A DNA stretch of 64,000 nucleotides from Qipengyuania marisflavi (GTDB lineage: Bacteria; Pseudomonadota; Alphaproteobacteria; Sphingomonadales; Sphingomonadaceae). Within the stretch, counting starts at the first letter, position 1. The number at the start of each line of letters is the position of its first letter. Location: NCBI RefSeq assembly GCF_005884405.1, contig NZ_VCAO01000008.1, positions 1 through 64,000 on the forward strand. Direction: 5' to 3'. The notes below the pieces were generated by a model. That model was given only the letters and a program-made list of their open reading frames with translations, was not told the origin of the DNA and did not search any database. A program made the position numbers and the translations under genes. Of this stretch, positions 1 through 64,000 are shown in pieces.

Positions 1-210
1 CTTGCCAGCCTCCATGAAGTCCTTCGACCATTTGTAATACACGCCCTGCGCAATACCCTCACGGCGGCACAGTTCGGCGATACTATCCTCGCCGCGCAGG
101 CCTTCCAGCACAATCCGGATCTTCTCCTCTGCGCTATACTGTTTGCGGGTCGCCCGGCGGATGTCTTTGACTACCCGCTCCGCGGGCGCCTTTGAGTGTT
201 TTGACTTCAT
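1..210 (-). CDS. IS3-family transposase OrfA (partial, N-terminal 70 aa)
   Basis: Translating the minus strand from the ATG at 210 gives an open frame of 70 codons that runs off the window edge. It contains the helix-turn-helix seen at the start of IS3-family OrfA proteins (HTH_Tnp_1): the stretch YSAEEKIRIVLEGLRGE, followed by SIAELCRREGI and YYKWSKDFMEAGK. In this family OrfA binds the element ends, and a programmed -1 frameshift joins it to the DDE catalytic OrfB, which would lie to the left of base 1. The ATG is preceded by AAGGAACGAAG, an acceptable ribosome site. Whether the element is intact cannot be judged here. Confidence 0.85.
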   Translation of the reverse strand, partial: MKSKHSKAPAERVVKDIRRATRKQYSAEEKIRIVLEGLRGEDSIAELCRREGIAQGVYYKWSKDFMEAGK

Positions 211-297
211 CTTCGTTCCTTACAGTCACGAAGATGAACCCAAAACACTCTCCTATTTTATGCAGCCAATCTGTCTATTGAACGCTGGCGGGGGACA
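1..297 (-). mobile_element. IS3-family insertion sequence, right-hand end only
   Basis: The first 210 bases encode the start of an IS3-type OrfA on the minus strand. About 87 bases further right there is a plausible element terminus: read on the minus strand, the sequence from 297 begins TGTCCCCCGCCAGCG, and IS3 ends conventionally start with TG. The other end, the OrfB transposase and any target duplication lie outside the window, so the exact boundary and completeness are inferred. Confidence 0.6.
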
Positions 298-567
298 GCT
301 CCCATGTGGTTTTTCGCATCGCTGAGGGGCATCGACCGCTACAACTTGTCTATCTTTGCGACGAAGCCAGGCTTTGAACTTGTGACCGCAACTGGTCCGC
401 AGTGATGTGCGGCTCGGGCAAATAGTTATGCCCTTACGCCACATGCACTCTCTCCAGCTCAGGAATTCAGTCGCAAAATAGTGTTCGAAAACGGCAAAAC
501 CAATTGCGCGGCTTAACGATCAGATTTATCCCAGATATCTGCAAAAGCTGGACGGGCGTATCAACAG
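298..567. other. Gap between IS end and RTX gene; no gene seen
   Basis: About 270 bases lie between the inferred IS end and the RTX start. Only short open frames occur (the longest is about 63 codons on the minus strand, 253-444), and none has a recognisable family or a good ribosome site. The stretch is less G+C-rich than its surroundings and probably holds the RTX promoter, but I could not assign -35/-10 boxes with confidence. Confidence 0.4.
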
Positions 568-3500
568 ATGTCGATCATACCAAACCCGGGCCTGCCGCCC
601 GAAATCGCCCCCACCAGTCGGCCTCGTACGGTCAATGCAGCCACTTATACCATCACCGAAGATACCGTGTTTCACAGGACCGGCACCAACCGGGTCTTCG
701 ATGGCTGGAACTTGTCGATCACCAACTATGGCACGGTCTGGCTCGACTCGGGCGGCGTTCACGCCTGGTTGGTTACCGGCGGTCAGCCTGAAGTCTTCAA
801 TCACGGTCTGATTTATATACACGGGGAATCCCAAGTCGAACTGTCTCCGCTTGGCAGGCATCTCGTCAACACCGGTTCTATTTATGCCATTTCGGATTCA
901 GGCTGGGCGCGCGTCCTCAGCGCCGAATACAACGGCTATGTTGAAAACTCCGGCCTGATCGCCGCGCAATCGCTGGGGATCGATCCGGAATATTCTTTTA
1001 TCTGGAATGCCACTGCGATCGACTCGCCCGGCGGTGTTGAAGTAATCAATCACGCAGGCGGCAGCATCCTTGCCGAAGCACCCAATCTGGCCATTGCCAT
1101 CTTCTCGGGCGGCGCCGATTTGCAGCCCGGTCACGCGATCGTGACGAATGCGGGCCTTATCGAAGCCAATGCCACGGGTCCCGGCGGAACCTCGATCGGC
1201 ATTTACGTCTCACAGCCCGGCTATAATGTCGCGACGATCATCAACAGCGGTACGATCCGTGCCGATCTGGCGATCTACGCCACCTATAGCGCCGAGACGG
1301 TCAGCAATTCTCAGGAATGGGTCCAGAACCTGACCGGCGGCGTCATCGACGGCTTTGTATTTCTCGACATTGGCGATGACCAGTTCGACAATGACGGAAC
1401 CGTGATCGGTAACGTCGATATGGGTGCCGGTAATGACATCTTCGGTGGCGCCGGGACTGTCAGCGGCGTGGTTTCGATGGGCTTTGGCGCTGACCACTAT
1501 ACCGGATCAGGCGAGAATGACCGCGCCGTGGGCGGCCGCGGTGACGATACTATGAACGGGCGCGGCGGGCGTGACCTGCTGATGGGCGGGTTCGGCAATG
1601 ACATCCTGCGCGGCGATGCGGGGAATGACGGCCTGTTCGGTGAATGGGGTAACGATGTCATTTTCACGCTGAACGGCGATCATGCCGATGGCGGATCGGG
1701 CAATGACCGCATTGTTCTGGGCGATTACACATTTGCCGCAGTGCGGGGCGGCGAAGGCGTAGACACTCTGGTGATGGCCAGCGGCACGCGCAATTTCAGC
1801 CTTGAAAAAATGCTCACTGGCGGGCGCATTTCCGGGTTTGAAGCACTCGAGCTTCAGGCCGGACAGAACATTGCGATCACTGCCAACGCAGTATCGACTT
1901 TCACCGGCAGCAATACCGCCCTGCGGATCGATGCCGCTGCGGGCAATACCATCCATCTTGCCGGGAACTGGACGCGCGGTGCCGATGTTACCGTTGGCGG
2001 TGTACTCTACGAAGCCTGGACCCAGGGCAGCGCCCGGGTGCTGGTGAACGAAGCGGCTACTGTCACACCCGGCTCCAATCCGAATTACGCGGGTCTTGAT
2101 GCCGTTGCTGGCGGCGCGGCAGCATTCCAGCCCGGCGCAGCTGCCGGTTTGGATTACTCCCTGCCGTCCGAATTCGTGTCACGCTTCGTGCTGTATGACG
2201 AAACCTTCACAGTCGATGCGCAAGAGATCTTCTATTCCGATGGCGCGCCGATTTTCGTTTCGACCAGCAATCTGACCTTCATCAACAATGGCGAACTTTA
2301 CAGCCTTGACGATGGCTTCCCCAGCGCTCGCGGGCTGGATTTCTATGGCCCGACGCTGGTGATCAACAATGGCCTGATCGCCGTCGAGGAAACCGCGCCG
2401 CTGGATTCGGTCTATTACTACCCCAGCATCGGCATCGCGATGGGCGGCGGGGCCGACAATACCGTGCTGGAGAACACGGGCGAGATTTCGGTCTATTCGG
2501 TGCCCGGCAGTGCCATCGGCGTCCACAATATGGGCGTGTTGCGCAATGAGGGCCTGATCGTCGCAGTATCGGAACACTCGCGTGCGATTGCGGTCAATTA
2601 CGTTTTTGCCAGCCACATCCTCGATGATACGCAAACCTTCTTCAACACCGGCGTCATTTATGCCGAAGGCGGCGGTGCCGGAGCCCAAAATTATGCCGAG
2701 GGCGACCGGATCGTGCCCGAAATTTATGCGGCCACCGGCGTCGCGGCCTATGGCTCGCTCACCAATGACGGCGTTATTCGTGCTGACTTGGGCGCTAATG
2801 CCGCGCCGGGCACGCAGACGGCGGGCGTCTATATCCTGAACCATTACGAAGATTTCGAGAAACAGGCCGGGGTCACCAATTACGGTACGATCGAAGGCAC
2901 GATCGCGATCAAGTTCGAGGAAAATTACTACAACGATTACAACCACTGGGTGGTCAATAACGGCTTGCTGCTAGGCGATGTCGAGTTTGAAGATGGCAAT
3001 GACCATTACGACAACACCAATGGCGAAACGGTCGGGATCGTGTTCGGCTTTGGTGGCGACGACACCTTCCTGGGCGGCGCATATGACGACATTTTTGAAG
3101 GCGGAACGGGCAACAATACGCTCTACGGGCGCGCCGGATCGGACACCGCCAGCTATCTGCGCGCGGCTGCCGGAGTAACCGTCGACCTGCGCATTTCCAG
3201 CGCGCAGGATACCATTGGTGCCGGGATCGATACGCTGATCGGAATCGAGAATTTGCTCGGATCGTCCCATGACGATGTCCTGATCGGCGATAACCGCGCC
3301 AACTTCATCGATGGCGGCGAAGGTGCCGATCAGATGGCCGGCGGCAAGGGCCACGATTTCTATATTGTGGACCATGCCGGAGACCGGATCACCGAAGTGG
3401 GCGGCGGCGGTATCGACACCGTGGTCAGCTATCTACAGGACTATACACTCGCCGCTGCTGTTGAGAACCTGATACTGGGTTCAGGCGCGGTTTCGGGCAC

Positions 3501-4608
3501 TGGCAACAGCCTCGCCAACCAGATCACTGGCAACAGTGCTGGCAACACGCTTCTCGGCGGCGGCGGCAATGATGTGCTGTCCGGTCTGGCAGGCGATGAC
3601 ATTCTGAATGGCGGCGGTGGCGCTGACCGGATGGTGGGCGGACTGGGTAACGACAGTTACTACGTCAACGTGATCAATGATGTTGTAGTCGAAACCGCCA
3701 ATGGCGGTATCGACACCGTATTTTCGTCGATTGGCCTGTACCGGCTCGGCAGCAATGTTGAAAATGCAGGTCTGCTGAATGGCGGCGTCACGCTGTATGG
3801 CAACACTGATGCCAACCAGCTGACCGGCAACGCAGCAGCCAACAATCTGTTTGGTCTGGGCGGAGACGACTGGCTTTACGGTATGGGCGGCAGCGACAAG
3901 CTTGATGGCGGGACCGGCGGCACCGACCACCTGTTTGGCGGCACCGGGAATGACGTTTACTTCATTCGTGACCGACTGGACCAAGTGACCGAATATGCTG
4001 GTGAAGGGCGCGATATCGTCAAGGCGTTTGTGAATTACACGCTGGGCGACAATGTCGAAAGCCTCACGCTGCTGGGCGATGCGCGCAACGGTACCGGCAA
4101 CCAGCTCGACAACATCCTGCGCGGCCAGAATCTGGTGAATGTGCTGCACGGCGGGGCTGGCAATGACCGCGTTTTCGGCGGCGGCGGCAATGACAGCATC
4201 TTTGGCGACGCGGGTATCGACCGCCTCTATGGTCAGGCTGGCGACGATATCCTTTTCGGCGGCAGCGAGCGGGATTTTCTGTCCGGAGGCGTCGGCGCCG
4301 ACCGCTTCGTGTTCCGCGAAGGCGATACAGGGGCAAGTTTTGGCACAGCGGACATCATCACTGATTTCACCCACGCACAGGGCGATTTGATAGACCTGCG
4401 CAGCATCGATGCGAAGGTGGGCGCCGGCAATCAGGCCTTCACATTCATCGGCGATGCCGCCTTCTCGGGCAATGCTGGCGAACTACGGTTCGAACAGATC
4501 GGTTCCAGCACCCGGGTCTATGCTGATGTCGACGGAGACGGCGTCGCTGACTTCATGATCCGCCTGAATGGCCTGCACGACCTGCAAGCCAGTGATTTCA
4601 TGCTGTAA
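568..4608 (+). CDS. Large RTX-type calcium-binding protein, probably exported by type I secretion
   Basis: The protein has 1346 residues and no N-terminal signal peptide. Two long stretches (about residues 20-290 and 500-820) are rich in short N-x-G-x-I turns such as VENSGLIAA, VTNAGLIEA, VINNGLIAV and LTNDGVIRA, as in right-handed beta-helix passenger domains. RTX nonapeptides of the GGxGxDxLx kind follow at about 310-380, 830-930, 990-1030, 1090-1130 and 1190-1240. The last 100 residues, with ADIITDFTHAQGDLIDL and a terminal DFML, resemble the serralysin-type C-terminal domain that carries the uncleaved type I secretion signal. No HlyB/HlyD/TolC genes are nearby, so the exporter must be elsewhere. 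No catalytic domain is evident; a surface-layer, adhesin or biofilm role is possible. The start at 568 is the first good ATG and its ribosome site is weak. Confidence 0.8.
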   Translation: MSIIPNPGLPPEIAPTSRPRTVNAATYTITEDTVFHRTGTNRVFDGWNLSITNYGTVWLDSGGVHAWLVTGGQPEVFNHGLIYIHGESQVELSPLGRHLVNTGSIYAISDSGWARVLSAEYNGYVENSGLIAAQSLGIDPEYSFIWNATAIDSPGGVEVINHAGGSILAEAPNLAIAIFSGGADLQPGHAIVTNAGLIEANATGPGGTSIGIYVSQPGYNVATIINSGTIRADLAIYATYSAETVSNSQEWVQNLTGGVIDGFVFLDIGDDQFDNDGTVIGNVDMGAGNDIFGGAGTVSGVVSMGFGADHYTGSGENDRAVGGRGDDTMNGRGGRDLLMGGFGNDILRGDAGNDGLFGEWGNDVIFTLNGDHADGGSGNDRIVLGDYTFAAVRGGEGVDTLVMASGTRNFSLEKMLTGGRISGFEALELQAGQNIAITANAVSTFTGSNTALRIDAAAGNTIHLAGNWTRGADVTVGGVLYEAWTQGSARVLVNEAATVTPGSNPNYAGLDAVAGGAAAFQPGAAAGLDYSLPSEFVSRFVLYDETFTVDAQEIFYSDGAPIFVSTSNLTFINNGELYSLDDGFPSARGLDFYGPTLVINNGLIAVEETAPLDSVYYYPSIGIAMGGGADNTVLENTGEISVYSVPGSAIGVHNMGVLRNEGLIVAVSEHSRAIAVNYVFASHILDDTQTFFNTGVIYAEGGGAGAQNYAEGDRIVPEIYAATGVAAYGSLTNDGVIRADLGANAAPGTQTAGVYILNHYEDFEKQAGVTNYGTIEGTIAIKFEENYYNDYNHWVVNNGLLLGDVEFEDGNDHYDNTNGETVGIVFGFGGDDTFLGGAYDDIFEGGTGNNTLYGRAGSDTASYLRAAAGVTVDLRISSAQDTIGAGIDTLIGIENLLGSSHDDVLIGDNRANFIDGGEGADQMAGGKGHDFYIVDHAGDRITEVGGGGIDTVVSYLQDYTLAAAVENLILGSGAVSGTGNSLANQITGNSAGNTLLGGGGNDVLSGLAGDDILNGGGGADRMVGGLGNDSYYVNVINDVVVETANGGIDTVFSSIGLYRLGSNVENAGLLNGGVTLYGNTDANQLTGNAAANNLFGLGGDDWLYGMGGSDKLDGGTGGTDHLFGGTGNDVYFIRDRLDQVTEYAGEGRDIVKAFVNYTLGDNVESLTLLGDARNGTGNQLDNILRGQNLVNVLHGGAGNDRVFGGGGNDSIFGDAGIDRLYGQAGDDILFGGSERDFLSGGVGADRFVFREGDTGASFGTADIITDFTHAQGDLIDLRSIDAKVGAGNQAFTFIGDAAFSGNAGELRFEQIGSSTRVYADVDGDGVADFMIRLNGLHDLQASDFML

Positions 4609-4666
4609 TATACGCAAGCGAGCCACGCGCGCTCTTGCAGCAGGAGATTAGCTGGGCTGGCATACT

Positions 4667-4756
<90 letters not shown>

Positions 4757-4914
4757 GCTCGAGGATGCGCTCAGGGGCCGTGGCCCCGGTCGAAGCGAGC
4801 GCGCCCGTTAGCTTAAGCCCCCATCATTGCCAAGCCCTTTTCCGACGGAAAACGGGGGATCGCAGGCCAGCGGTGGTTGCCACTGGCGCGATCGCTCCCA
4901 TATCCTTGGCAATT

Positions 4915-5295
4915 ATGGATCGCGCGCAGTTCTATTCCGCACAGGCAGGCCGCACATTGGAGGCCCCCGCCAGCATTCGCACCCGCTTTGCGATTGGCGA
5001 TGTCGTGCGCCACCGGATGTTTGAATTTCGCGGTGTGATCTTCGATATCGATCCGGTGTTTGCCAACAGCCAAGAATGGTACGATTCCATTCCCGAGGAC
5101 ATTCGCCCAAATCGCGACCAACCGTTTTATCACCTGCTCGCCGAAAGCGACGACAGTTCCTATGTCGCCTATGTCAGCCAGCAGAATCTGTTGCGTGATA
5201 CGCAGGGTGGTCCGGTCGATCATCCCGAAGTCCACGGCCTGTTCGAACAGTTTGCCAATGGCCGTTACCGGATGCGTCGCAAGCTGACTCACTGA
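4915..5295 (+). CDS. hspQ: Heat shock protein HspQ (YccV-like, hemimethylated-DNA-binding fold)
   Basis: The product has 126 residues. RFAIGDVVRHRMFEFRGVIF, then DPVFANSQEWYDSIP and PFYHLLAE, is the diagnostic core of the HspQ/YccV family. In E. coli HspQ is a small heat-shock factor that promotes degradation of mutant DnaA and acts as a specificity enhancer or adaptor for the Lon protease. The frame is open further upstream, but that extension runs across the antisense of tRNA-Ser, so the ATG at 4915 (MDRAQFYSAQ) is chosen. The C-terminal tail is longer than in E. coli HspQ (105 aa). It stands alone and is convergent with the ABC permease. Confidence 0.9.
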   Translation: MDRAQFYSAQAGRTLEAPASIRTRFAIGDVVRHRMFEFRGVIFDIDPVFANSQEWYDSIPEDIRPNRDQPFYHLLAESDDSSYVAYVSQQNLLRDTQGGPVDHPEVHGLFEQFANGRYRMRRKLTH

Positions 5296-5322
5296 GGCTG
5301 GGGGTATTAACCCGGCGCCCAG

Positions 5323-6237
5323 TTAGCTCCTGATTTTCCAACCCGATTTCAGCAAGCGATAGGCAATCGCTGCCAGCAGCAGGTTGAAGCCGAGCAAGCC
5401 CGCAGCAGCAATCATTACCGCATTGCTGTCGCCAATATCGCTGCGCCCCAGAAAGCCGTAGCGGAAGCCCGATATTACATAAAAAAACGGGTTGAGGCGG
5501 CTAATCATCTGGAACACGCCGCCCAGATTATCGATCACGTAAAATGTGCCCGACAGCATTGAAAGCGGGGCGATGACGAAATTGGTCACCGCGGCATTGT
5601 GGTCGAATTTCTCTGCCCAGATCGACGCGACCAGACCGAGCAGCGACAGCATCGCTGCGCCCATGAGCGCGAACCACAGGACTGCCCAGGGCTCTGCCAT
5701 TGCCAGGCTGACGCCGGGATAGAGCGACATGGCGATGGCAACCGTACAACCGACCAGCACCGCACGGGTCATTGCCGCTGCGACGATACCCGCCATCAGC
5801 TCGCCTTCGGACAAGGGCGGCATCAGCAGGTCGATGATCGTGCCCTGGATCTTGCCCGACAGCAGCGAAAAGCTGGAATTGGCAAAACCGTTCTGCATCA
5901 TCGCCATCGCGATCAGGCCCGGCGCGACAAAGCTGGCAAACTGTACGCCCAGCACTTCACGCCCGCCACGGCCTAGTGCGACAGTGAAAATTACCAGAAA
6001 CAGCAGGGTGGTAACCGCCGGAGCCCAGACAGTTTGCGTCTGCACCTTGAGAAACCGGCGGACCTCCTTAATATAGAGGCTCCACAAGCCGATCCGGTTG
6101 ATCCCGGTTATGACCGGAACCCCCTGCGCGGGAAACCGGTCCGGCTTTCCAGCATTCCTTTCCATAAAGGTGCCATTCCCGACAGTTTGGTCGGGATGCG
6201 CGGATGGGGATGCGGGTTCGTGGGCTTGATCGGCCAT
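5323..6237 (-). CDS. ABC-2 type transporter permease
   Basis: The product has 304 residues. After a hydrophilic N-terminus of about 55 residues, GLWSLYIKEVRRFLKVQTQT leads into six hydrophobic segments. This is the usual topology of ABC-2 permeases (NodJ/YadH type) that export polysaccharides, lipids or drugs with a separate ATPase. IQGTIIDLLMPPLSEGEL is the typical cytoplasmic loop after the second helix. No ATP-binding partner lies next to it, so the substrate is unknown. The start MADQAHEP at 6237 is preferred over an ATG about 33 codons further upstream because the longer form would overlap the gcrA leader; MERNAGKP, 24 codons in, is also possible. It is divergent from gcrA. Confidence 0.85.
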   Translation of the reverse strand: MADQAHEPASPSAHPDQTVGNGTFMERNAGKPDRFPAQGVPVITGINRIGLWSLYIKEVRRFLKVQTQTVWAPAVTTLLFLVIFTVALGRGGREVLGVQFASFVAPGLIAMAMMQNGFANSSFSLLSGKIQGTIIDLLMPPLSEGELMAGIVAAAMTRAVLVGCTVAIAMSLYPGVSLAMAEPWAVLWFALMGAAMLSLLGLVASIWAEKFDHNAAVTNFVIAPLSMLSGTFYVIDNLGGVFQMISRLNPFFYVISGFRYGFLGRSDIGDSNAVMIAAAGLLGFNLLLAAIAYRLLKSGWKIRS

Positions 6238-6308
6238 GGGCGCGCGCCTAGGGCGAAGTGCTGCTGCTGGCAAGCCAGGTGGCAGGAAACAAGGATACAG
6301 GACTGCAG

Positions 6309-7013
6309 ATGAGCTGGACCGAAGAACGGATCGCAACGCTGAAGAAGATGTGGGAAGGCGGCTCGACCGCCAGCCAGATCGCCGAGGAACTTGGCGGGGT
6401 CAGCCGCAATGCGGTGATCGGCAAGGCGCACCGCCTTGACCTCAAGGCACGCCCCTCCCCCGTTAAGGCGAATGATGCGAAGAAAGCCAAGGCAGCAGCC
6501 AAGCCGGCTCCGCGTCCGGCGCCAAGGAAAACTGCGCCCAGCGTCAAGCCGGCCGCGCCCAAGCCGCAGGGCCAGCCCGCACAGCCAGCCGCCGAGGCCA
6601 AGCCTGCTGCTGCCGTTACCCCCAACAGCGATGGGTCGATCCCGTCACAGCCGCTGCCCAACCGCTCACCCGATCTGCCGAAGATCGTCTCGGTCGGACC
6701 CGGCGGCTTTTTGCGTCAAGGGCCTGGCGACCAACAGCCGCCGATCCCGCCAGCTCCGCCGCGCCGCCTGGTTCCGGCCAAGCCGAGCCCGGAAATTGCC
6801 GACAAGACCAGCATTCTCAATCTGAGCGACAAGGTCTGCCGCTGGCCGATGGGTCATCCGGGCGAGGCGGATTTTCACTTTTGCGGCGTCGCCGTTAACC
6901 CGGGGTTCCCCTATTGCGTCGAACATTGCGGCCGTGCGTATCAGGCACAGCTGCCCCGCGGTGCGCGCCGTCCCCCTCCGCCCCTGCCGTTCGGCGGCCC
7001 GCGCGTACGCTAA
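6309..7013 (+). CDS. gcrA: GcrA family cell cycle regulator
   Basis: The product has 234 residues. It begins with the GcrA DNA-binding domain MSWTEERIATLKKMWEGG and the helix AEELGGVSRNAVIGKAHRL. A Pro/Ala/Lys-rich linker (about 50-150) follows, then the sigma-70-contacting C-terminal domain with CRWPMGHPGEADFHFCG and PYCVEHCGRAYQ. In Caulobacter GcrA is recruited by sigma-70 domain 2 and activates promoters whose GANTC sites are methylated by CcrM. The linker is longer than in Caulobacter GcrA (173 aa), as is common in Sphingomonadales. The start MSW is the conserved family start; the frame continues 17 codons upstream without a better ribosome site. Confidence 0.95.
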   Translation: MSWTEERIATLKKMWEGGSTASQIAEELGGVSRNAVIGKAHRLDLKARPSPVKANDAKKAKAAAKPAPRPAPRKTAPSVKPAAPKPQGQPAQPAAEAKPAAAVTPNSDGSIPSQPLPNRSPDLPKIVSVGPGGFLRQGPGDQQPPIPPAPPRRLVPAKPSPEIADKTSILNLSDKVCRWPMGHPGEADFHFCGVAVNPGFPYCVEHCGRAYQAQLPRGARRPPPPLPFGGPRVR

Positions 7014-7016
7014 GAA

Positions 7017-7050
7017 GTTCCCGCGTCGTGCTGCGGCACGGGAAACTTTT
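7017..7050 (+). terminator. Rho-independent terminator of gcrA
   Basis: TTCC and CGTGC pair with GCACG and GGAA around a TGCG loop (hairpin 7018-7044, with a short bulge), followed by ACTTTT. It starts just after the gcrA stop codon at 7013. Confidence 0.6.
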
Positions 7051-7183
7051 GGGCGCTAAAGGATTGTGCCCTTTGACTCACCGCTAACCATATTTATTGA
7101 CCAGCAGCTCAGCTGCTTGTCGGTATAGTGACAGGTCCAAGATTGGGACAATACCGACAGCTGAAGGGCAAACCAACGCCATC

Positions 7184-8389
7184 ATGGATTGGCAAAGCGT
7201 TATCTTTGGCGCCTTTTTAGGCATAGCCGGCGTGTTTGGCGCCATCGCGCTCGCGCTTTATCCTGTAATGCGGCGGACATTTCTGTTGTGGATCGCTGCG
7301 CGGACGCTGGCGTTTTTCATCATGGCAATTGCGCTATTCCCGGTGGCCCTCCCGGTTTCCAGCACCGGCGATGCATGGCGTATTGGTCTTGGCGGAGTAG
7401 CTGTAGCGATGGGGGCAGCTTCTGCCGGTCCCTTGCTTGCAGCATATCTGGAACAAAATTTGCCGTTGCAGTGGGTCCGTAAATGGCTGCGCGCGATGTT
7501 TATTGTGGGTTCGGTATCGGCAGTTTTCACCATTTTCGGTGGCGCAATGCCGTTGCTGGATTTGTTTTACGACGTCGGCCTTCTCGTCGTAACACTCGTG
7601 GTTTTCTGGGCCCTGGCCAAGGCGGTTAAAGCGGGCAGTCGTGTCGCCCGGTTTCAGGCAGTTGCTTGGGGCCCGCTTATTGCTGTCGGCTTTGCCTCGC
7701 TGAGTTTTGAATTGCTCACCGGCGATGAGATGCCATTCTGGACGGTCGCGGTGTTGGCGGCGCTGGCGGTCGATATCATCGTCACTGCAATGGGACTGGT
7801 CGACGGCTTCATGCTGATGCAGGAAGAGCGTGACAAGGCGGTTGCAGGGATCAACGCGGCACATATCGCCGTCGCCACAGATCCGCTTACCGGGATCGCC
7901 AACCGCCGCGGTCTGGAGAAACGTTTTGCCGATCCCGCGCATGGTCGCCCTGCCGCGCTGGCGCTTATCGATTGTGATAAATTCAAGCAGATCAATGATG
8001 GCTTCGGCCATGCCGTGGGCGACGAAGTGCTGGTCTGCGTCGCCGATGCATTGGGTGATCTGGAAGTCTTTCCGGCCCGGCTGGGCGGCGAAGAGTTCGT
8101 CATCCTGCTTTACGGCGAAAACTGGGAAGAAATGGCCGAAACTGTGCGGGCGCGGATTACCAGCGCTGTGGCCCATGTGGTGCCCGAAGTGTCCTTCCCG
8201 GTAACCGCCAGCGCAGGCGTGGCTCCAGTCTTTCCGGGCGAGGCCCTGCGCGCCGTGCTCCAACGCGCGGATCGCGCCATGTATGCCGCCAAGGATGCTG
8301 GTCGCAACTGCAGCGTTGTCGCGGGCAGCACATCGGACGCAGAAGACCGCAAGCCTGAAAGCAATGTCGTACGACTTGGCTTGGCGTAA
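7184..8389 (+). CDS. Membrane-bound diguanylate cyclase (GGDEF protein)
   Basis: The product has 401 residues. The first 210 or so hold about six transmembrane helices, an unrecognised membrane sensor module. The GGDEF domain follows: DPLTGIANRRGLEKRF at about 232, the metal and guanine region IDCDKFKQINDGFGHAVGDEVL, the active-site loop LGGEEFVIL at about 300, and RADRAMYAAKDAGRN near the end. GGEEF is a catalytically competent variant, so it probably makes cyclic di-GMP at the inner membrane. The product-inhibition I-site (RxxD five residues before GGEEF) is replaced by DLEV, so RxxD feedback inhibition is not expected. ATG 7184 (MDWQSVIF) is chosen; the frame opens 29 codons earlier. Confidence 0.9.
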   Translation: MDWQSVIFGAFLGIAGVFGAIALALYPVMRRTFLLWIAARTLAFFIMAIALFPVALPVSSTGDAWRIGLGGVAVAMGAASAGPLLAAYLEQNLPLQWVRKWLRAMFIVGSVSAVFTIFGGAMPLLDLFYDVGLLVVTLVVFWALAKAVKAGSRVARFQAVAWGPLIAVGFASLSFELLTGDEMPFWTVAVLAALAVDIIVTAMGLVDGFMLMQEERDKAVAGINAAHIAVATDPLTGIANRRGLEKRFADPAHGRPAALALIDCDKFKQINDGFGHAVGDEVLVCVADALGDLEVFPARLGGEEFVILLYGENWEEMAETVRARITSAVAHVVPEVSFPVTASAGVAPVFPGEALRAVLQRADRAMYAAKDAGRNCSVVAGSTSDAEDRKPESNVVRLGLA

Positions 8390-8440
8390 GCTGTCAGGCC
8401 GCTATGGTTGGCGGCTTGTTCTTGCTGGAGCCATGACGCC

Positions 8441-8968
8441 ATGCCTTTGACCCTTCACGCCGCCATCATCCCCAATTGGCTCCAGTCGCTGGGCGCCACC
8501 GCGCGGCTGCTCGACAGGGCCGAACAGTGGAGCGGTGAGGCCGGGATGTCCGAGGGCGAAATTCTGGGCGCGCGCCTCGCAGACGATATGCTCCCCCTCG
8601 CTTATCAGTTCACCAGCTGCTGCAATCACTCCGCCTATGCGATTGAGCGCTGCCGTGAAGGGCATTTCACGCCGCAGACCAATCCCCCGCCGATGAAGTT
8701 CGCGGAGCTGCGCGCAATGGTGCAGGAGGCGATCGGCACGCTGACCGCTGTGACGCCCCAAGAGCTTGAGGATATCGCTGGAAACGACATGATCTTCAGC
8801 TTTGGCGAGACCATGCGGCTGGAGTTTACCGTTCAGGATTTCCTCCTGAGCTTCTCCAACCCCAATCTCTTTTTCCATGCTGCCACCGCTTATGACATCC
8901 TGCGGATGAAGGGCATGCCGCTCAGCAAGCGCGATTTCATGGGTGCTGCACGTGTAAAACAGGGCTGA
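8441..8968 (+). CDS. DUF1993 family protein
   Basis: The product has 175 residues and no signal peptide. MPLTLHAAIIPNWLQSLGA, the central LADDMLPLAYQF, and the C-terminal SNPNLFFHAATAYDILR with a MPLSKRDFMG ending match the DUF1993 family (PF09351). That family has a DinB-like helical-bundle fold and no established function. The conserved FFHAATAYDILR segment is intact. The ATG at 8441 fits the family start; eleven further in-frame codons upstream look non-coding. It lies downstream of the diguanylate cyclase in the same direction with a 51-base gap, so co-transcription is possible but not shown. Confidence 0.8.
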   Translation: MPLTLHAAIIPNWLQSLGATARLLDRAEQWSGEAGMSEGEILGARLADDMLPLAYQFTSCCNHSAYAIERCREGHFTPQTNPPPMKFAELRAMVQEAIGTLTAVTPQELEDIAGNDMIFSFGETMRLEFTVQDFLLSFSNPNLFFHAATAYDILRMKGMPLSKRDFMGAARVKQG

Positions 8969-8983
8969 TAGCCCGGCTGGAGT

Positions 8984-9664
8984 TTACGGCCGGACCGCGA
9001 ACCAGATGATGAAGCGCGGACCCTTGTTGTTCGGGCGGGCGCGTACGCTGCGTTCTTCAACGGCAAAACCGGCATCGCGCAACTTCTCGACAAAGCGCGG
9101 ATCGGTGCCTGCGGACCACACCGCCAGAATGCCGCCGGGTTTCAGCGCCTCGCGCGCCTTGGCGAGGCCGGTGCGGGTGTAAAGTCGTTCATTGCCGTCA
9201 CGCACAATGCCATCGGGGCCGTTATCGACGTCGAGCAGGATCGCATCATACAGAGGCGTGGTGCCATCGATCGCGTCATCGATCAGCGCGGCGACATCGG
9301 CTATGATAATCTCGCCGCGCTTGTCCTCCAGCGTGTCGCCGGTCAGCGCCGCCAGCGGACCTTTCGCCCATTCGAGGATCTCATGGACCACTTCGGCCAC
9401 CACCACACGGCCGCCAGCGGGCAGCTTTGCCAGCGCCGCGCGATAGGTGAAGCCCATGCCGTACCCACCGATCAGCAGCCGCGGTTGCGGGGCCTGCAGG
9501 CGCTCCAGCGTCAGTTCGGCCAGCTGTTCTTCGGAAAACTGCATCCGCGTGCCCATCAGCTCTTCACGGCCCAGCATGATGATGAAATCACGCCCATGAC
9601 TGACCAGGGTCAATGTGTCGCCGCCGGGGATGGCAGCCGTGGCAATGGTTTCGCGTGGCAACAT
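8984..9664 (-). CDS. Spermidine-synthase-like class I methyltransferase fold protein
   Basis: The product has 226 residues. LLIGGYGMGFTYRAAL is the glycine-rich nucleotide loop (motif I), VVVAEVVHEILEWAK is motif II, and YDAILLDVDNGPDGI corresponds to the post-motif IV acidic stretch. This is the layout of the predicted spermidine synthase/SpeE-like family of Rossmann methyltransferases; whether it is an aminopropyl or methyl transferase is not clear from sequence. The start MLPRETIATAA lies 4 bases after the stop of the upstream histidine kinase, implying translational coupling and one operon. Confidence 0.75.
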   Translation of the reverse strand: MLPRETIATAAIPGGDTLTLVSHGRDFIIMLGREELMGTRMQFSEEQLAELTLERLQAPQPRLLIGGYGMGFTYRAALAKLPAGGRVVVAEVVHEILEWAKGPLAALTGDTLEDKRGEIIIADVAALIDDAIDGTTPLYDAILLDVDNGPDGIVRDGNERLYTRTGLAKAREALKPGGILAVWSAGTDPRFVEKLRDAGFAVEERSVRARPNNKGPRFIIWFAVRP

Positions 9665-9668
9665 GTGA

Positions 9669-10712
9669 TTATCCCTGAACCCGGCGCGCTGAAATGTCCA
9701 AGGCTGCCAGCGTGCCATGCCCGCGATTGCGGGGTGCAAGCGTGAACTGTCCGCCCAGCGAACGTGCAAGATTGCTCGCGATCTTCAGCCCCAGACTGTC
9801 CGCCGCCGCCAAATCAAAGCCCTCTGGCAAGCCTGCACCATCATCGGTCACTTCGATGCGGCAACCGCCGTCCTGCTCCTGCACGACAACCGAAATCGTC
9901 CCTGCGCCGGCCGACAACCCATGCTCGATGGAATTGCTGACTGCTTCGGTGACCACCAGTGCCGCCGGGATGGCATCGCTCGGGTCCAGCTTGGCCTGAC
10001 CGATGTCGCCCTGAAAACTATAGCCGATGTCCTTGCGGCCCGAAGCTTCGATAGTCTCGCGCACAATGGTGTCGATGAACGATCCAAGCGCCAGCTGCTC
10101 GCCATCATGGCTGTACAGCGTCCGCTGGATGCGCCCGATCAATGCCACGCGGCGCGCAGCATCGGCCAGTGCATCGCGGGCAATCGGCCCCTTCAGCCCG
10201 TGCCCCTGCATGGCGAGCAGAGAAGCGACCATCTGGAGATTGTTGCCAACCCGGTGCTGCAATTCGTTGAACAGCATCTCGCGGGTGTCGGCCAGTTTGT
10301 CACTGCGTGCGCGTTCCTGCGCCAGATGCGCATTGGCGCGCTGCATCCAGTGGACCAGCGCAATATCAACCGTGACGATGACGAGATAAAACCCCAGCGC
10401 CAGCGCAGCAGCATAGCTGAGGTCGAAGCTGTCGAATGGCGGAATGAAATAGTACCACGCCGCCAGCCCGCTGAGCACAGCGGCGGCGATGCCCGGCCCC
10501 ACTCCGAAAAAGAACGCCGTGACGATGACTACGGGGAAGAACGTCAGATATTGGAAGCCGGCAGGGATCAGGCTGTCGATTTCCTGCCGCAGGACCAGAC
10601 CGGCCAGACTGGCAACAATGGCAAATCCATAGGCGGCCCAGCGCCGGTCGCGCGCCAACGGTAGCCGCTGGAGCAGGCTGAAGGGCCGGTCGGTTTCAGC
10701 TGCTGAATTCAT
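9669..10712 (-). CDS. Sensor histidine kinase, DUF4118 sensor with HisKA_2 core
   Basis: The product has 347 residues. Four hydrophobic segments within about residues 25-125 match the DUF4118 (KdpD-type) membrane sensor region (YLTFFPVVIVTAFFFG, AAWYYFIPPFDSF). The dimerisation and phosphoacceptor helix ELQHRVGNNLQMVASLL (His at about 150) is of the HisKA_2/HWE-like type found in alphaproteobacterial general stress and light-response kinases. The ATPase domain shows TEAVSNSIEHG and DDGAGLPEGF. No response regulator is adjacent, so its partner (PhyR- or LovR-type proteins are typical for such kinases) lies elsewhere. Start MNSAAETDRPF at 10712. Confidence 0.88.
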   Translation of the reverse strand: MNSAAETDRPFSLLQRLPLARDRRWAAYGFAIVASLAGLVLRQEIDSLIPAGFQYLTFFPVVIVTAFFFGVGPGIAAAVLSGLAAWYYFIPPFDSFDLSYAAALALGFYLVIVTVDIALVHWMQRANAHLAQERARSDKLADTREMLFNELQHRVGNNLQMVASLLAMQGHGLKGPIARDALADAARRVALIGRIQRTLYSHDGEQLALGSFIDTIVRETIEASGRKDIGYSFQGDIGQAKLDPSDAIPAALVVTEAVSNSIEHGLSAGAGTISVVVQEQDGGCRIEVTDDGAGLPEGFDLAAADSLGLKIASNLARSLGGQFTLAPRNRGHGTLAALDISARRVQG

Positions 10713-10782
10713 GGGCCTGGCGTCCTTTGCGCAGTGCCGAATGACCGACACGGCGCGCCTTCTATCTTACTCTGCAGAAATG

Positions 10783-10816
10783 AAAAAGGGGCCGCGACGG
10801 TGAACGCCGCGGCCCC
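10783..10816 (-). terminator. Rho-independent terminator after pnp
   Basis: On the minus strand CGCGGCCCC pairs with GGGGCCGCG (9 bp stem with GC-rich top, 10788-10816) and is followed by TTTTT (10783-10787). It lies 28 bases beyond the pnp stop and would end the long minus-strand translation cluster. Confidence 0.9.
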
Positions 10817-10843
10817 TGATTTGATTTCATCAAGTGACTGTGA

Positions 10844-13144
10844 TCAGTCCTTGAGGAAGTCGGGCAGATGGCCCGGCGCATCGCCGGAGCCGCCCTTATC
10901 GCCGCCGCCGCCATCACGGTTGCCGCCGCCACGCGGGCCGCGGCCGCCACGATCACCGCCGCGACCACCACCGCCGCTGCGCGGACCACGACGATCGCCG
11001 CGATCACCGCCTGCGCGGGGTTCGCGCGGGGGACGGGTGTCCTCCAGCGCTTCACCGGTTTCCTGGTCAACAACCCGCATCGACAGGCGAACCTTGCCGC
11101 GCGGGTCGATTTCGAGGACCTTGACTTTAACTTCCTGACCTTCGGACACGACATCGGTCGGCTTTTCGACACGCTCGTTCTTCATTTCGGACACGTGGAC
11201 GAGACCGTCCTTGCCGCCCATGAAGTTCACGAATGCGCCGAAATCGACGATGTTGACGACCTTGCCGTCGTAGATCTTGCCGACTTCGGCTTCTTCGACG
11301 ATGCCAGCGATCCACTTTTTCGCAGCTTCGATCTGGCTCATGTCGGACGAGCTGATCTTGATGATGCCTTCGTCGTCGATGTCGACCTTGGCACCGGTTT
11401 CCGCAACGATTTCACGGATGACCTTGCCGCCGGTGCCGATGATGTCGCGGATCTTCGATTTGTCGATCTGCATCGTCTCGATACGCGGAGCATGCTGGCT
11501 GACTTCCTGACGGGCATTGCCCAGCGCCTTGGTCATTTCCCCAAGGATGTGCGCACGGCCTTCCTTGGCCTGCTCAAGCGCCTTGGTCATGATTTCCTGC
11601 GTGATGCCGGCAACCTTGATGTCCATCTGGAGGCTGGTGATACCCGTTTCGGTACCCGCAACCTTGAAGTCCATGTCGCCAAGGTGATCTTCGTCACCCA
11701 GGATGTCGGACAGGACGGTGTAGTCACTGCCTTCAAGGATCAGGCCCATCGCGATACCCGAAACCGGGCGTTCGATCGGCACACCGGCGTCCATCATGGC
11801 CAGACAGCCACCGCAGACTGTCGCCATCGAGGACGAGCCATTGCTCTCCGTAATGTCGGACAGGATGCGGATGGTGTAAGGGAAGTCCTCATGGCTGGGC
11901 AGCACGGGGTGCAGCGCACGCCATGCCAGCTTGCCATGACCCGTCTCGCGGCGGCTGGTGAAGCCGAAGCGGCCCACTTCGCCGACCGAATAGGGCGGGA
12001 AGTTGTAGTGCAGCATGAAGGGCGAATAGCTCAAGCCTTCAAGGCCGTCGATCATCTGCTCGGCATCCTTGGTGCCCAGCGTGGTGGTGCAGATTGCCTG
12101 CGTTTCACCGCGCGTGAACAGCGCCGAACCGTGCGTGCGGGGCAGCAGGCCAACCATCGCCTCGATCGGGCGAACTTCGTCGGTGCGGCGTCCGTCGATA
12201 CGCTGGCCGTCCTTGAGGATGGCACCGCGGACGATGTCGGCTTCCAGCTTCTTGACGGCCTTGTTGGCGGTCATCTGCGTCTGGCCTTCGGCATCGGCGA
12301 AGGCTTCCTTGGCCTTGGCACGGGCAGCGTTCAGCGCGTCCGAGCGTTCCGACTTGTCGGTCAGCTTGTAAGCGGCGGCGATGTCGTCACCGACGATCCC
12401 GCGCAGCTGTTCCTTGATCGCCGAAGTGTCGTCGGAAACGCTCACTTCCCAGGCATCCTTGGCAGCCTGTTCGGCCAGATCGATGATCGCGCCGATGACC
12501 TTGCGGCTTTCTTCATGCGCGAACATCACGGCGCCCAGCATGACCTCTTCGGTCAGTTCCTTGGCTTCCGATTCCACCATCATCACGGCGTCATTGGTAG
12601 CGGCCACGACCAGGTCGAGGCTGCCAGTTTCGAAGATGTTCGAAACGGTCGGGTTCAGCACATATTCGCCGTCGACATAGCCGACGCGTGCGGCACCGAT
12701 CGGACCCATGAAGGGCAGGCCGGAAATCGTCAGCGCAGCCGATGCGGCAACCATGGCGATGATGTCTGGCTCAGTCTCGCCGTCATACGACAGGACCTGG
12801 CAAATTACGTTGATTTCGTTGTAGAAACCTTCGGGGAAGAGCGGCCGCACGGGACGGTCGATCAGGCGCGAGGTCAGCGTTTCTTTCTCCGTCGCGCGGC
12901 CTTCGCGCTTGAAGAAGCCGCCGGGGATGCGGCCCGCGGCCGAGAATTTTTCCTGATAGTGGACGGTCAGCGGGAAGAAGTCCTGCCCTTCGCGTACACT
13001 CCTGGCGGCGGTCACGGCGCACAGCACCACGGTTTCGCCATAGGTTGCCAATACGGCGCCATCGGCCTGACGGGCGATGCGGCCAGTTTCGAGGGTGAGG
13101 GTCTTGCCGCCCCACTCCAGCGATACGGTCTTTGTGTCGAACAT
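10844..13144 (-). CDS. pnp: Polyribonucleotide nucleotidyltransferase (PNPase)
   Basis: The product has 766 residues. It degrades RNA 3' to 5' by phosphorolysis and works in the RNA degradosome. Two RNase PH domains flank a helical region (for example [16 protein letters not shown] and [19 protein letters not shown]). They are followed by a KH domain at about 555-610 ([15 protein letters not shown]) and an S1 domain at about 620-690 ([20 protein letters not shown]). The last 70 residues form an Arg/Gly-rich tail ([16 protein letters not shown]), longer than in E. coli PNPase (711 aa) and typical of alphaproteobacteria; the final DFLKD could be a partner-binding peptide, as in Caulobacter PNPase. 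Ribosome site AAGGAAAAC before the ATG. Confidence 0.98.
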
Positions 13145-13222
13145 GTGTTTTCCTTATGAACCCGCACGCCACATTGCGCTGCGGGGCCTACTGTTCCGGG
13201 CAAATCCGTCCCGGTCCGGTGC

Positions 13223-13239
13223 GGGGCTGTTTGCGCCCC
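13223..13239 (-). promoter_or_regulatory. Hairpin in the pnp leader
   Basis: In the 130-base leader between the rpsO terminator and pnp, GGGGC pairs with GCCCC around GCAAACA on the minus strand, within a longer GC-rich foldable stretch. In E. coli an RNase III-cut leader stem mediates pnp autoregulation. A similar role here is inferred from position only. Confidence 0.35.
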
Positions 13240-13278
13240 AAGGCCGGATGCCGAATGCACCCGCCCCCATATGCGAAG

Positions 13279-13300
13279 AGCGGCCCGATTAAGGGCCGCT
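13279..13300 (-). terminator. Stem-loop after rpsO
   Basis: On the minus strand AGCGGCCC pairs with GGGCCGCT around TTAATC, 12 bases after the rpsO stop. Only TT follows the stem, so it may be a weak terminator or a 3'-end-stabilising processing stem between rpsO and pnp. Confidence 0.6.
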
Positions 13301-13311
13301 CCGCAAAACTC

Positions 13312-13581
13312 TTATTTACGAAGACCCAGCTTCTGGATCAGGGCGTTGTACCGTTCGACGTCTTTCTTCTTGAGATAGGCGAGGAGGGTACGGCGCTTGT
13401 TGACCATCATCAGGAGCCCGCGACGCGAGTGGTTGTCCTTGTGATTGGCCTTGAAATGGTCCGTCAGATTGCGGATGCGTTCGGTCAGGATTGCGACCTG
13501 GACTTCGGGGGACCCGGTGTCGCCCTTGGCCTGTGCGTTGTCCTTGATAACTTCCAGCTTCTTTTCTGCGGTAATCGTCAT
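13312..13581 (-). CDS. rpsO: 30S ribosomal protein S15
   Basis: The product has 89 residues, the normal S15 length. [20 protein letters not shown] and [19 protein letters not shown] are the invariant 16S rRNA-binding motifs. S15 is a primary binder of the central domain of 16S rRNA. Its ATG shares 4 bases (ATGA) with the truB stop, so the two are translationally coupled. It is followed by the stem-loop and pnp in the conserved truB-rpsO-pnp order. Confidence 0.99.
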
Positions 13582-14579
13582 GTATTCTGCTCCGCGACAT
13601 CAGGCAAATTGAAACCCCTGACGACTTTCGCCGTCCCGCCTGTGAGCTCCAGCAAAGCGACCGGCACAGCGTGCAGTGTCGCAAGATAGAGCCCGTCGGA
13701 CTGGGGCATTTCCGAAAGGACCCGGCCCTGGCGGACCGCCTGCGCGCTATCGGGATCGAGATGTAGAGCCGGGATGTCGTCCAGCCCCGCCTCGAGCGGC
13801 AGGAGGAGGTCTTGAAGTGGCGCGCCCTTACCGATTTCGTTTAAACTGTCCAGCGAAATCGCCTGCGCCTCGGTAAACGGCCCTGCCTTGGTACGGCGCA
13901 GATAGGTAACGTGCCCCAGGGTTCCAAGCGCGCGTGCGATGTCCCGTGCCAGGGATCGGATGTAGGTGCCCTTGCTGACATGGGCGACCAGTGTCACGCA
14001 ATCGGCCAGTTCCAGCGGTGCGGGCGGGTTGAACGGATCGGGCTGCGCAAATGACGTGGCGAGTTCCGAAGGGATGTCCTCTCCCTTGTAATCGCCCGCA
14101 AAACGCAGCGAATGGATCGTCACCGCGCGGGTTTTGAGCGCCACCTCCTCGCCCGCCCGCGCCAGATCGTACGCGCGCTTGCCATCGACCTTGATCGCCG
14201 AGAACGCGGGCGGCACCTGCTCGATATCGCCAGTGAACAGCTCCAGCACTGCGGCGACCGCTTCCATCGGCGGGCGCCGATCACTGCTCTTGGTCACCTC
14301 ACCCTCGGTATCGAGCGTGGTGGTTTCCGCACCGAACTGGATTGTAAATTCGTAAGTTTTGCTGGCATCCAGCATCCGTCCGGCCAGCTTGGTCGCCTCG
14401 CCCAAAGCGATGGGCAGCACGCCTTCGGCCAACGGGTCCAGTGTCCCGCCATGGCCCACCTTGGTCTTGGCATAACCGCCCTGCCGCAACACGCGCTTCA
14501 CCGCGCTGACCGCCTGCGTCGAGCCCAGCCCGCGCGGTTTGTCGAGGATCAGCCAGCCGGATGCGGGAATATCCGTCAT
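13578..14579 (-). CDS. truB: tRNA pseudouridine(55) synthase TruB
   Basis: The product has 333 residues. It isomerises U55 in the T-loop of tRNAs. [17 protein letters not shown] is the N-terminal family motif, and the catalytic aspartate lies in [21 protein letters not shown]. The RNA-binding [21 protein letters not shown] and [17 protein letters not shown] follow. The start MTDIPASG at 14579 lies 4 bases after the stop of the M50 protease gene. A 4-base stop/start overlap joins it to rpsO. Confidence 0.97.
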
Positions 14580-14583
14580 CGGC

Positions 14584-15267
14584 TCACTGCCCGGCCACGG
14601 CAGCGGCAATGCCCAGATATTGCTCAATCATCCAATTGACCGGCGGGCCGACGGTATTCTCGATCACGCCCAGACCCGGCGCAAACCAGGTCAGCGCGAT
14701 CAGCGCGAAAAAGGCCATCATGCCGAACGGGCGCAGCTTTTCATATCGCTTGGCCCAGCTGGGCGGCATCAGCCCTTCGACAATGTGCGACCCATCGAAC
14801 GGCGGGATCGGCAGCAGGTTGAAGAAAGCGAGAAAGACGTTGATCGTGATGAACAGATACATGCCCTGAAGCAGCACCGATGGCTCTGTAATCACGCCGG
14901 GTTGCGGGGTGGGAACCATCAGCCCCAGCACGGCCGCACCGATCAGCGCCAGCAGCAGATTGCTCGCCGGACCAGCTGCCGCCACCGCCACCATACCAAA
15001 GCGCGGGTTGCGAAGCCGCTCCTTGATAACCGGCACCGGCTTCGCCCAGCCAAAGATCGGCCCCTTCACCAGCGCCAGAAACCCCGGCACCAGCAGCGTA
15101 CCCACCGGATCGACATGGCGCAGCGGATTGAGCGATAAGCGCTTCTGCTCTCGCGCGGTGGGATCGCCCAGCATATTGGCGACCAGCCCGTGCGCCACTT
15201 CGTGAAACACGATCGCCACGATCAGACAGGGTATGAGAATGGCCGCAAGGCCCAGCATTTCGGTCAT
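14584..15267 (-). CDS. Site-2 protease family (M50) intramembrane metalloprotease
   Basis: The product has 227 residues with about six hydrophobic segments. The zinc motif HEVAH is at residues 22-26 in the first helix, and NLLPIPPFDGSHI supplies the third ligand (NxxPxPPxDG) of the short YwhC/YdgB-type M50 group without a PDZ domain. It would cleave membrane-embedded substrates, which are unknown. It sits tightly between tdk and truB (4 bases to truB) inside the conserved translation cluster, a placement not found in the classic enterobacterial operon. Confidence 0.92.
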   Translation of the reverse strand: MTEMLGLAAILIPCLIVAIVFHEVAHGLVANMLGDPTAREQKRLSLNPLRHVDPVGTLLVPGFLALVKGPIFGWAKPVPVIKERLRNPRFGMVAVAAAGPASNLLLALIGAAVLGLMVPTPQPGVITEPSVLLQGMYLFITINVFLAFFNLLPIPPFDGSHIVEGLMPPSWAKRYEKLRPFGMMAFFALIALTWFAPGLGVIENTVGPPVNWMIEQYLGIAAAVAGQ

Positions 15268-15292
15268 GTGGGGTTAGATAGGGTGCGCAGGC

Positions 15293-15871
15293 TCAACCCG
15301 CCACCGCCTCACTGAAATGACGGCGGCACAGCGCCAGATAGCGGTCATTGCCGCCAATCTCGGTCTGCGCGCCCGCGGTCACGGCAGCACCGCTGGCATC
15401 GACGCGCAAATTCATCGTCGCCTTGCGCCCGCAGTGGCAGACCGCTTTCAGCTCGACCAGCGCATCGGCAATGCCCAGCAGCACAGCGGAGCCAGGAAAC
15501 AGCTCGCCCAGAAAATCGGTCCGCAATCCGTAACACAGCACCGGAATACTCGCCCGGTCGGCCAGCCGCGCGCATTGCCAGACTTGATCCGCAGTCAGGA
15601 ACTGCGCCTCGTCCACCAGCACGCAGGCAATCGGATCGCTGGCATGGTCTGCCCGCACGCGCGCCTCGATATCGGTGTCCGCATCATAGCGGTGCGCGTC
15701 GCTGGCCAGGCCGATCCGGCTGCTGATCGCGCCAAAGCCGGGGCGATTGTCCAGCGCGGCGGTCCATAGCGAAACGCGCATATCGCGCTCGCCATAATTG
15801 AACGCGGTTTGCAGCAGGGTGGAGCTCTTGCCCGCATTCATGCTGGCATAATAGAAATAGAGCTTGGCCAC
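15293..15871 (-). CDS. tdk: Thymidine kinase
   Basis: The product has 192 residues. It phosphorylates thymidine in the pyrimidine salvage pathway. The Walker A loop ASMNAGKSSTLLQ is near residue 12, the catalytic region VLVDEAQFLTADQVW at about 85, and the lasso/zinc region CHCGRKATMNLR with a later LCRRHF. The start is GTG at 15871, sharing its G with the rbfA stop (TAGTG), so translation is probably coupled to rbfA. Confidence 0.97.
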   Translation of the reverse strand: MAKLYFYYASMNAGKSSTLLQTAFNYGERDMRVSLWTAALDNRPGFGAISSRIGLASDAHRYDADTDIEARVRADHASDPIACVLVDEAQFLTADQVWQCARLADRASIPVLCYGLRTDFLGELFPGSAVLLGIADALVELKAVCHCGRKATMNLRVDASGAAVTAGAQTEIGGNDRYLALCRRHFSEAVAG

Positions 15872-16269
15872 TATTCCTCTTCGCCCAGATCCCGCGCCAC
15901 TTTGGGGTCGCTCAGCAAGCGTTCGATTTTTTCCGCCACGTCGAAGCTTTCGTCGGGCTTGAATTGCAGTTTCGGCGCAAATTTCAGGCCGAGACGCTTG
16001 GCGACCTCGCGCTGGAAGAAAGCGGTGTTGGTGCGCAGCGCCTTGAGCACCACGTCCTCTTCCTCGCCCAGCAACGGCTTCACATAGGCGTTGGCATTGC
16101 GCAGATCGGGCGTCATCCGCACTTCGGTAACGCTGATCGCATGCGCCGACAGCACATCATCATGCGCCTCGCCGCGTGACAGCAGTTCGGACAGGATATG
16201 ACGCACCCGCTCGCCCACCTTGAGGACGCGAACCGATTGCTGTTCGGGAGTGGAAGCGTTCTTCGCCAT
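15871..16269 (-). CDS. rbfA: Ribosome-binding factor A
   Basis: The product has 132 residues. It is a cold-shock 30S assembly factor acting on the 5' end of 16S r[13 protein letters not shown] [37 protein letters not shown] and the KH-type core [14 protein letters not shown] are typical. The ATG MAKNAST at 16269 is chosen; an in-frame GTG 18 bases upstream is the alternative. No clear ribosome site is visible: the region just upstream is occupied by the tRNA-like stem-loops. It overlaps tdk by one base. Confidence 0.96.
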
Positions 16270-16278
16270 GGCAGTCAG

Positions 16279-16355
16279 AGGGACCACGGGCGAGAATCGA
16301 ACTCGCCAAATGACAGGACGAAACCTGCCATCTCCGCCGACCGGATCAGGCCCAC
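16279..16355 (-). ncRNA. tRNA-like cloverleaf or tRNA remnant between infB and rbfA
   Basis: On the minus strand, 77 nt can fold like a tRNA. The ends GTGGGCC and GGTCCCT pair at six of seven positions, including two G-U pairs. A short D-like arm has TCC/GGA around GGTCGGC. An anticodon-like stem TGGCAGG/CCTGTCA has a six-base loop TTTCGT. The T-arm GGCGAG-TTCGATT-CTCGCC has a perfect seven-base T-loop. Against a functional tRNA: no CCA, an acceptor mismatch, a six-base anticodon loop and three extra bases before the acceptor. It lies inside the infB-rbfA transcript. Confidence 0.35.
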
Positions 16356-16367
16356 ATCATTTCCTTC

Positions 16368-18890
16368 TTAAAGCACCCGTTCGCGCAGTTCGATTTCGAA
16401 GACTTCGAGGCTGTCGCCCGGCTTGATGTCGTTGGTGTCTTCCAGCACCACACCACATTCCAGACCGGTGCGGACTTCGTCCACATCGTCCTTGAACCGG
16501 CGCAACGACGCAATGGTCGTGGCCGAAACGATAACATCGTCGCGGGTGAGACGCGCGTGGAGGCCCTTGCGGATAACGCCTTCGGTGACCAGCAGACCGG
16601 CTGCCTTGTCCTTCTTGCCCGAACGGAACACCTCCTTGACATCGGCACGGCCAAGCACGTGCTCGATCTTCTCAGGACCAAGCTCGCCGGCCATCTCCTT
16701 CGCGATTTCCTCGGTCAGGTGATAGATCACGTCGTAATACATCATCCGCACCTTATCGCGGTTGACCAGCAGGCGGGCCTTGGCGTTGGGACGCACATTG
16801 AAGCCCAGAATCGGGGCCTTGCTCGCCGCCGCCAGCATCACGTCGCTTTCAGTGATCGCACCCACGCCCGCATTCAGCACGCGGACCTTGATGAGATCGT
16901 TGGAAAGGTTGTGCAGCGCGGTCACGATGGCTTCGACACTGCCCTGTACGTCGGCTTTCACCAGCACGGGGAATTCGACAAGATCGCTCTGCAGATTGCT
17001 GAACATGGTGTCGAAATTGGTCGGCGCCAGCGCGGTGCGCTTCTCGGTCGCCTTCTCCTGCCGATACTGCGCCACTTCACGGGCACGCTGCTCGTTTTCG
17101 ACCACGGTCATCTGCTCGCCCGCACCCGGTACGCCGCCGAGGCCCAGGACCTCGACCGGCATCGAGGGTCCTGCTTCCTTGATCTGCTTGCCCTGATCGT
17201 TGACGATGGCGCGCACCCGGCCGCTTTCGGTGCCGACGACAAAGGTGTCGCCGCGCTTCAGCGTGCCGCGTGTCACCAGCACAGTGGCAACCGGGCCGCG
17301 GCCCTTGTCCAGCTGTGCCTCGATCACGGTGGCTTCCGCATCGCGGTCCGGGTTGGCTTTCAGTTCCAGCAGTTCGGATTGCAGCGCGATCTTTTCGAGC
17401 AATTCGTCAAGACCAGTGCCCTCCTTGGCGGAGATTTCCACGTCCTGCACTTCGCCCGACATCGCCTCGACGATGACTTCGTGCTCCAGCAGGCGCTCGC
17501 GAATTTTCTGCGCATTGGCTTCGGGCTTGTCGATCTTGTTGATCGCCACGATCATCGGGACGCCCGCCGCCTGGGTGTGTTTGATGGCTTCGATGGTCTG
17601 CGGCATGATGCCGTCATCCGCCGCAACCACCAGCACCACGATATCGGTGACATTGGCACCGCGCGCGCGCATTTCGGTAAAGGCAGCATGTCCGGGCGTG
17701 TCGAGGAAGGTGATGACCTGCTTGTCCTTGGTGGTCACCTGATAGCTGCCAATGTGCTGGGTGATGCCGCCGGCCTCGCCCTTGGTCACATTGGTGCCGC
17801 GCAGCGCGTCCAGCAGGCTGGTCTTGCCGTGATCGACATGGCCCATGATGGTGACAACCGGGGGACGCGGCTTCAGCGTATCTTCCGGATCATCATTCTG
17901 CGTGGCTTTGATGTCGACATCGCTTTCGGAAACGCGCGTCACATTGTGGCCGAATTCCTCGACCAGCAGCTCTGCGGTGTCCTGATCGATGGTCTGGTTG
18001 ACGGTGACCATCATGTCGAGATTGAACAGCGCCTTGACCAGATCGGCGCCCTTTTCGCCCATCCGCTTGGACAATTCGCCAATGGTGATCGCCTCGGGGA
18101 CGACCACATCGCGGACCTGCTTTTCGCGCGGCTTGGACGAACCGCCGCCCTGCATCCGGCGTTCCTTCTCGCGCGCACGCTTGAGCGCGGCGAGGCTGCG
18201 CGCACGGCGGCCTTCGTCCTCGTTCAGCGCCTTGCTGACAGTCAGCTTGCCCGCACGGCGCTTGTCAGCACGTTCGGGTTCGGCGCGCTTATCGTCTTTC
18301 TTTTTCTTCTCAGGCCGCTTTGGCTCAGGGCGCGCGACCGGCGTGAATTTGCGAGCTGCGGGCGCAGGCGTGGCAACGGGTTGAGCAGGCTCGGCCTTTG
18401 GTTCTACGACTGCTTCCGGCTCAGCGGCGGCCTTGGCGTCCTGCTCGGCCTGTTTGGCGGCATCAGCTTCGGCTTTGCGATTATCCTCGGCGCGCTGCTT
18501 CTCGGTTTCGGAGGCCTTGAGCACTTGGGCATCGTCACGCTTGCGCGCCTGTTCGTTCAGTCGCAGCCGGTCTTCCTCGGCTTCGAGCTGGAGCCGGGCA
18601 ACACGTTCCTGCGGCGTCTCGCCAGCGGGATCCTTGCGCGCGGGCGCCTTCTTCGCGGCAGGCGCGGGCGCAGCGGGTGCTGGCTCGGGTGCCGGAGCAG
18701 GCTCGGCCACAGGTTCGGGCGCGGGCGCAGGCGTTTCGCCAGGCTTGAGCAGCTTACGGCGCCGCTTCACCTCGACCGCAACCTTGTTGGTGCGGCCGTG
18801 GCTGAAGGTCTGCTTGACCTCGCCAGCATCGACCGCCCGCTTCAGGCCAAGCGGTTTGCGGGTGCGCGGGGTTTCGTTTTCGTCGCTCAT
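16368..18890 (-). CDS. infB: Translation initiation factor IF-2
   Basis: The product has 840 residues. It brings fMet-tRNA to the 30S subunit. A charged, Ala/Pro/Glu/Lys-rich N-terminal half (about 1-330) contains an IF2_assoc-like start (KPLGLKRAVDAGEVKQTFSHGR). The GTPase domain follows, with G1 MGHVDHGKTSLLDAL at about 347, DTPGHAAFTEMRARG (G3) and AINKIDKPEA (G4). Domains II, III and the fMet-binding C-terminal domain IV (LECGVVLEDTNDIKPGD) complete it. It is 21 bases downstream of ylxR. Confidence 0.98.
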   Translation of the reverse strand: MSDENETPRTRKPLGLKRAVDAGEVKQTFSHGRTNKVAVEVKRRRKLLKPGETPAPAPEPVAEPAPAPEPAPAAPAPAAKKAPARKDPAGETPQERVARLQLEAEEDRLRLNEQARKRDDAQVLKASETEKQRAEDNRKAEADAAKQAEQDAKAAAEPEAVVEPKAEPAQPVATPAPAARKFTPVARPEPKRPEKKKKDDKRAEPERADKRRAGKLTVSKALNEDEGRRARSLAALKRAREKERRMQGGGSSKPREKQVRDVVVPEAITIGELSKRMGEKGADLVKALFNLDMMVTVNQTIDQDTAELLVEEFGHNVTRVSESDVDIKATQNDDPEDTLKPRPPVVTIMGHVDHGKTSLLDALRGTNVTKGEAGGITQHIGSYQVTTKDKQVITFLDTPGHAAFTEMRARGANVTDIVVLVVAADDGIMPQTIEAIKHTQAAGVPMIVAINKIDKPEANAQKIRERLLEHEVIVEAMSGEVQDVEISAKEGTGLDELLEKIALQSELLELKANPDRDAEATVIEAQLDKGRGPVATVLVTRGTLKRGDTFVVGTESGRVRAIVNDQGKQIKEAGPSMPVEVLGLGGVPGAGEQMTVVENEQRAREVAQYRQEKATEKRTALAPTNFDTMFSNLQSDLVEFPVLVKADVQGSVEAIVTALHNLSNDLIKVRVLNAGVGAITESDVMLAAASKAPILGFNVRPNAKARLLVNRDKVRMMYYDVIYHLTEEIAKEMAGELGPEKIEHVLGRADVKEVFRSGKKDKAAGLLVTEGVIRKGLHARLTRDDVIVSATTIASLRRFKDDVDEVRTGLECGVVLEDTNDIKPGDSLEVFEIELRERVL

Positions 18891-18911
18891 TCTGGCTCGT
18901 TTCTCTATTTA

Positions 18912-19661
18912 TCAATCGGTCAAATCGTCGTCGGCGCGCGCAGCATTGCGTACACCCGGTTCGGTCATCGGCACAGCGTGCCCAAGATAGTGCAACAGGC
19001 GCGTCAGGGCCTTGAGTACCCGCCCGGCAGCAGCATCGTCGGCCAGCGCCAAATGGACGACATTGTCGCGGCCCAATGCCACAGACAAAGCCGCGCGGTC
19101 CAGTGGCAAGGTCATGCCGCGTTCGCCCGACCCCTCGGCCTCGCGTCCGACGCGCCATGCCTGGTCGAGCTTCTTGCGGCCATCTTCGCTGGAATCGCTG
19201 GCGTGCAGCAACAGCGTCACCCCGCCCCCGCGCGCGGTTTCGATAATCCGCTGCGTGCCCAAGATAAGACTTCCCACGCGCATTTCGAGGCCCAACCGGT
19301 CGAGCACCACACGGGTCAGCGCATCTTCGATCTTTTGCGGCAGCTCTTCCGGTATTTCCAACTCGCCCGTCTTATAGGCACGGGCAAGCCCGCCCTTGAG
19401 CTTGCCGCTGGCCATAGCAGCTTCCAGATCGGCGCGATTCGTGCCGATCCAGGCACCGCGTCCCGGCGCGCGTTCCTGCGCATCAGGCAGCACCAGACCG
19501 CTGGGCGAGATTGCCAGCCGCACCAGAGTGTCGCGCGCCAGTACTTCGCCGGTAATAACGCAGCGGCGTTCCGGGCAGGACTTGGCGCGCCCGGAATCTC
19601 TCCGTGCCGTGGGCGCTTCAGCGGTGTCGGACGTCAGGCGCTCATTGTGGGGAGTCCGCAT
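18912..19661 (-). CDS. ylxR: YlxR (DUF448) domain protein with L7Ae-like C-terminus
   Basis: The product has 249 residues. The DUF448 domain is at about 25-105 (PERRCVITGEVLARDTLVRL, APGRGAWI); in other bacteria YlxR proteins are nucleic-acid-binding or nucleoid-associated. A second domain from about 130 (LEMRVGSLILGTQRI, VHLALADDAAAG) resembles the L7Ae/ribosomal protein eL8-like domain fused to YlxR in alphaproteobacteria. The start MRTPHNERL at 19661 overlaps the nusA 3' end by 20 bases in another frame. Confidence 0.88.
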   Translation of the reverse strand: MRTPHNERLTSDTAEAPTARRDSGRAKSCPERRCVITGEVLARDTLVRLAISPSGLVLPDAQERAPGRGAWIGTNRADLEAAMASGKLKGGLARAYKTGELEIPEELPQKIEDALTRVVLDRLGLEMRVGSLILGTQRIIETARGGGVTLLLHASDSSEDGRKKLDQAWRVGREAEGSGERGMTLPLDRAALSVALGRDNVVHLALADDAAAGRVLKALTRLLHYLGHAVPMTEPGVRNAARADDDLTD

Positions 19662-21315
19662 CGGCGGCCTCCTGAGTGTCGGGTTCGGCAGCGGGAGCTG
19701 CGGCAGCAGCCGGCTCCTCGTCTTCGAACCAATGTGCACGGGCCGCCATGATGATCTCGTTGCCCTGCTCTTCGGAAAGTCCGTATTCGCCCAGCACGCC
19801 GCCCTTGTCCTGCTCGCGCTGCGGCGGACGCTTCATCGGCGGGCCGGAGGCTTCGGGATTGACGCGGCGACGCGGTGCTTCGCGCTTCTTGGCGATCAGC
19901 TCGTCGGTGGCCAGATCGGCCAGATCGTCGAGTGTCTTGATGCCCGCCTTGCCGAGCGTCACCAGCATGGCTTCGCTCAAGTGCGGCAGCTCGGCCAGAT
20001 CGTCTTCGACGCCCAGTTCGCGGCGCGCTTCGCGATGCGCAGTGTCCTGACGTTCCAGTGCCTCGGTGGCGCGATTCTGGAGCTCTTCTGCCAGATCGTC
20101 GTCAAAGCCTTCGATACCGGCCAGTTCGGACAGTTCGACATAGGCGACTTCTTCCAGCTCGGCGAAGCCTTCGGCGACCAGCAGCTGTGACAGCGTTTCG
20201 TCGACGTCGAGTTCTTCCTCGAACATCTTGGAGCGTTCGGCGAATTCCTTCTGCCGCTTCTCGCTCGCCTCTTCCTCGGTCATGATGTCGATCTGGTTGC
20301 CTGTCAGCTGGCTGGCGAGGCGCACGTTCTGGCCGCGGCGACCGATCGCCAGGCTCAGCTGGTCTTCGGGGACCACAACTTCGATGCGGCCTTCTTCTTC
20401 GTCCAGCACCACGCGGCTGACCGTTGCCGGCTGCAGCGCGTTGACGATGAAGGTCGCCTGATCTTCCGACCAGGGAATGATGTCGATCTTCTCGCCCTGC
20501 ATTTCCTGCACCACCGCCTGAACGCGGCTGCCCTTCATGCCGACACAGGCGCCGACCGGGTCGATGCTGCTGTCATGGCTGATCACACCGATCTTGGCGC
20601 GGCTACCCGGGTCACGGGCGGCGGCCTTGATCTCGATGATACCGTCGTAAATTTCGGGCACTTCCTGCGCGAACAGCTTGCGCATGAAATCGGGATGCGC
20701 GCGGCTGAGGAAAATCTGCGGGCCGCGATTGTTGCGTTCCACCTTGGTGATCAGCGCGCGGACACGCTCGCCGGTACGGGCGGCTTCGCGCGGGATCTGC
20801 TGGTCGCGGCGGATCACGCCTTCGGCACGGCCGAGGTTGACGATCACATGGCCAAATTCGACCGATTTGATAACACCGGTGATGATTTCGCCAGCACGGT
20901 CCTTGAACTCTTCGAACTGACGTTCACGCTCGGCATCGCGGACCTTCTGGAAGATGACCTGCTTGGCGCTCTGCGCATCAATGCGGCCCAGATCGACGGG
21001 CGGCAGCGGATCGACGATGAAGTCGCCGATACTGGCGCCGGCTTCCAGCTTCTGGCCCTGCTTGAGGTCCACCTGCTTGAAATAATCCTCAACCTCTTCG
21101 ACCACCTCGACAACACGCCACAGGCGCAGATCGCCGGTCACGGGGTCAAGCTTGGCACGAATGTCGTTTTCGGCACCGTAACGGTTGCGCGCCGACTTCT
21201 GGATCGCTTCTTCCATTGCTTCGATAACGATCGATTTGTCGATCATCTTTTCCGAAGCAACCGCGGTTGCAATCGCAAGCAGCTCTGCCTTGTTGGCGGA
21301 AATTGCACTGGCCAT
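19642..21315 (-). CDS. nusA: Transcription termination/antitermination protein NusA
   Basis: The product has 557 residues. It binds RNA polymerase and nascent RNA, tuning pausing, termination and antitermination. The N-terminal polymerase-binding domain (IDKSIVIEAMEEAIQKSAR), an S1 domain (ITGVIKSVEFGHVIVNLG), two KH domains (DPVGACVGMKGSRVQAVV and LSLAIGRRGQNVRLASQL) and two C-terminal helix-hairpin-helix repeats (about 365-480) are all visible. The acidic tail is alphaproteobacteria-like. Its ATG shares a base with the rimP stop (TGATG). Confidence 0.98.
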   Translation of the reverse strand: MASAISANKAELLAIATAVASEKMIDKSIVIEAMEEAIQKSARNRYGAENDIRAKLDPVTGDLRLWRVVEVVEEVEDYFKQVDLKQGQKLEAGASIGDFIVDPLPPVDLGRIDAQSAKQVIFQKVRDAERERQFEEFKDRAGEIITGVIKSVEFGHVIVNLGRAEGVIRRDQQIPREAARTGERVRALITKVERNNRGPQIFLSRAHPDFMRKLFAQEVPEIYDGIIEIKAAARDPGSRAKIGVISHDSSIDPVGACVGMKGSRVQAVVQEMQGEKIDIIPWSEDQATFIVNALQPATVSRVVLDEEEGRIEVVVPEDQLSLAIGRRGQNVRLASQLTGNQIDIMTEEEASEKRQKEFAERSKMFEEELDVDETLSQLLVAEGFAELEEVAYVELSELAGIEGFDDDLAEELQNRATEALERQDTAHREARRELGVEDDLAELPHLSEAMLVTLGKAGIKTLDDLADLATDELIAKKREAPRRRVNPEASGPPMKRPPQREQDKGGVLGEYGLSEEQGNEIIMAARAHWFEDEEPAAAAAPAAEPDTQEAADADSPQ

Positions 21316-21881
21316 CAGTCGTCAGCCTTTTCTTCTGTAACTTCGAGGATTTCGTCAGCACCGCTCGTATCGAGCGGCCGGGTGGCGGCGATAAGCTCGT
21401 CGGTAAGGACGAGTTTGGCCGAATGAATGGCGGACAGCTGCACAGCGGTTTCGCCTGCCTTGCGGTCTGCCAGGGTAATTGTTTCGCCTTCGATCCCGCG
21501 CAGGATACCGCGAAAATTGCGCGGGCCTTCGGCGGATTTGTCGAGCGAGATCTTGACCTCATGTCCGGCCCAGGCCGCGAAATCCTTCGCGCGGGTCAGC
21601 GGACGGTCGATGCCGGGCGAACTGACTTCGAGGTGATAGGCCCCCGATACCAATGGCTCGTCCTCTTCCTCGGCAGCGTCCATTACGTCCGAGATCCGGC
21701 GCGACAGTGCGGCGCACTGGTCGATCACCAGCTGTCCGGTAGCGGGGTCTTCGGCCATGACCTGCAGCGCCTGCGCGCCATCGCCCGCTTCTGACGCCAT
21801 GATCTTCACCCGCACAAGATCAAAGCCGAGCGCTTGCGCCTCGGGTTCAATCAGTTCGGTCAAGCGTGCCAGATCGGCCAT
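21315..21881 (-). CDS. rimP: Ribosome maturation factor RimP
   Basis: The product has 188 residues, in the family range. It is required for late 30S subunit assembly. LIEPEAQALGFDLVRVKIM starts the N-terminal alpha/beta domain, YHLEVSSPGIDRPLTRAKDF is the family signature, and an SH3-like C-terminal domain follows (LRGIEGETITLADR). The start MADLARLTEL at 21881 is chosen over an ATG 38 codons upstream. It heads the minus-strand cluster; the 142-base gap before the methyltransferase stop (22024) probably holds the main promoter. Confidence 0.95.
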   Translation of the reverse strand: MADLARLTELIEPEAQALGFDLVRVKIMASEAGDGAQALQVMAEDPATGQLVIDQCAALSRRISDVMDAAEEEDEPLVSGAYHLEVSSPGIDRPLTRAKDFAAWAGHEVKISLDKSAEGPRNFRGILRGIEGETITLADRKAGETAVQLSAIHSAKLVLTDELIAATRPLDTSGADEILEVTEEKADD

Positions 21882-22023
21882 TCGGTCTCCAAGTTTCGCC
21901 CCGGTGTTCGCCCTGATGCAGGAACGGAGTTTCGCGCCGGCCCCTTGCGGCGCCAGCCCCTCCAGTCTTGCGACGATGTCGGGAATGACGGCCAAATAGG
22001 CGCAGCTGCCGTGAAACGCAAGC

Positions 22024-22812
22024 CTAGAAGCGCGGTTTATAAGCGACCAGTGTCAGCGAGTAGTCGGCATAGCCAAACAGCCGCGCAATCGGGCGGTCCA
22101 GCAGCAGCGGAAGGATGCGCATCGGGAAGGTTACCAGAAAGCCCAGCCTGCCGAACTTGCGCATCAGCGTGGTGAGTTTCTGGCTGAAAAAGCCGCTGCA
22201 TCCGCCAATCTGCTCCACCACCAGCCCGGCACCCTCAGCCAGTTCGCGCAGCATGGCGGCGGTATAACCGCGCCGCACGTGCCATCCGGTTTCCTCGGTC
22301 GGGAACGGGCCATTATCCACCCCAGTGATCGCGCGGTAATCCTTGTTCGGCGTCGACAGCACCAGCCAGCCGCCGGATTTAAGACACGCCTTCAGATCAC
22401 GCATCAGTTTGCGATCATCGAGGATATGTTCGATATTTTCCAGCGACAGCACGTATTCGTAGCGCGCCTTGTGCTGCTCCATCGCGCCCAGCTGGCGGGC
22501 ATCGCCAATCGGGAAGTCTGCGGGCAGCGCGCAAATCGCCGCGCGCTCCTGCGCCACCGCCTGATTGCGCTCGTCCCAGCTCAGCCCGGTGACCCGGTAG
22601 CCGCGCCGCGCCAGATTGAGCGAGAACGCGCCTGTGCCGCAGCCGACATCAAAGGCCGCCTCAGCATTGCCCGTTCGCGGCATGTGGCGTTTTACAAAGC
22701 CCCAGCGGTCCAGCATCAGCAAATCGCCATGCAGCAACGCCGCGCGCGCTCCGAACAGGCGGATCAGCAGCGAACGGTCAAAACGGAATGGCGGCTTGGC
22801 TGGCGCGCTCAC
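22024..22812 (-). CDS. Class I SAM-dependent methyltransferase
   Basis: The product has 262 residues. Motif I AAFDVGCGTGAFSLNLARRG is at about residues 52-71, YEYVLSLENIEHILDD is motif IV, and GGWLVLSTPNKDY is post-motif VI, of the UbiE/Methyltransf_11 type. A hydrophobic C-terminal stretch (about 215-250, RLGFLVTFPMRILPLLLD) suggests membrane association and perhaps a lipid or glycan substrate, which is inference. The start is GTG at 22812, overlapping the stop of the upstream secreted-protein gene by 4 bases (GTGA). Confidence 0.82.
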   Translation of the reverse strand: MSAPAKPPFRFDRSLLIRLFGARAALLHGDLLMLDRWGFVKRHMPRTGNAEAAFDVGCGTGAFSLNLARRGYRVTGLSWDERNQAVAQERAAICALPADFPIGDARQLGAMEQHKARYEYVLSLENIEHILDDRKLMRDLKACLKSGGWLVLSTPNKDYRAITGVDNGPFPTEETGWHVRRGYTAAMLRELAEGAGLVVEQIGGCSGFFSQKLTTLMRKFGRLGFLVTFPMRILPLLLDRPIARLFGYADYSLTLVAYKPRF

Positions 22813-23663
22813 TCGGTCGCCATCATCTCGGGATCGGCCTCCACCGGATCGGCAAAGGCCCCGCCCAGCACCGGCCAGACCACCTTACCGGTCACCACGC
22901 CAAGCGAGAACGGCACGTAATGCCCCACGAAGCTGTGAATTTCGCTGGGGTGTCTGGATTTTGCCTCGGAGGTGTAAAACACCCGCAGGTCGAGTTCGTC
23001 ATCCTCGGGGTCCCAGCTGATTGCCTCACACGCAGAACCAAACCGCTCCCACCCGCGAATTGCGCCGCCATTGAGAGTGAGGACGCGGTAATGGCCTGAC
23101 AGCGGAAAGCTGCCATGCTCAATCATCGGGGTGAGCAAATATACTGACACCTCGTCAAATTCATCGGGCGGCAGCACAACCGTATTGGGCATGGCGTCGG
23201 CGCAAAACTGAAACTGCTCGTTTTCGGCAGTTTTGATTGCGGTGTTGCGCGCAGCCATCAACCGCTCTTCAAGCGTACCAAGCGGCGCAATTGCAATACC
23301 GCCCGAGGTCACTTCGCCGCCGTCGATCACATAGCGAGCGACCTGTACCGGCTGTTCGTCCTGAACGCCGTAAAACACCAGGTCCAGAGCGTCCTGATCG
23401 CTTGGCACCACGACATAGCCCAGCGGCACCACACCCTGAGGAATTGCGGATACGTCTTTGGCAAAGGCATCGCTGCCGTGCCAGGCCGCCTGATCGAATG
23501 CATAAAGCTGCGCGCCGATCCGCTCTGCCTTGCGCGCATCGTCCAGCAGTCGGTCATCGGCCTGCGCAGGGTCCGGCGCATCCGCAGTCTGGGCGGCCAG
23601 CGGCGCAGCAAGTGCGGCGCATCCGGCGAGAATGCCAGCGGTCAGCGATTGGCGAAATGTCAT
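22809..23663 (-). CDS. Secreted protein of unknown function
   Basis: The product has 284 residues. MTFRQSLTAGILAGCAALAA and a probable AQT-type cleavage region form a clear Sec signal peptide of about 25 residues, so the protein is periplasmic or exported. The mature part has no family I recognise. It is acidic, with repeated beta-strand-like segments (GVVPLGYVVVPSDQDALDLV, YVIDGGEVTSGGIAIAPLG, LSGHYRVLTLNGG) and two cysteines (about 155 and 215). It is coupled by a 4-base overlap to the methyltransferase and follows pspF by 32 bases, so it may be in the pspF transcript. Confidence 0.75.
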   Translation of the reverse strand: MTFRQSLTAGILAGCAALAAPLAAQTADAPDPAQADDRLLDDARKAERIGAQLYAFDQAAWHGSDAFAKDVSAIPQGVVPLGYVVVPSDQDALDLVFYGVQDEQPVQVARYVIDGGEVTSGGIAIAPLGTLEERLMAARNTAIKTAENEQFQFCADAMPNTVVLPPDEFDEVSVYLLTPMIEHGSFPLSGHYRVLTLNGGAIRGWERFGSACEAISWDPEDDELDLRVFYTSEAKSRHPSEIHSFVGHYVPFSLGVVTGKVVWPVLGGAFADPVEADPEMMATE

Positions 23664-23695
23664 GTTTGGGCCCTCCATGGGCTACGCTAGCCGTG

Positions 23696-24727
23696 TCACT
23701 CGGCGTCGGTCAATCCGTGCTTCTTTATACAATGCCGCAGCTGGTCATAGCTGAGGCCGAGCGCCTTGGCGGTCTGGCGCTGGTTCCAGCGATGACGGCC
23801 CAGCGCGTGTTCGACAATCGAGCGTTCGTGCGAATCGACCGCGCCGCGCAGATCCTCAATGCTTTCATAATCGGGGGAGGCCGGTGATGCGGCGGGTGCG
23901 GCGCTGGTCGCAGCGGCAGGCTCAGTGGCAGCGCGCTTTGGTGTGAGCGGTTTCCACGGACTATCGAACGGATCGAACACCATATGCGCGATGGGCTCGT
24001 CCCACGCGTCCCAGCGATACACCGCGCGCTCCACCGCATTGCGCAATTCGCGGACATTGCCGGGCCAGGCATAGTCTTCCATCTCCGCCGCGACGTGCTG
24101 CGCGAAACCGGGCCAGCCGTCCCAGCCCAGCTCCGCCGCCATACGCCGCCCGAAATGCGATGCGAGCACGCCGATATCGCCTTCACGCACCCGGAGCGGC
24201 GGCAGCGTGATCACTTCAAAGCTGAGCCGGTCGAGCAGATCGGCACGGAAATCACCGCGATCGGCGCGCGCGGGCAAATCTTCATTGGTCGCGCCGACAA
24301 TCCGCACATCGACCCGCGTCGGACGGCTTGAGCCGATCCGCGTGATCTCGCCATATTCGACCGCGCGCAGCAGGCGTTCCTGCGCGCCGGTGGACAGTGT
24401 ACCCAGCTCATCAAGGAACAGAGTGCCCTTGTCCGCCTCTTCAAAGCGCCCCACCCGCGCCCGGGTTGCGCCGGTAAACGCGCCCGCTTCGTGACCGAAC
24501 AATTCCGCCTCGATCAGCGTTTCGGGCAGCGCCGCGCAATTGAGCGTGACCAGCGGATGCTCCCAGCGGTTCGACAGGCGGTGCAGGCGTTCGGCGATCA
24601 GTTCCTTGCCGGTTCCGCGCTCCCCGATCACCAGCACAGGCCGGTCCATCGGCGCGGCACGACTGGCGCGCTCGACCGCATCGAGGAAGGCGCCTGACTG
24701 GCCGATAAACTGACTTTCCCGCTCCAT
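23696..24727 (-). CDS. pspF: PspF, sigma-54 enhancer-binding activator of the psp operon
   Basis: The product has 343 residues. An AAA+ domain comes directly at the N-terminus without a receiver domain, as in E. coli PspF. Walker A GERGTGKELIAERLH is at about 34, the sigma-54-contacting loop GAFTGATR at about 84, and Walker B TLFLDELGTLS after it. The R-finger region and the C-terminal Fis-type helix-turn-helix (RWNQRQTAKALGLSYDQLRH) complete it. A Pro/Ala-rich linker sits between them. It is divergent from the psp operon. In known systems PspA binds and inhibits PspF until envelope stress releases it. Start MERESQFIGQ at 24727. Confidence 0.96.
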   Translation of the reverse strand: MERESQFIGQSGAFLDAVERASRAAPMDRPVLVIGERGTGKELIAERLHRLSNRWEHPLVTLNCAALPETLIEAELFGHEAGAFTGATRARVGRFEEADKGTLFLDELGTLSTGAQERLLRAVEYGEITRIGSSRPTRVDVRIVGATNEDLPARADRGDFRADLLDRLSFEVITLPPLRVREGDIGVLASHFGRRMAAELGWDGWPGFAQHVAAEMEDYAWPGNVRELRNAVERAVYRWDAWDEPIAHMVFDPFDSPWKPLTPKRAATEPAAATSAAPAASPASPDYESIEDLRGAVDSHERSIVEHALGRHRWNQRQTAKALGLSYDQLRHCIKKHGLTDAE

Positions 24728-24747
24728 ACCCCAACACATAGGGATTT

Positions 24748-24764
24748 TTGCCAAGCTTTGGCAA
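24748..24764. promoter_or_regulatory. Probable PspF upstream activating sequence
   Basis: TTGCCAA-GCT-TTGGCAA is a perfect 7-bp inverted repeat centred about 99 bases before the predicted psp start point, in the range used by PspF. It is also just upstream of pspF, so it could mediate autoregulation. A second small palindrome, TTCGTCGAA (24782-24790), may be a further site. Confidence 0.6.
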
Positions 24765-24827
24765 TCGGAACCAATATGTCGTTCGTCGAAAACTGCGAAA
24801 CTGACGGATTTCTGCGTTTTTTCGGGT

Positions 24828-24844
24828 TTGGCACGGTGCTTGCT
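24828..24844 (+). promoter_or_regulatory. Sigma-54 (-24/-12) promoter of the psp operon
   Basis: TTGGCACG-GTGC-TTGCT matches the sigma-54 consensus (YTGGCACG-N4-TTGCW) at all key positions, with GG (24830-24831) and GC (24842-24843) separated by exactly 10 bases. Predicted start about 24855. The divergent activator pspF and the operon content support it. Confidence 0.92.
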
Positions 24845-24894
24845 GAACAGGAGACAACAGCCACTATGGCAAATCTTATCGGGAGGACCCCACC

Positions 24895-25047
24895 ATGTAC
24901 AATCGCAGCTTTTTCCGGACCCGGGTTGGCCAGGCCGCGCTGGCGAGCATTACAGCGATGGTCGCTTTCGTCACGCTGAGCTCGCACATCACGGTCACCG
25001 CACCGACACCCGGCCTGGCGATGTATCAGCAGGTCGAGATTGCATGA
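24895..25047 (+). CDS. Small membrane protein at the head of the psp operon (50 aa)
   Basis: ATG at 24895 is preceded by GGGAGGACCCCACC, a strong ribosome site. The 50-residue product (MYNRSFFRTRVGQAALASIT onward) has a single hydrophobic segment (AALASITAMVAFVTLSS) after a basic N-terminus, so it is probably a single-pass inner-membrane or signal-anchored peptide. It is the first gene after the sigma-54 promoter. Its stop overlaps an ATG (ATGA at 25044) that is in frame with pspA. No family is recognised; its place suggests a role in the envelope-stress response. Confidence 0.65.
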   Translation: MYNRSFFRTRVGQAALASITAMVAFVTLSSHITVTAPTPGLAMYQQVEIA

Positions 25048-25256
25048 CCCTGCCCCCCGATCATGATCCCCTTGGGCCGGAGCGTCTGTCCCCCGACAGT
25101 CCCCCTCGTGCCGATCGCACGAACGACGCTTCGGCCCATCCCCCACGCCGTATGCGGCGGATCGAGGAAGAGGTTGAGCGCCTGCGCCGCTCGCCCACCC
25201 CGACCCAGACGCCGCGTGGCCGCACGCAGGATTTCTTTTCCAATGGAGCACCTTTG
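25044..25256 (+). other. In-frame open extension upstream of the usual PspA start
   Basis: From the ATG at 25044, 71 codons run without a stop into the canonical pspA ATG. They use mostly G/C third positions except for the last few, and end in a ribosome-site-like GGAGCACCTTTG. The predicted peptide is Pro/Arg-rich with a short charged helix (RRMRRIEEEVERLRR). It could be an N-terminal extension of PspA made from the first start, or simply leader sequence. Confidence 0.4.
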
Positions 25257-25952
25257 ATGGGTATTTTCAGCCGTACACGCGACATTGTCGCTGCCAATTT
25301 CAACGACATGCTGGACAAGGCGGATGACCCGCACAAAATGATCCGCATGATCATCCTCGAAATGGAGGAAACCCTGGTCGAAGTCCGCGCCTCTGCCGCG
25401 CGCACCATTGCCGACCAGAAGGAAATGCACCGCCACACCATCCGGCTTGACCAATTGCAGGGGGATTGGGGCGAAAAGGCCGAGCTGGCGCTGTCGAAAG
25501 ACCGCGAAGACCTGGCCCGCGCCGCTCTGGTCGAAAAGAAGAAGGCGGCGGATATGTCGGGGCAGCTCAAGACCGAGATCGGCGTGCTGGACGATGCCCT
25601 GCGCGCTTATGAGCAGGACATCCAGAAGCTGCAGAACCGCCTGCGCGAAGCCCGCACCCGCCAGACCGCCATCGCTGCCCGCCTCGAAAGTGCGGAAAAC
25701 CGCGTCAAGCTGCGCAGCCTGATGACCAATGAACGGGTGGACGAGGCGCTGACCCGCTTCGACCAGCTGGAACGCCGTGTCGATTATGCCGAAGGCCGCG
25801 CCGATGCGCTGACCCTGTCGGATGGCAACGCCACACCCAACCTCGCCGACGAGATCGCCGCACTGGAAGGCGCCGATGCCATCGACGACGAACTTGCACA
25901 AATGAAACGCGCACTCGGCAAACCCGAAGATGCCGCGAAAAAAGAGGACTGA
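25257..25952 (+). CDS. pspA: Phage shock protein A (PspA/IM30, ESCRT-III-like)
   Basis: The product has 231 residues from the canonical start MGIFSRTRDIVAANFNDMLD. DDPHKMIRMIILEMEETLVE is the conserved PspA helix 2 region, and nearly the whole protein is coiled coil. PspA inhibits PspF when stress is absent and forms membrane-repairing oligomers when PspB/C signal damage. A ribosome site GGAG lies 9 bases before this ATG; an earlier in-frame ATG at 25044 would add 71 residues. The stop is 4 bases before pspB. Confidence 0.97.
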   Translation: MGIFSRTRDIVAANFNDMLDKADDPHKMIRMIILEMEETLVEVRASAARTIADQKEMHRHTIRLDQLQGDWGEKAELALSKDREDLARAALVEKKKAADMSGQLKTEIGVLDDALRAYEQDIQKLQNRLREARTRQTAIAARLESAENRVKLRSLMTNERVDEALTRFDQLERRVDYAEGRADALTLSDGNATPNLADEIAALEGADAIDDELAQMKRALGKPEDAAKKED

Positions 25953-25956
25953 TCTC

Positions 25957-26250
25957 ATGGAAGAAATCATCATCATCCCGGCCATCTTTATCGGCCTGCC
26001 ATGGATCATTCTCCACTACATCACCAAGTGGAAAACATCGGCCAGCATAACCACCGATGACGAGGTGCTGCTCGAAGAGCTCTACAATCTCGCCAAGCGG
26101 CTTGATGACCGGATGGACACGGTCGAACGGCTGGTCGCCTCGGACAATCCCGAGTTCCGCCCCGCTCGCCTGGTCCACAACAGCGAAGTCGACAACCAGC
26201 AATTGCGCGAGCTTGAACGGCTTGTCGCCGAAAAGAAAGGAGCCCTGTGA
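25957..26250 (+). CDS. pspB: Phage shock protein B, inner-membrane sensor component
   Basis: The product has 97 residues. An N-terminal helix (IIIIPAIFIGLPWIILHYIT) is followed by a cytosolic coiled coil LYNLAKRLDDRMDTVERLVA, the PspB pattern, with an extended tail containing a second predicted coil (QQLRELERLVAEKKG). With PspC it senses envelope stress and draws PspA away from PspF. The DDRMDTVERLVA segment has the same frame as the conserved coil in the downstream small proteins. Its stop overlaps the pspC ATG (TGATG). Confidence 0.9.
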   Translation: MEEIIIIPAIFIGLPWIILHYITKWKTSASITTDDEVLLEELYNLAKRLDDRMDTVERLVASDNPEFRPARLVHNSEVDNQQLRELERLVAEKKGAL

Positions 26251-26624
26251 TGAACAGCCCACGCACCACGCTTTACCGCGACAAGACCAATGCCAAGCTG
26301 ATGGGCGTCTGCTCGGGGATTGCTGACTACACCGGCGTCAACGTCTTGTGGATTCGTCTGGCACTGATCGTGCTGATCTTCTCGACCGGCATCGCGCTGC
26401 CTGCCTATTTCGTTGCCGGGCTGCTGCTGAACAAGAAACCAGCCCACCTCTACGTCGATCATGACGAGCAGAAATACTGGCAGCGGGTTCGCCAGAACCC
26501 CAAGCGCACGGCACGGGAAATCCGCGGCAAGATGAAGGACGTCGATCGCCGTCTGGCTGATGTCGAGACCTTCTACGTCACTAGCAACCCGCGCCTGAAC
26601 GCCGAAATCGAACGGCTGCGCTGA
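26250..26624 (+). CDS. pspC: Phage shock protein C
   Basis: The product has 124 residues. The PspC domain is at the N-terminus: TTLYRDKTNAKLMGVCSGIA, then YTGVNVLWIRLALIVLIF and a second hydrophobic segment ALPAYFVAGLLLN. The C-terminal half is charged, with a helix (KMKDVDRRLADVETFYVT). It works with PspB at the inner membrane to relay stress to PspA. ATG 26250 is used; a GTG one codon earlier is also possible. Ribosome site AAAGGAG. Confidence 0.95.
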   Translation: MNSPRTTLYRDKTNAKLMGVCSGIADYTGVNVLWIRLALIVLIFSTGIALPAYFVAGLLLNKKPAHLYVDHDEQKYWQRVRQNPKRTAREIRGKMKDVDRRLADVETFYVTSNPRLNAEIERLR

Positions 26625-26647
26625 GCGCGGTCTGAGGGAGAAAAACA

Positions 26648-26953
26648 ATGGACTGGGGACTTCTGGTACCGCTCTTCGCACTGTCGATCCCGATCGTCGC
26701 GATCTGGACCAAACATCAGCAGAAGCTGGCCGAGATGAATGTCAAATCGACTGCCGAAAACACCGCAGAAAAGGCCGCCCAATATGTCAGCAGGGTTGGC
26801 GAACTGGAAGACCGTATTCGCGTTCTGGAACGTATCGTCACCGACCGCGGCTATGATGTTGCCACCCAGATCGAGGCGCTGCGAGATCAACGCGCGGTCG
26901 ACACCAAGGACGCCGGGGTTCCGCTTGGCATGAGCCGCAAGGAGCGCGTGTGA
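26648..26953 (+). CDS. PspB-like small one-helix coiled-coil protein, copy 1
   Basis: The product has 101 residues. An N-terminal helix (LLVPLFALSIPIVAIW) is followed by a Lys/Glu linker (QKLAEMNVKSTAENTAEKAA) and the motif VLERIVTDRGYDVATQIE at about 60-77. The architecture, one anchor plus a cytosolic coil, is that of PspB. It follows pspC by 23 bases with its own ribosome site (GAGGGAGAAAAACA). It is the first of six related tandem genes. Function unknown; a modulator of the Psp response is inferred from operon membership. Confidence 0.75.
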   Translation: MDWGLLVPLFALSIPIVAIWTKHQQKLAEMNVKSTAENTAEKAAQYVSRVGELEDRIRVLERIVTDRGYDVATQIEALRDQRAVDTKDAGVPLGMSRKERV

Positions 26954-27312
26954 TGGACTGGGCTGGACCGGATTTCATCGTCGCAATTATCGCCGTGAGC
27001 ACAGCCGGGTGGCTGCTCAACAACTGGATCCGCGCCAAACATGGCTATTCCCTGGAAGACGAATGGGGCGGCAAAACCGACAAGGCCGACAGTCAGGAGG
27101 CCGCGCAATTGAAGCAGGAGAACAGCGAATTGCGCGCGCTCCTGGGCAAGGTCGACAAGCGGATGCAGGTGCTCGAAACCATCGTCACTGACCGCGGCTA
27201 TGATGTTGCAACCCAGATCGAAGCACTGCGTGAGCGCTCGGACGAGCGCCATTCAGACCCCGATATTGACAGCGGCGTCTCGCTTAACCTGAAAAGCAAG
27301 GAAACAATTTGA
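26953..27312 (+). CDS. PspB-like small one-helix coiled-coil protein, copy 2
   Basis: The product has 119 residues. An N-terminal helix (FIVAIIAVSTAGWLLNNWI) leads to RAKHGYSLEDEWGG, a coil (AAQLKQENSELRALLGKVDK) and the motif VLETIVTDRGYDVATQIE, identical to copy 1 except for one residue. The KHGYSLE-like box recurs as KNGYPLE in copy 3. The start ATG shares a base with the previous stop (TGATG). It is probably a single-pass inner-membrane protein. Confidence 0.75.
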   Translation: MDWAGPDFIVAIIAVSTAGWLLNNWIRAKHGYSLEDEWGGKTDKADSQEAAQLKQENSELRALLGKVDKRMQVLETIVTDRGYDVATQIEALRERSDERHSDPDIDSGVSLNLKSKETI

Positions 27313-27620
27313 TGGAATTTCTGAGTGAAACCGCAATCATCGCCGGTGTGGCCATCATGACAGGCGGGTGGATCATCAGCACCTGGCTGCGGATGAAGAA
27401 CGGCTATCCGCTGGAAAACAGCTGGGGCAAGGCGCTCTATCCCAAAACCACCGAAGCGCAGGAACGCGTCAGCCTGCTGACGCAGGAAAACGCCGCGCTG
27501 CGGGCCGAGGTCGGCGCCATGAAAGACCGGCTGGGCAATGTCGAACGCATAGTCACCGACAGCGGTTATCACCTGACGCAGGAGATCGGCCGCCTGAGTG
27601 ACAGCACGGAGGTGAACTGA
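27312..27620 (+). CDS. PspB-like small one-helix coiled-coil protein, copy 3
   Basis: The product has 102 residues. The helix AIIAGVAIMTGGWIISTWL is followed by RMKNGYPLENSWGK, closely matching the same region of copy 2, then a heptad-patterned coil (RVSLLTQENAALRAEVGAMK) and the variant motif NVERIVTDSGYHLTQEIG. Copies 2 and 3 look like the most recent duplication of the set. It starts on the stop of copy 2 (TGATG). Confidence 0.75.
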   Translation: MEFLSETAIIAGVAIMTGGWIISTWLRMKNGYPLENSWGKALYPKTTEAQERVSLLTQENAALRAEVGAMKDRLGNVERIVTDSGYHLTQEIGRLSDSTEVN

Positions 27621-27907
27621 TGGACCCCGAATTTATCGTGATCCTGGTGTTCGTCGTCGCGATGACTGCCATTGTGCTGGGCATCGGCAATGAAATCTTT
27701 CGCCGCCATCTCGAGCACAAGGAAAAGACTATGGAGATGATGGCCGACAAGACCGCCCAGCAGGCCGCGCAATACGCCGCCAAGGCCGAGAAGCTGGAGC
27801 AGCGGGTGCGCGTGCTGGAACGCATCGCCACCGATCGCGGACAGGATCTGGCGATGGAAATCGAGGATCTGCGCGAACGGCCTGCCGAAGGGGAGAGCGT
27901 CCAATGA
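27620..27907 (+). CDS. PspB-like small one-helix coiled-coil protein, copy 4
   Basis: The product has 95 residues. The helix FIVILVFVVAMTAIVLGIG is followed by a basic/acidic coil (RRHLEHKEKTMEMMADKTAQ) and the motif VLERIATDRGQDLAMEIEDL. The linker AQQAAQYAAKAEKLEQR recalls EKAAQYVSRVGELEDR of copy 1, so copies 1 and 4 share more than the end motif. It overlaps copy 3 by one base and copy 5 by four. Confidence 0.75.
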   Translation: MDPEFIVILVFVVAMTAIVLGIGNEIFRRHLEHKEKTMEMMADKTAQQAAQYAAKAEKLEQRVRVLERIATDRGQDLAMEIEDLRERPAEGESVQ

Positions 27908-28185
27908 GCGGCTGGGCCACCGTGGCCATCGTGGCCATCGTGGTGTGGGGGATCGTCCAGATATCCCGCGCCCGGCACCGGGCCGAACGCGGCATTGTGC
28001 GGGATGAACGCGGCAATGAAAGCCTGGCCGCGCAGCCCGACCCCGCCGCCCAGCGCGAGATCGAGGATCTGCGCGAACGTATCAAGGTGCTGGAACGCAT
28101 CGCCACCGATGGCAATTCGCTGGACGCCCGTGAAACGCGCGCAATTGCCGAAGAGATTGAAAGCCTGCGCCAACAGCAGGACTGA
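27904..28185 (+). CDS. PspB-like small one-helix coiled-coil protein, copy 5
   Basis: The product has 93 residues. A short helix (WATVAIVAIVVWGIVQI) is followed by RARHRAERGI and a coil with IEDLRERIKVLERIATDGNS, then an added charged helix (RETRAIAEEIESLRQQQ). The VLERIATD core matches copy 4. It overlaps the previous gene by four bases (ATGA). Confidence 0.72.
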   Translation: MSGWATVAIVAIVVWGIVQISRARHRAERGIVRDERGNESLAAQPDPAAQREIEDLRERIKVLERIATDGNSLDARETRAIAEEIESLRQQQD

Positions 28186-28217
28186 CCACGCGCCCAGCGT
28201 TGAAGGAGGGCATAGAA

Positions 28218-28463
28218 ATGTTCGAACCGACACTGATCATCACCGCCGCATCGCTGGTCGGGCTTGTCATCGTTGCCGCCGCCCTGCTGCGCGCCTGGCA
28301 GGGATGGCTGACGCTCAAGCAGCGCGAGCTCGACACCGCCGATCATGCGCCGACCCGTGACCGCGAACCCGGCAGCCCGCTGGGTGCCGCCCGCATCGAA
28401 ATCGCCGATCTGAAGGAACGCATCCGCAAGCTGGAAGCCATCGCCAGCGGGGTCGATCTGTGA
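28218..28463 (+). CDS. PspB-like small one-helix coiled-coil protein, copy 6
   Basis: The product has 81 residues. The helix LIITAASLVGLVIVAAALL is followed by RAWQGWLTLKQRELDTADH and a C-terminal coil EIADLKERIRKLEAIASG. It keeps the L-x-E-R-I-x-x-L-E-x-I pattern but lacks the TDRG extension, so it is the most diverged copy. Ribosome site GAAGGAGGGC 8 bases before the ATG. It overlaps the next gene by four bases. Confidence 0.7.
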   Translation: MFEPTLIITAASLVGLVIVAAALLRAWQGWLTLKQRELDTADHAPTRDREPGSPLGAARIEIADLKERIRKLEAIASGVDL

Positions 28464-28636
28464 CCGCAGCACGTACCGATGCAGCGCGCGCCGGCATCGG
28501 CCTGGGCAGCGCCATAGCGGCGGCGATTTCGTGGAGCCTGCACAGCTCGATCATCTGGGCCGCGATCCACGGTTTCTTCGGCTGGTTCTATGTCATCTAT
28601 TACGCCTTCACCCGTCCCGGCGGCCTGTCCGGCTGA
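28460..28636 (+). CDS. 58-residue hydrophobic protein at the end of the psp operon
   Basis: A GTG start overlaps the previous stop (GTGA). After a short polar N-terminus (VTAARTDAARAG) comes a long hydrophobic stretch GLGSAIAAAISWSLHSSIIW and AAIHGFFGWFYVIYYAF. The S-W-S-x-H-x-S and I-H-G-x-x-G-W-x-Y-x-I-Y-Y pattern resembles tiny conserved membrane proteins known in several phyla, whose function I do not know. Probably one or two helices in the inner membrane. Confidence 0.6.
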   Translation: MTAARTDAARAGIGLGSAIAAAISWSLHSSIIWAAIHGFFGWFYVIYYAFTRPGGLSG

Positions 28637-28649
28637 CCCTGCCCGCCAT

Positions 28650-28687
28650 CGCGGTGAGAGCCAGCTGCGCTCCCGGCTTTCACCGCG
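28650..28687 (+). terminator. Strong stem-loop after the psp operon
   Basis: CGCGGTGAGAGCC pairs with GGCTTTCACCGCG over 13 positions with one G-U pair, around a 12-base loop. It begins 14 bases after the last stop. No T-run follows, so it may be a processing or weak termination stem rather than a classical terminator. Confidence 0.5.
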
Positions 28688-28714
28688 GTGACGAATGGGT
28701 TAGTGCGCCCCGCC

Positions 28715-29122
28715 ATGCGAACGCTTGATGACATTTACGAAGAATATGACTTCCTCGAAGGCGATGAACGCTATCGCCTGCTGATCGAGCTGGGGCGCGA
28801 GCTTGATGCCATGCCCGATGCGCTGAAAACCGATGCCACGCTGGTGCGCGGCTGTTCGGCGCAGGTGTGGGTCTATCCCATGGGGGAGGCTGACCGGCTC
28901 CACTTCTTGGCCGACAGCAATGCCGCGATTACCAAGGGCATTGTCGCACTGGTCATTGCCGCCGTGCAGGACCGGCCCGCCGCCGATGTTGCGGCGATGG
29001 ACGTCATGGCGGCGCTCGCCCGGTTTGATCTGGGCAGCCAGCTGTCGTCGAACCGCACGCAGGGTGTCCCCAATATGATCGCACTGGTGCGCCAGCACGC
29101 CGCCCGTATCGCGGGCGGCTGA
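28715..29122 (+). CDS. sufE: SufE family Fe-S cluster assembly protein
   Basis: The product has 135 residues. SufE accepts persulfide sulfur from the cysteine desulfurase SufS. YEEYDFLEGDERYRLLIELG is the family start, and TLVRGCSAQVWVYP carries the active cysteine in the GCxSxVW-like loop. IVALVIAAVQDRPAADVAAM and LGSQLSSNRTQGVPNMIALV form the conserved C-terminal part. No suf operon genes adjoin it. ATG 28715 is chosen over a GTG 27 bases upstream. Confidence 0.93.
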   Translation: MRTLDDIYEEYDFLEGDERYRLLIELGRELDAMPDALKTDATLVRGCSAQVWVYPMGEADRLHFLADSNAAITKGIVALVIAAVQDRPAADVAAMDVMAALARFDLGSQLSSNRTQGVPNMIALVRQHAARIAGG

Positions 29123-29124
29123 CG

Positions 29125-29475
29125 ATGCGCCGCCATCTCTACCTTGTCGCAGGCCTGCTCAGCGTGGCGCTGGGCGCGGTGGGGGCAGTGCTGCCGATTA
29201 TGCCGACGGTGCCCTTCCTGCTGCTGGCAGTCTATTGCTTCGCGCGCAGCAATCCCGAATGGGAGCGCAAGATCCTCGACCACCCGCAATGGGGGCCGCA
29301 GGTCAAGGACTGGCAAGAACGCCGCGCCATCAGCCGCCGCGCCAAAACGATGGCCATCGGCGCGATGACGGTGGGCGCAGTGGTCACCTATATGACGCTG
29401 GGCGAGCCTTGGTACTTCATCTCGATCGCGATCTTGGTGATCGCCGGCGGCTGGATCGCGACGCGGAACGAGTGA
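29125..29475 (+). CDS. YbaN family (DUF454) membrane protein
   Basis: The product has 116 residues. MRRHLYLVAGLLSVALGAVG, LPIMPTVPFLLLAVYCFARS and NPEWERKILDHPQWGPQVKD define DUF454, with two more hydrophobic segments at the C-terminus (AMTVGAVVTYM, YFISIAILVIAGGWIA). It is an inner-membrane protein of unknown function, often next to Fe-S or haem genes. It starts two bases after the sufE stop, so it is co-translated with it. Confidence 0.88.
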   Translation: MRRHLYLVAGLLSVALGAVGAVLPIMPTVPFLLLAVYCFARSNPEWERKILDHPQWGPQVKDWQERRAISRRAKTMAIGAMTVGAVVTYMTLGEPWYFISIAILVIAGGWIATRNE

Positions 29476-29530
29476 GTTCGTTATACTACCAAGTGCTACC
29501 CAGCCCGCCTATCGACACTGTGACTCGCGG

Positions 29531-29947
29531 CTACAGTTCCAACGCTTCGTGAACCTCCTCGGATGCTTCATCCTCGACCTGCGCCGACAATGAAATTTCA
29601 CGAAACATTTCGAACGTGCCGTTGTGCTCGATCAGGCTCCAGACGCCGCTGACGCTGAGACCGTCTGAAGACAGCTGCCCAACATAATCAACGGGGTTCT
29701 CATAGCCAAACTGCTGGCCGCGATAGGTTTTGGTGAAATCCACGCTCCGCCCGGCGCGATGTCCGGCAATTGCAGCTTCCATTGTTTCTTGCGAACCGTG
29801 GAACGCATCGGGCTCGATGATCGATCCGAATAAAGAGCCCGCTTGATCCTCGATTGTAGCCAGGAAAGGCGTCGCGGGACCATAATTGCGGGGGTATGTA
29901 TAAGTGCCATGCCACTGGCCAGTCAGATCGAGCGGTTCGCATGTCAT
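29531..29947 (-). CDS. Hypothetical protein, beta-rich
   Basis: The product has 138 residues and no signal peptide. It begins MTCEPLDLTGQWHGTYTYPR; the GQWHGTYTYP turn and later TPFLATIEDQAGSLFGSI and VDYVGQLSSDGLSVSGVWSL give alternating beta strands like a small lipocalin/avidin-type barrel. The C-terminus is acidic (EDEASEEVHEALE). No family can be named. It stands alone on the minus strand between two unrelated groups. Confidence 0.65.
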   Translation of the reverse strand: MTCEPLDLTGQWHGTYTYPRNYGPATPFLATIEDQAGSLFGSIIEPDAFHGSQETMEAAIAGHRAGRSVDFTKTYRGQQFGYENPVDYVGQLSSDGLSVSGVWSLIEHNGTFEMFREISLSAQVEDEASEEVHEALEL

Positions 29948-30023
29948 TGGCTGAGCCTAAGCTGGAAGGAGCGCGCTGAATCTCCTAACGAAAACAACTG
30001 CGCCACTTTCTCTCGCCGCGCAA

Positions 30024-30524
30024 TCACGCTCTGGCGCTATCCCGCACCACGGCAATTCCCGCTTCACGCTGGCGTTTGAGTTCGGCCTTCAGTCTGGCCG
30101 GATCGCGGGCGAGGACGAAGCCGAAGCTGACCCCGCCTTCCTTGCCCACGGTCGCATGGTGTAGCTTGTGTGCCTGCACCAGACGCTTGGCATAGCCGCG
30201 TTTGGGCACCCATGTGAAATAGCGTTGGTGAACCAGCCCATCGTGAACCACAGTGTAGATCAGCCCGTACAGCGTGATCCCCATCGCCGCCCACCACAGC
30301 GCATCGGATACGGCATGGCCGATCACGAACATGACAATCACAATGCTGCCGAACACCACCGCGAACAGATCGTTTTTCTCCAGCACCCGGTCATGCGGTT
30401 CATGATGGTCGCGGTGCCAGCCCCAGCCCCAGCCATGCATCACATATTTGTGTGCCCACCACGCAAAGCCTTCCATAAAGATCACCGCGCCGGTCAGGAT
30501 CAGCGCAATTTGCCACCAGCTCAT
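30024..30524 (-). CDS. crtZ: Beta-carotene 3-hydroxylase CrtZ
   Basis: The product has 166 residues and is an integral membrane di-iron hydroxylase of the fatty acid hydroxylase superfamily. It adds 3-hydroxyl groups to beta-ionone rings. The His clusters HKYVMH, HRDHHEPH, HDGLVHQR and HKLHH are all present, with GWGWGWHRDHHEPHD and KRGYAKRLVQAHKLHHA characteristic of CrtZ. Its ATG overlaps the crtW stop by four bases. With CrtW it could give astaxanthin-type keto-hydroxy carotenoids. Confidence 0.95.
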   Translation of the reverse strand: MSWWQIALILTGAVIFMEGFAWWAHKYVMHGWGWGWHRDHHEPHDRVLEKNDLFAVVFGSIVIVMFVIGHAVSDALWWAAMGITLYGLIYTVVHDGLVHQRYFTWVPKRGYAKRLVQAHKLHHATVGKEGGVSFGFVLARDPARLKAELKRQREAGIAVVRDSARA

Positions 30525-31282
30525 AATTGCGCCTCCGTGCGTAGGGTGCCGCGCCGCATTGCGGGCAGTGCCCACCACGGCGTGTTTGGCGCGCGGTGGT
30601 GTTCGTGATGATAGCCGAAATGGAAACAGCTGGCGAGGCTGGCCAGCACGCCGAAGCGCTCGCTGCGGGCGTTATGCCGGTCGGCAAATCCCGCGCCATT
30701 ATGGGTGTGCGGACGGTAGGTGCCGAAATAAAACAGCTGCAATGACGAGGCGATGGCGGGCAGTCCGTAGAGCAGCACAATTTTCTCCACCGGCACGCCC
30801 AGCACCACCCAGTACAGCGTCACCACGCTGCTGACGAACAGCACCGAGCCCCATCCGAAATAGCGGCGCATAAAGGTGCCGTACCAGCGCCAGAAATGAT
30901 GTGGATTGTGCTCGTCGAAATCGGGATCGCCCGCTTTGCCGGACAGGCGGTGATGATCGAAATGCGCCGCCCGCATCCGCTTCCACGCAAACCCTGCATA
31001 AAGGAACAGCAAAGCACCGCCAATCATGCCGTTGACCCTGCCGCCGCGCGGGATCAGCGACCCGTGCATCGCGTCATGGCTGACGATGAACAATCCGACC
31101 GACAGCCAGCATTGCAGCGCGGCTATCACCAGCGCAAGCGGCAGGCTGACCCAGCTCAGCTGGAATGCGAACATGGCGTAAATGTGGATGGCAACCCAAG
31201 CGGCAACGATGGCCACCGCCAGCAACACGCCGATGGCGCCCTGAAAACGGACTAAGGGTGGTTTTGCAGCAGCACTGGCCAT
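30521..31282 (-). CDS. crtW: Beta-carotene ketolase CrtW
   Basis: The product has 253 residues and is a membrane di-iron oxygenase introducing 4-keto groups on beta-ionone rings. The His motifs HDAMHGS, HFDHHRLSG and HHEHHRAPNTPWW, plus DPDFDEHNPHHFWRWY and FGTYRPHTHNGAGFADRHNA, are typical of CrtW rather than the cyanobacterial CrtO type. About four to five hydrophobic segments are visible. It is the first gene of the crtW-crtZ pair. The rest of the carotenoid pathway (crtE, B, I, Y) is not in the window. Confidence 0.95.
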   Translation of the reverse strand: MASAAAKPPLVRFQGAIGVLLAVAIVAAWVAIHIYAMFAFQLSWVSLPLALVIAALQCWLSVGLFIVSHDAMHGSLIPRGGRVNGMIGGALLFLYAGFAWKRMRAAHFDHHRLSGKAGDPDFDEHNPHHFWRWYGTFMRRYFGWGSVLFVSSVVTLYWVVLGVPVEKIVLLYGLPAIASSLQLFYFGTYRPHTHNGAGFADRHNARSERFGVLASLASCFHFGYHHEHHRAPNTPWWALPAMRRGTLRTEAQL

Positions 31283-31299
31283 GGCACCGCCAATATAGG

Positions 31300-31701
31300 C
31301 TATTCCTCGCCCGGAAAGAAGAAGCGGCGCATTTCATCGCCGATGCGCGCCGGGCGCAGCGTCTCTGCGTCGATGCAGCACCATGCCGATTTCACCTCGG
31401 CCAGCACATCTTCGCCGCGGCTGATCACGGTAGAGTAAAACGCCCGCGCGCCCTTAAAGTGTTCAAGCACGGTGTGCGCAATGACATCATCAGCCAGGAA
31501 GGCGGGTTTGCGATAAGTGATTTCATGCTTCAGCGCGACCCACGCCTTGCTCGCCACCTCGTCCGCCGGGGCCAATTTGCGCCAGTGGCTGAGCACGGCG
31601 TCCTGCACCCAGTTGAGATAACGGGCGTTGTTGACGTGCCCCATAAAATCGATGTCCGAGGGAATCACCGTGATGGGAAAGAGATGGGGCTTTGCTGACA
31701 T
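31300..31701 (-). CDS. Acyl-CoA thioesterase, 4-hydroxybenzoyl-CoA thioesterase (hotdog) family
   Basis: The product has 133 residues. FPITVIPSDIDFMGHVNNAR is the 4HBT active-site segment (Asp before G-H-V-N-N), followed by YLNWVQDAVLSHWRKL. This is the single hotdog domain of FadM/YbgC-like thioesterases. The substrate is not evident. It lies 17 bases upstream of crtW in the same direction, so it may be co-transcribed, but a carotenoid link is not implied by its sequence. Confidence 0.85.
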   Translation of the reverse strand: MSAKPHLFPITVIPSDIDFMGHVNNARYLNWVQDAVLSHWRKLAPADEVASKAWVALKHEITYRKPAFLADDVIAHTVLEHFKGARAFYSTVISRGEDVLAEVKSAWCCIDAETLRPARIGDEMRRFFFPGEE

Positions 31702-31805
31702 GTATGTAAGTTAGCACGACAAAGCTTACCTATCCATGACTTTGGAAATGGCTCTCGTTCACATACTTGCACCTGTTGCCCCGCTGCCGCACACCCGTGC
31801 TCGAT

Positions 31806-33257
31806 ATGGCCAGCAAACCGCGCACTCTGTATGAAAAGATCTGGGACGACCATGTAGTCGAACAGCGCAGCGATGGCACCTGCCTGCTGTATATCGACCG
31901 CCATCTGGTCCACGAGGTTACCAGCCCGCAAGCGTTCGAGGCGCTGCGGCTGACGGGACGGACGGTGCGCCGCCCCGAACTGACGCTGGCGGTGCCCGAC
32001 CATAATCTGCCCACGACTGCGCGGGTGGATGCGGCAGGGCGGCGGCTGCCGATCGCCGATCCCCAAAGCGCCGCCCAACTCGCCGCGCTGGAGCGCAATG
32101 CGCCGGAATTCGGCATCACCTATATCGACGCCGCCTCGGTCAATCAGGGCATCGTCCATGTGGTCGGGCCGGAACAGGGTTTCTCGCTGCCCGGCGCGAC
32201 TATCGTTTGCGGGGACAGCCACACGGCGGCGCATGGTGGATTGGGCGCGCTGGCCTTCGGCATCGGCACCAGCGAGGTTGAGCACGTGCTGGCCACTCAG
32301 ACGCTCCAGCTGCGGCCTGCCAAGACCATGGAAATCCGGGTGGAGGGTCAGCTTGGCCCCGGCGTCACGCCAAAAGATCTCATCCTCCACATCATCGGTG
32401 TGATCGGCACTGCTGGCGGCACCGGCCATGTGATCGAATATCGCGGCCCGGGGTTCGAGACGATGAGCGTCGAAGGCCGCTTGACGGTGTGCAATATGAG
32501 CATCGAGGCTGGCGCCCGGGCCGGACTGATCGCGCCCGATGATATCGTGTTCGACTATCTCAAAGGCCGTCCCTACGCTCCGCGCGGCGAAGACTGGGAG
32601 CGGGCGCTGGCCTGGTGGCGCAGCCTGCGCACCGATGATGGCGCCGTGTTCGACAAATCAGTGGTAATCGAAGCAGGCGTGATCGAACCGACTGTTAGCT
32701 GGGGCACCAGTCCCGACGATGTCGTGCCGGTGGGCGGCTGCGTCCCCTCGCCCGAAAGCTTCGCCGACCCTGCCAAACAGGCCGCTGCGGTCAAGAGCCT
32801 GGCCTATATGGGCCTCTCCCCCGGTGATAAAATCGAGGATATCCGGGTCGAGAATGTCTTTATTGGCAGTTGCACCAACAGTCGGATCGAAGATCTGCGC
32901 GCCGCTGCCGAAGTGCTGCGCGGCAGGCACAAGGATCCGGGTGTCAAATGGGCGATCGTGGTGCCCGGTTCGGGTCTGGTAAAACAGCAGGCCGAGGCGG
33001 AGGGACTGGACCGCATATTTACCGAGGCGGGGCTGGAATGGCGCGAACCGGGGTGTTCTGCCTGTCTGGCGATGAACCCCGACAAGGTGCCGCCGGGCGA
33101 ACGCTGCGCCAGCACCAGCAACCGCAATTTCACCGGGCGACAGGGACCCGGCGCGCGCACACATCTGGTCAGCCCTGCCATGGCCGCAGCCGCCGCTGTT
33201 ACCGGACGGCTCGTCGATGTCCGCAAGCTCACCCCTTGCAAACCCGTACCCGCCTGA
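31806..33257 (+). CDS. leuC: 3-isopropylmalate dehydratase large subunit
   Basis: The product has 483 residues. With LeuD it isomerises 2- to 3-isopropylmalate in leucine synthesis, using a 4Fe-4S cluster. [13 protein letters not shown] starts the family, [19 protein letters not shown] is the aconitase signature, and the cluster cysteines are in [15 protein letters not shown] (about 355) and [14 protein letters not shown] (about 420). It ends in a typical [23 protein letters not shown] 31806 is the conserved start. leuD follows after one small gene. Confidence 0.98.
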
Positions 33258-33270
33258 TCATGAGAACATT

Positions 33271-33426
33271 ATGACAAAAAAACGCACAGGAACGGCCGCC
33301 CTCGCAGGCGCCATCGGCTCTGCCGCCATCGCCGCCGCATTGCTCTATGCTAACAAGCGCAGAGAGAAGAAGGGGCCGACCCAGCCGGGACCGATCCCAT
33401 CGGGGGAGAACCCCGAGACAGACTGA
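33271..33426 (+). CDS. Small membrane protein between leuC and leuD (51 aa)
   Basis: The product has 51 residues: a basic start ([10 protein letters not shown]), a single Ala/Gly/Ile-rich hydrophobic helix ([17 protein letters not shown]), then a charged, Pro-rich tail ending in [12 protein letters not shown]. Its stop overlaps the leuD ATG (TGATGG), so it is translated with leuD. No family is recognised. Its position in a metabolic operon gives no clear functional hint. Confidence 0.65.
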
Positions 33427-34028
33427 TGGGACCGGTAACGACCATCGAAGGGCGCGCGATCCCGCTTGGCATGGCCAATGTCGATACCGACGTGATCATT
33501 CCTGCGCATTGGCTCAAAACCATCACCCGCGACGGTTTGGGGCAAGGTGCATTCGAGAGCCTTCGCGCTGTGCCGGGCAATGTCTTCGACAAGCCCGAAT
33601 ATGCCGCAGCCCCGATCCTGATTGCTGGCGACAATTTCGGTTGCGGATCAAGCCGCGAACACGCCGCATGGGCCTTGCTTGACCGCGGCATCACCGCAGT
33701 CATTGCGCCCAGCTTTTCGGACATTTTCGCGGGCAATGCGTTCAAAAACGGCATTTTGGCCGTGGCCCTACCCCAGGCCGACATTGATCGCCTGCTCGAA
33801 GTTGCGCAGACAGATCCGATTTCCATCGACCTTGATGCACAGAGCGTAACGACACCGTTCCAAGACCGTTTCGCCTTTGCAATCGACCCCTTCCGCAAGC
33901 AATGCCTGCTGGAGGGACTCGACGAAATCGGGCTGACTTTGGCGAGCGATGCCGCGATCAGCACCCATGAGACTATGCGCGAACAGGCCCTGCCCTGGCT
34001 CGCCACCCCGAGGAGAGAAATAGCGTGA
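33426..34028 (+). CDS. leuD: 3-isopropylmalate dehydratase small subunit
   Basis: The product has 200 residues. [20 protein letters not shown] is the LeuD N-terminus, and [20 protein letters not shown] and [19 protein letters not shown] are the swivelling-domain substrate motifs. It partners LeuC. The start ATG overlaps the stop of the 51-residue protein, and its own stop overlaps the next GTG start (GTGA), so leuC through the oxidoreductase form one transcript. Confidence 0.97.
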
Positions 34029-35023
34029 AGGCAGTTCTGTCAAAACAGGTCGGCGGCCCCGAAACTCTGGTCGTCGATGATATTTCCGAACCTGTGCCCG
34101 GCAAGGGCGAGGTGCTGGTCAAAGTCGCCGCCTGCGCAATCAATTTCCCCGATACGTTGATCATCAAGGATCTGTACCAGTTCAAACCCCCGCGGCCATT
34201 TGCGCCGGGCGGCGAAATCTCTGGCACCATCGAGGCGCTGGGAGAAGGTGTGACTGGCTGGCAAGTGGGCGACCGCGTGATCAGCGGGCTTGGCCATGGC
34301 GGCCTGCAGGAAAAAGTCGCAGTGGCTGCAGTGCGGCTGTTCATGGTGCCCGACGGGATCGACCTGGTGCAGGCATCGGCGCTGCTGATGACCTATGGCA
34401 CCACCATCCACGGGCTGAAGGATCGCGGCGATATCAAGGAAGGCGAAACCGTGCTGGTGCTGGGCGCGGCGGGCGGCGTGGGCCTATCCGCAGTGGAACT
34501 GGCCAAGGCATATGGCTGCCGCGTGGTGGCCGGTGTCTCGACCGAGGAAAAGGGCGAAGTCGCGCGCAATGCCGGGGCTGACGAAGTGGTCGTCTATCCG
34601 CGCGCACCGTTTGACAAGGACCAGTCCAAGGCGCTGGCGAAACAGTTCAAGGACGCGATTGGCCCCGATGGCGCCGACATCGTTTATGATATCGTTGGCG
34701 GCGATTATTCCGAGCCTGCGCTTCGCTCCATCGCCTGGGAGGGCCGCTTTCTGGTGGTCGGCTTCCCGGCAGGGATCGCGAAAATGCCGCTCAATCTGAC
34801 CTTGCTGAAAAGCTGTGACATTCGCGGTGTGTTCTGGGGTGCATTCACTGCGCGCGAGCCTGAGCGTAACGCCCGTAACATCGCCGAGCTGTTCGAATTA
34901 TGGCAGGCGGGGCGGATCAATCCGCTGGTCAGCGAAACCTATCCGCTGGACCGCGCGCACGAGGCGATCACCAAGCTGGAAAACCGCGGCGCGATCGGCA
35001 AGCTGGTTGTCACGATGGACTAG
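34025..35023 (+). CDS. NADPH:quinone oxidoreductase family protein (zinc-free MDR)
   Basis: The product has 332 residues. [19 protein letters not shown] opens the GroES-like domain. [20 protein letters not shown] is the NADP(H)-binding Rossmann loop at about 144, and the C-terminal part [20 protein letters not shown] is typical of the quinone reductase/enoyl reductase MDR branch without zinc ligands. It reduces quinones or alpha,beta-unsaturated carbonyls; the substrate is unknown. It starts with GTG overlapping leuD by four bases. Confidence 0.9.
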
Positions 35024-35081
35024 CGCTTGCCCCCCGGCGCGCGCGCTCCTATTCGAATATCAATTCATTCGAGAGGACAGC

Positions 35082-35408
35082 ATGACCAATTTCAATGACC
35101 GCGAACGGGGCGAAGAGGCGAAATTCGCTTTTGACGAGGAAAACGCCTTTAAGATCGCTGCGCGCCGCAACCGCCTGATGGGCGAATGGGCCGCCAGCCT
35201 GATGGGGCTGACCGAAGAGGAAACCGACGCTTACAAAAAGGCGGTCGTTCAGGCCGATTTCGAAGAAGCCGGAGACGAGGATGTGATCCGCAAATTGCTG
35301 GGCGACCTCACCGCCGCCGAATGCGATGTCAGTGAAGCCGACATCCGCACGCGGCTGGATGAATGCGCCATCGAAGCGCGCCGCCAGTTCATGACCGACC
35401 AGAAGTAA
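35082..35408 (+). CDS. DUF1476 protein, ATPase inhibitor subunit zeta
   Basis: The product has 108 residues. FNDRERGEEAKFAFDEENAF, KIAARRNRLMGEWAASLMGL and DEDVIRKLLGDLTAAECDVS match the DUF1476/zeta family, the alphaproteobacterial inhibitor that blocks ATP hydrolysis by F1FO-ATP synthase, first characterised in Paracoccus. The inhibitory N-terminal helix is present. Ribosome site GAGAGGACAGC before the ATG. It is followed closely by bolA and grxD. Confidence 0.93.
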   Translation: MTNFNDRERGEEAKFAFDEENAFKIAARRNRLMGEWAASLMGLTEEETDAYKKAVVQADFEEAGDEDVIRKLLGDLTAAECDVSEADIRTRLDECAIEARRQFMTDQK

Positions 35409-35412
35409 GCAC

Positions 35413-35646
35413 ATGGCAATGCAAGCTGCCGAGATCGAGCGTCTCATTCTTGACGCGCTGCCCGGCGCCGCAGTCGAAATCCGCGATCTGGCGGGCGACG
35501 GCGATCATTACGCTGCCAAGGTGACCGCACCGCAATTTGCGGGCCAGTCACGCGTGGCGCAGCACAAGCTGGTTTACGAAGCGCTGGGCGGCCGCATGGG
35601 CGGTGCGCTGCACGCCTTGCAACTGACCACGCAAGCCCCCACCTGA
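35413..35646 (+). CDS. BolA/IbaG family protein
   Basis: The product has 77 residues. IERLILDALPGAAVEIRDLA and DHYAAKVTAPQFAGQSRVAQ with HKLVYEALGGRMGGALHAL are the BolA fold and its conserved H-x-x-V-Y motif. BolA proteins pair with CGFS monothiol glutaredoxins to bind 2Fe-2S clusters, and grxD lies next downstream, so the pair is likely functional. It begins 4 bases after the DUF1476 stop. Confidence 0.93.
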   Translation: MAMQAAEIERLILDALPGAAVEIRDLAGDGDHYAAKVTAPQFAGQSRVAQHKLVYEALGGRMGGALHALQLTTQAPT

Positions 35647-35685
35647 CAGGGCACGACATCCATTCATTTCAAGGCAGGGCACCGT

Positions 35686-36033
35686 ATGTCCGATACCAAT
35701 ACTTCACCAACCGACACCCGCATTTCCGAACTCGTCGGCAGCAATGACGTTGTGCTTTTCATGAAAGGCACACCGCTGTTCCCGCAATGCGGCTTCTCCA
35801 GCCGCGCCGTTGCCATCCTCGACCATTGCGGCGTCGCTTATGAAAGCGTCGACGTGCTGCAGGACATGGAAATCCGTCAGGGCATCAAGACATTCTCCGA
35901 CTGGCCGACCATTCCCCAGCTCTATGTCAAAGGCGAATTCGTCGGCGGCAGCGATATTATGATGGAAATGTTCGAAGCGGGCGAACTGAAACAGCTGATG
36001 GCTGACAAGCAGGTCGCCAAAGCCGAAGGGTAA
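35686..36033 (+). CDS. grxD: Monothiol glutaredoxin, Grx4 family
   Basis: The product has 115 residues. [20 protein letters not shown] holds the CGFS active site (Cys35), and [20 protein letters not shown] holds the cis-Pro and glutathione-binding GG-S-D motif. It binds and transfers 2Fe-2S clusters together with BolA. It is the last gene before a strong terminator. Confidence 0.97.
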
Positions 36034-36069
36034 ACCGCTTTCGCTCCAGACACCGGCCCTTAAACGGGT

Positions 36070-36102
36070 AAGGCCCGCCCGTGGGACAACGGGCGGGCCT
36101 TT
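36070..36102 (+). terminator. Rho-independent terminator of the DUF1476-bolA-grxD operon
   Basis: AAGGCCCGCCCGT pairs with ACGGGCGGGCCTT around a short GGGACA loop, and is followed by TTGTGTTT. It lies 36 bases after the grxD stop. The rest of the gap up to the NUDIX gene (36103-36330) holds no gene I can support. Confidence 0.93.
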
Positions 36103-36330
36103 GTGTTTGGGGGGCAGAGCACGGAGACGGGGGTGTGCGCTGCCCCTCGAAAACCAAACGGGACATAACCTGCCTTGCACAGGCTGTGCCAAACTGGCAG
36201 AGCGACCGAAATCCGGCCAATGCGATAGTTAATGCGCGCATACCGCTTGTCGCGATTGTAAGAATTTCCGACAGGCCAGCACTCTATCGCCGCTTGGCAA
36301 GTATCCGGCAGCCGGGCACAAGCTTTGGTG

Positions 36331-37113
36331 ATGAGCGATAATCCCGGAACTGCCGATGAACCCATTCCCGCCGCGACGCTGGTAATCTTCCGTCAGGGCC
36401 GTACCGGTCCCGATCCCGAACTGCTGATGGTCGTGCGGTCGCGCTCCATGAGCTTTGCCGGCGGCATGGCGGTGTTTCCCGGCGGCCGCGTCGATCCCGC
36501 TGACCGCGAGCTGGCGACTTCTTTTGGCGCAGGCGGCGATCTCGACGAGACCGCACACCGCATCGCGGCAATCCGCGAGACATTGGAGGAAACAGGGCTG
36601 GCAATCGGACTGGCCGGAGAGCTTGATGCGGCCCGCGCTGCCGCCGCGCGGGCGATGCTGCTGAACACCCAGGCGCTTGCTCCGGTGCTCGACCATTTCG
36701 CACTGTCGCTCGATCTGGCGGCGCTGACGCTGTTTGCTCGATGGCTACCGCTGGGCATGAAGCACGCCCGCATTTTCGATACCCGCTTCTACCTTGCGGA
36801 TCTGGGCACCGGGGCGGTGGATGTGACTGTCGACGCGACCGAGAACACCCATCTGTTCTGGGTCAGCGCCAAGGAGGCACTGGCGATGGCCGAACGCCAG
36901 AAAATCTCCGTGATTTTCCCCACCCGCCGCAATCTGGAACGGCTCGCGTTGTTCCCCGACTTCGCCAGCGCCCGCATGCATGCCAATGCGACGCCGGTGC
37001 AGCCGATCACGCCGCAAGTGGACACCAGCGGCGATGTGCCGATGCTGCGCATTCCGGAAGATGCGGGCTATCCGATTTCGAGTGAACCGCTGACGAGCGT
37101 GCAAAGGGCGTAA
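36331..37113 (+). CDS. NUDIX hydrolase (NUDT19/acyl-CoA diphosphatase-like)
   Basis: The product has 260 residues. The N-terminal PAATLVIFRQG is followed by a split NUDIX box with a long insert: GGMAVFPGGRVDPADREL and, 35 residues on, RIAAIRETLEETGLAIG (the REXXEEXG core). This spacing is typical of the NUDT19/YfbT-like group rather than MutT. The C-terminal half carries substrate-recognition regions (RWLPLGMKHARIFDTRFYLA). Substrates of the group include CoA derivatives; not proven here. ATG 36331 is preferred over GTG/TTG just upstream. Confidence 0.85.
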   Translation: MSDNPGTADEPIPAATLVIFRQGRTGPDPELLMVVRSRSMSFAGGMAVFPGGRVDPADRELATSFGAGGDLDETAHRIAAIRETLEETGLAIGLAGELDAARAAAARAMLLNTQALAPVLDHFALSLDLAALTLFARWLPLGMKHARIFDTRFYLADLGTGAVDVTVDATENTHLFWVSAKEALAMAERQKISVIFPTRRNLERLALFPDFASARMHANATPVQPITPQVDTSGDVPMLRIPEDAGYPISSEPLTSVQRA

Positions 37114-37123
37114 CGCGGGATGA

Positions 37124-37258
37124 TTGGCGCGCCCGGCAGGACTGTCCTTGTCCTGCGAGCTCGGTCGTCTCCGCTTCGCTCCGACTCCGAACGAGGTTCG
37201 CGACCCTTGGGGACATACCCATTCGCCCAGCGGGCAGTTTGGCGCGCCCGGCAGGACT
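37124..37258. repeat. 20-bp direct repeat of the tRNA-Arg 3' end bracketing 95 bp
   Basis: TTGGCGCGCCCGGCAGGACT occurs at 37124-37143 and again at 37239-37258, where it forms the CCA end, acceptor and part of the T-stem of tRNA-Arg. The 95 bp between hold no gene but include a foldable stretch (TCGGTCG and CGACTCCGA). Such duplication of a tRNA 3' end is what tRNA-targeted integration leaves behind. Confidence 0.8.
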
Positions 37259-37316
37259 CGAACCTGCTGCCTCAAGATTAGAAGTCTCGCGCTCTATCCA
37301 GATGAGCTACGGGCGC
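37240..37316 (-). tRNA. tRNA-Arg (anticodon TCT)
   Basis: 77 nt on the minus strand. The acceptor GCGCCCG/CGGGCGC has discriminator G and an encoded CCA. The D-arm is GCTC..GAGC. The anticodon stem CGAGA/TCTTG encloses the loop CTTCTAA, giving TCT for AGA codons. The T-arm has the loop TTCGAGT. Confidence 0.97.
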
Positions 37317-37397
37317 GCGCCGGGCTTGCCATAACGCCGCTTTCCCGCAGCGCCAATCGGCGAAAGGAAGTGCGCACTGAAAAACACCTGCGCGCAG

Positions 37398-38429
37398 TTA
37401 CACCAGCGTGCTGGTTTCAGCGATCTGCGTGATGCCGCGCTTGCCCGATGGATCACGGCCCAGTTGCACCATCACGTCGATCACGCTGGCGGCGTAGGCA
37501 ATCGTGTCCTGCCGCGTCAGCCCGATACCGGTCTGCATGACCATCAGCGCCAATTGCTCCAGCGCGCCGTGCAGCGAATTGGCGTGCACGGTCGAGAAGC
37601 TGCCCGGATGGCCAGTGTTGATCGCGCGTAGGAAGCTGACGCTTTCCGATCCGCGCAATTCGCCCAGCACAATACGGTCAGGCCGCAGCCGCAGGGCCGC
37701 CTGCAGCAGTTCGTTCGCGGTCACCTTAGCCTCGCCCAGCTCGCCCTTGACCGCGACCAGCCCGACGCCGTTTTCGCCAGGCAGTTTCAATTCCGGCGTA
37801 TCCTCCACCAGCACCACGCGTTCGTGGCGTGGGATTTCACCGAGCATGGCGTTGAGGAAGGTGGTCTTGCCGGTGCTGGTGCCACCCGACACCAGAATGG
37901 TGCGGCGCTGGCGTATCGCCTCGCGCAGGAAGGCGACGGGTTCCGCCTGCGCATCGGGCATCGGCCCCTTGGTCAGCGGCGACAACGGCCCAGTATCATA
38001 GGCATCAAGCGGCAGGTCGAGCCGGCGGTGGCGGCGGATCGCCATTGCCCAGTGTTTGCGCGATGCGGGCGGGCCGCAAAATTGCACACGCGCGCCATCG
38101 GGGAGCGTTGCCCCCAGCAGCGGATGTTCGCGGTTGATCCCCTGATGGCTGACCCGCGCGACCTGCTCTGCCAGCCGCTGAACCAGCCGGTCATCAATCT
38201 CGGGCCGCATGATCTTTTGCATTCCGGGCTGCGCAGCATCTTCGATCCAGATTTCGCCCGGACGATTGACCAGTATCTCGGTCACCGTGTCGCGTTCGAG
38301 CCATTCCTTGAACGGCGCCAGATAGGCATCGAGATAGACGCTACGCTCGCCGTGCAACTGCACTGCGGGCGCATCATCGGCCACCGTCTCGCTCTCACCG
38401 GACGGAAAGGGTCGGATGTCGGCGCTCAC
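37398..38429 (-). CDS. virB11: Type IV secretion ATPase VirB11
   Basis: The product has 343 residues. It is a hexameric cytoplasmic traffic ATPase. The N-terminal domain (LAPFKEWLERDTVTEILVNR, PGEIWIE) precedes the ATPase domain with Walker A LVSGGTSTGKTTFLNAML at about 180, the Asp box VVLVEDTPELKL, LRLRPDRIVLGELRG and the His box TGHPGSFSTVHANS. The GTG at 38429, 13 bases after the virB10 stop, is preferred; an ATG at 38498 would overlap virB10 by 56 bases. Last gene of the operon. Confidence 0.94.
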   Translation of the reverse strand: MSADIRPFPSGESETVADDAPAVQLHGERSVYLDAYLAPFKEWLERDTVTEILVNRPGEIWIEDAAQPGMQKIMRPEIDDRLVQRLAEQVARVSHQGINREHPLLGATLPDGARVQFCGPPASRKHWAMAIRRHRRLDLPLDAYDTGPLSPLTKGPMPDAQAEPVAFLREAIRQRRTILVSGGTSTGKTTFLNAMLGEIPRHERVVLVEDTPELKLPGENGVGLVAVKGELGEAKVTANELLQAALRLRPDRIVLGELRGSESVSFLRAINTGHPGSFSTVHANSLHGALEQLALMVMQTGIGLTRQDTIAYAASVIDVMVQLGRDPSGKRGITQIAETSTLV

Positions 38430-38442
38430 CGGGCCAGCCCTC

Positions 38443-39576
38443 TCAGCTAACCTGCGAGAAGTCGAGATCGCGCGCTGTGAAGATACGGATCGGTTCACCC
38501 TGCCGAACGCGTACCACCGGGCCGCGCTGGCCGTCCTGCTGCGCCGCCGTCGATGCTGCGGACTGGCTTGCGCCGCCGATCAGTACTGCTCCTGCCCCGC
38601 CTGTAACGAGCGAGCCCAAGCCGCCCACGACAGACAGAAGCATGGCCGAACCGAACCGCTTGAAGAAGCTGTTGGAAACCTTGCCCTCCAGACCGGTAGT
38701 GCCATCGAAGCCGATCGCCGGGGACGCCAGATTGACCGAAGCGCCATCGGGCCGGATCAGCCGCGTCCAGATGACATAGGCACGGCGCTGGCCGCCCTGC
38801 AAGCCGGACTGATACTGCCCGATCAGACGGCTGGAGCGCGGGACAAGGACCTTGGTCCCGTCAAAGCTGCGCACATCTTGGCTCACCACAGCGCGGACGA
38901 ATCCGGGCACATTGGTGTCGATGGCTGTTTCGAGCACGGCGGGGATCAACGTCCCCTGAGTCACCGTTGTCGAAGGATTGGTCATCGCCTTGGCACGCGC
39001 CGCCGCGCCGCCAACACCGCCGATGCGGCTGGCGAAATCGCTGGCCGAACCGTCACTGCCCGCTGCCGCCGGACCTTCTGCCGCGTCGGCGGCTACGGCC
39101 AGACCGCTAAGACCGCCCGGTGCAGCACCGGCATCGAACACCACAGTCGGGCTGGCATAGGGATTGCCCGCCGGGCCTGCATCTATCACCGGCTGCATTG
39201 AGTAGATTGGCGAGGGTGCCGGATCATTCATCATCCGCGGTGCTTGTTGGACCGGCACATTGGTCACTGCCGCATCTGGCACCATCGGTACGGTTTCGGC
39301 CGCAGCGACTTGCTGCTGCCCGCCAACCCCTTCGGGCGGCGCGACGCGTCCGGCGTTCATGCTCCACAGCGTGACTGCCCCCAGACCGGCGACAATGGCA
39401 ATGCCCGCCACCATGCCCATCGCATCGGATTTTCCGCTGCGCTGAGCGACGGCAGGAAAGACGTTGCGCTGTGCCAGGTCGATAACTTCGGCATCGGCAT
39501 CATCGCGGGGATCGATATCGTTGGCGATCCCGCCCTCGCTCGGCTTTTTCTCGGGCATACGCATGGCTAGACGCAT
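38443..39576 (-). CDS. virB10: Type IV secretion protein VirB10
   Basis: The product has 377 residues. A cytoplasmic N-terminus, one inner-membrane helix at about 54-72 (GMVAGIAIVAGLGAVTLWS) and a Pro/Ala-rich periplasmic linker precede the TrbI/VirB10 domain (TQGTLIPAVLETAIDTNVPG, VRSFDGTKVLVPRSSRLIGQ, RRAYVIWTRLIRPDG). VirB10 spans from inner to outer membrane in the core complex. Its ATG overlaps the virB9 stop (TGATG). Confidence 0.95.
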   Translation of the reverse strand: MRLAMRMPEKKPSEGGIANDIDPRDDADAEVIDLAQRNVFPAVAQRSGKSDAMGMVAGIAIVAGLGAVTLWSMNAGRVAPPEGVGGQQQVAAAETVPMVPDAAVTNVPVQQAPRMMNDPAPSPIYSMQPVIDAGPAGNPYASPTVVFDAGAAPGGLSGLAVAADAAEGPAAAGSDGSASDFASRIGGVGGAAARAKAMTNPSTTVTQGTLIPAVLETAIDTNVPGFVRAVVSQDVRSFDGTKVLVPRSSRLIGQYQSGLQGGQRRAYVIWTRLIRPDGASVNLASPAIGFDGTTGLEGKVSNSFFKRFGSAMLLSVVGGLGSLVTGGAGAVLIGGASQSAASTAAQQDGQRGPVVRVRQGEPIRIFTARDLDFSQVS

Positions 39577-40349
39577 CAGTTAACCTCCGTGTTTGAGGCA
39601 AGCGCGGCATCCCCGCGCGAGGCTGTTGAAACAGGCCGCTCAGGCGCGGTATTTGTCAGCAAGGCGCGCTGTTTACCGGCGCGCAGCACAATTTCACGCG
39701 GTACGCCGTCGATCACAATGGTGTCGCCGCGCACAGTGAAATTGACCGGGCCTTCGGTGCCTTCGGAATTGGTCATCAGGATCGCAGGAACATCGCGGCC
39801 CTGCCCCCATGTCAGAAAAGTGGCGCTGCCATCGTCGAAAGTACGTTCGGGCAGCAGTTTTTTCTCGCCCGACCCCGCCCAGGCGAAATTCAGATCGAGC
39901 GGATCGACCACCGCATAGGGGTCGCTGGCGGCGGCCATTTCCGTGGTGGTCGCCTCGGCAACTGGCTGCACTTCCGGTTCTGGCGGATAGGCAAAACGCA
40001 GCACATAAAGCGGTTTTGCAGACGGGCTGGCCACCAGATCAAACAGATATGTCCGCTTGCTGGTGACGACCGTCATATTGGTGGTCGCACGCGCGGCCAG
40101 CGGTTTTACGAACAGGATGTTGGCGCGCTTGTTGGGGGTGACCTGCCAGGTCTGAGAATCGCCGATGGCGACGTTTTCGATCACCTCGTCATCACCGAAC
40201 ATAATGCTGGCCTGCACCGAAGTGCGGCCTTCGATGCGCACGACCTGCGATTCGTCATAAAACACCTCGACCAGCCGCGGGTCTGCGGCGGCAGGGGCAG
40301 CGAACAGAACGCCGGCAAATGCGAGCGCGGAAAATAGCGCGCGGTTCAT
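39576..40349 (-). CDS. virB9: Type IV secretion protein VirB9
   Basis: The product has 257 residues. A signal peptide of about 22 residues (MNRALFSALAFAGVLFAAPA) comes first, then the CagX/VirB9 N-domain (SIMFGDDEVIENVAIGDSQT, VTSKRTYLFDL) and a C-terminal outer-membrane domain (LPERTFDDGSATFLTWGQG). In known systems VirB9 pairs with the lipoprotein VirB7, which is absent here. Its start overlaps the virB6 stop by four bases, leaving no room for virB8. Confidence 0.94.
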   Translation of the reverse strand: MNRALFSALAFAGVLFAAPAAADPRLVEVFYDESQVVRIEGRTSVQASIMFGDDEVIENVAIGDSQTWQVTPNKRANILFVKPLAARATTNMTVVTSKRTYLFDLVASPSAKPLYVLRFAYPPEPEVQPVAEATTTEMAAASDPYAVVDPLDLNFAWAGSGEKKLLPERTFDDGSATFLTWGQGRDVPAILMTNSEGTEGPVNFTVRGDTIVIDGVPREIVLRAGKQRALLTNTAPERPVSTASRGDAALASNTEVN

Positions 40350-41536
40350 GTCTTGGTCTCCGTCGAACGATCAAGCGACTTGGCGAGCGATTTTGCCGGG
40401 GCGGGACGAAAGCGGCTGCCAATCCCCTGCACACGGCTGGGCCCGGCATTAAGCGGTGTGACCTGACCATTGCCTGAAGCGGCGGTGTACACCCGCGTGG
40501 TGCGCGCACCGCCCTGCGCGCTGGCATCATTGGCCGCGCTGCCAACTGGCATGGCAGCAATGTCGATGCGCCGCGCCTGCGAGGCGAGCTGGTTGGCCTG
40601 CTGCGCCTGCGCCAGCTGCGGCGTGATGGCGGCGGGCGCTACGGGAGCGGCAGTCGCGGTATCGACGTATTTCTCATCACGCACAGGCTGGAGGCCGAAC
40701 ACGGACCAGCCTGCGACCATTGCGCCGGCAACCTTGAGCACCAGCACCATCAGCGCGACATGGACCGCGCCGATCATGAAGAAAGCCATGCCAGCCTGCG
40801 GGTCGACCTGCCCCGGCGTGGCCGTGAGCGCACCGAGGATTGGCACCGCCAGTTCGAGCATCACGCTACCACCCAGCACGGCAAACAACGGCGCCAGAGC
40901 GCACATGGTCACGCCCTTGACCCAGCCGGTGAACAGACCGCGCGTGCCATTGAACAGCGCCATCACGACAAACACCGGACCCAGCGCGACCAGCACGCCC
41001 AGCGCGATCTTGGTGGTCACCAGCAGGCCGACAGTGCCGAGCATGAACAGCATTGCGCCCAGCCACATCATCCCCTCGGGCGAGAATGCCGAAAACTCCT
41101 CGCTACCGCCGCTGGCTTCCTGAATGGCCACAAAGACGACATCGATCTTCTGCGCGAACACCTGCGTTGCGCTGCCATTGGTGCCGGTCAACACTCCGGC
41201 GAGGTAATCGGGCGTGCCGATTGCCAAATTCCACACAACGCTCTGATAAGCGACCCAGCTGGTGGCGAACACCAGCACCAGCCCCAGCGTCATCATCCGC
41301 GGGATCAGGGCGCGCACGCCGACATTGGAACGGCCGGTCAGCAATGCGAAGCCGAAGAACGCCACATAGAGCGTCAATAAAATGGTCAGCACGGTGCCCA
41401 GCGATCCGCCCGATGCGAACAGCCGCCCGAAAGCGGCGGCGCTGGCTTCGCCCGCGACACAATCCACCCCGCGCAGCGCGGCAGCCACGCCATTGCCCAC
41501 GCCTTGCGCGGCTTGCTGACAGGCGGCGCTGGTCAT
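40346..41536 (-). CDS. virB6: Type IV secretion membrane protein VirB6
   Basis: The product has 396 residues. It is a polytopic inner-membrane TrbL/VirB6 protein with about six hydrophobic segments (for example TVLTILLTLYVAFFGFALLT, LFMLGTVGLLVTTKIALGVL and FFMIGAVHVALMVLVLKVAG) and a conserved LALGPVF-like patch (VALGPVFVVMALF). The last 120 residues are hydrophilic. Its start overlaps the virB4 stop (ATGA), so no virB5 lies between them. Confidence 0.9.
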   Translation of the reverse strand: MTSAACQQAAQGVGNGVAAALRGVDCVAGEASAAAFGRLFASGGSLGTVLTILLTLYVAFFGFALLTGRSNVGVRALIPRMMTLGLVLVFATSWVAYQSVVWNLAIGTPDYLAGVLTGTNGSATQVFAQKIDVVFVAIQEASGGSEEFSAFSPEGMMWLGAMLFMLGTVGLLVTTKIALGVLVALGPVFVVMALFNGTRGLFTGWVKGVTMCALAPLFAVLGGSVMLELAVPILGALTATPGQVDPQAGMAFFMIGAVHVALMVLVLKVAGAMVAGWSVFGLQPVRDEKYVDTATAAPVAPAAITPQLAQAQQANQLASQARRIDIAAMPVGSAANDASAQGGARTTRVYTAASGNGQVTPLNAGPSRVQGIGSRFRPAPAKSLAKSLDRSTETKT

Positions 41537-43962
41537 TCAGCAGCCAGGCCGAGCGGAATATCCCCGGCCTCCCCATGATCATTCGCCCCGCCCGGCCACG
41601 CAGTGCCGGTCAATGCGGGGAACCAGTCTGCGGGGACATCACCGACCGCTCCGCGCAGCAGGTCGAGCCGCCGGACCGAACTTTCTCGCCCGGACAGCAT
41701 TATCAGCACCTCGGGCGCGCCTGACAGATCGAGCCGCACCACCACGCTGGCATCGGGCTGGCGCACCAGGAAACAGCGGCTGTGCGCAGGCAAGGTGCGG
41801 ATCAGCGCCAGCTCGTGGCTGGTCAGCCCGAAACCGTCGCAATAATCCTCGGGCCGGGCGCGGCTGTTGGGCATGAACACCATGGTCGCGGTCTGCTCGA
41901 CCAATGCGGTGGAAATGCGGCTTTCCAGCGCATCGCGCGCGCTCTGCGTGGCGAACCCGACCAGCGCATTGCGCTTGCGCAGGGTTTTGAGCCAATCACG
42001 AATGCGCGCCGCAAAGACCTCGTCGTCAAGCGCCTTCCAACCTTCATCGATCAGGATCATCGTGGGCTTGCCGTCCAGACGCTCCTCGATCCGGTGGAAC
42101 AGATACATCATGGTCGGCGTGCGCAACTTGGGATTTTCCAGCAGCGCGGTCATGTCAAAGCCCAGCACGCGCTGCGTCAGGTCCAGCTTGTCCTGATCAT
42201 TATCGAACAGCCAAGCGTGCTCACCCTCGCCAATCCACGCCGCGAGCCGGTCCGCCAGATCGCCCGGCTGAGGGCGGCGGCTGCCCGACAGCAGTTCCTT
42301 GAAGTTGCGCAAGCGGCGAAGCGAACTGTCGTTGCTGTAAGCGGCATCGACTGCATGCGCGATCGTCGCGTCTTCCTCAGGACCTTCGGCTTTCAACAGC
42401 ACTTGCAGCCAGTCGCGCAGGAACGCCCGGTTGGCCGCAGTGTCGGGGAGTGCCAGCGGGTTAAAGCCCGTCCGGTGCCCGGCGCGGATCCGGTCATAGC
42501 GCCCGCCAATCCCGCGCACGAACAGCTCCGCGCCGCGATCCTTGTCGAACAATATGGTGCGGGGCGAGAATTTCTGCGCCTGCGCGGCGAGGAAATTCAT
42601 CACCACGGTCTTGCCCGAACCCGACGGCCCGATGACCGAGAAATTGCCCAGGTCGCCGTGGTGGAAATTGAAGAAAAACGGTGTCGCGCTGGTAGTTTCC
42701 AGCAAGGTGACAGCCTCACCCCAATGGTTGCCCTGCGCCTGACCCAAGGCAAAGCCGTGCAGGCTGCCAAAGCTGGCCATATTGGCGCTGGAGATCAACG
42801 CTCGGCGCACCAGATAGGCTTCATTGCCGGGAAACTGGCCCCAGAATGCGGGTTCCAGATTGGTATCCTCGCGCACTGCTATCGCACCGGTATCGGCAAT
42901 CGCGGCGGCGCAGGCGGCGGTCGCATCATCAAGCAGCGCCAGATCGCGTTCGCGCACCATCACGGTCAGATGGTGATCACCAAAGCCCACCGCGCCATTG
43001 CCCAGTTCGTCACGCGCGGCCAGCATATCTGCGCGTTCAGCGGCGGCCTCCTCGTCAGCGGACTTCAGCCGGCGAATCGCAAGATCCATCCGCTCGCGCG
43101 CGGTTTGTCGTTCGGCAGGCGCATAGCTTTCAGACACGACCATCTCATACGGCAGCCGCAGCAGCCCATCGAGCAATCCAGGGCTGGTCGCCTCGGGATA
43201 ATCCTTCAATCCCAGGATCGCGGAAAAATCAGGCGCGCCAGAGCCGCGCAGCTCCATAGCATCCAGCCCGAAGGATACGCGGCGATAGGGCAGCATCTGC
43301 CCGATATCGGCGTCCTGATTGGGGCGCCGCACCGGGCGCATTTCACCATTGTACAGTGCCGAAAGCAGCTCCAGCATCTCGGAATTGGTGCTGCCTTGCG
43401 GTGTCACATAATCGGCCAGCTGCGTCGCGCCGTAAGCGGTCAGTGAAGCGATCAGGCCAGTGGCCGCTGCGCGCAGGCTGCGGATGTCCTTGGGTTCGGC
43501 CTCGATCTCGGCACGGCCTTTGCGTTTCCAGCCTTTGCTCACGCGTTCGACCAGTCCCGCCTTGCCGCGTGCCGGACGGCGGATCAGCGTGATAAACTGG
43601 TCATTGACGAACAACTGGCCAGACCCCAGCCGCTCTTTCCAGCGCGCATCGATATGGCGGCTAAGCGGGTCGGCAAACTCCGCCTCCAGCGATACAGCGA
43701 CCCGGCGGCGGATCACATGGTGATACAGCACAAACCGCGCATCCAGTGTCGAACGCAGCATCACCTCCCGCGTGGCGGCATGGGCGTTCAGCGCATCGGA
43801 ATCCTCGGTCTCGAACAACAGGCCGGGCACCTGCAGGGCGGTCATCACCGACCCATCGCGCAGCAGCACGGTGTTCTCGTCAATCATCCGCGCATAGGGC
43901 AGGCGATCACCGGCGCGCGCTTCTTTCGCGCTCCAGGCAGCCGCTCCGTTCCACTTGCTCAT
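41533..43962 (-). CDS. virB4: Type IV secretion ATPase VirB4
   Basis: The product has 809 residues. It is the largest T4SS ATPase. The CagE/TrbE N-domain includes YARMIDENTVLLRDGSVMTA and FHHGDLGNFSV, followed by Walker A GPSGSGKTVVMNFLAAQAQ at about 442 and Walker B TMILIDEGWKALDDEVF at about 634. LRKRNALVGFATQS lies near the C-terminus. All catalytic motifs are intact. It is 22 bases after virB3. Confidence 0.96.
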   Translation of the reverse strand: MSKWNGAAAWSAKEARAGDRLPYARMIDENTVLLRDGSVMTALQVPGLLFETEDSDALNAHAATREVMLRSTLDARFVLYHHVIRRRVAVSLEAEFADPLSRHIDARWKERLGSGQLFVNDQFITLIRRPARGKAGLVERVSKGWKRKGRAEIEAEPKDIRSLRAAATGLIASLTAYGATQLADYVTPQGSTNSEMLELLSALYNGEMRPVRRPNQDADIGQMLPYRRVSFGLDAMELRGSGAPDFSAILGLKDYPEATSPGLLDGLLRLPYEMVVSESYAPAERQTARERMDLAIRRLKSADEEAAAERADMLAARDELGNGAVGFGDHHLTVMVRERDLALLDDATAACAAAIADTGAIAVREDTNLEPAFWGQFPGNEAYLVRRALISSANMASFGSLHGFALGQAQGNHWGEAVTLLETTSATPFFFNFHHGDLGNFSVIGPSGSGKTVVMNFLAAQAQKFSPRTILFDKDRGAELFVRGIGGRYDRIRAGHRTGFNPLALPDTAANRAFLRDWLQVLLKAEGPEEDATIAHAVDAAYSNDSSLRRLRNFKELLSGSRRPQPGDLADRLAAWIGEGEHAWLFDNDQDKLDLTQRVLGFDMTALLENPKLRTPTMMYLFHRIEERLDGKPTMILIDEGWKALDDEVFAARIRDWLKTLRKRNALVGFATQSARDALESRISTALVEQTATMVFMPNSRARPEDYCDGFGLTSHELALIRTLPAHSRCFLVRQPDASVVVRLDLSGAPEVLIMLSGRESSVRRLDLLRGAVGDVPADWFPALTGTAWPGGANDHGEAGDIPLGLAAE

Positions 43963-43984
43963 ACTTTCGACCCTCCCAGGCCGG

Positions 43985-44269
43985 CTATGCGGCGTAGCTG
44001 TTGCAGCCCCACCGCTTGAAGTTCTTCACCCGCGGGCATTTCGATACCTTGGTGATCCAAAGGTCGAAGATACGCGGTTCGCGCAGACAGGCAAAATAAC
44101 CCACCGCATGCATGATCACAGCCGCCAGCAGCGCCAGCCAGCTGCCCGTGATCAGGAAAATCTCGGTCGTCACCATCCCGTTGATGATGAAATAGTTGAA
44201 CGTCACGCCCGCGAACATTTGCGGGCGGGTCAACGCGCGGTGAACGGGATGGCGGACCAGCGTATTCAT
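43985..44269 (-). CDS. virB3: Type IV secretion protein VirB3
   Basis: The product has 94 residues. VRHPVHRALTRPQMFAGVTF is the VirB3 signature (short basic start, then P-x-M), with hydrophobic segments FNYFIINGMVTTEIFLITG and LALLAAVIMHAVGYFAC and the tail REPRIFDLWITKVSKCPRVK. It is an inner-membrane protein working with VirB4. ATG 44269 lies one base after the virB2 stop. Confidence 0.93.
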   Translation of the reverse strand: MNTLVRHPVHRALTRPQMFAGVTFNYFIINGMVTTEIFLITGSWLALLAAVIMHAVGYFACLREPRIFDLWITKVSKCPRVKNFKRWGCNSYAA

Positions 44270-44270
44270 G

Positions 44271-44573
44271 TCAGCCCGCCGCGACGCCTTGAATACCGGC
44301 CACAATCGACGCTGCGCCAAACAGGATGAACACCCCGATGATCACGGTCGCGCCAAACCGCCAGTTGAGACGTCCTGTCAGCATCATAAAGCCGACCGCA
44401 GCCACCGCCATAACAGCAACCGCCGTCGCGACATTGCCCAGCAAAGTGCCTTGCAACCAGCCCAGCGCATTGACGATCGGGCCGGACCCGGCGGGATCGT
44501 TATACTGCGCAAAGGCGGCAGTGGGACTGAACAGTGCGGCCAATGCGGCCGGAATGGAAAAACGACGCTTCAA
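44271..44573 (-). CDS. virB2: VirB2 major pilin
   Basis: The product has 100 residues. A signal peptide MKRRFSIPAALAALFSPTAA precedes a mature part with two hydrophobic helices (TAVAVMAVAAVGFMMLTGRL and ATVIIGVFILFGAASIVAGI), the TrbC/VirB2 pilin layout. No ATG is available: a TTG at 44573, 9 bases after GGGGAG, is preferred, and a second TTG two codons earlier is possible. Confidence 0.9.
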   Translation of the reverse strand: MKRRFSIPAALAALFSPTAAFAQYNDPAGSGPIVNALGWLQGTLLGNVATAVAVMAVAAVGFMMLTGRLNWRFGATVIIGVFILFGAASIVAGIQGVAAG

Positions 44574-44579
44574 AACCAA

Positions 44580-45227
44580 TTACTCCCCAGACTGATCGGC
44601 GCGCGAATGGTCGGATAACCGCCCCATGATCGCCGCCACATAATGTTGTGTTTCGCGAATGCGCGGAACCCCACCCGCACGCTCTACGCGCCCCGGCCCG
44701 GCATTATAGGCAGCGAGCGCTTTTTCCAAATTGCCGTCAAACCGATCAAGCTGGGCGCGCAGATAGCGCGCACCGCCTTCGAGATTGGCGAAGGGATCAT
44801 CGGCATCGACGCCCAGATCGCGCGCAGTACCCGGCATCAGCTGCGCCAGACCGCGCGCGCCAACCGGCGACACAGCGCCTGCATTCCAGCGGCTTTCCTG
44901 CCAGACCAGCGCCTCGATCAAAGTCGGGCTGAGATCAAAGCGCGCCGCCAATTCAGCCACTTTGGCGCGGTAATTATCGGGAACACCCATGGCGTGCTGC
45001 GCCGTGTTGGCGACGATCCCGTCGGGCACGATCACATCGGCAGGCACTTCGGTCAAAACGACCGGCAGGGTTTCGGCCGCAGGCATGGCAAGCGGCAGCG
45101 CGGCGTCACCGCCAGCAACCCAGCGCGCACCGTCAGCATTGATTTCCAATACATCCGCCCGCGCCGGAGCGGCTGCCAACGCCGTGCAGCCAATAGCTGC
45201 GGCGAGCGCCATACGCATGAGAATCAT
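44580..45227 (-). CDS. virB1: Lytic transglycosylase, VirB1-like (SLT domain)
   Basis: The product has 215 residues. A signal peptide (MILMRMALAAAIGCTALAAA) is followed by a short linker and an SLT domain. The catalytic Glu is in LIEALVWQESRWNAGAVSP, then GLAQLMPGTARDLGV and ALAAYNAGPGRVER. It opens peptidoglycan for the secretion channel. Start at 45227 after GGAGGGTGTC. It is the first gene of the operon and is followed directly by virB2. Confidence 0.92.
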   Translation of the reverse strand: MILMRMALAAAIGCTALAAAPARADVLEINADGARWVAGGDAALPLAMPAAETLPVVLTEVPADVIVPDGIVANTAQHAMGVPDNYRAKVAELAARFDLSPTLIEALVWQESRWNAGAVSPVGARGLAQLMPGTARDLGVDADDPFANLEGGARYLRAQLDRFDGNLEKALAAYNAGPGRVERAGGVPRIRETQHYVAAIMGRLSDHSRADQSGE

Positions 45228-45590
45228 CGACACCCTCCGTCCAGTTCCCGGCGCACACCCTACATCACAGTGGGGTGACGGGAAGCTGAATATCGCACAA
45301 GACGCTGGAAAACCAAAAAAGACGGCCCGCGTTCCCAGAGGAATGCGGGCCAGTCTCACCGATGCGGAATGTCAGCGCATCGACAGTGCAAACTAGCGTG
45401 ATCGCGCAGTGCGGTCCAGACGTGCAAGGGGTCCGGTGGAAAATTAACAAAAGTTATTCTTAATCAGCGTGATAGATGAGCCAAAATCGTTTTGGGGGCT
45501 GTTTGGTCAGCGTTTTTTCAAATTTGCCATTAACGATAAAACCAGTTCGCGGCGGATTTTGATCCGCTCAGAACGGCTTACCACTTAGCC
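45228..45590. other. Intergenic region upstream of the virB operon
   Basis: This 363-base stretch has no supportable gene. It contains a minus-strand terminator (45314-45357) and a distinctly A+T-rich section (about 45440-45590) with TTAA repeats (TTAAC...TTAATC, TTAACGATAAAAC). The A+T-rich part could bind nucleoid proteins or regulators. I found no confident -35/-10 pair. The virB promoter is expected between 45228 and the terminator. Confidence 0.5.
45314..45357 (-). terminator. Rho-independent terminator upstream of virB1
   Basis: On the minus strand GGCCCGC pairs with GCGGGCC, extended by flanking AGAC/GTCT with a mismatch, and is followed by a run of six T. It lies about 235 bases after the nitronate monooxygenase stop and before virB1, insulating the virB operon from readthrough. 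Confidence 0.75.
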
Positions 45591-46562
45591 CTAAACGAAC
45601 CCTGCCAAGCGGCTGCGAATGATCTGATCCGCCTCCGCCATGATCCGGTCGATCAAGTCCTTGCAGCTTGGAATGTCCGAAATCAGCCCGGCGACCATCC
45701 CACATGACCATGCGCCCGCATCCATGTCGCCTTCGGTCATGATGCGCGGATAGACGCCAGCGACCTCCTCGATGATGTCCTCGAACTTGAGGTCGGCCCC
45801 CAGTGCGCGCTCTTTTTCCAGCAGGCGTTCGACCGCATCATTGGTCATCACCCGCTCGGTATTGCGCAGCGGACGCATCACCAGCCGGGTGTCCAGCTCA
45901 CTGGCGGCGACAATCGCGTGCTTCACATTTTCATGCACTGGTGCTTCCTTGGTGGCGATGAAGCGGGTGCCCATGTTCATACCGTCCGCGCCCATCGCCA
46001 GACTGGCGACCAGGCTGCGTCCATCGGCCATGCCGCCGCTGGCAACGAAGGGGATCTCCAACTCGTCAGCCGCGCGGGGCAGCAGGATCATATTGGGAAT
46101 GTCATCTTCGCCGGGATGGCCGCCGCATTCAAACCCGTCGACCGACACCGCATCACAGCCGATCGACTGCGCTTTCAGGCTGTGGCGCACGCTGGTGCAT
46201 TTGTGGATGACCTTGACCCCGGCATCCTTGAAGAACGGCAGTACCTGCGCCGGATTGTTGCCCGCAGTCTCGACCACTTTGACGCCGCCTTCGATAATAG
46301 TGCGGACCAGTCCGGGATAATCTGGCTGGTTGACCATCGGCAGGAAGGTCAGGTTCACGCCAAACGGCTTGTCAGTCATATCGCGGCAGCGCGCGATTTC
46401 ATTTGCCAGCTTTTCCGGCGTGCCCTGCGTCAGGCCGGTGATAATGCCCAGCCCACCCGCATTGGAAACTGCGGCGGCCAGTTCGGCAAAGCCGACATAA
46501 TGCATGCCGCCCTGAATAATCGGATGCTGGATGCCAAACATTTCGGTGATGCGGGTTTTCAT
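45591..46562 (-). CDS. Nitronate monooxygenase / 2-nitropropane dioxygenase family flavoprotein
   Basis: The product has 323 residues in an FMN-binding TIM barrel. MFGIQHPIIQGGMHYVGFAE opens the family, GFECGGHPGEDDI carries the phosphate/active-site region after CDAVSVDG, and IPFVASGGMADGRSLVASLA with GADGMNMGTRF is the FMN phosphate motif. The group also includes enoyl-ACP reductase FabK-like and short-chain nitronate oxidases, so the substrate is open. Start MKTRITEMFG at 46562. It is followed on the same strand by the terminator before virB1. Confidence 0.88.
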   Translation of the reverse strand: MKTRITEMFGIQHPIIQGGMHYVGFAELAAAVSNAGGLGIITGLTQGTPEKLANEIARCRDMTDKPFGVNLTFLPMVNQPDYPGLVRTIIEGGVKVVETAGNNPAQVLPFFKDAGVKVIHKCTSVRHSLKAQSIGCDAVSVDGFECGGHPGEDDIPNMILLPRAADELEIPFVASGGMADGRSLVASLAMGADGMNMGTRFIATKEAPVHENVKHAIVAASELDTRLVMRPLRNTERVMTNDAVERLLEKERALGADLKFEDIIEEVAGVYPRIMTEGDMDAGAWSCGMVAGLISDIPSCKDLIDRIMAEADQIIRSRLAGFV

Positions 46563-46615
46563 GGGCGTGCCTCTGCTGTTGCGCGGCAACGGGTATCGGC
46601 GCGGAGAGGCGAAGT

Positions 46616-47218
46616 CTAGCGCCTCGCGAGCGCGTCCAGTGCGGCCAGCATCGCACCGCCGCGTTCTGTAAGGGAAAGGCCAGCGCTGCCGGTTTCGGCA
46701 AAGCCGTCACGCACCAGAAGTTCGGGTGTCATCGCGCGGTCGCCATCGGGCATGACGCGGCCATAGCGCCCGCTGTGATAGATCAGCGGCTCGATTTCGC
46801 GGCGGTCGAAATCGACCACTTCGCCCAGAAAAATTGCATGATCGCCGCCTTCATACTCAAACCGTGCGCGGCATCCGAAGCGCGCGGCATAGCCATCGAT
46901 CAACGGTGCGCCCTCAGAACCATCGGCCAATTCCATACCCGCAAATTTGTCCGCGCCCGGCTTGGCAAAGCGATCAGACATGGCCTGCTGGTCAGCGGCC
47001 AGCACATGGACCGCCCAGCTGTCCGCGTCGCGGAACACCGGCAGGCTGCCGGACCGCAGCGACAGGCTCCACAAGACCATCGGCGGATCGAGGCTGACCG
47101 AGTTGAAGCTGTTGGCGGTAAGGCCAAAGGGTCGCCCCTGGTCATCGCGCGCCGTTACGATCGTCACGCCGGTCACGAAAGAACCGAGCGCGTTGCGGAA
47201 AGACTGGGGGTCGAACAT
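46616..47218 (-). CDS. Flavin reductase family protein (FMN-binding split barrel)
   Basis: The product has 200 residues. FRNALGSFVTGVTIVTARDD, PFGLTANSFNSVSLDPPMVL and FEYEGGDHAIFLGEVVDFD are signatures of the HpaC/ActVB flavin reductase group, which supplies reduced flavin to two-component monooxygenases and halogenases. The C-terminal 40 residues (LLVRDGFAETGSAGLSLTER) form a short extra helical part. It lies 39 bases downstream of the halogenase-like gene in the same direction, so it may supply FADH2 to it (inference). Confidence 0.9.
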   Translation of the reverse strand: MFDPQSFRNALGSFVTGVTIVTARDDQGRPFGLTANSFNSVSLDPPMVLWSLSLRSGSLPVFRDADSWAVHVLAADQQAMSDRFAKPGADKFAGMELADGSEGAPLIDGYAARFGCRARFEYEGGDHAIFLGEVVDFDRREIEPLIYHSGRYGRVMPDGDRAMTPELLVRDGFAETGSAGLSLTERGGAMLAALDALARR

Positions 47219-47257
47219 CGCGTCTGCGCTAACCGCCGCTTAGCCCCAGGGCAAGCT

Positions 47258-48769
47258 TCAGGCGACGACTGGGGCGGCGCAATATTTCGCCAGATACTCT
47301 CCGTGTCCCGGCATATGCTGCACAAGCCATCGGATCGAGCGCTCCATCTCGTCAAATTCGGGCTTGAGAACTGTATCTTTCATGGCGTCGGCCATGGCGT
47401 TGTGCCCCTCCATATGGATGCCCTGTCCCATCATCACCGCTGCCCAACTGGTTTCCGTGAACAGCTCATCTTCCTCACGGAAAATCTGGCCGTTGCTCCG
47501 GAACAGCTCGGTCTTCTCTGTCAGGCTGGCGGGCACCTCCATCGTACGGACATAATCCCAGAACCCGGAATCGTTTCGCGCCGTGGCGTTGTAATGCAGG
47601 ATGAGGAAGTCGCGGATGCGAAGATATTCCTTCGCCGTCAGCCGATTGAAGGCATCTTCCTGCGTTTGATTGATGCCATCCAGCGAAAGCAGCGCAATAA
47701 GCTTGTTGATCCCGGTGTTGACCAGATGGATCGAGGTCGATTCCAGCGGCTCCATGAAGCCTGCGGAAAGACCCAAGGCGACCACATTTTTGTTCCAGAA
47801 CTTCTTGCGCCGCCCGGTGACAAACCGCAGGAAATTGGGTTCAGCCTGCGGCTTGCCCGCAAGGTTGCCGACAAGGATGTCATGCGCCTCGTCGTCATCC
47901 ATGAATTCGCTGCAATAGACATGGCCGTTGCCATTGCGGTGCTGCAGCGGAACCTGCCACTGCCAGCCAGCGCGATGCGCCGTGGCGCGGGTAAAGGGCG
48001 GCGGCGGGCTGCCGTCATCGCGACCGCAGGGCAGCGCCACTGCCCGGTCACAGGGAAGATAGTGTCGCCAATCCTCATAACCGGTCTTGAGCGCCTGTTC
48101 GATAAGCAGCCCGCGAAAACCCGAGCAGTCGATAAACAGGTCGCCCGCAATAGTCTTCCCGTCATCCATCTCCAGCTTGGTGACGAAGCCGGTTTCTCCG
48201 TCCAATTGCACATCGGCTACGCGGCCTTCGCGCCGGATCACGCCGTTCTTTTCGGCAAACTGGCGCAGGAACGCGGCGTAACGCGTGGCATCAAGATGGT
48301 AGGCGTAATTGATCGGCGGCAAATCCTCGCGCTGGTAATCGTCGGTGCGCGAGAACTTGCCGAAATAGGCCGCCATGGTTTCCAGATTGAACACCTGAAG
48401 CGGGCGCGGATCGCCCGATTCGCGCAGTCGGCGCCAGATCTGGTGAAACGCAATGCCACCGATGTGATAACCGTAGGCGCCAAAGGGGTGTATATAGCTG
48501 TCGCCGACATTGCCCCAGTTTTCGAACTGGATGCCAAGCTTGAAGGTGCCTTGTGCAGCGGCCATCATCTCGGGCTCGCTGACGCCGAGCAGATTGTTAA
48601 ACTCGACAAACGGCGGAATTGTCGCCTCGCCAACCCCCACAGTGCCGATCATCTCCGATTCGACCAGCGTCACGCTGACCTTCTGGCCCTCTGTCACCTT
48701 CGACAGCGCTGCTGCCGCCATCCACCCTGCGGTCCCGCCGCCCACGATTACAATACGTTCAATTGCCAT
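47258..48769 (-). CDS. Tryptophan halogenase family flavoprotein
   Basis: The product has 503 residues. The FAD-binding IVIVGGGTAGWMAAAALSKV is at residues 6-25, and GVGEATIPPFVEFNNLLGV is the conserved flavin loop with the region that precedes the catalytic Lys. The halogenase-type W-x-W-x-x-P stretch reads GWQWQVPLQHRNGNGHVYCS, and GLSAGFMEPLESTSIHLV is the flavin-binding C-part. Such proteins are widespread beside TonB-dependent receptors in Caulobacterales and Sphingomonadales, where their substrate is mostly unknown. Divergent from the receptor, sharing the operator region. Start MAIERIVIVG at 48769. Confidence 0.9.
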   Translation of the reverse strand: MAIERIVIVGGGTAGWMAAAALSKVTEGQKVSVTLVESEMIGTVGVGEATIPPFVEFNNLLGVSEPEMMAAAQGTFKLGIQFENWGNVGDSYIHPFGAYGYHIGGIAFHQIWRRLRESGDPRPLQVFNLETMAAYFGKFSRTDDYQREDLPPINYAYHLDATRYAAFLRQFAEKNGVIRREGRVADVQLDGETGFVTKLEMDDGKTIAGDLFIDCSGFRGLLIEQALKTGYEDWRHYLPCDRAVALPCGRDDGSPPPPFTRATAHRAGWQWQVPLQHRNGNGHVYCSEFMDDDEAHDILVGNLAGKPQAEPNFLRFVTGRRKKFWNKNVVALGLSAGFMEPLESTSIHLVNTGINKLIALLSLDGINQTQEDAFNRLTAKEYLRIRDFLILHYNATARNDSGFWDYVRTMEVPASLTEKTELFRSNGQIFREEDELFTETSWAAVMMGQGIHMEGHNAMADAMKDTVLKPEFDEMERSIRWLVQHMPGHGEYLAKYCAAPVVA

Positions 48770-48817
48770 GCGGCCCCCATGCCATGTCAAACCATGTGTT
48801 GCCAGACGGCAACGCAT

Positions 48818-48857
48818 CTTGTGAACGTTCATATTGTATCTTGTGAACGCTCACAAG
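48818..48857. promoter_or_regulatory. Two LacI-type operators between halogenase and TonB receptor
   Basis: TTGTGAACGTTCATA (core 48820-48833) and CTTGTGAACGCTCACAAG (48840-48857) are near-palindromes with the central CG typical of LacI-family sites. Their centres are 22 bases apart, two helical turns. They lie in the shared divergent promoter region. The LacI gene at 52464 is the likely regulator. Confidence 0.75.
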
Positions 48858-48924
48858 GCACGTTATGTTTCAAAATGAATGTAGGAATATACCTACACCA
48901 CATTCTTGGGACTCAGGAGGAAAC

Positions 48925-51900
48925 ATGTCTCTAATCGCTTACCGTAGCGGTGCCGCCAAGCGCCGCATGATCGCCCTCACCTCCGCCTCGACGCTGGCGC
49001 TCGCCATGATGGCGCAGCCTGCTCTGGCCCAGGAAACGCAGGGCGACGAGGAAGAAAGCGCAGCCGGGACGCCCGAGGCCCTCGATCAGGAAAACATGAT
49101 TCTAGTCACCGGTTTCCGCAAGTCGCTGCAGACAGCGCAAACCATCAAGGAAAACGCTGACACGGTTGTCGACGTGATCACCGCCGAAGACATTGGCGCG
49201 CTGGCCGACCGTTCGGTCGCCGAAGCGCTGCAGCGTGTCCCGGGCGTGAACATCGGTCGCTTTGAAAAGACCAGTGACCCCGACCGTTTCTCGGTCGAAG
49301 GCACCGGCGTCGTTATCCGCGGCCTGCCCTACGTCCGTTCGGAACTGAATGGTCGCGACATTTTCTCCGCCACAGGCGGCCGCGCTTTGGCCTTTGAAGA
49401 TGTTTCCCCTGAACTGGTTGGCCGCGTTGAAGTGTACAAGAACACTACGGCAGATATGATCGAGGGGCAGATTGCCGGCCTCGTCAATCTCGTCACGCGC
49501 AAGCCACTCGACAATCCGGGGCTTCACGTCGCCGGTTCGATCGAGGCCAATTATGGCGATCTGCGTGAAGAGTGGTCGCCGACCTTCAATATCCTCGGTT
49601 CGAATACGTTCGATACCGGCGCTGGCACTTTCGGTGTGCAGCTTGCCTATTCCAATTCCAAGCTCAAGAGCCGCACCGATGCCTCGCAGGTAGCTGACCC
49701 GTGCTACCGCAACGCAGACCTGAGCGGCGGCTGCTTGCGCGTGTTTGATGTCAATTCCGGAGGCTTTGGCGAAGAGCCGAACTATCAGCCAGACGAATTC
49801 CCGCCTGCCGGGTCGGTCATCGTCCCGCAATATGCTGGTGTTCGCACCACGGATCTCGACCGCGACCGTCAGGCGATTTCTGCCGTAGGGCAGTTTGAAT
49901 CGCTCGACGGCGGCTTGTTGATGACCTTCGAGTATCTGCGTTCGGAAACCAGCTTCGCGACCGAAGAATTCGCGCTGCTCGGCCGCATCGATGACGGCGT
50001 GTCCTCACCCGATCCGCGTTCCGACAGCACTTGGCAGTTCGATGAGAATGGTCAGTTCGTCAGCGGTATCCTTACTGACAATGTCGGCAATGCTTACGCT
50101 ACGCCGTTTGGACTGGGCGGCATTCCGCTGGATACGCTGCGCTTCCTGCGTGATACGAAGAGCGTCACACAGGACATTTCCTTCGACATTGACACGCAGT
50201 TCACGGACCGTTTCCGCGCCAACTTTGAAGCGCAGTACGTCAAGTCCGACCTGCGCCGGGATTCCGTGTTTGGCGCAATGAGCACCTGGGCAGATATCGA
50301 CCTCGATCTTTCGGGTGATACGCCGAACGTCCAGTTCATCGCTCCGCTGGGCGCGCCGGCCGATTATTTCAGCTCGGGATTCTACACGTATTACTGGTTC
50401 GGCCTCGACAGCCGCGAGAAAAACGACGGCGAGCTGTTCAGTCTGAAGGGCGATTTTGAATACGACATCAGCGATGATGGTTTCCTTAAGAAGGCACGTT
50501 TTGGCGCTCGATGGGCCGCTCGGGATCGCACGACCCGCAACACCAACTTCAGCACCTGGGGCAACCTTTCGGCACCTTGGGCTGGCCGTGGCGGCTGTGC
50601 GCCTTGGGGCGAAGGGCCGGGCTGCTTCTCCGGTCCTGGCCCCTATGTGCCTGACTGGTCAGGCTTTACTCCGGGGCGCTTCTACACAGGACTTCCCGGC
50701 CAAGAATTCGCCATCGCGGGCGGCGCTTATACCGACGACTTCCCAGACTACACTGCGCTACGCAATCCCTTCGCAGACGGCTTCCAGCGCGGTGAAGCGG
50801 GCACGCCGGTTCCGAATGGCGAAGCTTATTTCTACGGCGGTGATGATTTCCTTCAGGATTACCTCGACGGAGTCACAGACCAAGAATGGGAACAGATATC
50901 GACCTTCGGTCAGTCGCCAGAACGCTACAACCTTGGTGTAAATGGTCGCACGCGCACCTTACTGGATGGGCGCGTCGTCGCATGTGACCCGTTCTGTCCC
51001 GCCGAAATCTCCGACGTATCGGAAACGACGGCAGCGGCTTATGGTCGGCTCGACTACGGTCTTGATTTTGAAAGTGGCTGGTCAATTGGTGGCAACATCG
51101 GCCTTCGCTATGTGCAAACGACCGTAAAGAATTCGGCATTGGTTGCATTCCCCGATCCGGGGCAGTTCGATGCTGTGGAAAATGGTGGCAATGGCGATGG
51201 CGTTGTCCAGCCGGTGGAAATTACTGATAGCTGCATCGGTGCAGGCGGTGCCGCACCACAGCGGTTATATTGTGACCTGACTGGCGCTCGCCTGGCCGAA
51301 TTCGCTTCGCTCTATACGGGAGAAGTAATTCCCGACAACCGCGACATCAAGTTCGACCACTGGTTGCCGAGCTTCAACATCAGGCTCGACAGCGGAACCG
51401 GGATCGTCATTCGCGGTGCAGTGTCGAAAGGCATTTCGCGCCCTGACCTGCAGCTGTTCAATGCAGGTGGTGCATTTGGCTTTAGCGGGCGGGTCGATAG
51501 CGGTCCGCTGCTGAGCATTTCGACCGGCAACCGCAACCTTCTGCCAATTCAATCGTGGAACTACGACCTGTCTGCCGAATGGTATTTCGACGATGTCGGC
51601 TCGCTCACTGCGGCGATATTCGCAAAGGATATCAAGGGTATCGTGACGACAGGCACGGGTGTGGTGAATTACACAGCGCCCAGCGGCATGTCGCAGGATG
51701 TCATTATCAACGGCCCCGCCAACGATCTCAGCGGCGTGCTGAAAGGCTTCGAAATTGCCTACCAGCAATCCTATGACTTCCTGCCGGGCCTCCTCGGCGG
51801 CTTGGGTTCGCAATTGTCATATACCTATGTGGATGGCTCTGACTTTTCTAACCCGAATCTGTCGGCAATCGGTTCGCCTTCTGTCGCCTCTGGTGGCCAA

Positions 51901-52275
51901 CCTCTGAACGGTGGTCCGTTTGTAAGTGGGCAGCCGTTGGCCGGTATTTCGAAGCATACCGTCAACGCGGTGGTGTTCTACGAGCGCGGACCGCTATCGG
52001 CCCGTGCAGCCTACAACTGGCGTTCTGACTTCCTGATCACTCCGCGAGACGATATTTTCCCGTTCTCGCCAATTTGGCAGGAGGGTGGCGGTCAGCTTGA
52101 CGGATCGATCTTCTTTGCTGTGAGTGACCAGTTGAAGCTCGGCGTCCAAGGCGTGAACCTGCTCGATGAAGTCACGCAGACTTCGCAGGTGATCGATTAT
52201 GATGGCACTCGGATCACACGCTCGGCGTTCCGCAACGATCGCCGCTTTACCTTCATCGCTCGCTTCGACTTCTGA
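48925..52275 (+). CDS. TonB-dependent outer-membrane receptor
   Basis: The product has 1116 residues. A signal peptide of about 38 residues ends near QPALAQ, then an acidic linker and a TonB-box-like ILVTGFRKSLQTAQ at about 58. The plug domain (VVDVITAEDIGALADRSVAE, ALQRVPGVNI, VRSELNGRDIF) and a large beta-barrel end in the canonical terminal Phe (FTFIARFDF). It is the IPR010104-like 'TonB-dependent receptor, Caulobacter/oligosaccharide' type, probably importing glycosides. Ribosome site AGGAGGAAAC before ATG 48925. It is preceded by two LacI-type operators and followed by a terminator. Confidence 0.95.
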   Translation: MSLIAYRSGAAKRRMIALTSASTLALAMMAQPALAQETQGDEEESAAGTPEALDQENMILVTGFRKSLQTAQTIKENADTVVDVITAEDIGALADRSVAEALQRVPGVNIGRFEKTSDPDRFSVEGTGVVIRGLPYVRSELNGRDIFSATGGRALAFEDVSPELVGRVEVYKNTTADMIEGQIAGLVNLVTRKPLDNPGLHVAGSIEANYGDLREEWSPTFNILGSNTFDTGAGTFGVQLAYSNSKLKSRTDASQVADPCYRNADLSGGCLRVFDVNSGGFGEEPNYQPDEFPPAGSVIVPQYAGVRTTDLDRDRQAISAVGQFESLDGGLLMTFEYLRSETSFATEEFALLGRIDDGVSSPDPRSDSTWQFDENGQFVSGILTDNVGNAYATPFGLGGIPLDTLRFLRDTKSVTQDISFDIDTQFTDRFRANFEAQYVKSDLRRDSVFGAMSTWADIDLDLSGDTPNVQFIAPLGAPADYFSSGFYTYYWFGLDSREKNDGELFSLKGDFEYDISDDGFLKKARFGARWAARDRTTRNTNFSTWGNLSAPWAGRGGCAPWGEGPGCFSGPGPYVPDWSGFTPGRFYTGLPGQEFAIAGGAYTDDFPDYTALRNPFADGFQRGEAGTPVPNGEAYFYGGDDFLQDYLDGVTDQEWEQISTFGQSPERYNLGVNGRTRTLLDGRVVACDPFCPAEISDVSETTAAAYGRLDYGLDFESGWSIGGNIGLRYVQTTVKNSALVAFPDPGQFDAVENGGNGDGVVQPVEITDSCIGAGGAAPQRLYCDLTGARLAEFASLYTGEVIPDNRDIKFDHWLPSFNIRLDSGTGIVIRGAVSKGISRPDLQLFNAGGAFGFSGRVDSGPLLSISTGNRNLLPIQSWNYDLSAEWYFDDVGSLTAAIFAKDIKGIVTTGTGVVNYTAPSGMSQDVIINGPANDLSGVLKGFEIAYQQSYDFLPGLLGGLGSQLSYTYVDGSDFSNPNLSAIGSPSVASGGQPLNGGPFVSGQPLAGISKHTVNAVVFYERGPLSARAAYNWRSDFLITPRDDIFPFSPIWQEGGGQLDGSIFFAVSDQLKLGVQGVNLLDEVTQTSQVIDYDGTRITRSAFRNDRRFTFIARFDF

Positions 52276-52302
52276 GGAAGCGAACGCACATGGTAGTTCT
52301 GG

Positions 52303-52336
52303 AAAGGGCTCTGGTCGCAAGACTGGGGCCCTTTTC
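52303..52336 (+). terminator. Terminator after the TonB-dependent receptor
   Basis: AAAGGGC and GGTC pair with GAC and GCCCTTT around GCAA, with a small internal loop, followed by TTTTCTG. It begins 28 bases after the receptor stop and separates it from lacI. Confidence 0.75.
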
Positions 52337-52463
52337 TGATGATCAACCGATGGCTATGGATGCGCACTTGCCGAGGCAGGGGATTGGGCCGCGCGTCCGA
52401 TTGCATCCCCTGCCACAGTCGGTAAAGTCGCTGTCACGGTCAATAAACCAGGGATTTTGAGGC

Positions 52464-53516
52464 ATGGGCCGACGGCGTCAAGCGGTCACCATCAAGCATG
52501 TCGCAGCCGATGCAGGTGTTTCACTGCAGACGGTCAGCCGCGTCATCAACAATGAACCAAATGTCCGCCCGGCGATGAAGGAGCGGGTGCGCGCTTCTAT
52601 CGACAAGCTTGGCTATACCCCTTCGATCGCGGCGCAGCGGATGAGCGGATCGCGGTCCTACCTTATTCTGGCGATTAACGACCGCGAGCGCACGATTGCC
52701 GATTGGCGCGCGCGGCAGGGTACGGACTGGGTCGATCAGATGTTGCTGGGCGGGATGCTCACCTGCGCCGAACATGGCTATCGCATGATCGTGGAACTGG
52801 TCGATACGCATAACGACCATGTTGAGCGTGAACTGGGTGCAGCGCTGACCGCCTTGCAGCCCGATGGGGTGATCCTGACCCCGCCGCATTCAGAGAACCC
52901 GCTGATCACCGGACTGCTGGCCGAACGCGGTATTCCCTTTGCGCGGATCGGCTCGATTGCGCCGGGACCGGGTATCGCGATGACGATGGATGATGAACAT
53001 TCCGCTCGGATCGCGACCGAACATCTGATTGCGCTGGGCCATCGCCGGGTGGGCTTTATCGCTGGTCCGGAAGACTACAGCCTGTCGGGTTGGCGTATCG
53101 AAGGTTGGCAACAGGGGATGGACGCGGCCGGATTGCCGCATGACGATCTTTGTGAGCGCGGTGACTTTGGCTATGAATCCGGGCGCGAGGCGGCGCGCCG
53201 CCTGCTCGATCTGGCCGACCCGGCCACCGCCATCATTGCCAGCAGCGATCAGATGACACTGGCCATGCTTGAACTCGCACGCGAACGCGGCCTCAGCGTG
53301 CCGGACGATCTCTCGCTGGTCAGTTTCGACAACACGCCGATTGTGCGCTTTTCCAACCCGCCGCTGACCGCGGTCGATCAGCCGATTGCCGCAACCATAG
53401 CGCGCGCTGTCGAACTGCTGATCACGCATCGCGGTAAGCCGCAGACGGACCAGCCGATCGTGGTCAGCGGCGCGCTGGTCAAGCGCGGCTCGTGCGGACC
53501 AGCGGCGCACGCATGA
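52464..53516 (+). CDS. LacI family transcriptional regulator
   Basis: The product has 350 residues. The helix-turn-helix and hinge VTIKHVAADAGVSLQTVSRV, INNEPNVRPAMKERV and GYTPSIAAQRMSG are at the N-terminus. The periplasmic-binding-like sensor domain follows (GFIAGPEDYSLSGWRIEGW, AIIASSDQMTLAMLELARER, LSLVSFDNTPIVRFSNPPL). It probably represses the divergent halogenase/receptor promoters and the GH3 gene by binding the three similar operators. Its stop overlaps the next ATG (ATGA), so it is co-transcribed with the transporter. Confidence 0.95.
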   Translation: MGRRRQAVTIKHVAADAGVSLQTVSRVINNEPNVRPAMKERVRASIDKLGYTPSIAAQRMSGSRSYLILAINDRERTIADWRARQGTDWVDQMLLGGMLTCAEHGYRMIVELVDTHNDHVERELGAALTALQPDGVILTPPHSENPLITGLLAERGIPFARIGSIAPGPGIAMTMDDEHSARIATEHLIALGHRRVGFIAGPEDYSLSGWRIEGWQQGMDAAGLPHDDLCERGDFGYESGREAARRLLDLADPATAIIASSDQMTLAMLELARERGLSVPDDLSLVSFDNTPIVRFSNPPLTAVDQPIAATIARAVELLITHRGKPQTDQPIVVSGALVKRGSCGPAAHA

Positions 53517-54706
53517 CAGCGGCAAACGCGGCTTCCCAGCCGCAGCAATCGCGGCGCTTCCTTCTGCTCTATGCGCTCGCCGTGGCGGGCGGCGCAGTGG
53601 CCTATGTCCCCTTCCTCACAATCCTGCTGCCGGTCCAGGTTGCGGCCTTTGATAGCGGATCGGCGGTAAAACTGCTGGGCTTGCTGGCCTTTGCCGGAGC
53701 CATCGCGGCAAGCCTGGCAAACATCGGATTTGGCTGGCTGAGCGATTTGAGCGGCGTGCGCCGTCCGTGGATCGCTGCCGGAGCGGTGCTGTCAGGCGTG
53801 CTGCTGTCAGCGATGCGGCTGGTGGAGGACACAACTACCCTGATCGCGCTGATCATCGCCTGGCAATTTGCGCTCAACATGATGCTGGCACCGCTGGCGG
53901 CATGGGCGGGCGACAGCGTGCCAGATGCGCAGAAAGGCATGCTGGGCGGATTGCTGGCCATTGCCCCAGCCATGGGGGCGCTATCGGGCGCGCTGGTCAC
54001 TATCCCCGGCTTTGCAGTAACCGAGGTCCGCCCGATGGTGGTGGCGGGATTGGTGGCGGCCATGGTCTTGCCTGTCCTGATCTTCGGCAACCCCCGGCCC
54101 ATGCCAGCGCTGATGGACAAGTCAGCGCCGCGCGCCGCCACCACCCGTCCGCGCGGCACCGCTGCGCGGATGTGGCTGGCACGTCTGCTGGTGCAAATTG
54201 CCGAGGCGGCGCTGTTTGCCTATCTGCTGATCTGGTTTCGCAGTGTCGATGCTGAATTTGGCGACAATGATACGGCCATCCTGTTTGCGATTGTGTTGGC
54301 GCTGGCGGTCCCGCTGGCCCTGTTGGCAGGGCGCTGGTCCGACCGTGCGGAGCGTCCGGTGCTGCCGCTAACCATCGGGTCGGGCATCGGCGCATTCGGT
54401 CTGGTGGTCATGGGTCTGGCCCCCAGCCTGACCATCGCAATTGCCGGTTATGTCGTGTTCGGACTGGCGACCAGCGTGTTTCTGGCACTCCATTCCAGCC
54501 AGACATTGCGTGTTCTGCCGTCACCGCGAACACGGGGCCGCGATCTTGGCGTATTCAACCTGACCAACACTGTGCCATCGCTGATCATGCCGTGGCTGAC
54601 ACTGGCCCTGGTGCCGGTCTTCGGCTTCGACGCGTTGTTTATGGTCCTTGCCGCGCTTTCCGTGGTGGCGTGCATCCTGTTGATGACACTGCAACGCCGC
54701 ATATAG
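53513..54706 (+). CDS. MFS transporter
   Basis: The product has 397 residues with twelve hydrophobic segments. The loop-2/3 motif FGWLSDLSGVRRPWIAAGAV resembles the MFS A-motif (G-x-x-S-D-x-x-G-x-R-R), with similar features in the second half (RWSDRAERPVLPL). It belongs to a broad drug/sugar MFS group similar to SLC45-like/'MFS sugar' carriers. Its coupling to lacI and place before the beta-glucosidase suggest a saccharide substrate (inference). It starts on the lacI stop. Confidence 0.85.
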   Translation: MTAANAASQPQQSRRFLLLYALAVAGGAVAYVPFLTILLPVQVAAFDSGSAVKLLGLLAFAGAIAASLANIGFGWLSDLSGVRRPWIAAGAVLSGVLLSAMRLVEDTTTLIALIIAWQFALNMMLAPLAAWAGDSVPDAQKGMLGGLLAIAPAMGALSGALVTIPGFAVTEVRPMVVAGLVAAMVLPVLIFGNPRPMPALMDKSAPRAATTRPRGTAARMWLARLLVQIAEAALFAYLLIWFRSVDAEFGDNDTAILFAIVLALAVPLALLAGRWSDRAERPVLPLTIGSGIGAFGLVVMGLAPSLTIAIAGYVVFGLATSVFLALHSSQTLRVLPSPRTRGRDLGVFNLTNTVPSLIMPWLTLALVPVFGFDALFMVLAALSVVACILLMTLQRRI

Positions 54707-54746
54707 CGGCTTGCTTTAAGCCTTGAAGCATGGCACTTCCTCTCTG

Positions 54747-54762
54747 TTGAGAACGTTCCCAA
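54747..54762. promoter_or_regulatory. LacI-type operator upstream of the GH3 beta-glucosidase
   Basis: TTGAGAACGTTCCCAA is a palindrome around a central CG with GAACG half-sites like those at 48818-48857. It lies 30-45 bases before the GH3 start. Confidence 0.7.
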
Positions 54763-54791
54763 GCATTATGGGGCGTCGGAGGGGATTTAAG

Positions 54792-57251
54792 ATGAACGTG
54801 CGCCTGTGGCTCTCGGTGGCAACTATTGCATTGGGTGGTTGCGCAACGCTTCCTGCTCCGGTCGCAGACACATCAGCTCCGGTGCTGGTTGCCGATGCGG
54901 GCGCAGCGGCGGCCAATGTTGCGGCCTGGCCTCAGGCCCGCAGCCCATCGGCAATTACTGACCCGGCCACCGAAGCCGCCATCGGCGCGCTGATCGCGCG
55001 CATGACGCTGGAGCAGAAGGTCGGCCAGCTGATTCAGGCCGATATCTCTGCAATCACCCCCGCCGATCTTGAACGCTATCCGCTCGGATCGCTGCTCGCA
55101 GGCGGCAATAGCGGCCCGTATGGCGATGAACGCGGCAGCGCCGCCGACTGGGACCGCATGGTGCGCGAATTCCGCGCAGTGTCGGCCCGGCCCGGCGCCG
55201 ATGGCGTTTCGATCCCGCTACTGTTCGGCGTCGATGCCGTTCACGGTCACAACAACATTCCCGGTGCCACGCTTTTCCCGCACAATGTCGGGCTTGGCGC
55301 AGCGCGCGACAGCGATCTGATCCGCCGCATCGGTGCGGTAACCGCCGCAGAGATTGCCGGCAGCGGCATCGAATGGACTTTTGCCCCCACGCTTGCGGTT
55401 CCGCAGGATCTGCGCTGGGGCCGCGCCTATGAAGGCTATTCCTCCGATCCAGCCATTGTCGCCGATTACAGCCGCGCGATGGTCGATGGCTTGCAGGGCA
55501 CACTGGTCGCTGGCCAGCAGCTGGCTAACACCAAGGTGGCCGCGACCGCCAAGCATTTTCTTGCCGATGGCGGCACTGAAAAGGGCCAGGATCAGGGCGA
55601 CGCGCAGATTTCCGAAGCGGAACTTGTGCGCATCCACGCCGCCGGTTATCCCCCTGCAATCGATGCCGGAGTGCTCACCGTGATGGCCAGCTTCTCCAGC
55701 TGGAACGGGATCAAGAACCACGGCAATCGGACGCTGCTGACCGAGGTGCTGAAGGACCGGATGGGCTTTGCCGGACTGGTGGTCGGTGACTGGAACGGCC
55801 ACGGACAGATCGCCGGGTGCAGCAACACCGATTGCCCGCAATCTATCAACGCCGGGCTCGATCTGTTCATGGCCCCGGATTCGTGGAAGCCATTGTACGA
55901 ATCCACTCTGGCCCATGCCCGCAGCGGAGCAATTCCGATGACGCGGGTCGAAGATGCGGTGCGCCGCATTCTGCGCGTGAAATACAAGCTGGGACTGATG
56001 GACGGTCAGCCCAATGATCGCGGCAATCACGCGGTAGTGGGCGCGCCCGAACATCTCGCGGTTGCGCGCGAAGCGGTGGCAAAGTCGCTGGTCCTGCTGA
56101 AGAACGCCGGGTCAGTGCTGCCGATAAAGCCGGGCGCAAAGGTCATGGTAACGGGTCCGGGCGCGGACAGCATGGCGATGCAATCGGGCGGCTGGACCGT
56201 CAGCTGGCAGGGCACTGATGTGACGCGGGAAGATTTCCCCAATGGCCAGACCATCTGGGAAGGGCTGCGTGATGCGGTCGGCGAAGCGGGCGGCACTGCC
56301 AGCCTGTCGACTGACGGCAGCATTACCCAGCGCCCCGATGTCGCCATCGTGGTGTTTGGCGAAACACCATATGCAGAATTTCAGGGCGACGTCCCGCATC
56401 TCGACTTCACCGGCGATGGCGAGACCCAGATTGCCGCGCTCAAGGCGCAGGGCATTCCCGTGGTTGCCGTGTTTCTCTCAGGCCGCCCAATGTTCGTTGG
56501 TCCCGAACTGACCGCTGCCGACGCATTTGTCGCCGCATGGTTGCCCGGATCGCAAGGCGCGGGTGTGGCCGATGTCCTGGTCGCTGGAAAAACCGGCACC
56601 TCGCCGCGTGACTTTACTGGCGCGCTGTCCTTCGCATGGCCAGCAGGTTGCGAGCCGGATGCTGCAACGCTGTTCCCATTGGGCTTTGGCGGCAATTATG
56701 CCGCTGCCCCGACGGTACCCATGCTGACAACCGAATGCGCCTTGTCAGCCGCCGGGGCCGATGGCGGGCTGGCGCTGTATGACCGCGGGCTGGAAGCCGG
56801 AATCGAAGCCATTGCCGCTGGCACTGTCTTCCCCAATCTCGCGGGCCGCGTGCAGAACCTCACCGTGGCCGGTTTCGACGTTGCCGCGCAGGAAGATGCC
56901 CGCAGGTTCACCTGGACTGGTCCGGCATCGCTGGCGCTGGGCTGGACGGCGCAGCCGCTGCCCGCAACCGGCGCACTCGAATTGCAATATCAAGTGGCCG
57001 ACGCCCCGCGCGCTCCGGTCACGCTGGCGGCAGCCGACAGCAATGCCAAGGGCACTGTCGACCTGACCGCATCGCTGGCACTGGCGGCGGGCAAAGGCTG
57101 GCGCACGATGCAGGTCCCACTGGCCTGCCTGACCGATGACAGCCAGCTGGACGGGATAGCGCTTGCCAGCGACTCCGCATTCGTATTCGACATGGTATCC
57201 ATGCGGATTGTCGCGCAGGCAAATGAAACGGATTGCACCGGCCCGTTCTGA
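54792..57251 (+). CDS. Glycoside hydrolase family 3 beta-glucosidase lipoprotein (ExoP/BglX-like)
   Basis: The product has 819 residues. A lipoprotein signal has the box LGGC (Cys at about 17), so it is membrane-anchored in the periplasm or outer membrane. The GH3 N-terminal domain (KVGQLIQADISAITPADLER, LFGVDAVHGHNNIPGATLFP, VAATAKHFLADGGTEKGQD) has its nucleophile Asp333 in GLVVGDWNGHGQ. The C-terminal domain (LVLLKNAGSVLPI, VFGETPYAEFQGD) carries the acid/base region. A further 140-residue C-terminal beta module follows, as in exo-1,3/1,4-beta-glucanases of the ExoP type. It likely cleaves beta-glucosides. Ribosome site GGAGGGGATTT. Confidence 0.95.
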   Translation: MNVRLWLSVATIALGGCATLPAPVADTSAPVLVADAGAAAANVAAWPQARSPSAITDPATEAAIGALIARMTLEQKVGQLIQADISAITPADLERYPLGSLLAGGNSGPYGDERGSAADWDRMVREFRAVSARPGADGVSIPLLFGVDAVHGHNNIPGATLFPHNVGLGAARDSDLIRRIGAVTAAEIAGSGIEWTFAPTLAVPQDLRWGRAYEGYSSDPAIVADYSRAMVDGLQGTLVAGQQLANTKVAATAKHFLADGGTEKGQDQGDAQISEAELVRIHAAGYPPAIDAGVLTVMASFSSWNGIKNHGNRTLLTEVLKDRMGFAGLVVGDWNGHGQIAGCSNTDCPQSINAGLDLFMAPDSWKPLYESTLAHARSGAIPMTRVEDAVRRILRVKYKLGLMDGQPNDRGNHAVVGAPEHLAVAREAVAKSLVLLKNAGSVLPIKPGAKVMVTGPGADSMAMQSGGWTVSWQGTDVTREDFPNGQTIWEGLRDAVGEAGGTASLSTDGSITQRPDVAIVVFGETPYAEFQGDVPHLDFTGDGETQIAALKAQGIPVVAVFLSGRPMFVGPELTAADAFVAAWLPGSQGAGVADVLVAGKTGTSPRDFTGALSFAWPAGCEPDAATLFPLGFGGNYAAAPTVPMLTTECALSAAGADGGLALYDRGLEAGIEAIAAGTVFPNLAGRVQNLTVAGFDVAAQEDARRFTWTGPASLALGWTAQPLPATGALELQYQVADAPRAPVTLAAADSNAKGTVDLTASLALAAGKGWRTMQVPLACLTDDSQLDGIALASDSAFVFDMVSMRIVAQANETDCTGPF

Positions 57252-57276
57252 GGCTGGGCATGGGAGGGAATAGAAC

Positions 57277-58569
57277 ATGGCAATAGCACCCGGCGTCGCG
57301 AGCAGTACCGACCCGAACCCCGTAATAGATGAAGCCGCGCCGATCGATGCGCCGGGCCTGAACTATTTCGTGTTCGGCCTGTTCTTCATCTTCGGTGGCA
57401 TCACCTCGCTGAACGATGTGATCATTCCGAAGCTGAAAGAGCTGTTTACGCTCAATTACACTCAGGCGATGCTGGTGCAGTTCTGCTTCTTTGCAGCCTA
57501 TGCCATCGTCGGCATTCCCGGCGCTCAGCTGGTCAAGAAAATCGGCTATATGCGCGGCGCTGTCGCTGGCCTGCTGACCATGATGGCGGGTTGCCTGCTG
57601 TTTATTCCTGCCAGCCAGACGGCGACTTATGGCGTGTTCCTGTTCGCCTATTTCATCCTCGCTGTTGGCGTGGTGCTGGTTCAGATTGTCGCCAATCCGC
57701 TGATCAGCCTGCTCGGCCCGGCAAAGACCACGCACAGCCGCCTTACCTTTGCGCAGGCATTCAACTCGCTGGGCACCACGATCTTCCCGTATTTCGGTGC
57801 GATTCTGATCCTTGGCGGGCTGGCGACAGTTACCGCCGACCAGCTATCGGGGGCCGAGCTTGACGCGTATCGCACGGCGGAGAGCCAAGCGATCGTGAAC
57901 GGCTATCTCGGCCTTGCGATTGCCATCGGCGTCGTCGCAATGGTGGTGTGGTTGTTCCGCAACCGCCTGAAAGGCGAACAGCACGAAGCCAGCAGCTTTG
58001 TTGACGGTCTGGCCCTGCTCAAGCGTCCGCGCTTCGGTTACGGCGCCCTGTGCATCTTCCTCTATGTCGGGGCAGAAGTCGCAATCGGTTCGATCATCGT
58101 CAATTACCTGATGCAGACCGAGGTCCTGAACCTTCCCGAACAGGCAGCTGGCAAGCTGATTACGCTGTACTGGGGCGGCGCCTTGGTGGGCCGTTTCATC
58201 GGCTCTGCTCTGCTCCGCGCTGTCAGCCCGGGTCTGTTGCTGGCCACCGTTGCCACAGGCGCGATCACCCTAGTTGCGATCTCCGCCAACTCGACCGGCG
58301 AACTGGCGGGCTATACCCTGCTGGCAGTCGGCCTGATGAATGCGATCATGTTCCCGACGATCTTCTCGCTGGCGTGCGAGAAGCTGGGGCCGCGTGCGGC
58401 CGATGGTTCGGGTATTATCAATGTGGCAATCTGCGGGGGTGCCATCGTACCGCTGCTGTTCGGTGTGCTGGCCGATGCTTCGGGAAGCCTGGCGTTTGCC
58501 CTGATCCTGCCCGCCATCTGCTATGCGATCATCGCCGGTTTCGGGTTTTACGCCCGCCGCCCGGCCTGA
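57277..58569 (+). CDS. Sugar MFS transporter, FucP/GluP family
   Basis: The product has 430 residues and about twelve helices. YFVFGLFFIFGGITSLNDVI and IPKLKELFTLNYTQAMLVQF match the FHS (fucose-galactose-glucose:H+ symporter) family, with KTTHSRLTFAQAFNSLGTTI as the second signature and FSLACEKLGPRAADGSGIIN near the C-terminus. It would take up glucose or galactose released by the periplasmic glycosidases. It lies 25 bases after the GH3 stop with a GGAGGG site. Confidence 0.93.
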   Translation: MAIAPGVASSTDPNPVIDEAAPIDAPGLNYFVFGLFFIFGGITSLNDVIIPKLKELFTLNYTQAMLVQFCFFAAYAIVGIPGAQLVKKIGYMRGAVAGLLTMMAGCLLFIPASQTATYGVFLFAYFILAVGVVLVQIVANPLISLLGPAKTTHSRLTFAQAFNSLGTTIFPYFGAILILGGLATVTADQLSGAELDAYRTAESQAIVNGYLGLAIAIGVVAMVVWLFRNRLKGEQHEASSFVDGLALLKRPRFGYGALCIFLYVGAEVAIGSIIVNYLMQTEVLNLPEQAAGKLITLYWGGALVGRFIGSALLRAVSPGLLLATVATGAITLVAISANSTGELAGYTLLAVGLMNAIMFPTIFSLACEKLGPRAADGSGIINVAICGGAIVPLLFGVLADASGSLAFALILPAICYAIIAGFGFYARRPA

Positions 58570-58674
58570 TCAGCACTTCGCGCTGCTGCAGCGCACAATT
58601 TCGGGGGTTCGCAAGGCGGCTTTGGTCTGCCATGCGGACCCCCGAACTTTTCAGCCGACCAGAGGACACCTCGC

Positions 58675-59409
58675 ATGACCGACGCCGAACTCGCCGCGCA
58701 TCTCGCCGATCAGGCCGGGCGCATCCTGATCCAGGTACGCGATTCCGGCATGTTCGAAGGGAAATCGCTGGGCAAGGCAGGCGATCAGACCGCCAACCAG
58801 TTCCTCGTCCACGCACTGGTCCAGCAACGTCCCGATGACGGTCTGCTGTCCGAAGAGGCCAAGGACACCGACGCACGGCTGGCGAAAAGCCGCGTGTGGG
58901 TTGTCGATCCGGTCGACGGCACCCGCGAATATGGCGAAGCGCGCACCGACTGGGCGGTTCATGTCGCACTGTGCGTGGACGGCCATCCGACAATCGGTGC
59001 AGTCGCCCTGCCCGGTCTAGATCTGGTCCTACGCACCGACCGGCCCAGTGAAGTGCCTGCAGCCGCTGCGAAGCCGCGCATGGTGGTCAGCCGCACGCGT
59101 CCGGCACCTGAAGCTGTGGCGGTTGCCGAAGCTATCGATGCCGAACTGGTCGGCATGGGTTCTGCGGGCGCCAAGGCGATGGCGGTGGTGCGCGGCGAGG
59201 CGGAAATCTACCTTCACACTGGCGGCCAGTATGAATGGGACAGCGCCGCCCCGGCAGCGGTGGCATTGGCGCATGGCCTGCACGCCAGCCGCGTCGACGG
59301 CAGCCCGCTAAACTACAACCAAGCCGATACTTACATGCCCGACCTGCTGATCTGCCGCCCCGAATGGGCCGAGCGGGTGCTGGCTGAAGTGGCCAAGCTC
59401 TCCGCCTAA
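58675..59409 (+). CDS. CysQ-like inositol monophosphatase family phosphatase
   Basis: The product has 244 residues. The Li-sensitive phosphatase metal sites are seen in LLSEEAKDTDARL and WVVDPVDGTREYGEARTDWA (DPxDGT), with the C-terminal GGQYEWDSAAPAAVALAHG (WDxAA). This pattern fits CysQ/3'(2'),5'-bisphosphate nucleotidase or inositol monophosphatase; which substrate applies is not decided by sequence. It follows the sugar transporter by 105 bases and converges with the CoA-ester lyase, overlapping its stop by 4 bases. Confidence 0.88.
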   Translation: MTDAELAAHLADQAGRILIQVRDSGMFEGKSLGKAGDQTANQFLVHALVQQRPDDGLLSEEAKDTDARLAKSRVWVVDPVDGTREYGEARTDWAVHVALCVDGHPTIGAVALPGLDLVLRTDRPSEVPAAAAKPRMVVSRTRPAPEAVAVAEAIDAELVGMGSAGAKAMAVVRGEAEIYLHTGGQYEWDSAAPAAVALAHGLHASRVDGSPLNYNQADTYMPDLLICRPEWAERVLAEVAKLSA

Positions 59410-60299
59410 TCCTCTGCCATTGCCAGCACTTGCTGCGCGCGGGACAGGTGCGGGCGGTCAAGCATTCCGCCCTTCCAGCCGATAGTCCCTGCATCGGGAT
59501 TGGCGGCAAACAACGCCACGATCTCACGCGCCTCGGCCAGTTCGTCCGAGCTGGGCGAAAACGCCGCATTGATCACTTCGACCTGCGCCGGATGGATTGC
59601 CAACATCCCGCGATACCCTTCGCGCCGCACCTGCGTGGCGCGCGCTTTCAGCGTGTCGAGATCGCGGAAATTGGTATCGATAGTCTCAACCGGCAGCACC
59701 TGTGCCGCCGCTGCGCCCAGCAGGCACAGGCTGCGCGCCAGTTGATAGGTAAAGGCAAATTCGCCATCGGGTCCGCGATTGGTCTGCGCTCCTATGGAGT
59801 CCGCCAGATCCTCGGCGCCCCAGGTCATCGCCACCAGGCGCGGCGCTCCGGCGTAATCGCCCGTGGTGAACATCGCAGTCGCAGTTTCTGTCACCAGCGC
59901 GATTACCGGAGTTGAACCCGGCGCGATGCCGTGCAAGCTTTCCAGCTTGGTCAGCATCGCATCCAGCGCCTCGACATCGCTGCGCCCACTGGCTTTGGGC
60001 AGCATGATGCCGCCCGGCGCAGCGGCCATGATCGCCGCCAGATCGGCCTGCGTGTGCGGCCCGTCGAGCGGATTGACCCGCACCCACAACCGCACCCGCT
60101 CGGCGGCGGTCTTGGCGGCGAGAAACGCGTGAATGGCAGTGCGCGCGGCGGGCTTGTTCGCCTCGGTCACTGCATCTTCGAGATCGAAAATCACAATGTC
60201 CGCCGCGCCAACCGCCGCCTTGATCATCTTCTTGTCGCTGTCACCGGGGGCGAACAGCCAGCTGCGCATTTTGGATGGAAGCTTGGCGGAATGGGTCAA
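59406..60299 (-). CDS. HpcH/HpaI aldolase / CoA ester lyase (citrate lyase beta-like)
   Basis: The product has 297 residues. MRSWLFAPGDSDKKMIKAAV, DIVIFDLEDAVTEANKPAAR, VRVNPLDGPHTQADLAAI and IMLPKASGRSDVEALDAML are the motifs of the citrate lyase beta/malyl-CoA lyase family, a magnesium-dependent TIM barrel. ALVTETATAMFTTGDYAG and the Glu/Asp metal ligands are intact. The substrate may be L-malyl-, citramalyl- or methylmalyl-CoA. It starts with TTG at 60299 (AGAAGG 6 bases before) or ATG at 60269. It is not obviously part of the sugar pathway. Confidence 0.87.
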   Translation of the reverse strand: MTHSAKLPSKMRSWLFAPGDSDKKMIKAAVGAADIVIFDLEDAVTEANKPAARTAIHAFLAAKTAAERVRLWVRVNPLDGPHTQADLAAIMAAAPGGIMLPKASGRSDVEALDAMLTKLESLHGIAPGSTPVIALVTETATAMFTTGDYAGAPRLVAMTWGAEDLADSIGAQTNRGPDGEFAFTYQLARSLCLLGAAAAQVLPVETIDTNFRDLDTLKARATQVRREGYRGMLAIHPAQVEVINAAFSPSSDELAEAREIVALFAANPDAGTIGWKGGMLDRPHLSRAQQVLAMAED

Positions 60300-60455
60300 G
60301 GCGGGCCTTCTCTATTGCTGGAAACGGACGGCTTATTTGAGGCGCTTTGCGATGCTGGCGTCAAGCGCTTCTCGCCAATGCAGGCGGAAAAGGGTTCCGT
60401 CAGGGTACATTGCTCGTACAAGACGCATGGTGTTTTCGTGCAAGGAGTGTGATTG

Positions 60456-61325
60456 GTGAGACTGAGCCTGTCCAATGGGCCATATGCGATGGAAGTGGAC
60501 CCGCAGCACGGCGGTTCTGTGACGATGCTGGGTTGGCAGGATCAGCGCATTTTCCGGCCGCATACGGGCAATGGCGTTCTGGGCAGCAGCTGCTTTCCGC
60601 TTGTGCCCTTCTCCAACCGTATCGCTGGGTCCCGTTTCGCATTTAGCGATACTTCAGTTCAATTGCAGCCGAACCACCCGGAGGAGGCTGGGGAGCCGGT
60701 GCTGCACGGCTTCGGCTGGGTCGCATCGTGGGACATTGTGGAAGCTGAGAGCGACCGTGCAGTATTGCGGTTGGAACACAGCGCCGACCAATGGCCGTGG
60801 GACTTCTGCGCCGAGCACAGCCTTTCGCTCTGCGCTGACCATGCATTTTTTGGACTGCGGATCGAAAACCGTTCGGACCGACCTATGCCCGCCGGTCTGG
60901 GTTTCCATCCCTATTTTCCGCGCTCTGCCAACACCGTCTATCACGGCCTGCACCGCGGCGAGTGGGCCAATGATGCGCAGTGCCTGCCCACCGCTCTGGA
61001 CGATCGCGCTGCACCAATTGACTGGTGGAACGGCGCGCCGGTGGGCACTCGCAGCGTCGATACGGTCTATACCGCGCGCAGCGGCCCGCTTACCATCAGC
61101 TGGCCCGACCGCAATCTGGCGGCTGTGATCGAGCCTTCGCCCGACCTTGCCTTCACAACAGTCTATGTCCCGGATGGCGAGGAATTTTTCTGCGCCGAGC
61201 CGGTGACGCATATGACCGATGCCTTTAATCGCTCCGGCCACAATGCCGGGACCAGAGTGCTGGCTCCGGGAGAAGTCTGGTCAGTGTCGATGGTGGTCCG
61301 GGCTGGACGCCTCGCCGATCAATAG
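60456..61325 (+). CDS. galM: Aldose 1-epimerase family protein
   Basis: The product has 289 residues. MRLSLSNGPYAMEVDPQHGG opens the galactose-mutarotase-like fold. CFPLVPFSNRIAG, EPVLHGFGWVASW (catalytic His) and GLGFHPYFPRSANTVYHGL are the GalM/YeaD-type motifs, and YVPDGEEFFCAEPVTHMTDA holds the conserved acidic residues. It interconverts alpha- and beta-hexoses before galactokinase. The start is GTG at 60456 or TTG at 60453, after AAGGAG. It converges with galK, overlapping by 7 bases. Confidence 0.88.
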   Translation: MRLSLSNGPYAMEVDPQHGGSVTMLGWQDQRIFRPHTGNGVLGSSCFPLVPFSNRIAGSRFAFSDTSVQLQPNHPEEAGEPVLHGFGWVASWDIVEAESDRAVLRLEHSADQWPWDFCAEHSLSLCADHAFFGLRIENRSDRPMPAGLGFHPYFPRSANTVYHGLHRGEWANDAQCLPTALDDRAAPIDWWNGAPVGTRSVDTVYTARSGPLTISWPDRNLAAVIEPSPDLAFTTVYVPDGEEFFCAEPVTHMTDAFNRSGHNAGTRVLAPGEVWSVSMVVRAGRLADQ

Positions 61326-62398
61326 ACCTGCGTCACTGGCGCGCCCAAAACCTCACGCAGAGCGGCTTCGCGGCCCCGGCGCATCACCACCACGACAGAA
61401 CCGCCAAACCCCGCCCCGGTCATCCGAGCGCCGCCCTCTGTGCCTACGAAGTGATCCACCTTTGCAACCAGCGCGTCGACTTCCGATACGCTGACCTCGA
61501 ACAGATCGCGCAGTGACGCGTGACCTTCACGCAAAGTAGCGCCAAAACCCTTCAGATCGCCAGCAGCCATCGCCTGATGCGCGCGGTTCACACGGGCGAT
61601 TTCGCCCACTACATGGGCGGCGCGTTTGGCAGCGCCCTGGGGCAATTGCGCCTGCGCCAGCTGTTCCGCCGTCACATCACGCAGAGACATCACCCCGAGC
61701 GCCTCCGCTGCCGCCTCGCATTGCGCGCGCCGGGCGTTGTATTCGCCATCGACCAGCCCGCGAGTGACTCCGCTGTCGACCACCATGATAGCCCAGTCCT
61801 TGGGGATCGCGCGCAAGTCGAACGACAAATCGCGGCAATCGAGCAGCATTGCGTGGCCGGGCTGACCTGCAGCGACCGCCATCTGGTCCATGATGCCGCA
61901 GGCGACGCCGGCATAATCATGCTCAGTCCGTAGTGCCATCAGCGCCAGCGTGCGCGAGTGTTGCGTGGTGCCGCTAGCAGCCGCAAATGCCCTGCCCAGC
62001 GCGATGCAGAGCGAGGCGGATGACGACAGCCCCGATCCGCGCGGCAGATCGCCGCTGATTGCCAGCCTTATGCCCGGCAGCGGCGATAGCCATTGCGCAG
62101 CCATGCCGCGCACATAGGATCGCCAATCGGGATCGGCGGGGTTTTGCGGCGCTGCGGGATCGAACGAATCATGCGCGCTGAAATCAGCAGCAAAAGCGTG
62201 GATTTGGCTGTCCTCGCCAGGCCCCCACGCCACCGCCGTACCCTGCTGGACAGGCATCGGGAGCACCAACCCGTCATTGTAATCGACATGTTCGCCAATC
62301 AGATTGACCCGTCCCGGCGCGAAGGCCACCCCGCTCGGATCGCAGCCAAATTGCTTCACGAATGCCGCCTGCGCTGCCGCAATTGCCGCGGCGCTCAT
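61319..62398 (-). CDS. galK: Galactokinase
   Basis: The product has 359 residues and belongs to the GHMP kinase family. The signature GRVNLIGEHVDYNDGLVLP is near residue 28, the ATP-binding GDLPRGSGLSSSASLCIALG at about 122, and the C-terminal GGARMTGAGFGGSVVVVM. It phosphorylates galactose at C1, the first Leloir step. The ATG overlaps the galT stop by four bases. Length and motifs are normal. Confidence 0.97.
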   Translation of the reverse strand: MSAAAIAAAQAAFVKQFGCDPSGVAFAPGRVNLIGEHVDYNDGLVLPMPVQQGTAVAWGPGEDSQIHAFAADFSAHDSFDPAAPQNPADPDWRSYVRGMAAQWLSPLPGIRLAISGDLPRGSGLSSSASLCIALGRAFAAASGTTQHSRTLALMALRTEHDYAGVACGIMDQMAVAAGQPGHAMLLDCRDLSFDLRAIPKDWAIMVVDSGVTRGLVDGEYNARRAQCEAAAEALGVMSLRDVTAEQLAQAQLPQGAAKRAAHVVGEIARVNRAHQAMAAGDLKGFGATLREGHASLRDLFEVSVSEVDALVAKVDHFVGTEGGARMTGAGFGGSVVVVMRRGREAALREVLGAPVTQVY

Positions 62399-63402
62399 GC
62401 CAGCACCTCCCGCAACCGCTGGGCCGCCGCTTCAGGCGTCAGGTCGCGCTGGGTCTCGGCGAGCAATTCGAAGCCGACCATATGCTTGCGGATCTCTGCC
62501 GAGCGTAGCAGCGGCGGCAGGAAATGCGCATGCAGCCGCCAATGCCCGCTGTCCTCTCCGGCCCCATGCGGCGCGCCGTGCCAGCCCATCGAATAAGGGA
62601 AATCGGTGTCGAACAGCGCATCATAGGCTGGCAGCAACTGACCCAGCAATTCCGCCAATGCGCCGCGCCCGGCCCCGTCAAGATCCTCCAGCCGCCGCAC
62701 ATCCCCGCGCGCAGTAACCAGCGTTTCAAATGGCCATGCAGCCCAGTGCGGCACAACCGCCAGCCAGTGATCGTTGGACACTACCACCCGCGCACCAGCC
62801 GCATCTTCCGCCGCCGCCACCGCATCCAGCAGCACTGCACCATGCTCGCCATGATAAGCGCGCTGGCAGTCATCCTCTCGATCTGCGATGGAAGGGACGA
62901 AATCGCCCGCCCAGACCTGACCATGTGGATGCGGCGAGGATGCGCCCATCATCGCGCCCTTGTTCTCGAAAATCTGGACATGCGCCCAGCGCTCGCCAAG
63001 CTCCGCAGACAGCGCGCACCAGCCGTCGATCACTGCGCGCCGACCAGCATCATCCAGCCGCGCCAACGTCTGCGAATGGTCGGGGCTGTAGCATATCACC
63101 CGCGCTTCACCGCGTGCAGGTTCCTCGCGAAGGACGCCGCCATCCATCGCGGGGGCACTGTCATCAAGCAGCGCGGGAAAGTCGTTTGGAAAGACAAATG
63201 TCCCGGAATAATCCGGGTTTGCTGCGCCGCCCACTCGTGCATTTCCGGGGCAGAGGTAGCAATCAGCATCATGGCTGCGGCGCTCGGCGGTCCCCACCGC
63301 TTTGCGCTCGCCCTGCCACGGACGTTTCATCCGCTGCGGGCTGACCAGCACCCACTCCCCTGTCAGGCGGTTGAGGCGGCGATGCGGCAGGTCACGGGTC
63401 AT
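62395..63402 (-). CDS. galT: Galactose-1-phosphate uridylyltransferase
   Basis: The product has 335 residues and belongs to the HIT superfamily. RRLNRLTGEWVLVSPQRMKR starts the family, CYLCPGNARV is the metal/structural site, and the catalytic SSPHPHGQVWAGDFVPSIA holds His-Pro-His. HWRLHAHFLPPLLRS is the second-domain metal site. It exchanges UDP between glucose and galactose. MTRDLPHRR at 63402 overlaps the GH36 stop (ATGA); longer frames upstream are shadows of GH36. Confidence 0.97.
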   Translation of the reverse strand: MTRDLPHRRLNRLTGEWVLVSPQRMKRPWQGERKAVGTAERRSHDADCYLCPGNARVGGAANPDYSGTFVFPNDFPALLDDSAPAMDGGVLREEPARGEARVICYSPDHSQTLARLDDAGRRAVIDGWCALSAELGERWAHVQIFENKGAMMGASSPHPHGQVWAGDFVPSIADREDDCQRAYHGEHGAVLLDAVAAAEDAAGARVVVSNDHWLAVVPHWAAWPFETLVTARGDVRRLEDLDGAGRGALAELLGQLLPAYDALFDTDFPYSMGWHGAPHGAGEDSGHWRLHAHFLPPLLRSAEIRKHMVGFELLAETQRDLTPEAAAQRLREVLA

Positions 63403-64000
63403 GGGAGAGCTTTCAAATGGAAGATCAGCGCGCTTTCGGCAGCGAGTGCGGGGACCGGCAGCCCGGCCTGCGCCAGCCAGCTGCCGGTGAAGCGCTGGGG
63501 CGTATCGCGCATTGCGGCAAATGCGGGCGCAGCGCGCGGGGTCAGCACACCGCTCTGGCCAGCATGCCGCAGCAAGGATACATCCCAATCGCGTCCAACG
63601 GCAAATGGCAGCGCAATAGGCTGCGCGCGCCGGTCACCGCCGTGGTCGCGGCGGATGAGCCACAGCAGCAATTCATCCTCGCTCCCCTGCGCCTGCCAGA
63701 CCAGCCCGTCACCAGCTTCGCCCAGATAAACGCGTCCAGCATGAACCACTACACGCCACTGTTTGTAAAAGGCGATCCACGCGGCAAGCCTTTCGCGCTC
63801 GCGGCTGTCCATCGCGGCAGGATCCATCTCCACCCCGAAGTGCCCCTGGCACGCAATAGCGGCGCGGAAATCGAGTGACTGCACGCGCCCGGTTGCGTGG
63901 CTGGGGCTGGCACCGACATGCGCGCCCATCGTCTCGGGCGGCATAAAGGCCAGAAAGCCGCGCTGCATCCCGATGCGGGCCACTGCGTCAATATTGTCGC
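63399..64000 (-). CDS. Alpha-galactosidase, GH36 family (C-terminal part, runs off window)
   Basis: About 200 codons are visible from the right edge. DNIDAVARIGMQRGFLAFMP and PETMGAHVGASPSHATGR, then ACQGHFGVEMDPAAM, match the end of the GH36 catalytic barrel and the start of its C-terminal beta-sandwich, as in alpha-galactosidases (melibiase, AgaB type). It would release galactose from alpha-galactosides and feed galM, galK and galT, with which it is translationally coupled. The N-terminus and active site lie outside the window. Confidence 0.88.
   Translation of the reverse strand, partial: DNIDAVARIGMQRGFLAFMPPETMGAHVGASPSHATGRVQSLDFRAAIACQGHFGVEMDPAAMDSRERERLAAWIAFYKQWRVVVHAGRVYLGEAGDGLVWQAQGSEDELLLWLIRRDHGGDRRAQPIALPFAVGRDWDVSLLRHAGQSGVLTPRAAPAFAAMRDTPQRFTGSWLAQAGLPVPALAAESALIFHLKALP

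Follow-up and report, generated by a model that had tools for sequence, protein, structure and literature searches.

The window, a 64,000-nt stretch of Qipengyuania marisflavi DNA from a genome of 2.67 Mb in 18 contigs, carries a psp locus in which a divergent pspF-type gene is followed by a sigma-54-like site, a leader gene, pspA, pspB, pspC, six small genes that we designated g1 to g6, a further small gene (g7), a SufE-like gene and a DUF454-like gene (Table 1). The names of the pspF-type, SufE-like and DUF454-like genes were derived from their sequences and, in the case of the pspF-type gene, also from its position. Standard depictions of the Psp response, a bacterial alarm for membrane damage, show a single PspB and a single PspC. 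At this locus, the leader gene showed a dN/dS of 0.27. The in-frame extension of pspA starts no more than 6 nt from the leader stop codon in 21 sequences (the window and 20 loci) and its dN/dS was 0.43. At the other end, g7 was present in 17 of the 23 same-genus loci analysed, with a dN/dS of 0.24 and no hit in a Pfam search.

Table 1. Features of the psp locus in the window.
Feature	Position	Strand	Remarks
pspF-type sigma-54 activator gene	23696..24754	-	Divergent from the operon; ORF, named by sequence and position
Sigma-54 (-24/-12) promoter-like site TGGCACGGTGCTTGC	24829..24843	+	428 nt 5′ of the pspA ATG
Leader gene, 50 aa, membrane-protein-like	24895..25047	+	Pattern match in the window and in 20/23 same-genus loci
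pspA in-frame N-terminal extension (71 codons) or separate ORF running into pspA	25044..25256	+	
pspA	25257..25952	+	TIGR02977, 275.6 bits (cut-off 242.95)
pspB, single canonical copy	25957..26250	+	TIGR02976, 93.5 bits (cut-off 51.7); PF06667, 75.7 bits
pspC, shared element in C-terminal tail	26250..26624	+	TIGR02978, 125.4 bits (cut-off 104)
g1, PspB/PspC-tail-like, 101 aa	26648..26953	+	Homology, synteny, AlphaFold
g2, 119 aa	26953..27312	+	Present in 10/23 same-genus loci
g3, 102 aa	27312..27620	+	Nearest copy to the PspC tail of the genus (hhalign 93%)
g4, 95 aa	27620..27907	+	Closest to PspB (TIGR02976, E 2.6e-6, 27.6 bits)
g5, 93 aa	27904..28185	+	Coil core retained; additional residues within the tail element
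g6, 81 aa	28218..28463	+	Coil core retained; tail element without its second half
g7, 58 aa, conserved membrane-protein-like, outside the coil family	28460..28636	+	4-nt overlap with g6

The sequence-only reading of this DNA had described six consecutive small genes (81–119 aa) located 3′ of pspABC, with overlapping starts and stops, each encoding an N-terminal transmembrane (TM) helix followed by a cytosolic coil with a common core, and our analysis found all of these properties. The six genes lie on the plus strand, with overlaps of 1, 1, 1 and 4 nt across g1 to g5 and a 32-nt gap between g5 and g6. Each product contains an N-terminal hydrophobic 19-mer with the heavier positive charge on its C-terminal side, which predicts a cytosolic C-terminus; the same topology was predicted from hydropathy and the positive-inside rule for all same-genus g1–g6 rows except one g6. 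The common core reads VLERIVTDRG in g1, VLETIVTDRG in g2, NVERIVTDSG in g3, VLERIATDRG in g4, VLERIATDGN in g5 and KLEAIASG in g6, and thus erodes towards g6. At the DNA level, a 27-nt core repeat occurs in six in-register copies, one per gene, the other five being 67–96% identical to the reference copy. The near identity of the g1 and g2 tails, also pointed out from the sequence, was confirmed in this genome and proved to be peculiar to it: in the 10 relatives that carry g2, its tail reads GYSLHDEIEAL, GYSVAAEIEAL or similar. Since the g2 tails of the relatives differ from g1, gene conversion from g1 is suggested for the g2 tail of this genome. AlphaFold predicted g1 as one continuous helix from 6 to 88 (pLDDT 84, pTM 0.37) and gave a poor model for PspC (pLDDT 66). 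A helix-turn-helix tail was considered and dropped because the g1 model is a single uninterrupted helix.

The sigma-54 pattern showed a single match when both strands of the window were searched, and it was found 372–475 nt 5′ of pspA in 21 of the 23 same-genus loci, with no match upstream of pspA in loci L036 and L056. Between positions 24700 and 29600 we found one sigma-70-like site, compared to 1.0 in shuffled sequences, and seven terminator-like sites, compared to 4.6; no internal promoter-like or terminator-like site was found on the plus strand within g1–g6. Because of the gene spacing, g1–g6 are predicted to be co-transcribed with the psp operon.

We then compared the locus with those of other genomes in the genus; of 24 examined, 23 carried PspB and were used, and genome G001 had no match over the cut-off. 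The array was located behind pspC in 23 out of 23 loci. Copies g1 and g3 were present in 23 loci, g4, g5 and g6 in 22 each, and g2 in 10 (the contig of locus L046 stops after g4). Median pairwise dN/dS values ranged from 0.24 to 0.38 for g1–g6 (median dS 0.8–1.1, a few saturated pairs excluded), compared to 0.15 for PspB and 0.18 for PspC. The g1–g6 genes are under purifying selection. In a sample of 59 Sphingomonadaceae genomes, one per genus, the array family was detected in 56 at E 0.001 and was not found at this threshold in G057, G075 and G089. Among the genera with matches, 19 others were picked, and in all 19 the array was placed behind the psp genes with one to eight copies; overall, psp linkage was observed in all 42 Sphingomonadaceae loci besides the window. 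A tree of 122 family proteins, in which 36 of 119 inner branches reached the support mark and the bootstrap did not converge, recovered cross-genus clades for g3 (100/99), g6 (100/99) and g1-type proteins (99/90), indicating that these copies predate the genera. Copies g2 and g4 did not form single clades. Among copies, the TM and linker parts vary and the core is fixed.

The similarity of the copies to one another, which had been proposed from the shared core, was borne out by profile comparison: g1–g5 aligned to each other with hhalign values of 93–99.8%. For g6 the values were 93% with g5, 77% with g4, 38% with g3, 17% with g2 and 8% with g1, and g6 apparently joins the family through g5. 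When columns were shuffled (20 shuffles for each of nine test pairs) the maximum score was 18.8, and the g1-g5 score was 66. Two control families, FtsB/DivIC (28 sequences from relatives) and PspA (35 sequences), gave values of at most 23% against g1–g6, and a relationship of g1–g6 with FtsB/DivIC was rejected on this basis. The background was high in other pairs: FtsB/DivIC reached 58% against a set of 19 unlinked family members from outside the order (outside-order set), and PspA reached 44% against 15 unlinked members from within the order (unlinked order set). Because of the 58% value, we counted hhalign results as evidence only above about 60%. One explanation of the array is that its genes are neutral tandem duplicates whose resemblance is generic to coiled coils and amounts to noise. 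This background of up to 58% in some coiled-coil pairs and a copy number that ranges from 1 to 8 would fit such an explanation; purifying selection on g1–g6, the retention of the g1, g3 and g6 subfamilies across genera, and both the shuffled and the FtsB/PspA controls speak against it, and we consider it very improbable.

The relationship with PspB put forward in the sequence-only reading was found for part of the copies. A PspB profile built from other Sphingomonadales families (order-level PspB) matched g4 (95%), g5 (88%) and g1 (86%), and gave low values for g2 (42%), g3 (34%) and g6 (5%). Against the PspB profile of the own genus, none of the six exceeded 16%. No window copy passed the curated PspB cut-offs of Pfam or NCBIfam, nor did g1–g6 score above the cut-off of any family; the best copy, g4, reached 18.7 of the 25.6 bits needed in Pfam and 27.6 of the 51.7 bits needed in NCBIfam. 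In two relatives the g1 orthologue was at the Pfam PspB cut-off, with 25.9 bits in G006 and 25.3 bits in G010, where 25.9 bits was obtained only when the neighbours in the frame were included. Both unlinked sets matched g1–g5 (97–99%) and order-level PspB (96–97%); of nine unlinked members scanned, none was over the Pfam cut-off and the best reached 40.7 bits with the NCBIfam PspB model (cut-off 51.7). On these profile comparisons, g1–g6 belong to the PspB superfamily.

Comparison with PspC gave a different distribution of matches. The PspC profile of the genus matched g3 (93%), g2 (69%), g5 (59%), g4 (56%), g1 (3%) and g6 (0.3%), with alignments falling in the PspC tail, the g2 alignment beginning further upstream; its values for both unlinked sets were 1–3%. 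Order-level PspC gave 84% for g2, 80% for g4, 79% for g3, 58% for g1, 18% for g6 and 9% for g5, and 83% and 48% for the unlinked sets. No PspC domain (PF04024) was detected in g1–g6 by Pfam search. In the reverse direction, we built a profile, A1, from 37 array-type proteins and no PspC. A1 retrieved the PspC tail of the window (26451–26639, E 8.1e-5) and tails in G081 (1.4e-5), G105 (1.9e-5), G118 (9.9e-7) and G123 (1.8e-7), each sharing its open frame with a PspC-domain match that lies directly 5′ of it. A sixth match, in G480 (3.2e-5), is presumably PspC because it lies directly behind a PspB match. When the 37 A1 members were searched against 18,950 NCBIfam models at E 0.01, PspC (24 members) and PspB (16) were the top two and each non-Psp model was matched by at most two members; in Pfam, PspB was matched by nine and any other family by at most three. 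Searches of solved structures returned no Psp match, either with PspC (one unrelated hit, E 0.19) or with A1 (28 hits, predominantly coiled coils, the best at E 0.034).

The region shared with PspC was described by a 23-residue signature that extends from R-h-x-x-h-E to a closing x-I-x-x-L. In the six frames of the window the signature matched five times, in the PspC tail and in g1, g2, g3 and g4, and 20 shuffles gave no match. It was present in 24 of 24 same-genus PspC proteins and in 12 of 14 others (36 of 38 in total), the two exceptions being short, tailless second PspC genes, as well as in every g1, g2 and g3 and in 22 of 23 g4 of the genus. It was absent from PspB (0/36), g5 (0/23) and g6 (0/23). 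As the signature was composed after PspC and array sequences had been compared, the profile results constitute the independent test. In sequence terms, the C-terminal element of g1–g4 is of the PspC-tail type and not of the PspB type. The first part of the signature, R-h-x-x-h-E, is a trimerisation motif that is also found in some dimers, according to the relevant passages of PMC3653964. All 178 PspB, PspC and g1–g6 rows of the genus carried the strict published form of the motif, and a looser form would be expected in 1.1–3.9 rows per group by shuffling. The motif also occurred in 22 of 24 PspA rows, and it thus supports coiled-coil assembly and not one specific partner.

These results bear on the possibility that the copies are diverged PspB paralogues that keep the job of PspB, that is, partners and regulators of PspC in stress sensing, tuned to different signals and with no contact with PspA. 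The predicted PspB-like layout of the copies, the order-level PspB matches of g4, g5 and g1, the g1 orthologues that reach the Pfam cut-off in G006 and G010 and the finding, in the passages of PMC3068692 that deal with it, that E. coli PspB contacts PspC directly and not PspA are all consistent with this possibility. Two results weigh against it: the tail signature, missing from all 36 PspB, marks every g1–g3 and nearly every g4 of the genus, and PspB of the own genus matches the copies at 16% at most. We regard it as rather unlikely.

Outside the Sphingomonadaceae, the family showed a different arrangement. Elsewhere in Sphingomonadales, 15 out of 18 loci were unlinked single or paired genes and the other three were single genes linked to psp, each following a short second PspC; in a separate set of 12 order-level psp loci, one (L067) had an array-family gene. 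The unlinked genes of L088 and L094 lie directly 3′ of an rpoD-like gene and that of L084 lies near one, the rpoD-like label being read from the protein start. In a class sample, 3 of 144 genomes matched at 1e-5, all Sphingomonadaceae. In a phylum sample, 28 of 249 matched at 1e-4, comprising 14 Sphingomonadaceae, two members of other orders of the class (G381 and G483) and 12 members of another class, probably Gammaproteobacteria. The 14 matching genomes outside Sphingomonadaceae scored 1e-9 or better and fall in five families, and at 16 loci from 13 of them no pspA, pspB or pspC was detected within about 4.5 kb. The sequence-only reading had proposed that PspB duplicated and diverged into the set. 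The PspB-superfamily part of this proposal stands; a simple local duplication of PspB is unsupported, because unlinked single relatives occur elsewhere.

We next asked how the family is distributed with respect to PspB and PspC. PspB was present in 27 of the 28 phylum-sample genomes with the array family compared to 16 of the 221 without it (Fisher p = 6.5e-24, and 1.2e-14 excluding Sphingomonadaceae; both values ignore phylogeny). The exception, G080, combines pspA with a PspC-domain gene and has no PspB match. Conversely, 27 of the 43 PspB-bearing genomes have the array family and 16 do not. In the order sample, PspC was present in 90 genomes and absent from 9; the family was found in 79 of the former and 1 of the latter (p 3.5e-6); weak A1 matches in this sample may partly be PspC tails, and after removing the five weaker than 1e-8 (G026, G113, G115, G162 and G169) the figures were 74 of 90 and 1 of 9 (p 3.3e-5). 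An alternative to be weighed here is that the proteins are co-regulated scaffolds in the membrane that serve a different stress partner, for instance a protease, a transporter or a lipid domain, with no direct contact with Psp proteins. Most members outside Sphingomonadaceae have no psp linkage (15 of the 18 loci elsewhere in the order, and all 16 loci from the other orders and the other class), and the variable TM and linker parts around a fixed core would also suit a scaffold. The phyletic dependence on PspB and PspC and the psp linkage of all 42 Sphingomonadaceae loci argue the other way, and we judge the scaffold alternative distinctly unlikely.

With respect to known systems, the array proteins resemble PspB (PF06667/TIGR02976) in having one N-terminal TM helix, a cytosolic coil, the R-h-x-x-h-E motif and a position in the psp operon, and g1, g4 and g5 in profile similarity to order-level PspB. 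They differ from it in that the window copies are under both curated cut-offs and the array comprises several copies, some with a longer tail element that PspB does not have, and in that family members elsewhere have no psp linkage. They resemble the PspC tail (TIGR02978, positions about 72–121) through the 23-residue element of g1–g4, with the same spacing from core to closing leucine, and through the retrieval of PspC tails by the array profile; unlike PspC, g1–g6 have no PspC domain and the element is borne on a single TM helix. The sequence-only reading had called the module undescribed, which is too strong, since PMC11237479 (2024; its example is AOL22920.1) mentions PspB duplicates in the operon and a PspB-like end on PspC, in one line each. 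Array size, subfamilies, a link of the extra copies to the PspC tail, an unlinked family and co-occurrence do not appear in the passages of that paper that bear on the subject. The corresponding passages of PMC9239133 do not report PspB duplication, and those of PMC11186258 describe altered expression of Zymomonas PspA, PspB and PspC under stress with extra copies unmentioned. Our search found no literature on such arrays beyond PMC11237479; within the literature searched, the extent of the array, its resemblance to the PspC tail, the existence of an unlinked family and the joint occurrence of that family with PspB seem to be novel.

Taken together, the array family appears to be a third family of Psp proteins, which Sphingomonadaceae placed in the psp operon and multiplied there. 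In published accounts, as far as their relevant passages go, PspB and PspC are partners in an inner-membrane complex and the PspC tail binds PspA; mutations in the leucine zipper of E. coli PspC abolish the interaction with PspA (PMC3068692, in the passages concerned). Our preferred reading, to which we give an even chance, is that g1–g6 form a third branch beside PspB and the PspC tail and serve as additional subunits that dock PspA at the membrane, with mixed coils. It is supported by homology, operon position, the promoter site, purifying selection, the shared element and the co-occurrence with PspB even of unlinked genes. The g1–g6 genes would be expressed from the sigma-54 (PspF-type) promoter of pspA, at which the operon begins. 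Each copy would be anchored by its N-terminal TM helix and expose a cytosolic coil with the trimer-type R-h-x-x-h-E core, and homo- or mixed coiled-coil bundles may form among g1–g6, PspB and PspC. In g1–g4, the end of PspC placed on a PspB-like anchor would offer additional docking sites for PspA; g5 and g6, which retain the coil and not the whole tail, would contribute as partners in the coils and not as docking sites. The variable TM and linker parts around the fixed core would permit different membrane settings and mixed coils. In this way g1–g6 would bring PspA to the inner membrane or keep it there, drawing it off PspF. We infer PspA binding, oligomer formation and the effect on signalling for g1–g6.

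Several observations run against the docking reading. Copies g5 and g6 have no PspC-tail signature, and the genus PspC profile misses g1, g6 and both unlinked sets. The passages of PMC3068692 on topology describe the PspC tail as “putative periplasmic”, with two possible topologies. The coiled-coil background is high in some pairs (58% and 44%) and R-h-x-x-h-E is non-specific, as its presence in PspA illustrates. The co-occurrence ignores phylogeny, involves five outside families and leaves 16 PspB genomes without the array family. A wider version of the docking reading, which we hold tentatively and at rather less than even chance, is that the proteins constitute an unrecognised third Psp family, present in at least two classes and nearly only with PspB, of interchangeable PspA docking subunits with PspC-type tails; members of the other class would carry scattered copies, one or two each, and Sphingomonadaceae would have gathered and multiplied them in the psp operon so that mixed coils set the placement of PspA on the membrane.

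PspA is a bacterial ESCRT-III protein. If the array proteins are anchors for PspA, the picture drawn from E. coli misses a component found in 27 of the 43 PspB-bearing genomes of the phylum sample, and the choice of membrane site by PspA becomes testable. A function would also be assigned to small conserved genes, including unlinked ones that operon-based surveys would miss. The six related small membrane proteins encoded beside the psp genes may supply additional docking points for PspA, the principal repair protein of the Psp system.

The leader between the sigma-54 site and pspA extends over ~400 nt and holds a gene for a 50-aa protein, with a dN/dS of 0.27 (21 sequences). The 71 codons immediately 5' of pspA, which read MTLPPDHDPLGPER...EEEVERLRRSPTPT...FFSNGAPL, showed a dN/dS of 0.43 (21 sequences), compared with 0.10 for PspA proper, and an N-terminally extended form of PspA may be produced.

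Additional features of the psp region
Feature	Coordinates	Strand	Remarks
50-aa leader gene	24895-25047	+	membrane-protein-like, conserved; between sigma-54 site and pspA
In-frame pspA N-terminal extension, 71 codons	25044-25256	+	conserved; begins at leader stop
g7, 58-aa gene	28460-28636	+	membrane-protein-like, conserved; 4-nt overlap with g6

At the other end of the array formed by the six small genes g1-g6, g7 is present in 17 of the 23 same-genus loci and gave no match in Pfam. Elsewhere in the Sphingomonadales, four loci of another family, f8 (L093, L095, L099 and L067), carry a second, shorter PspC-domain gene inside the psp operon, with one array-type gene after it. At locus L114, two genes of the array type occur together with pspA and a short gene resembling PspC, and the genome (G080) yielded no PspB match.

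Within the array, the tail of g2 (27145-27233) matches g1 at 76% over 89 nt and is closer to g1 than to the g2 orthologues, a sequence pattern that suggests gene conversion in the lineage of Qipengyuania marisflavi.
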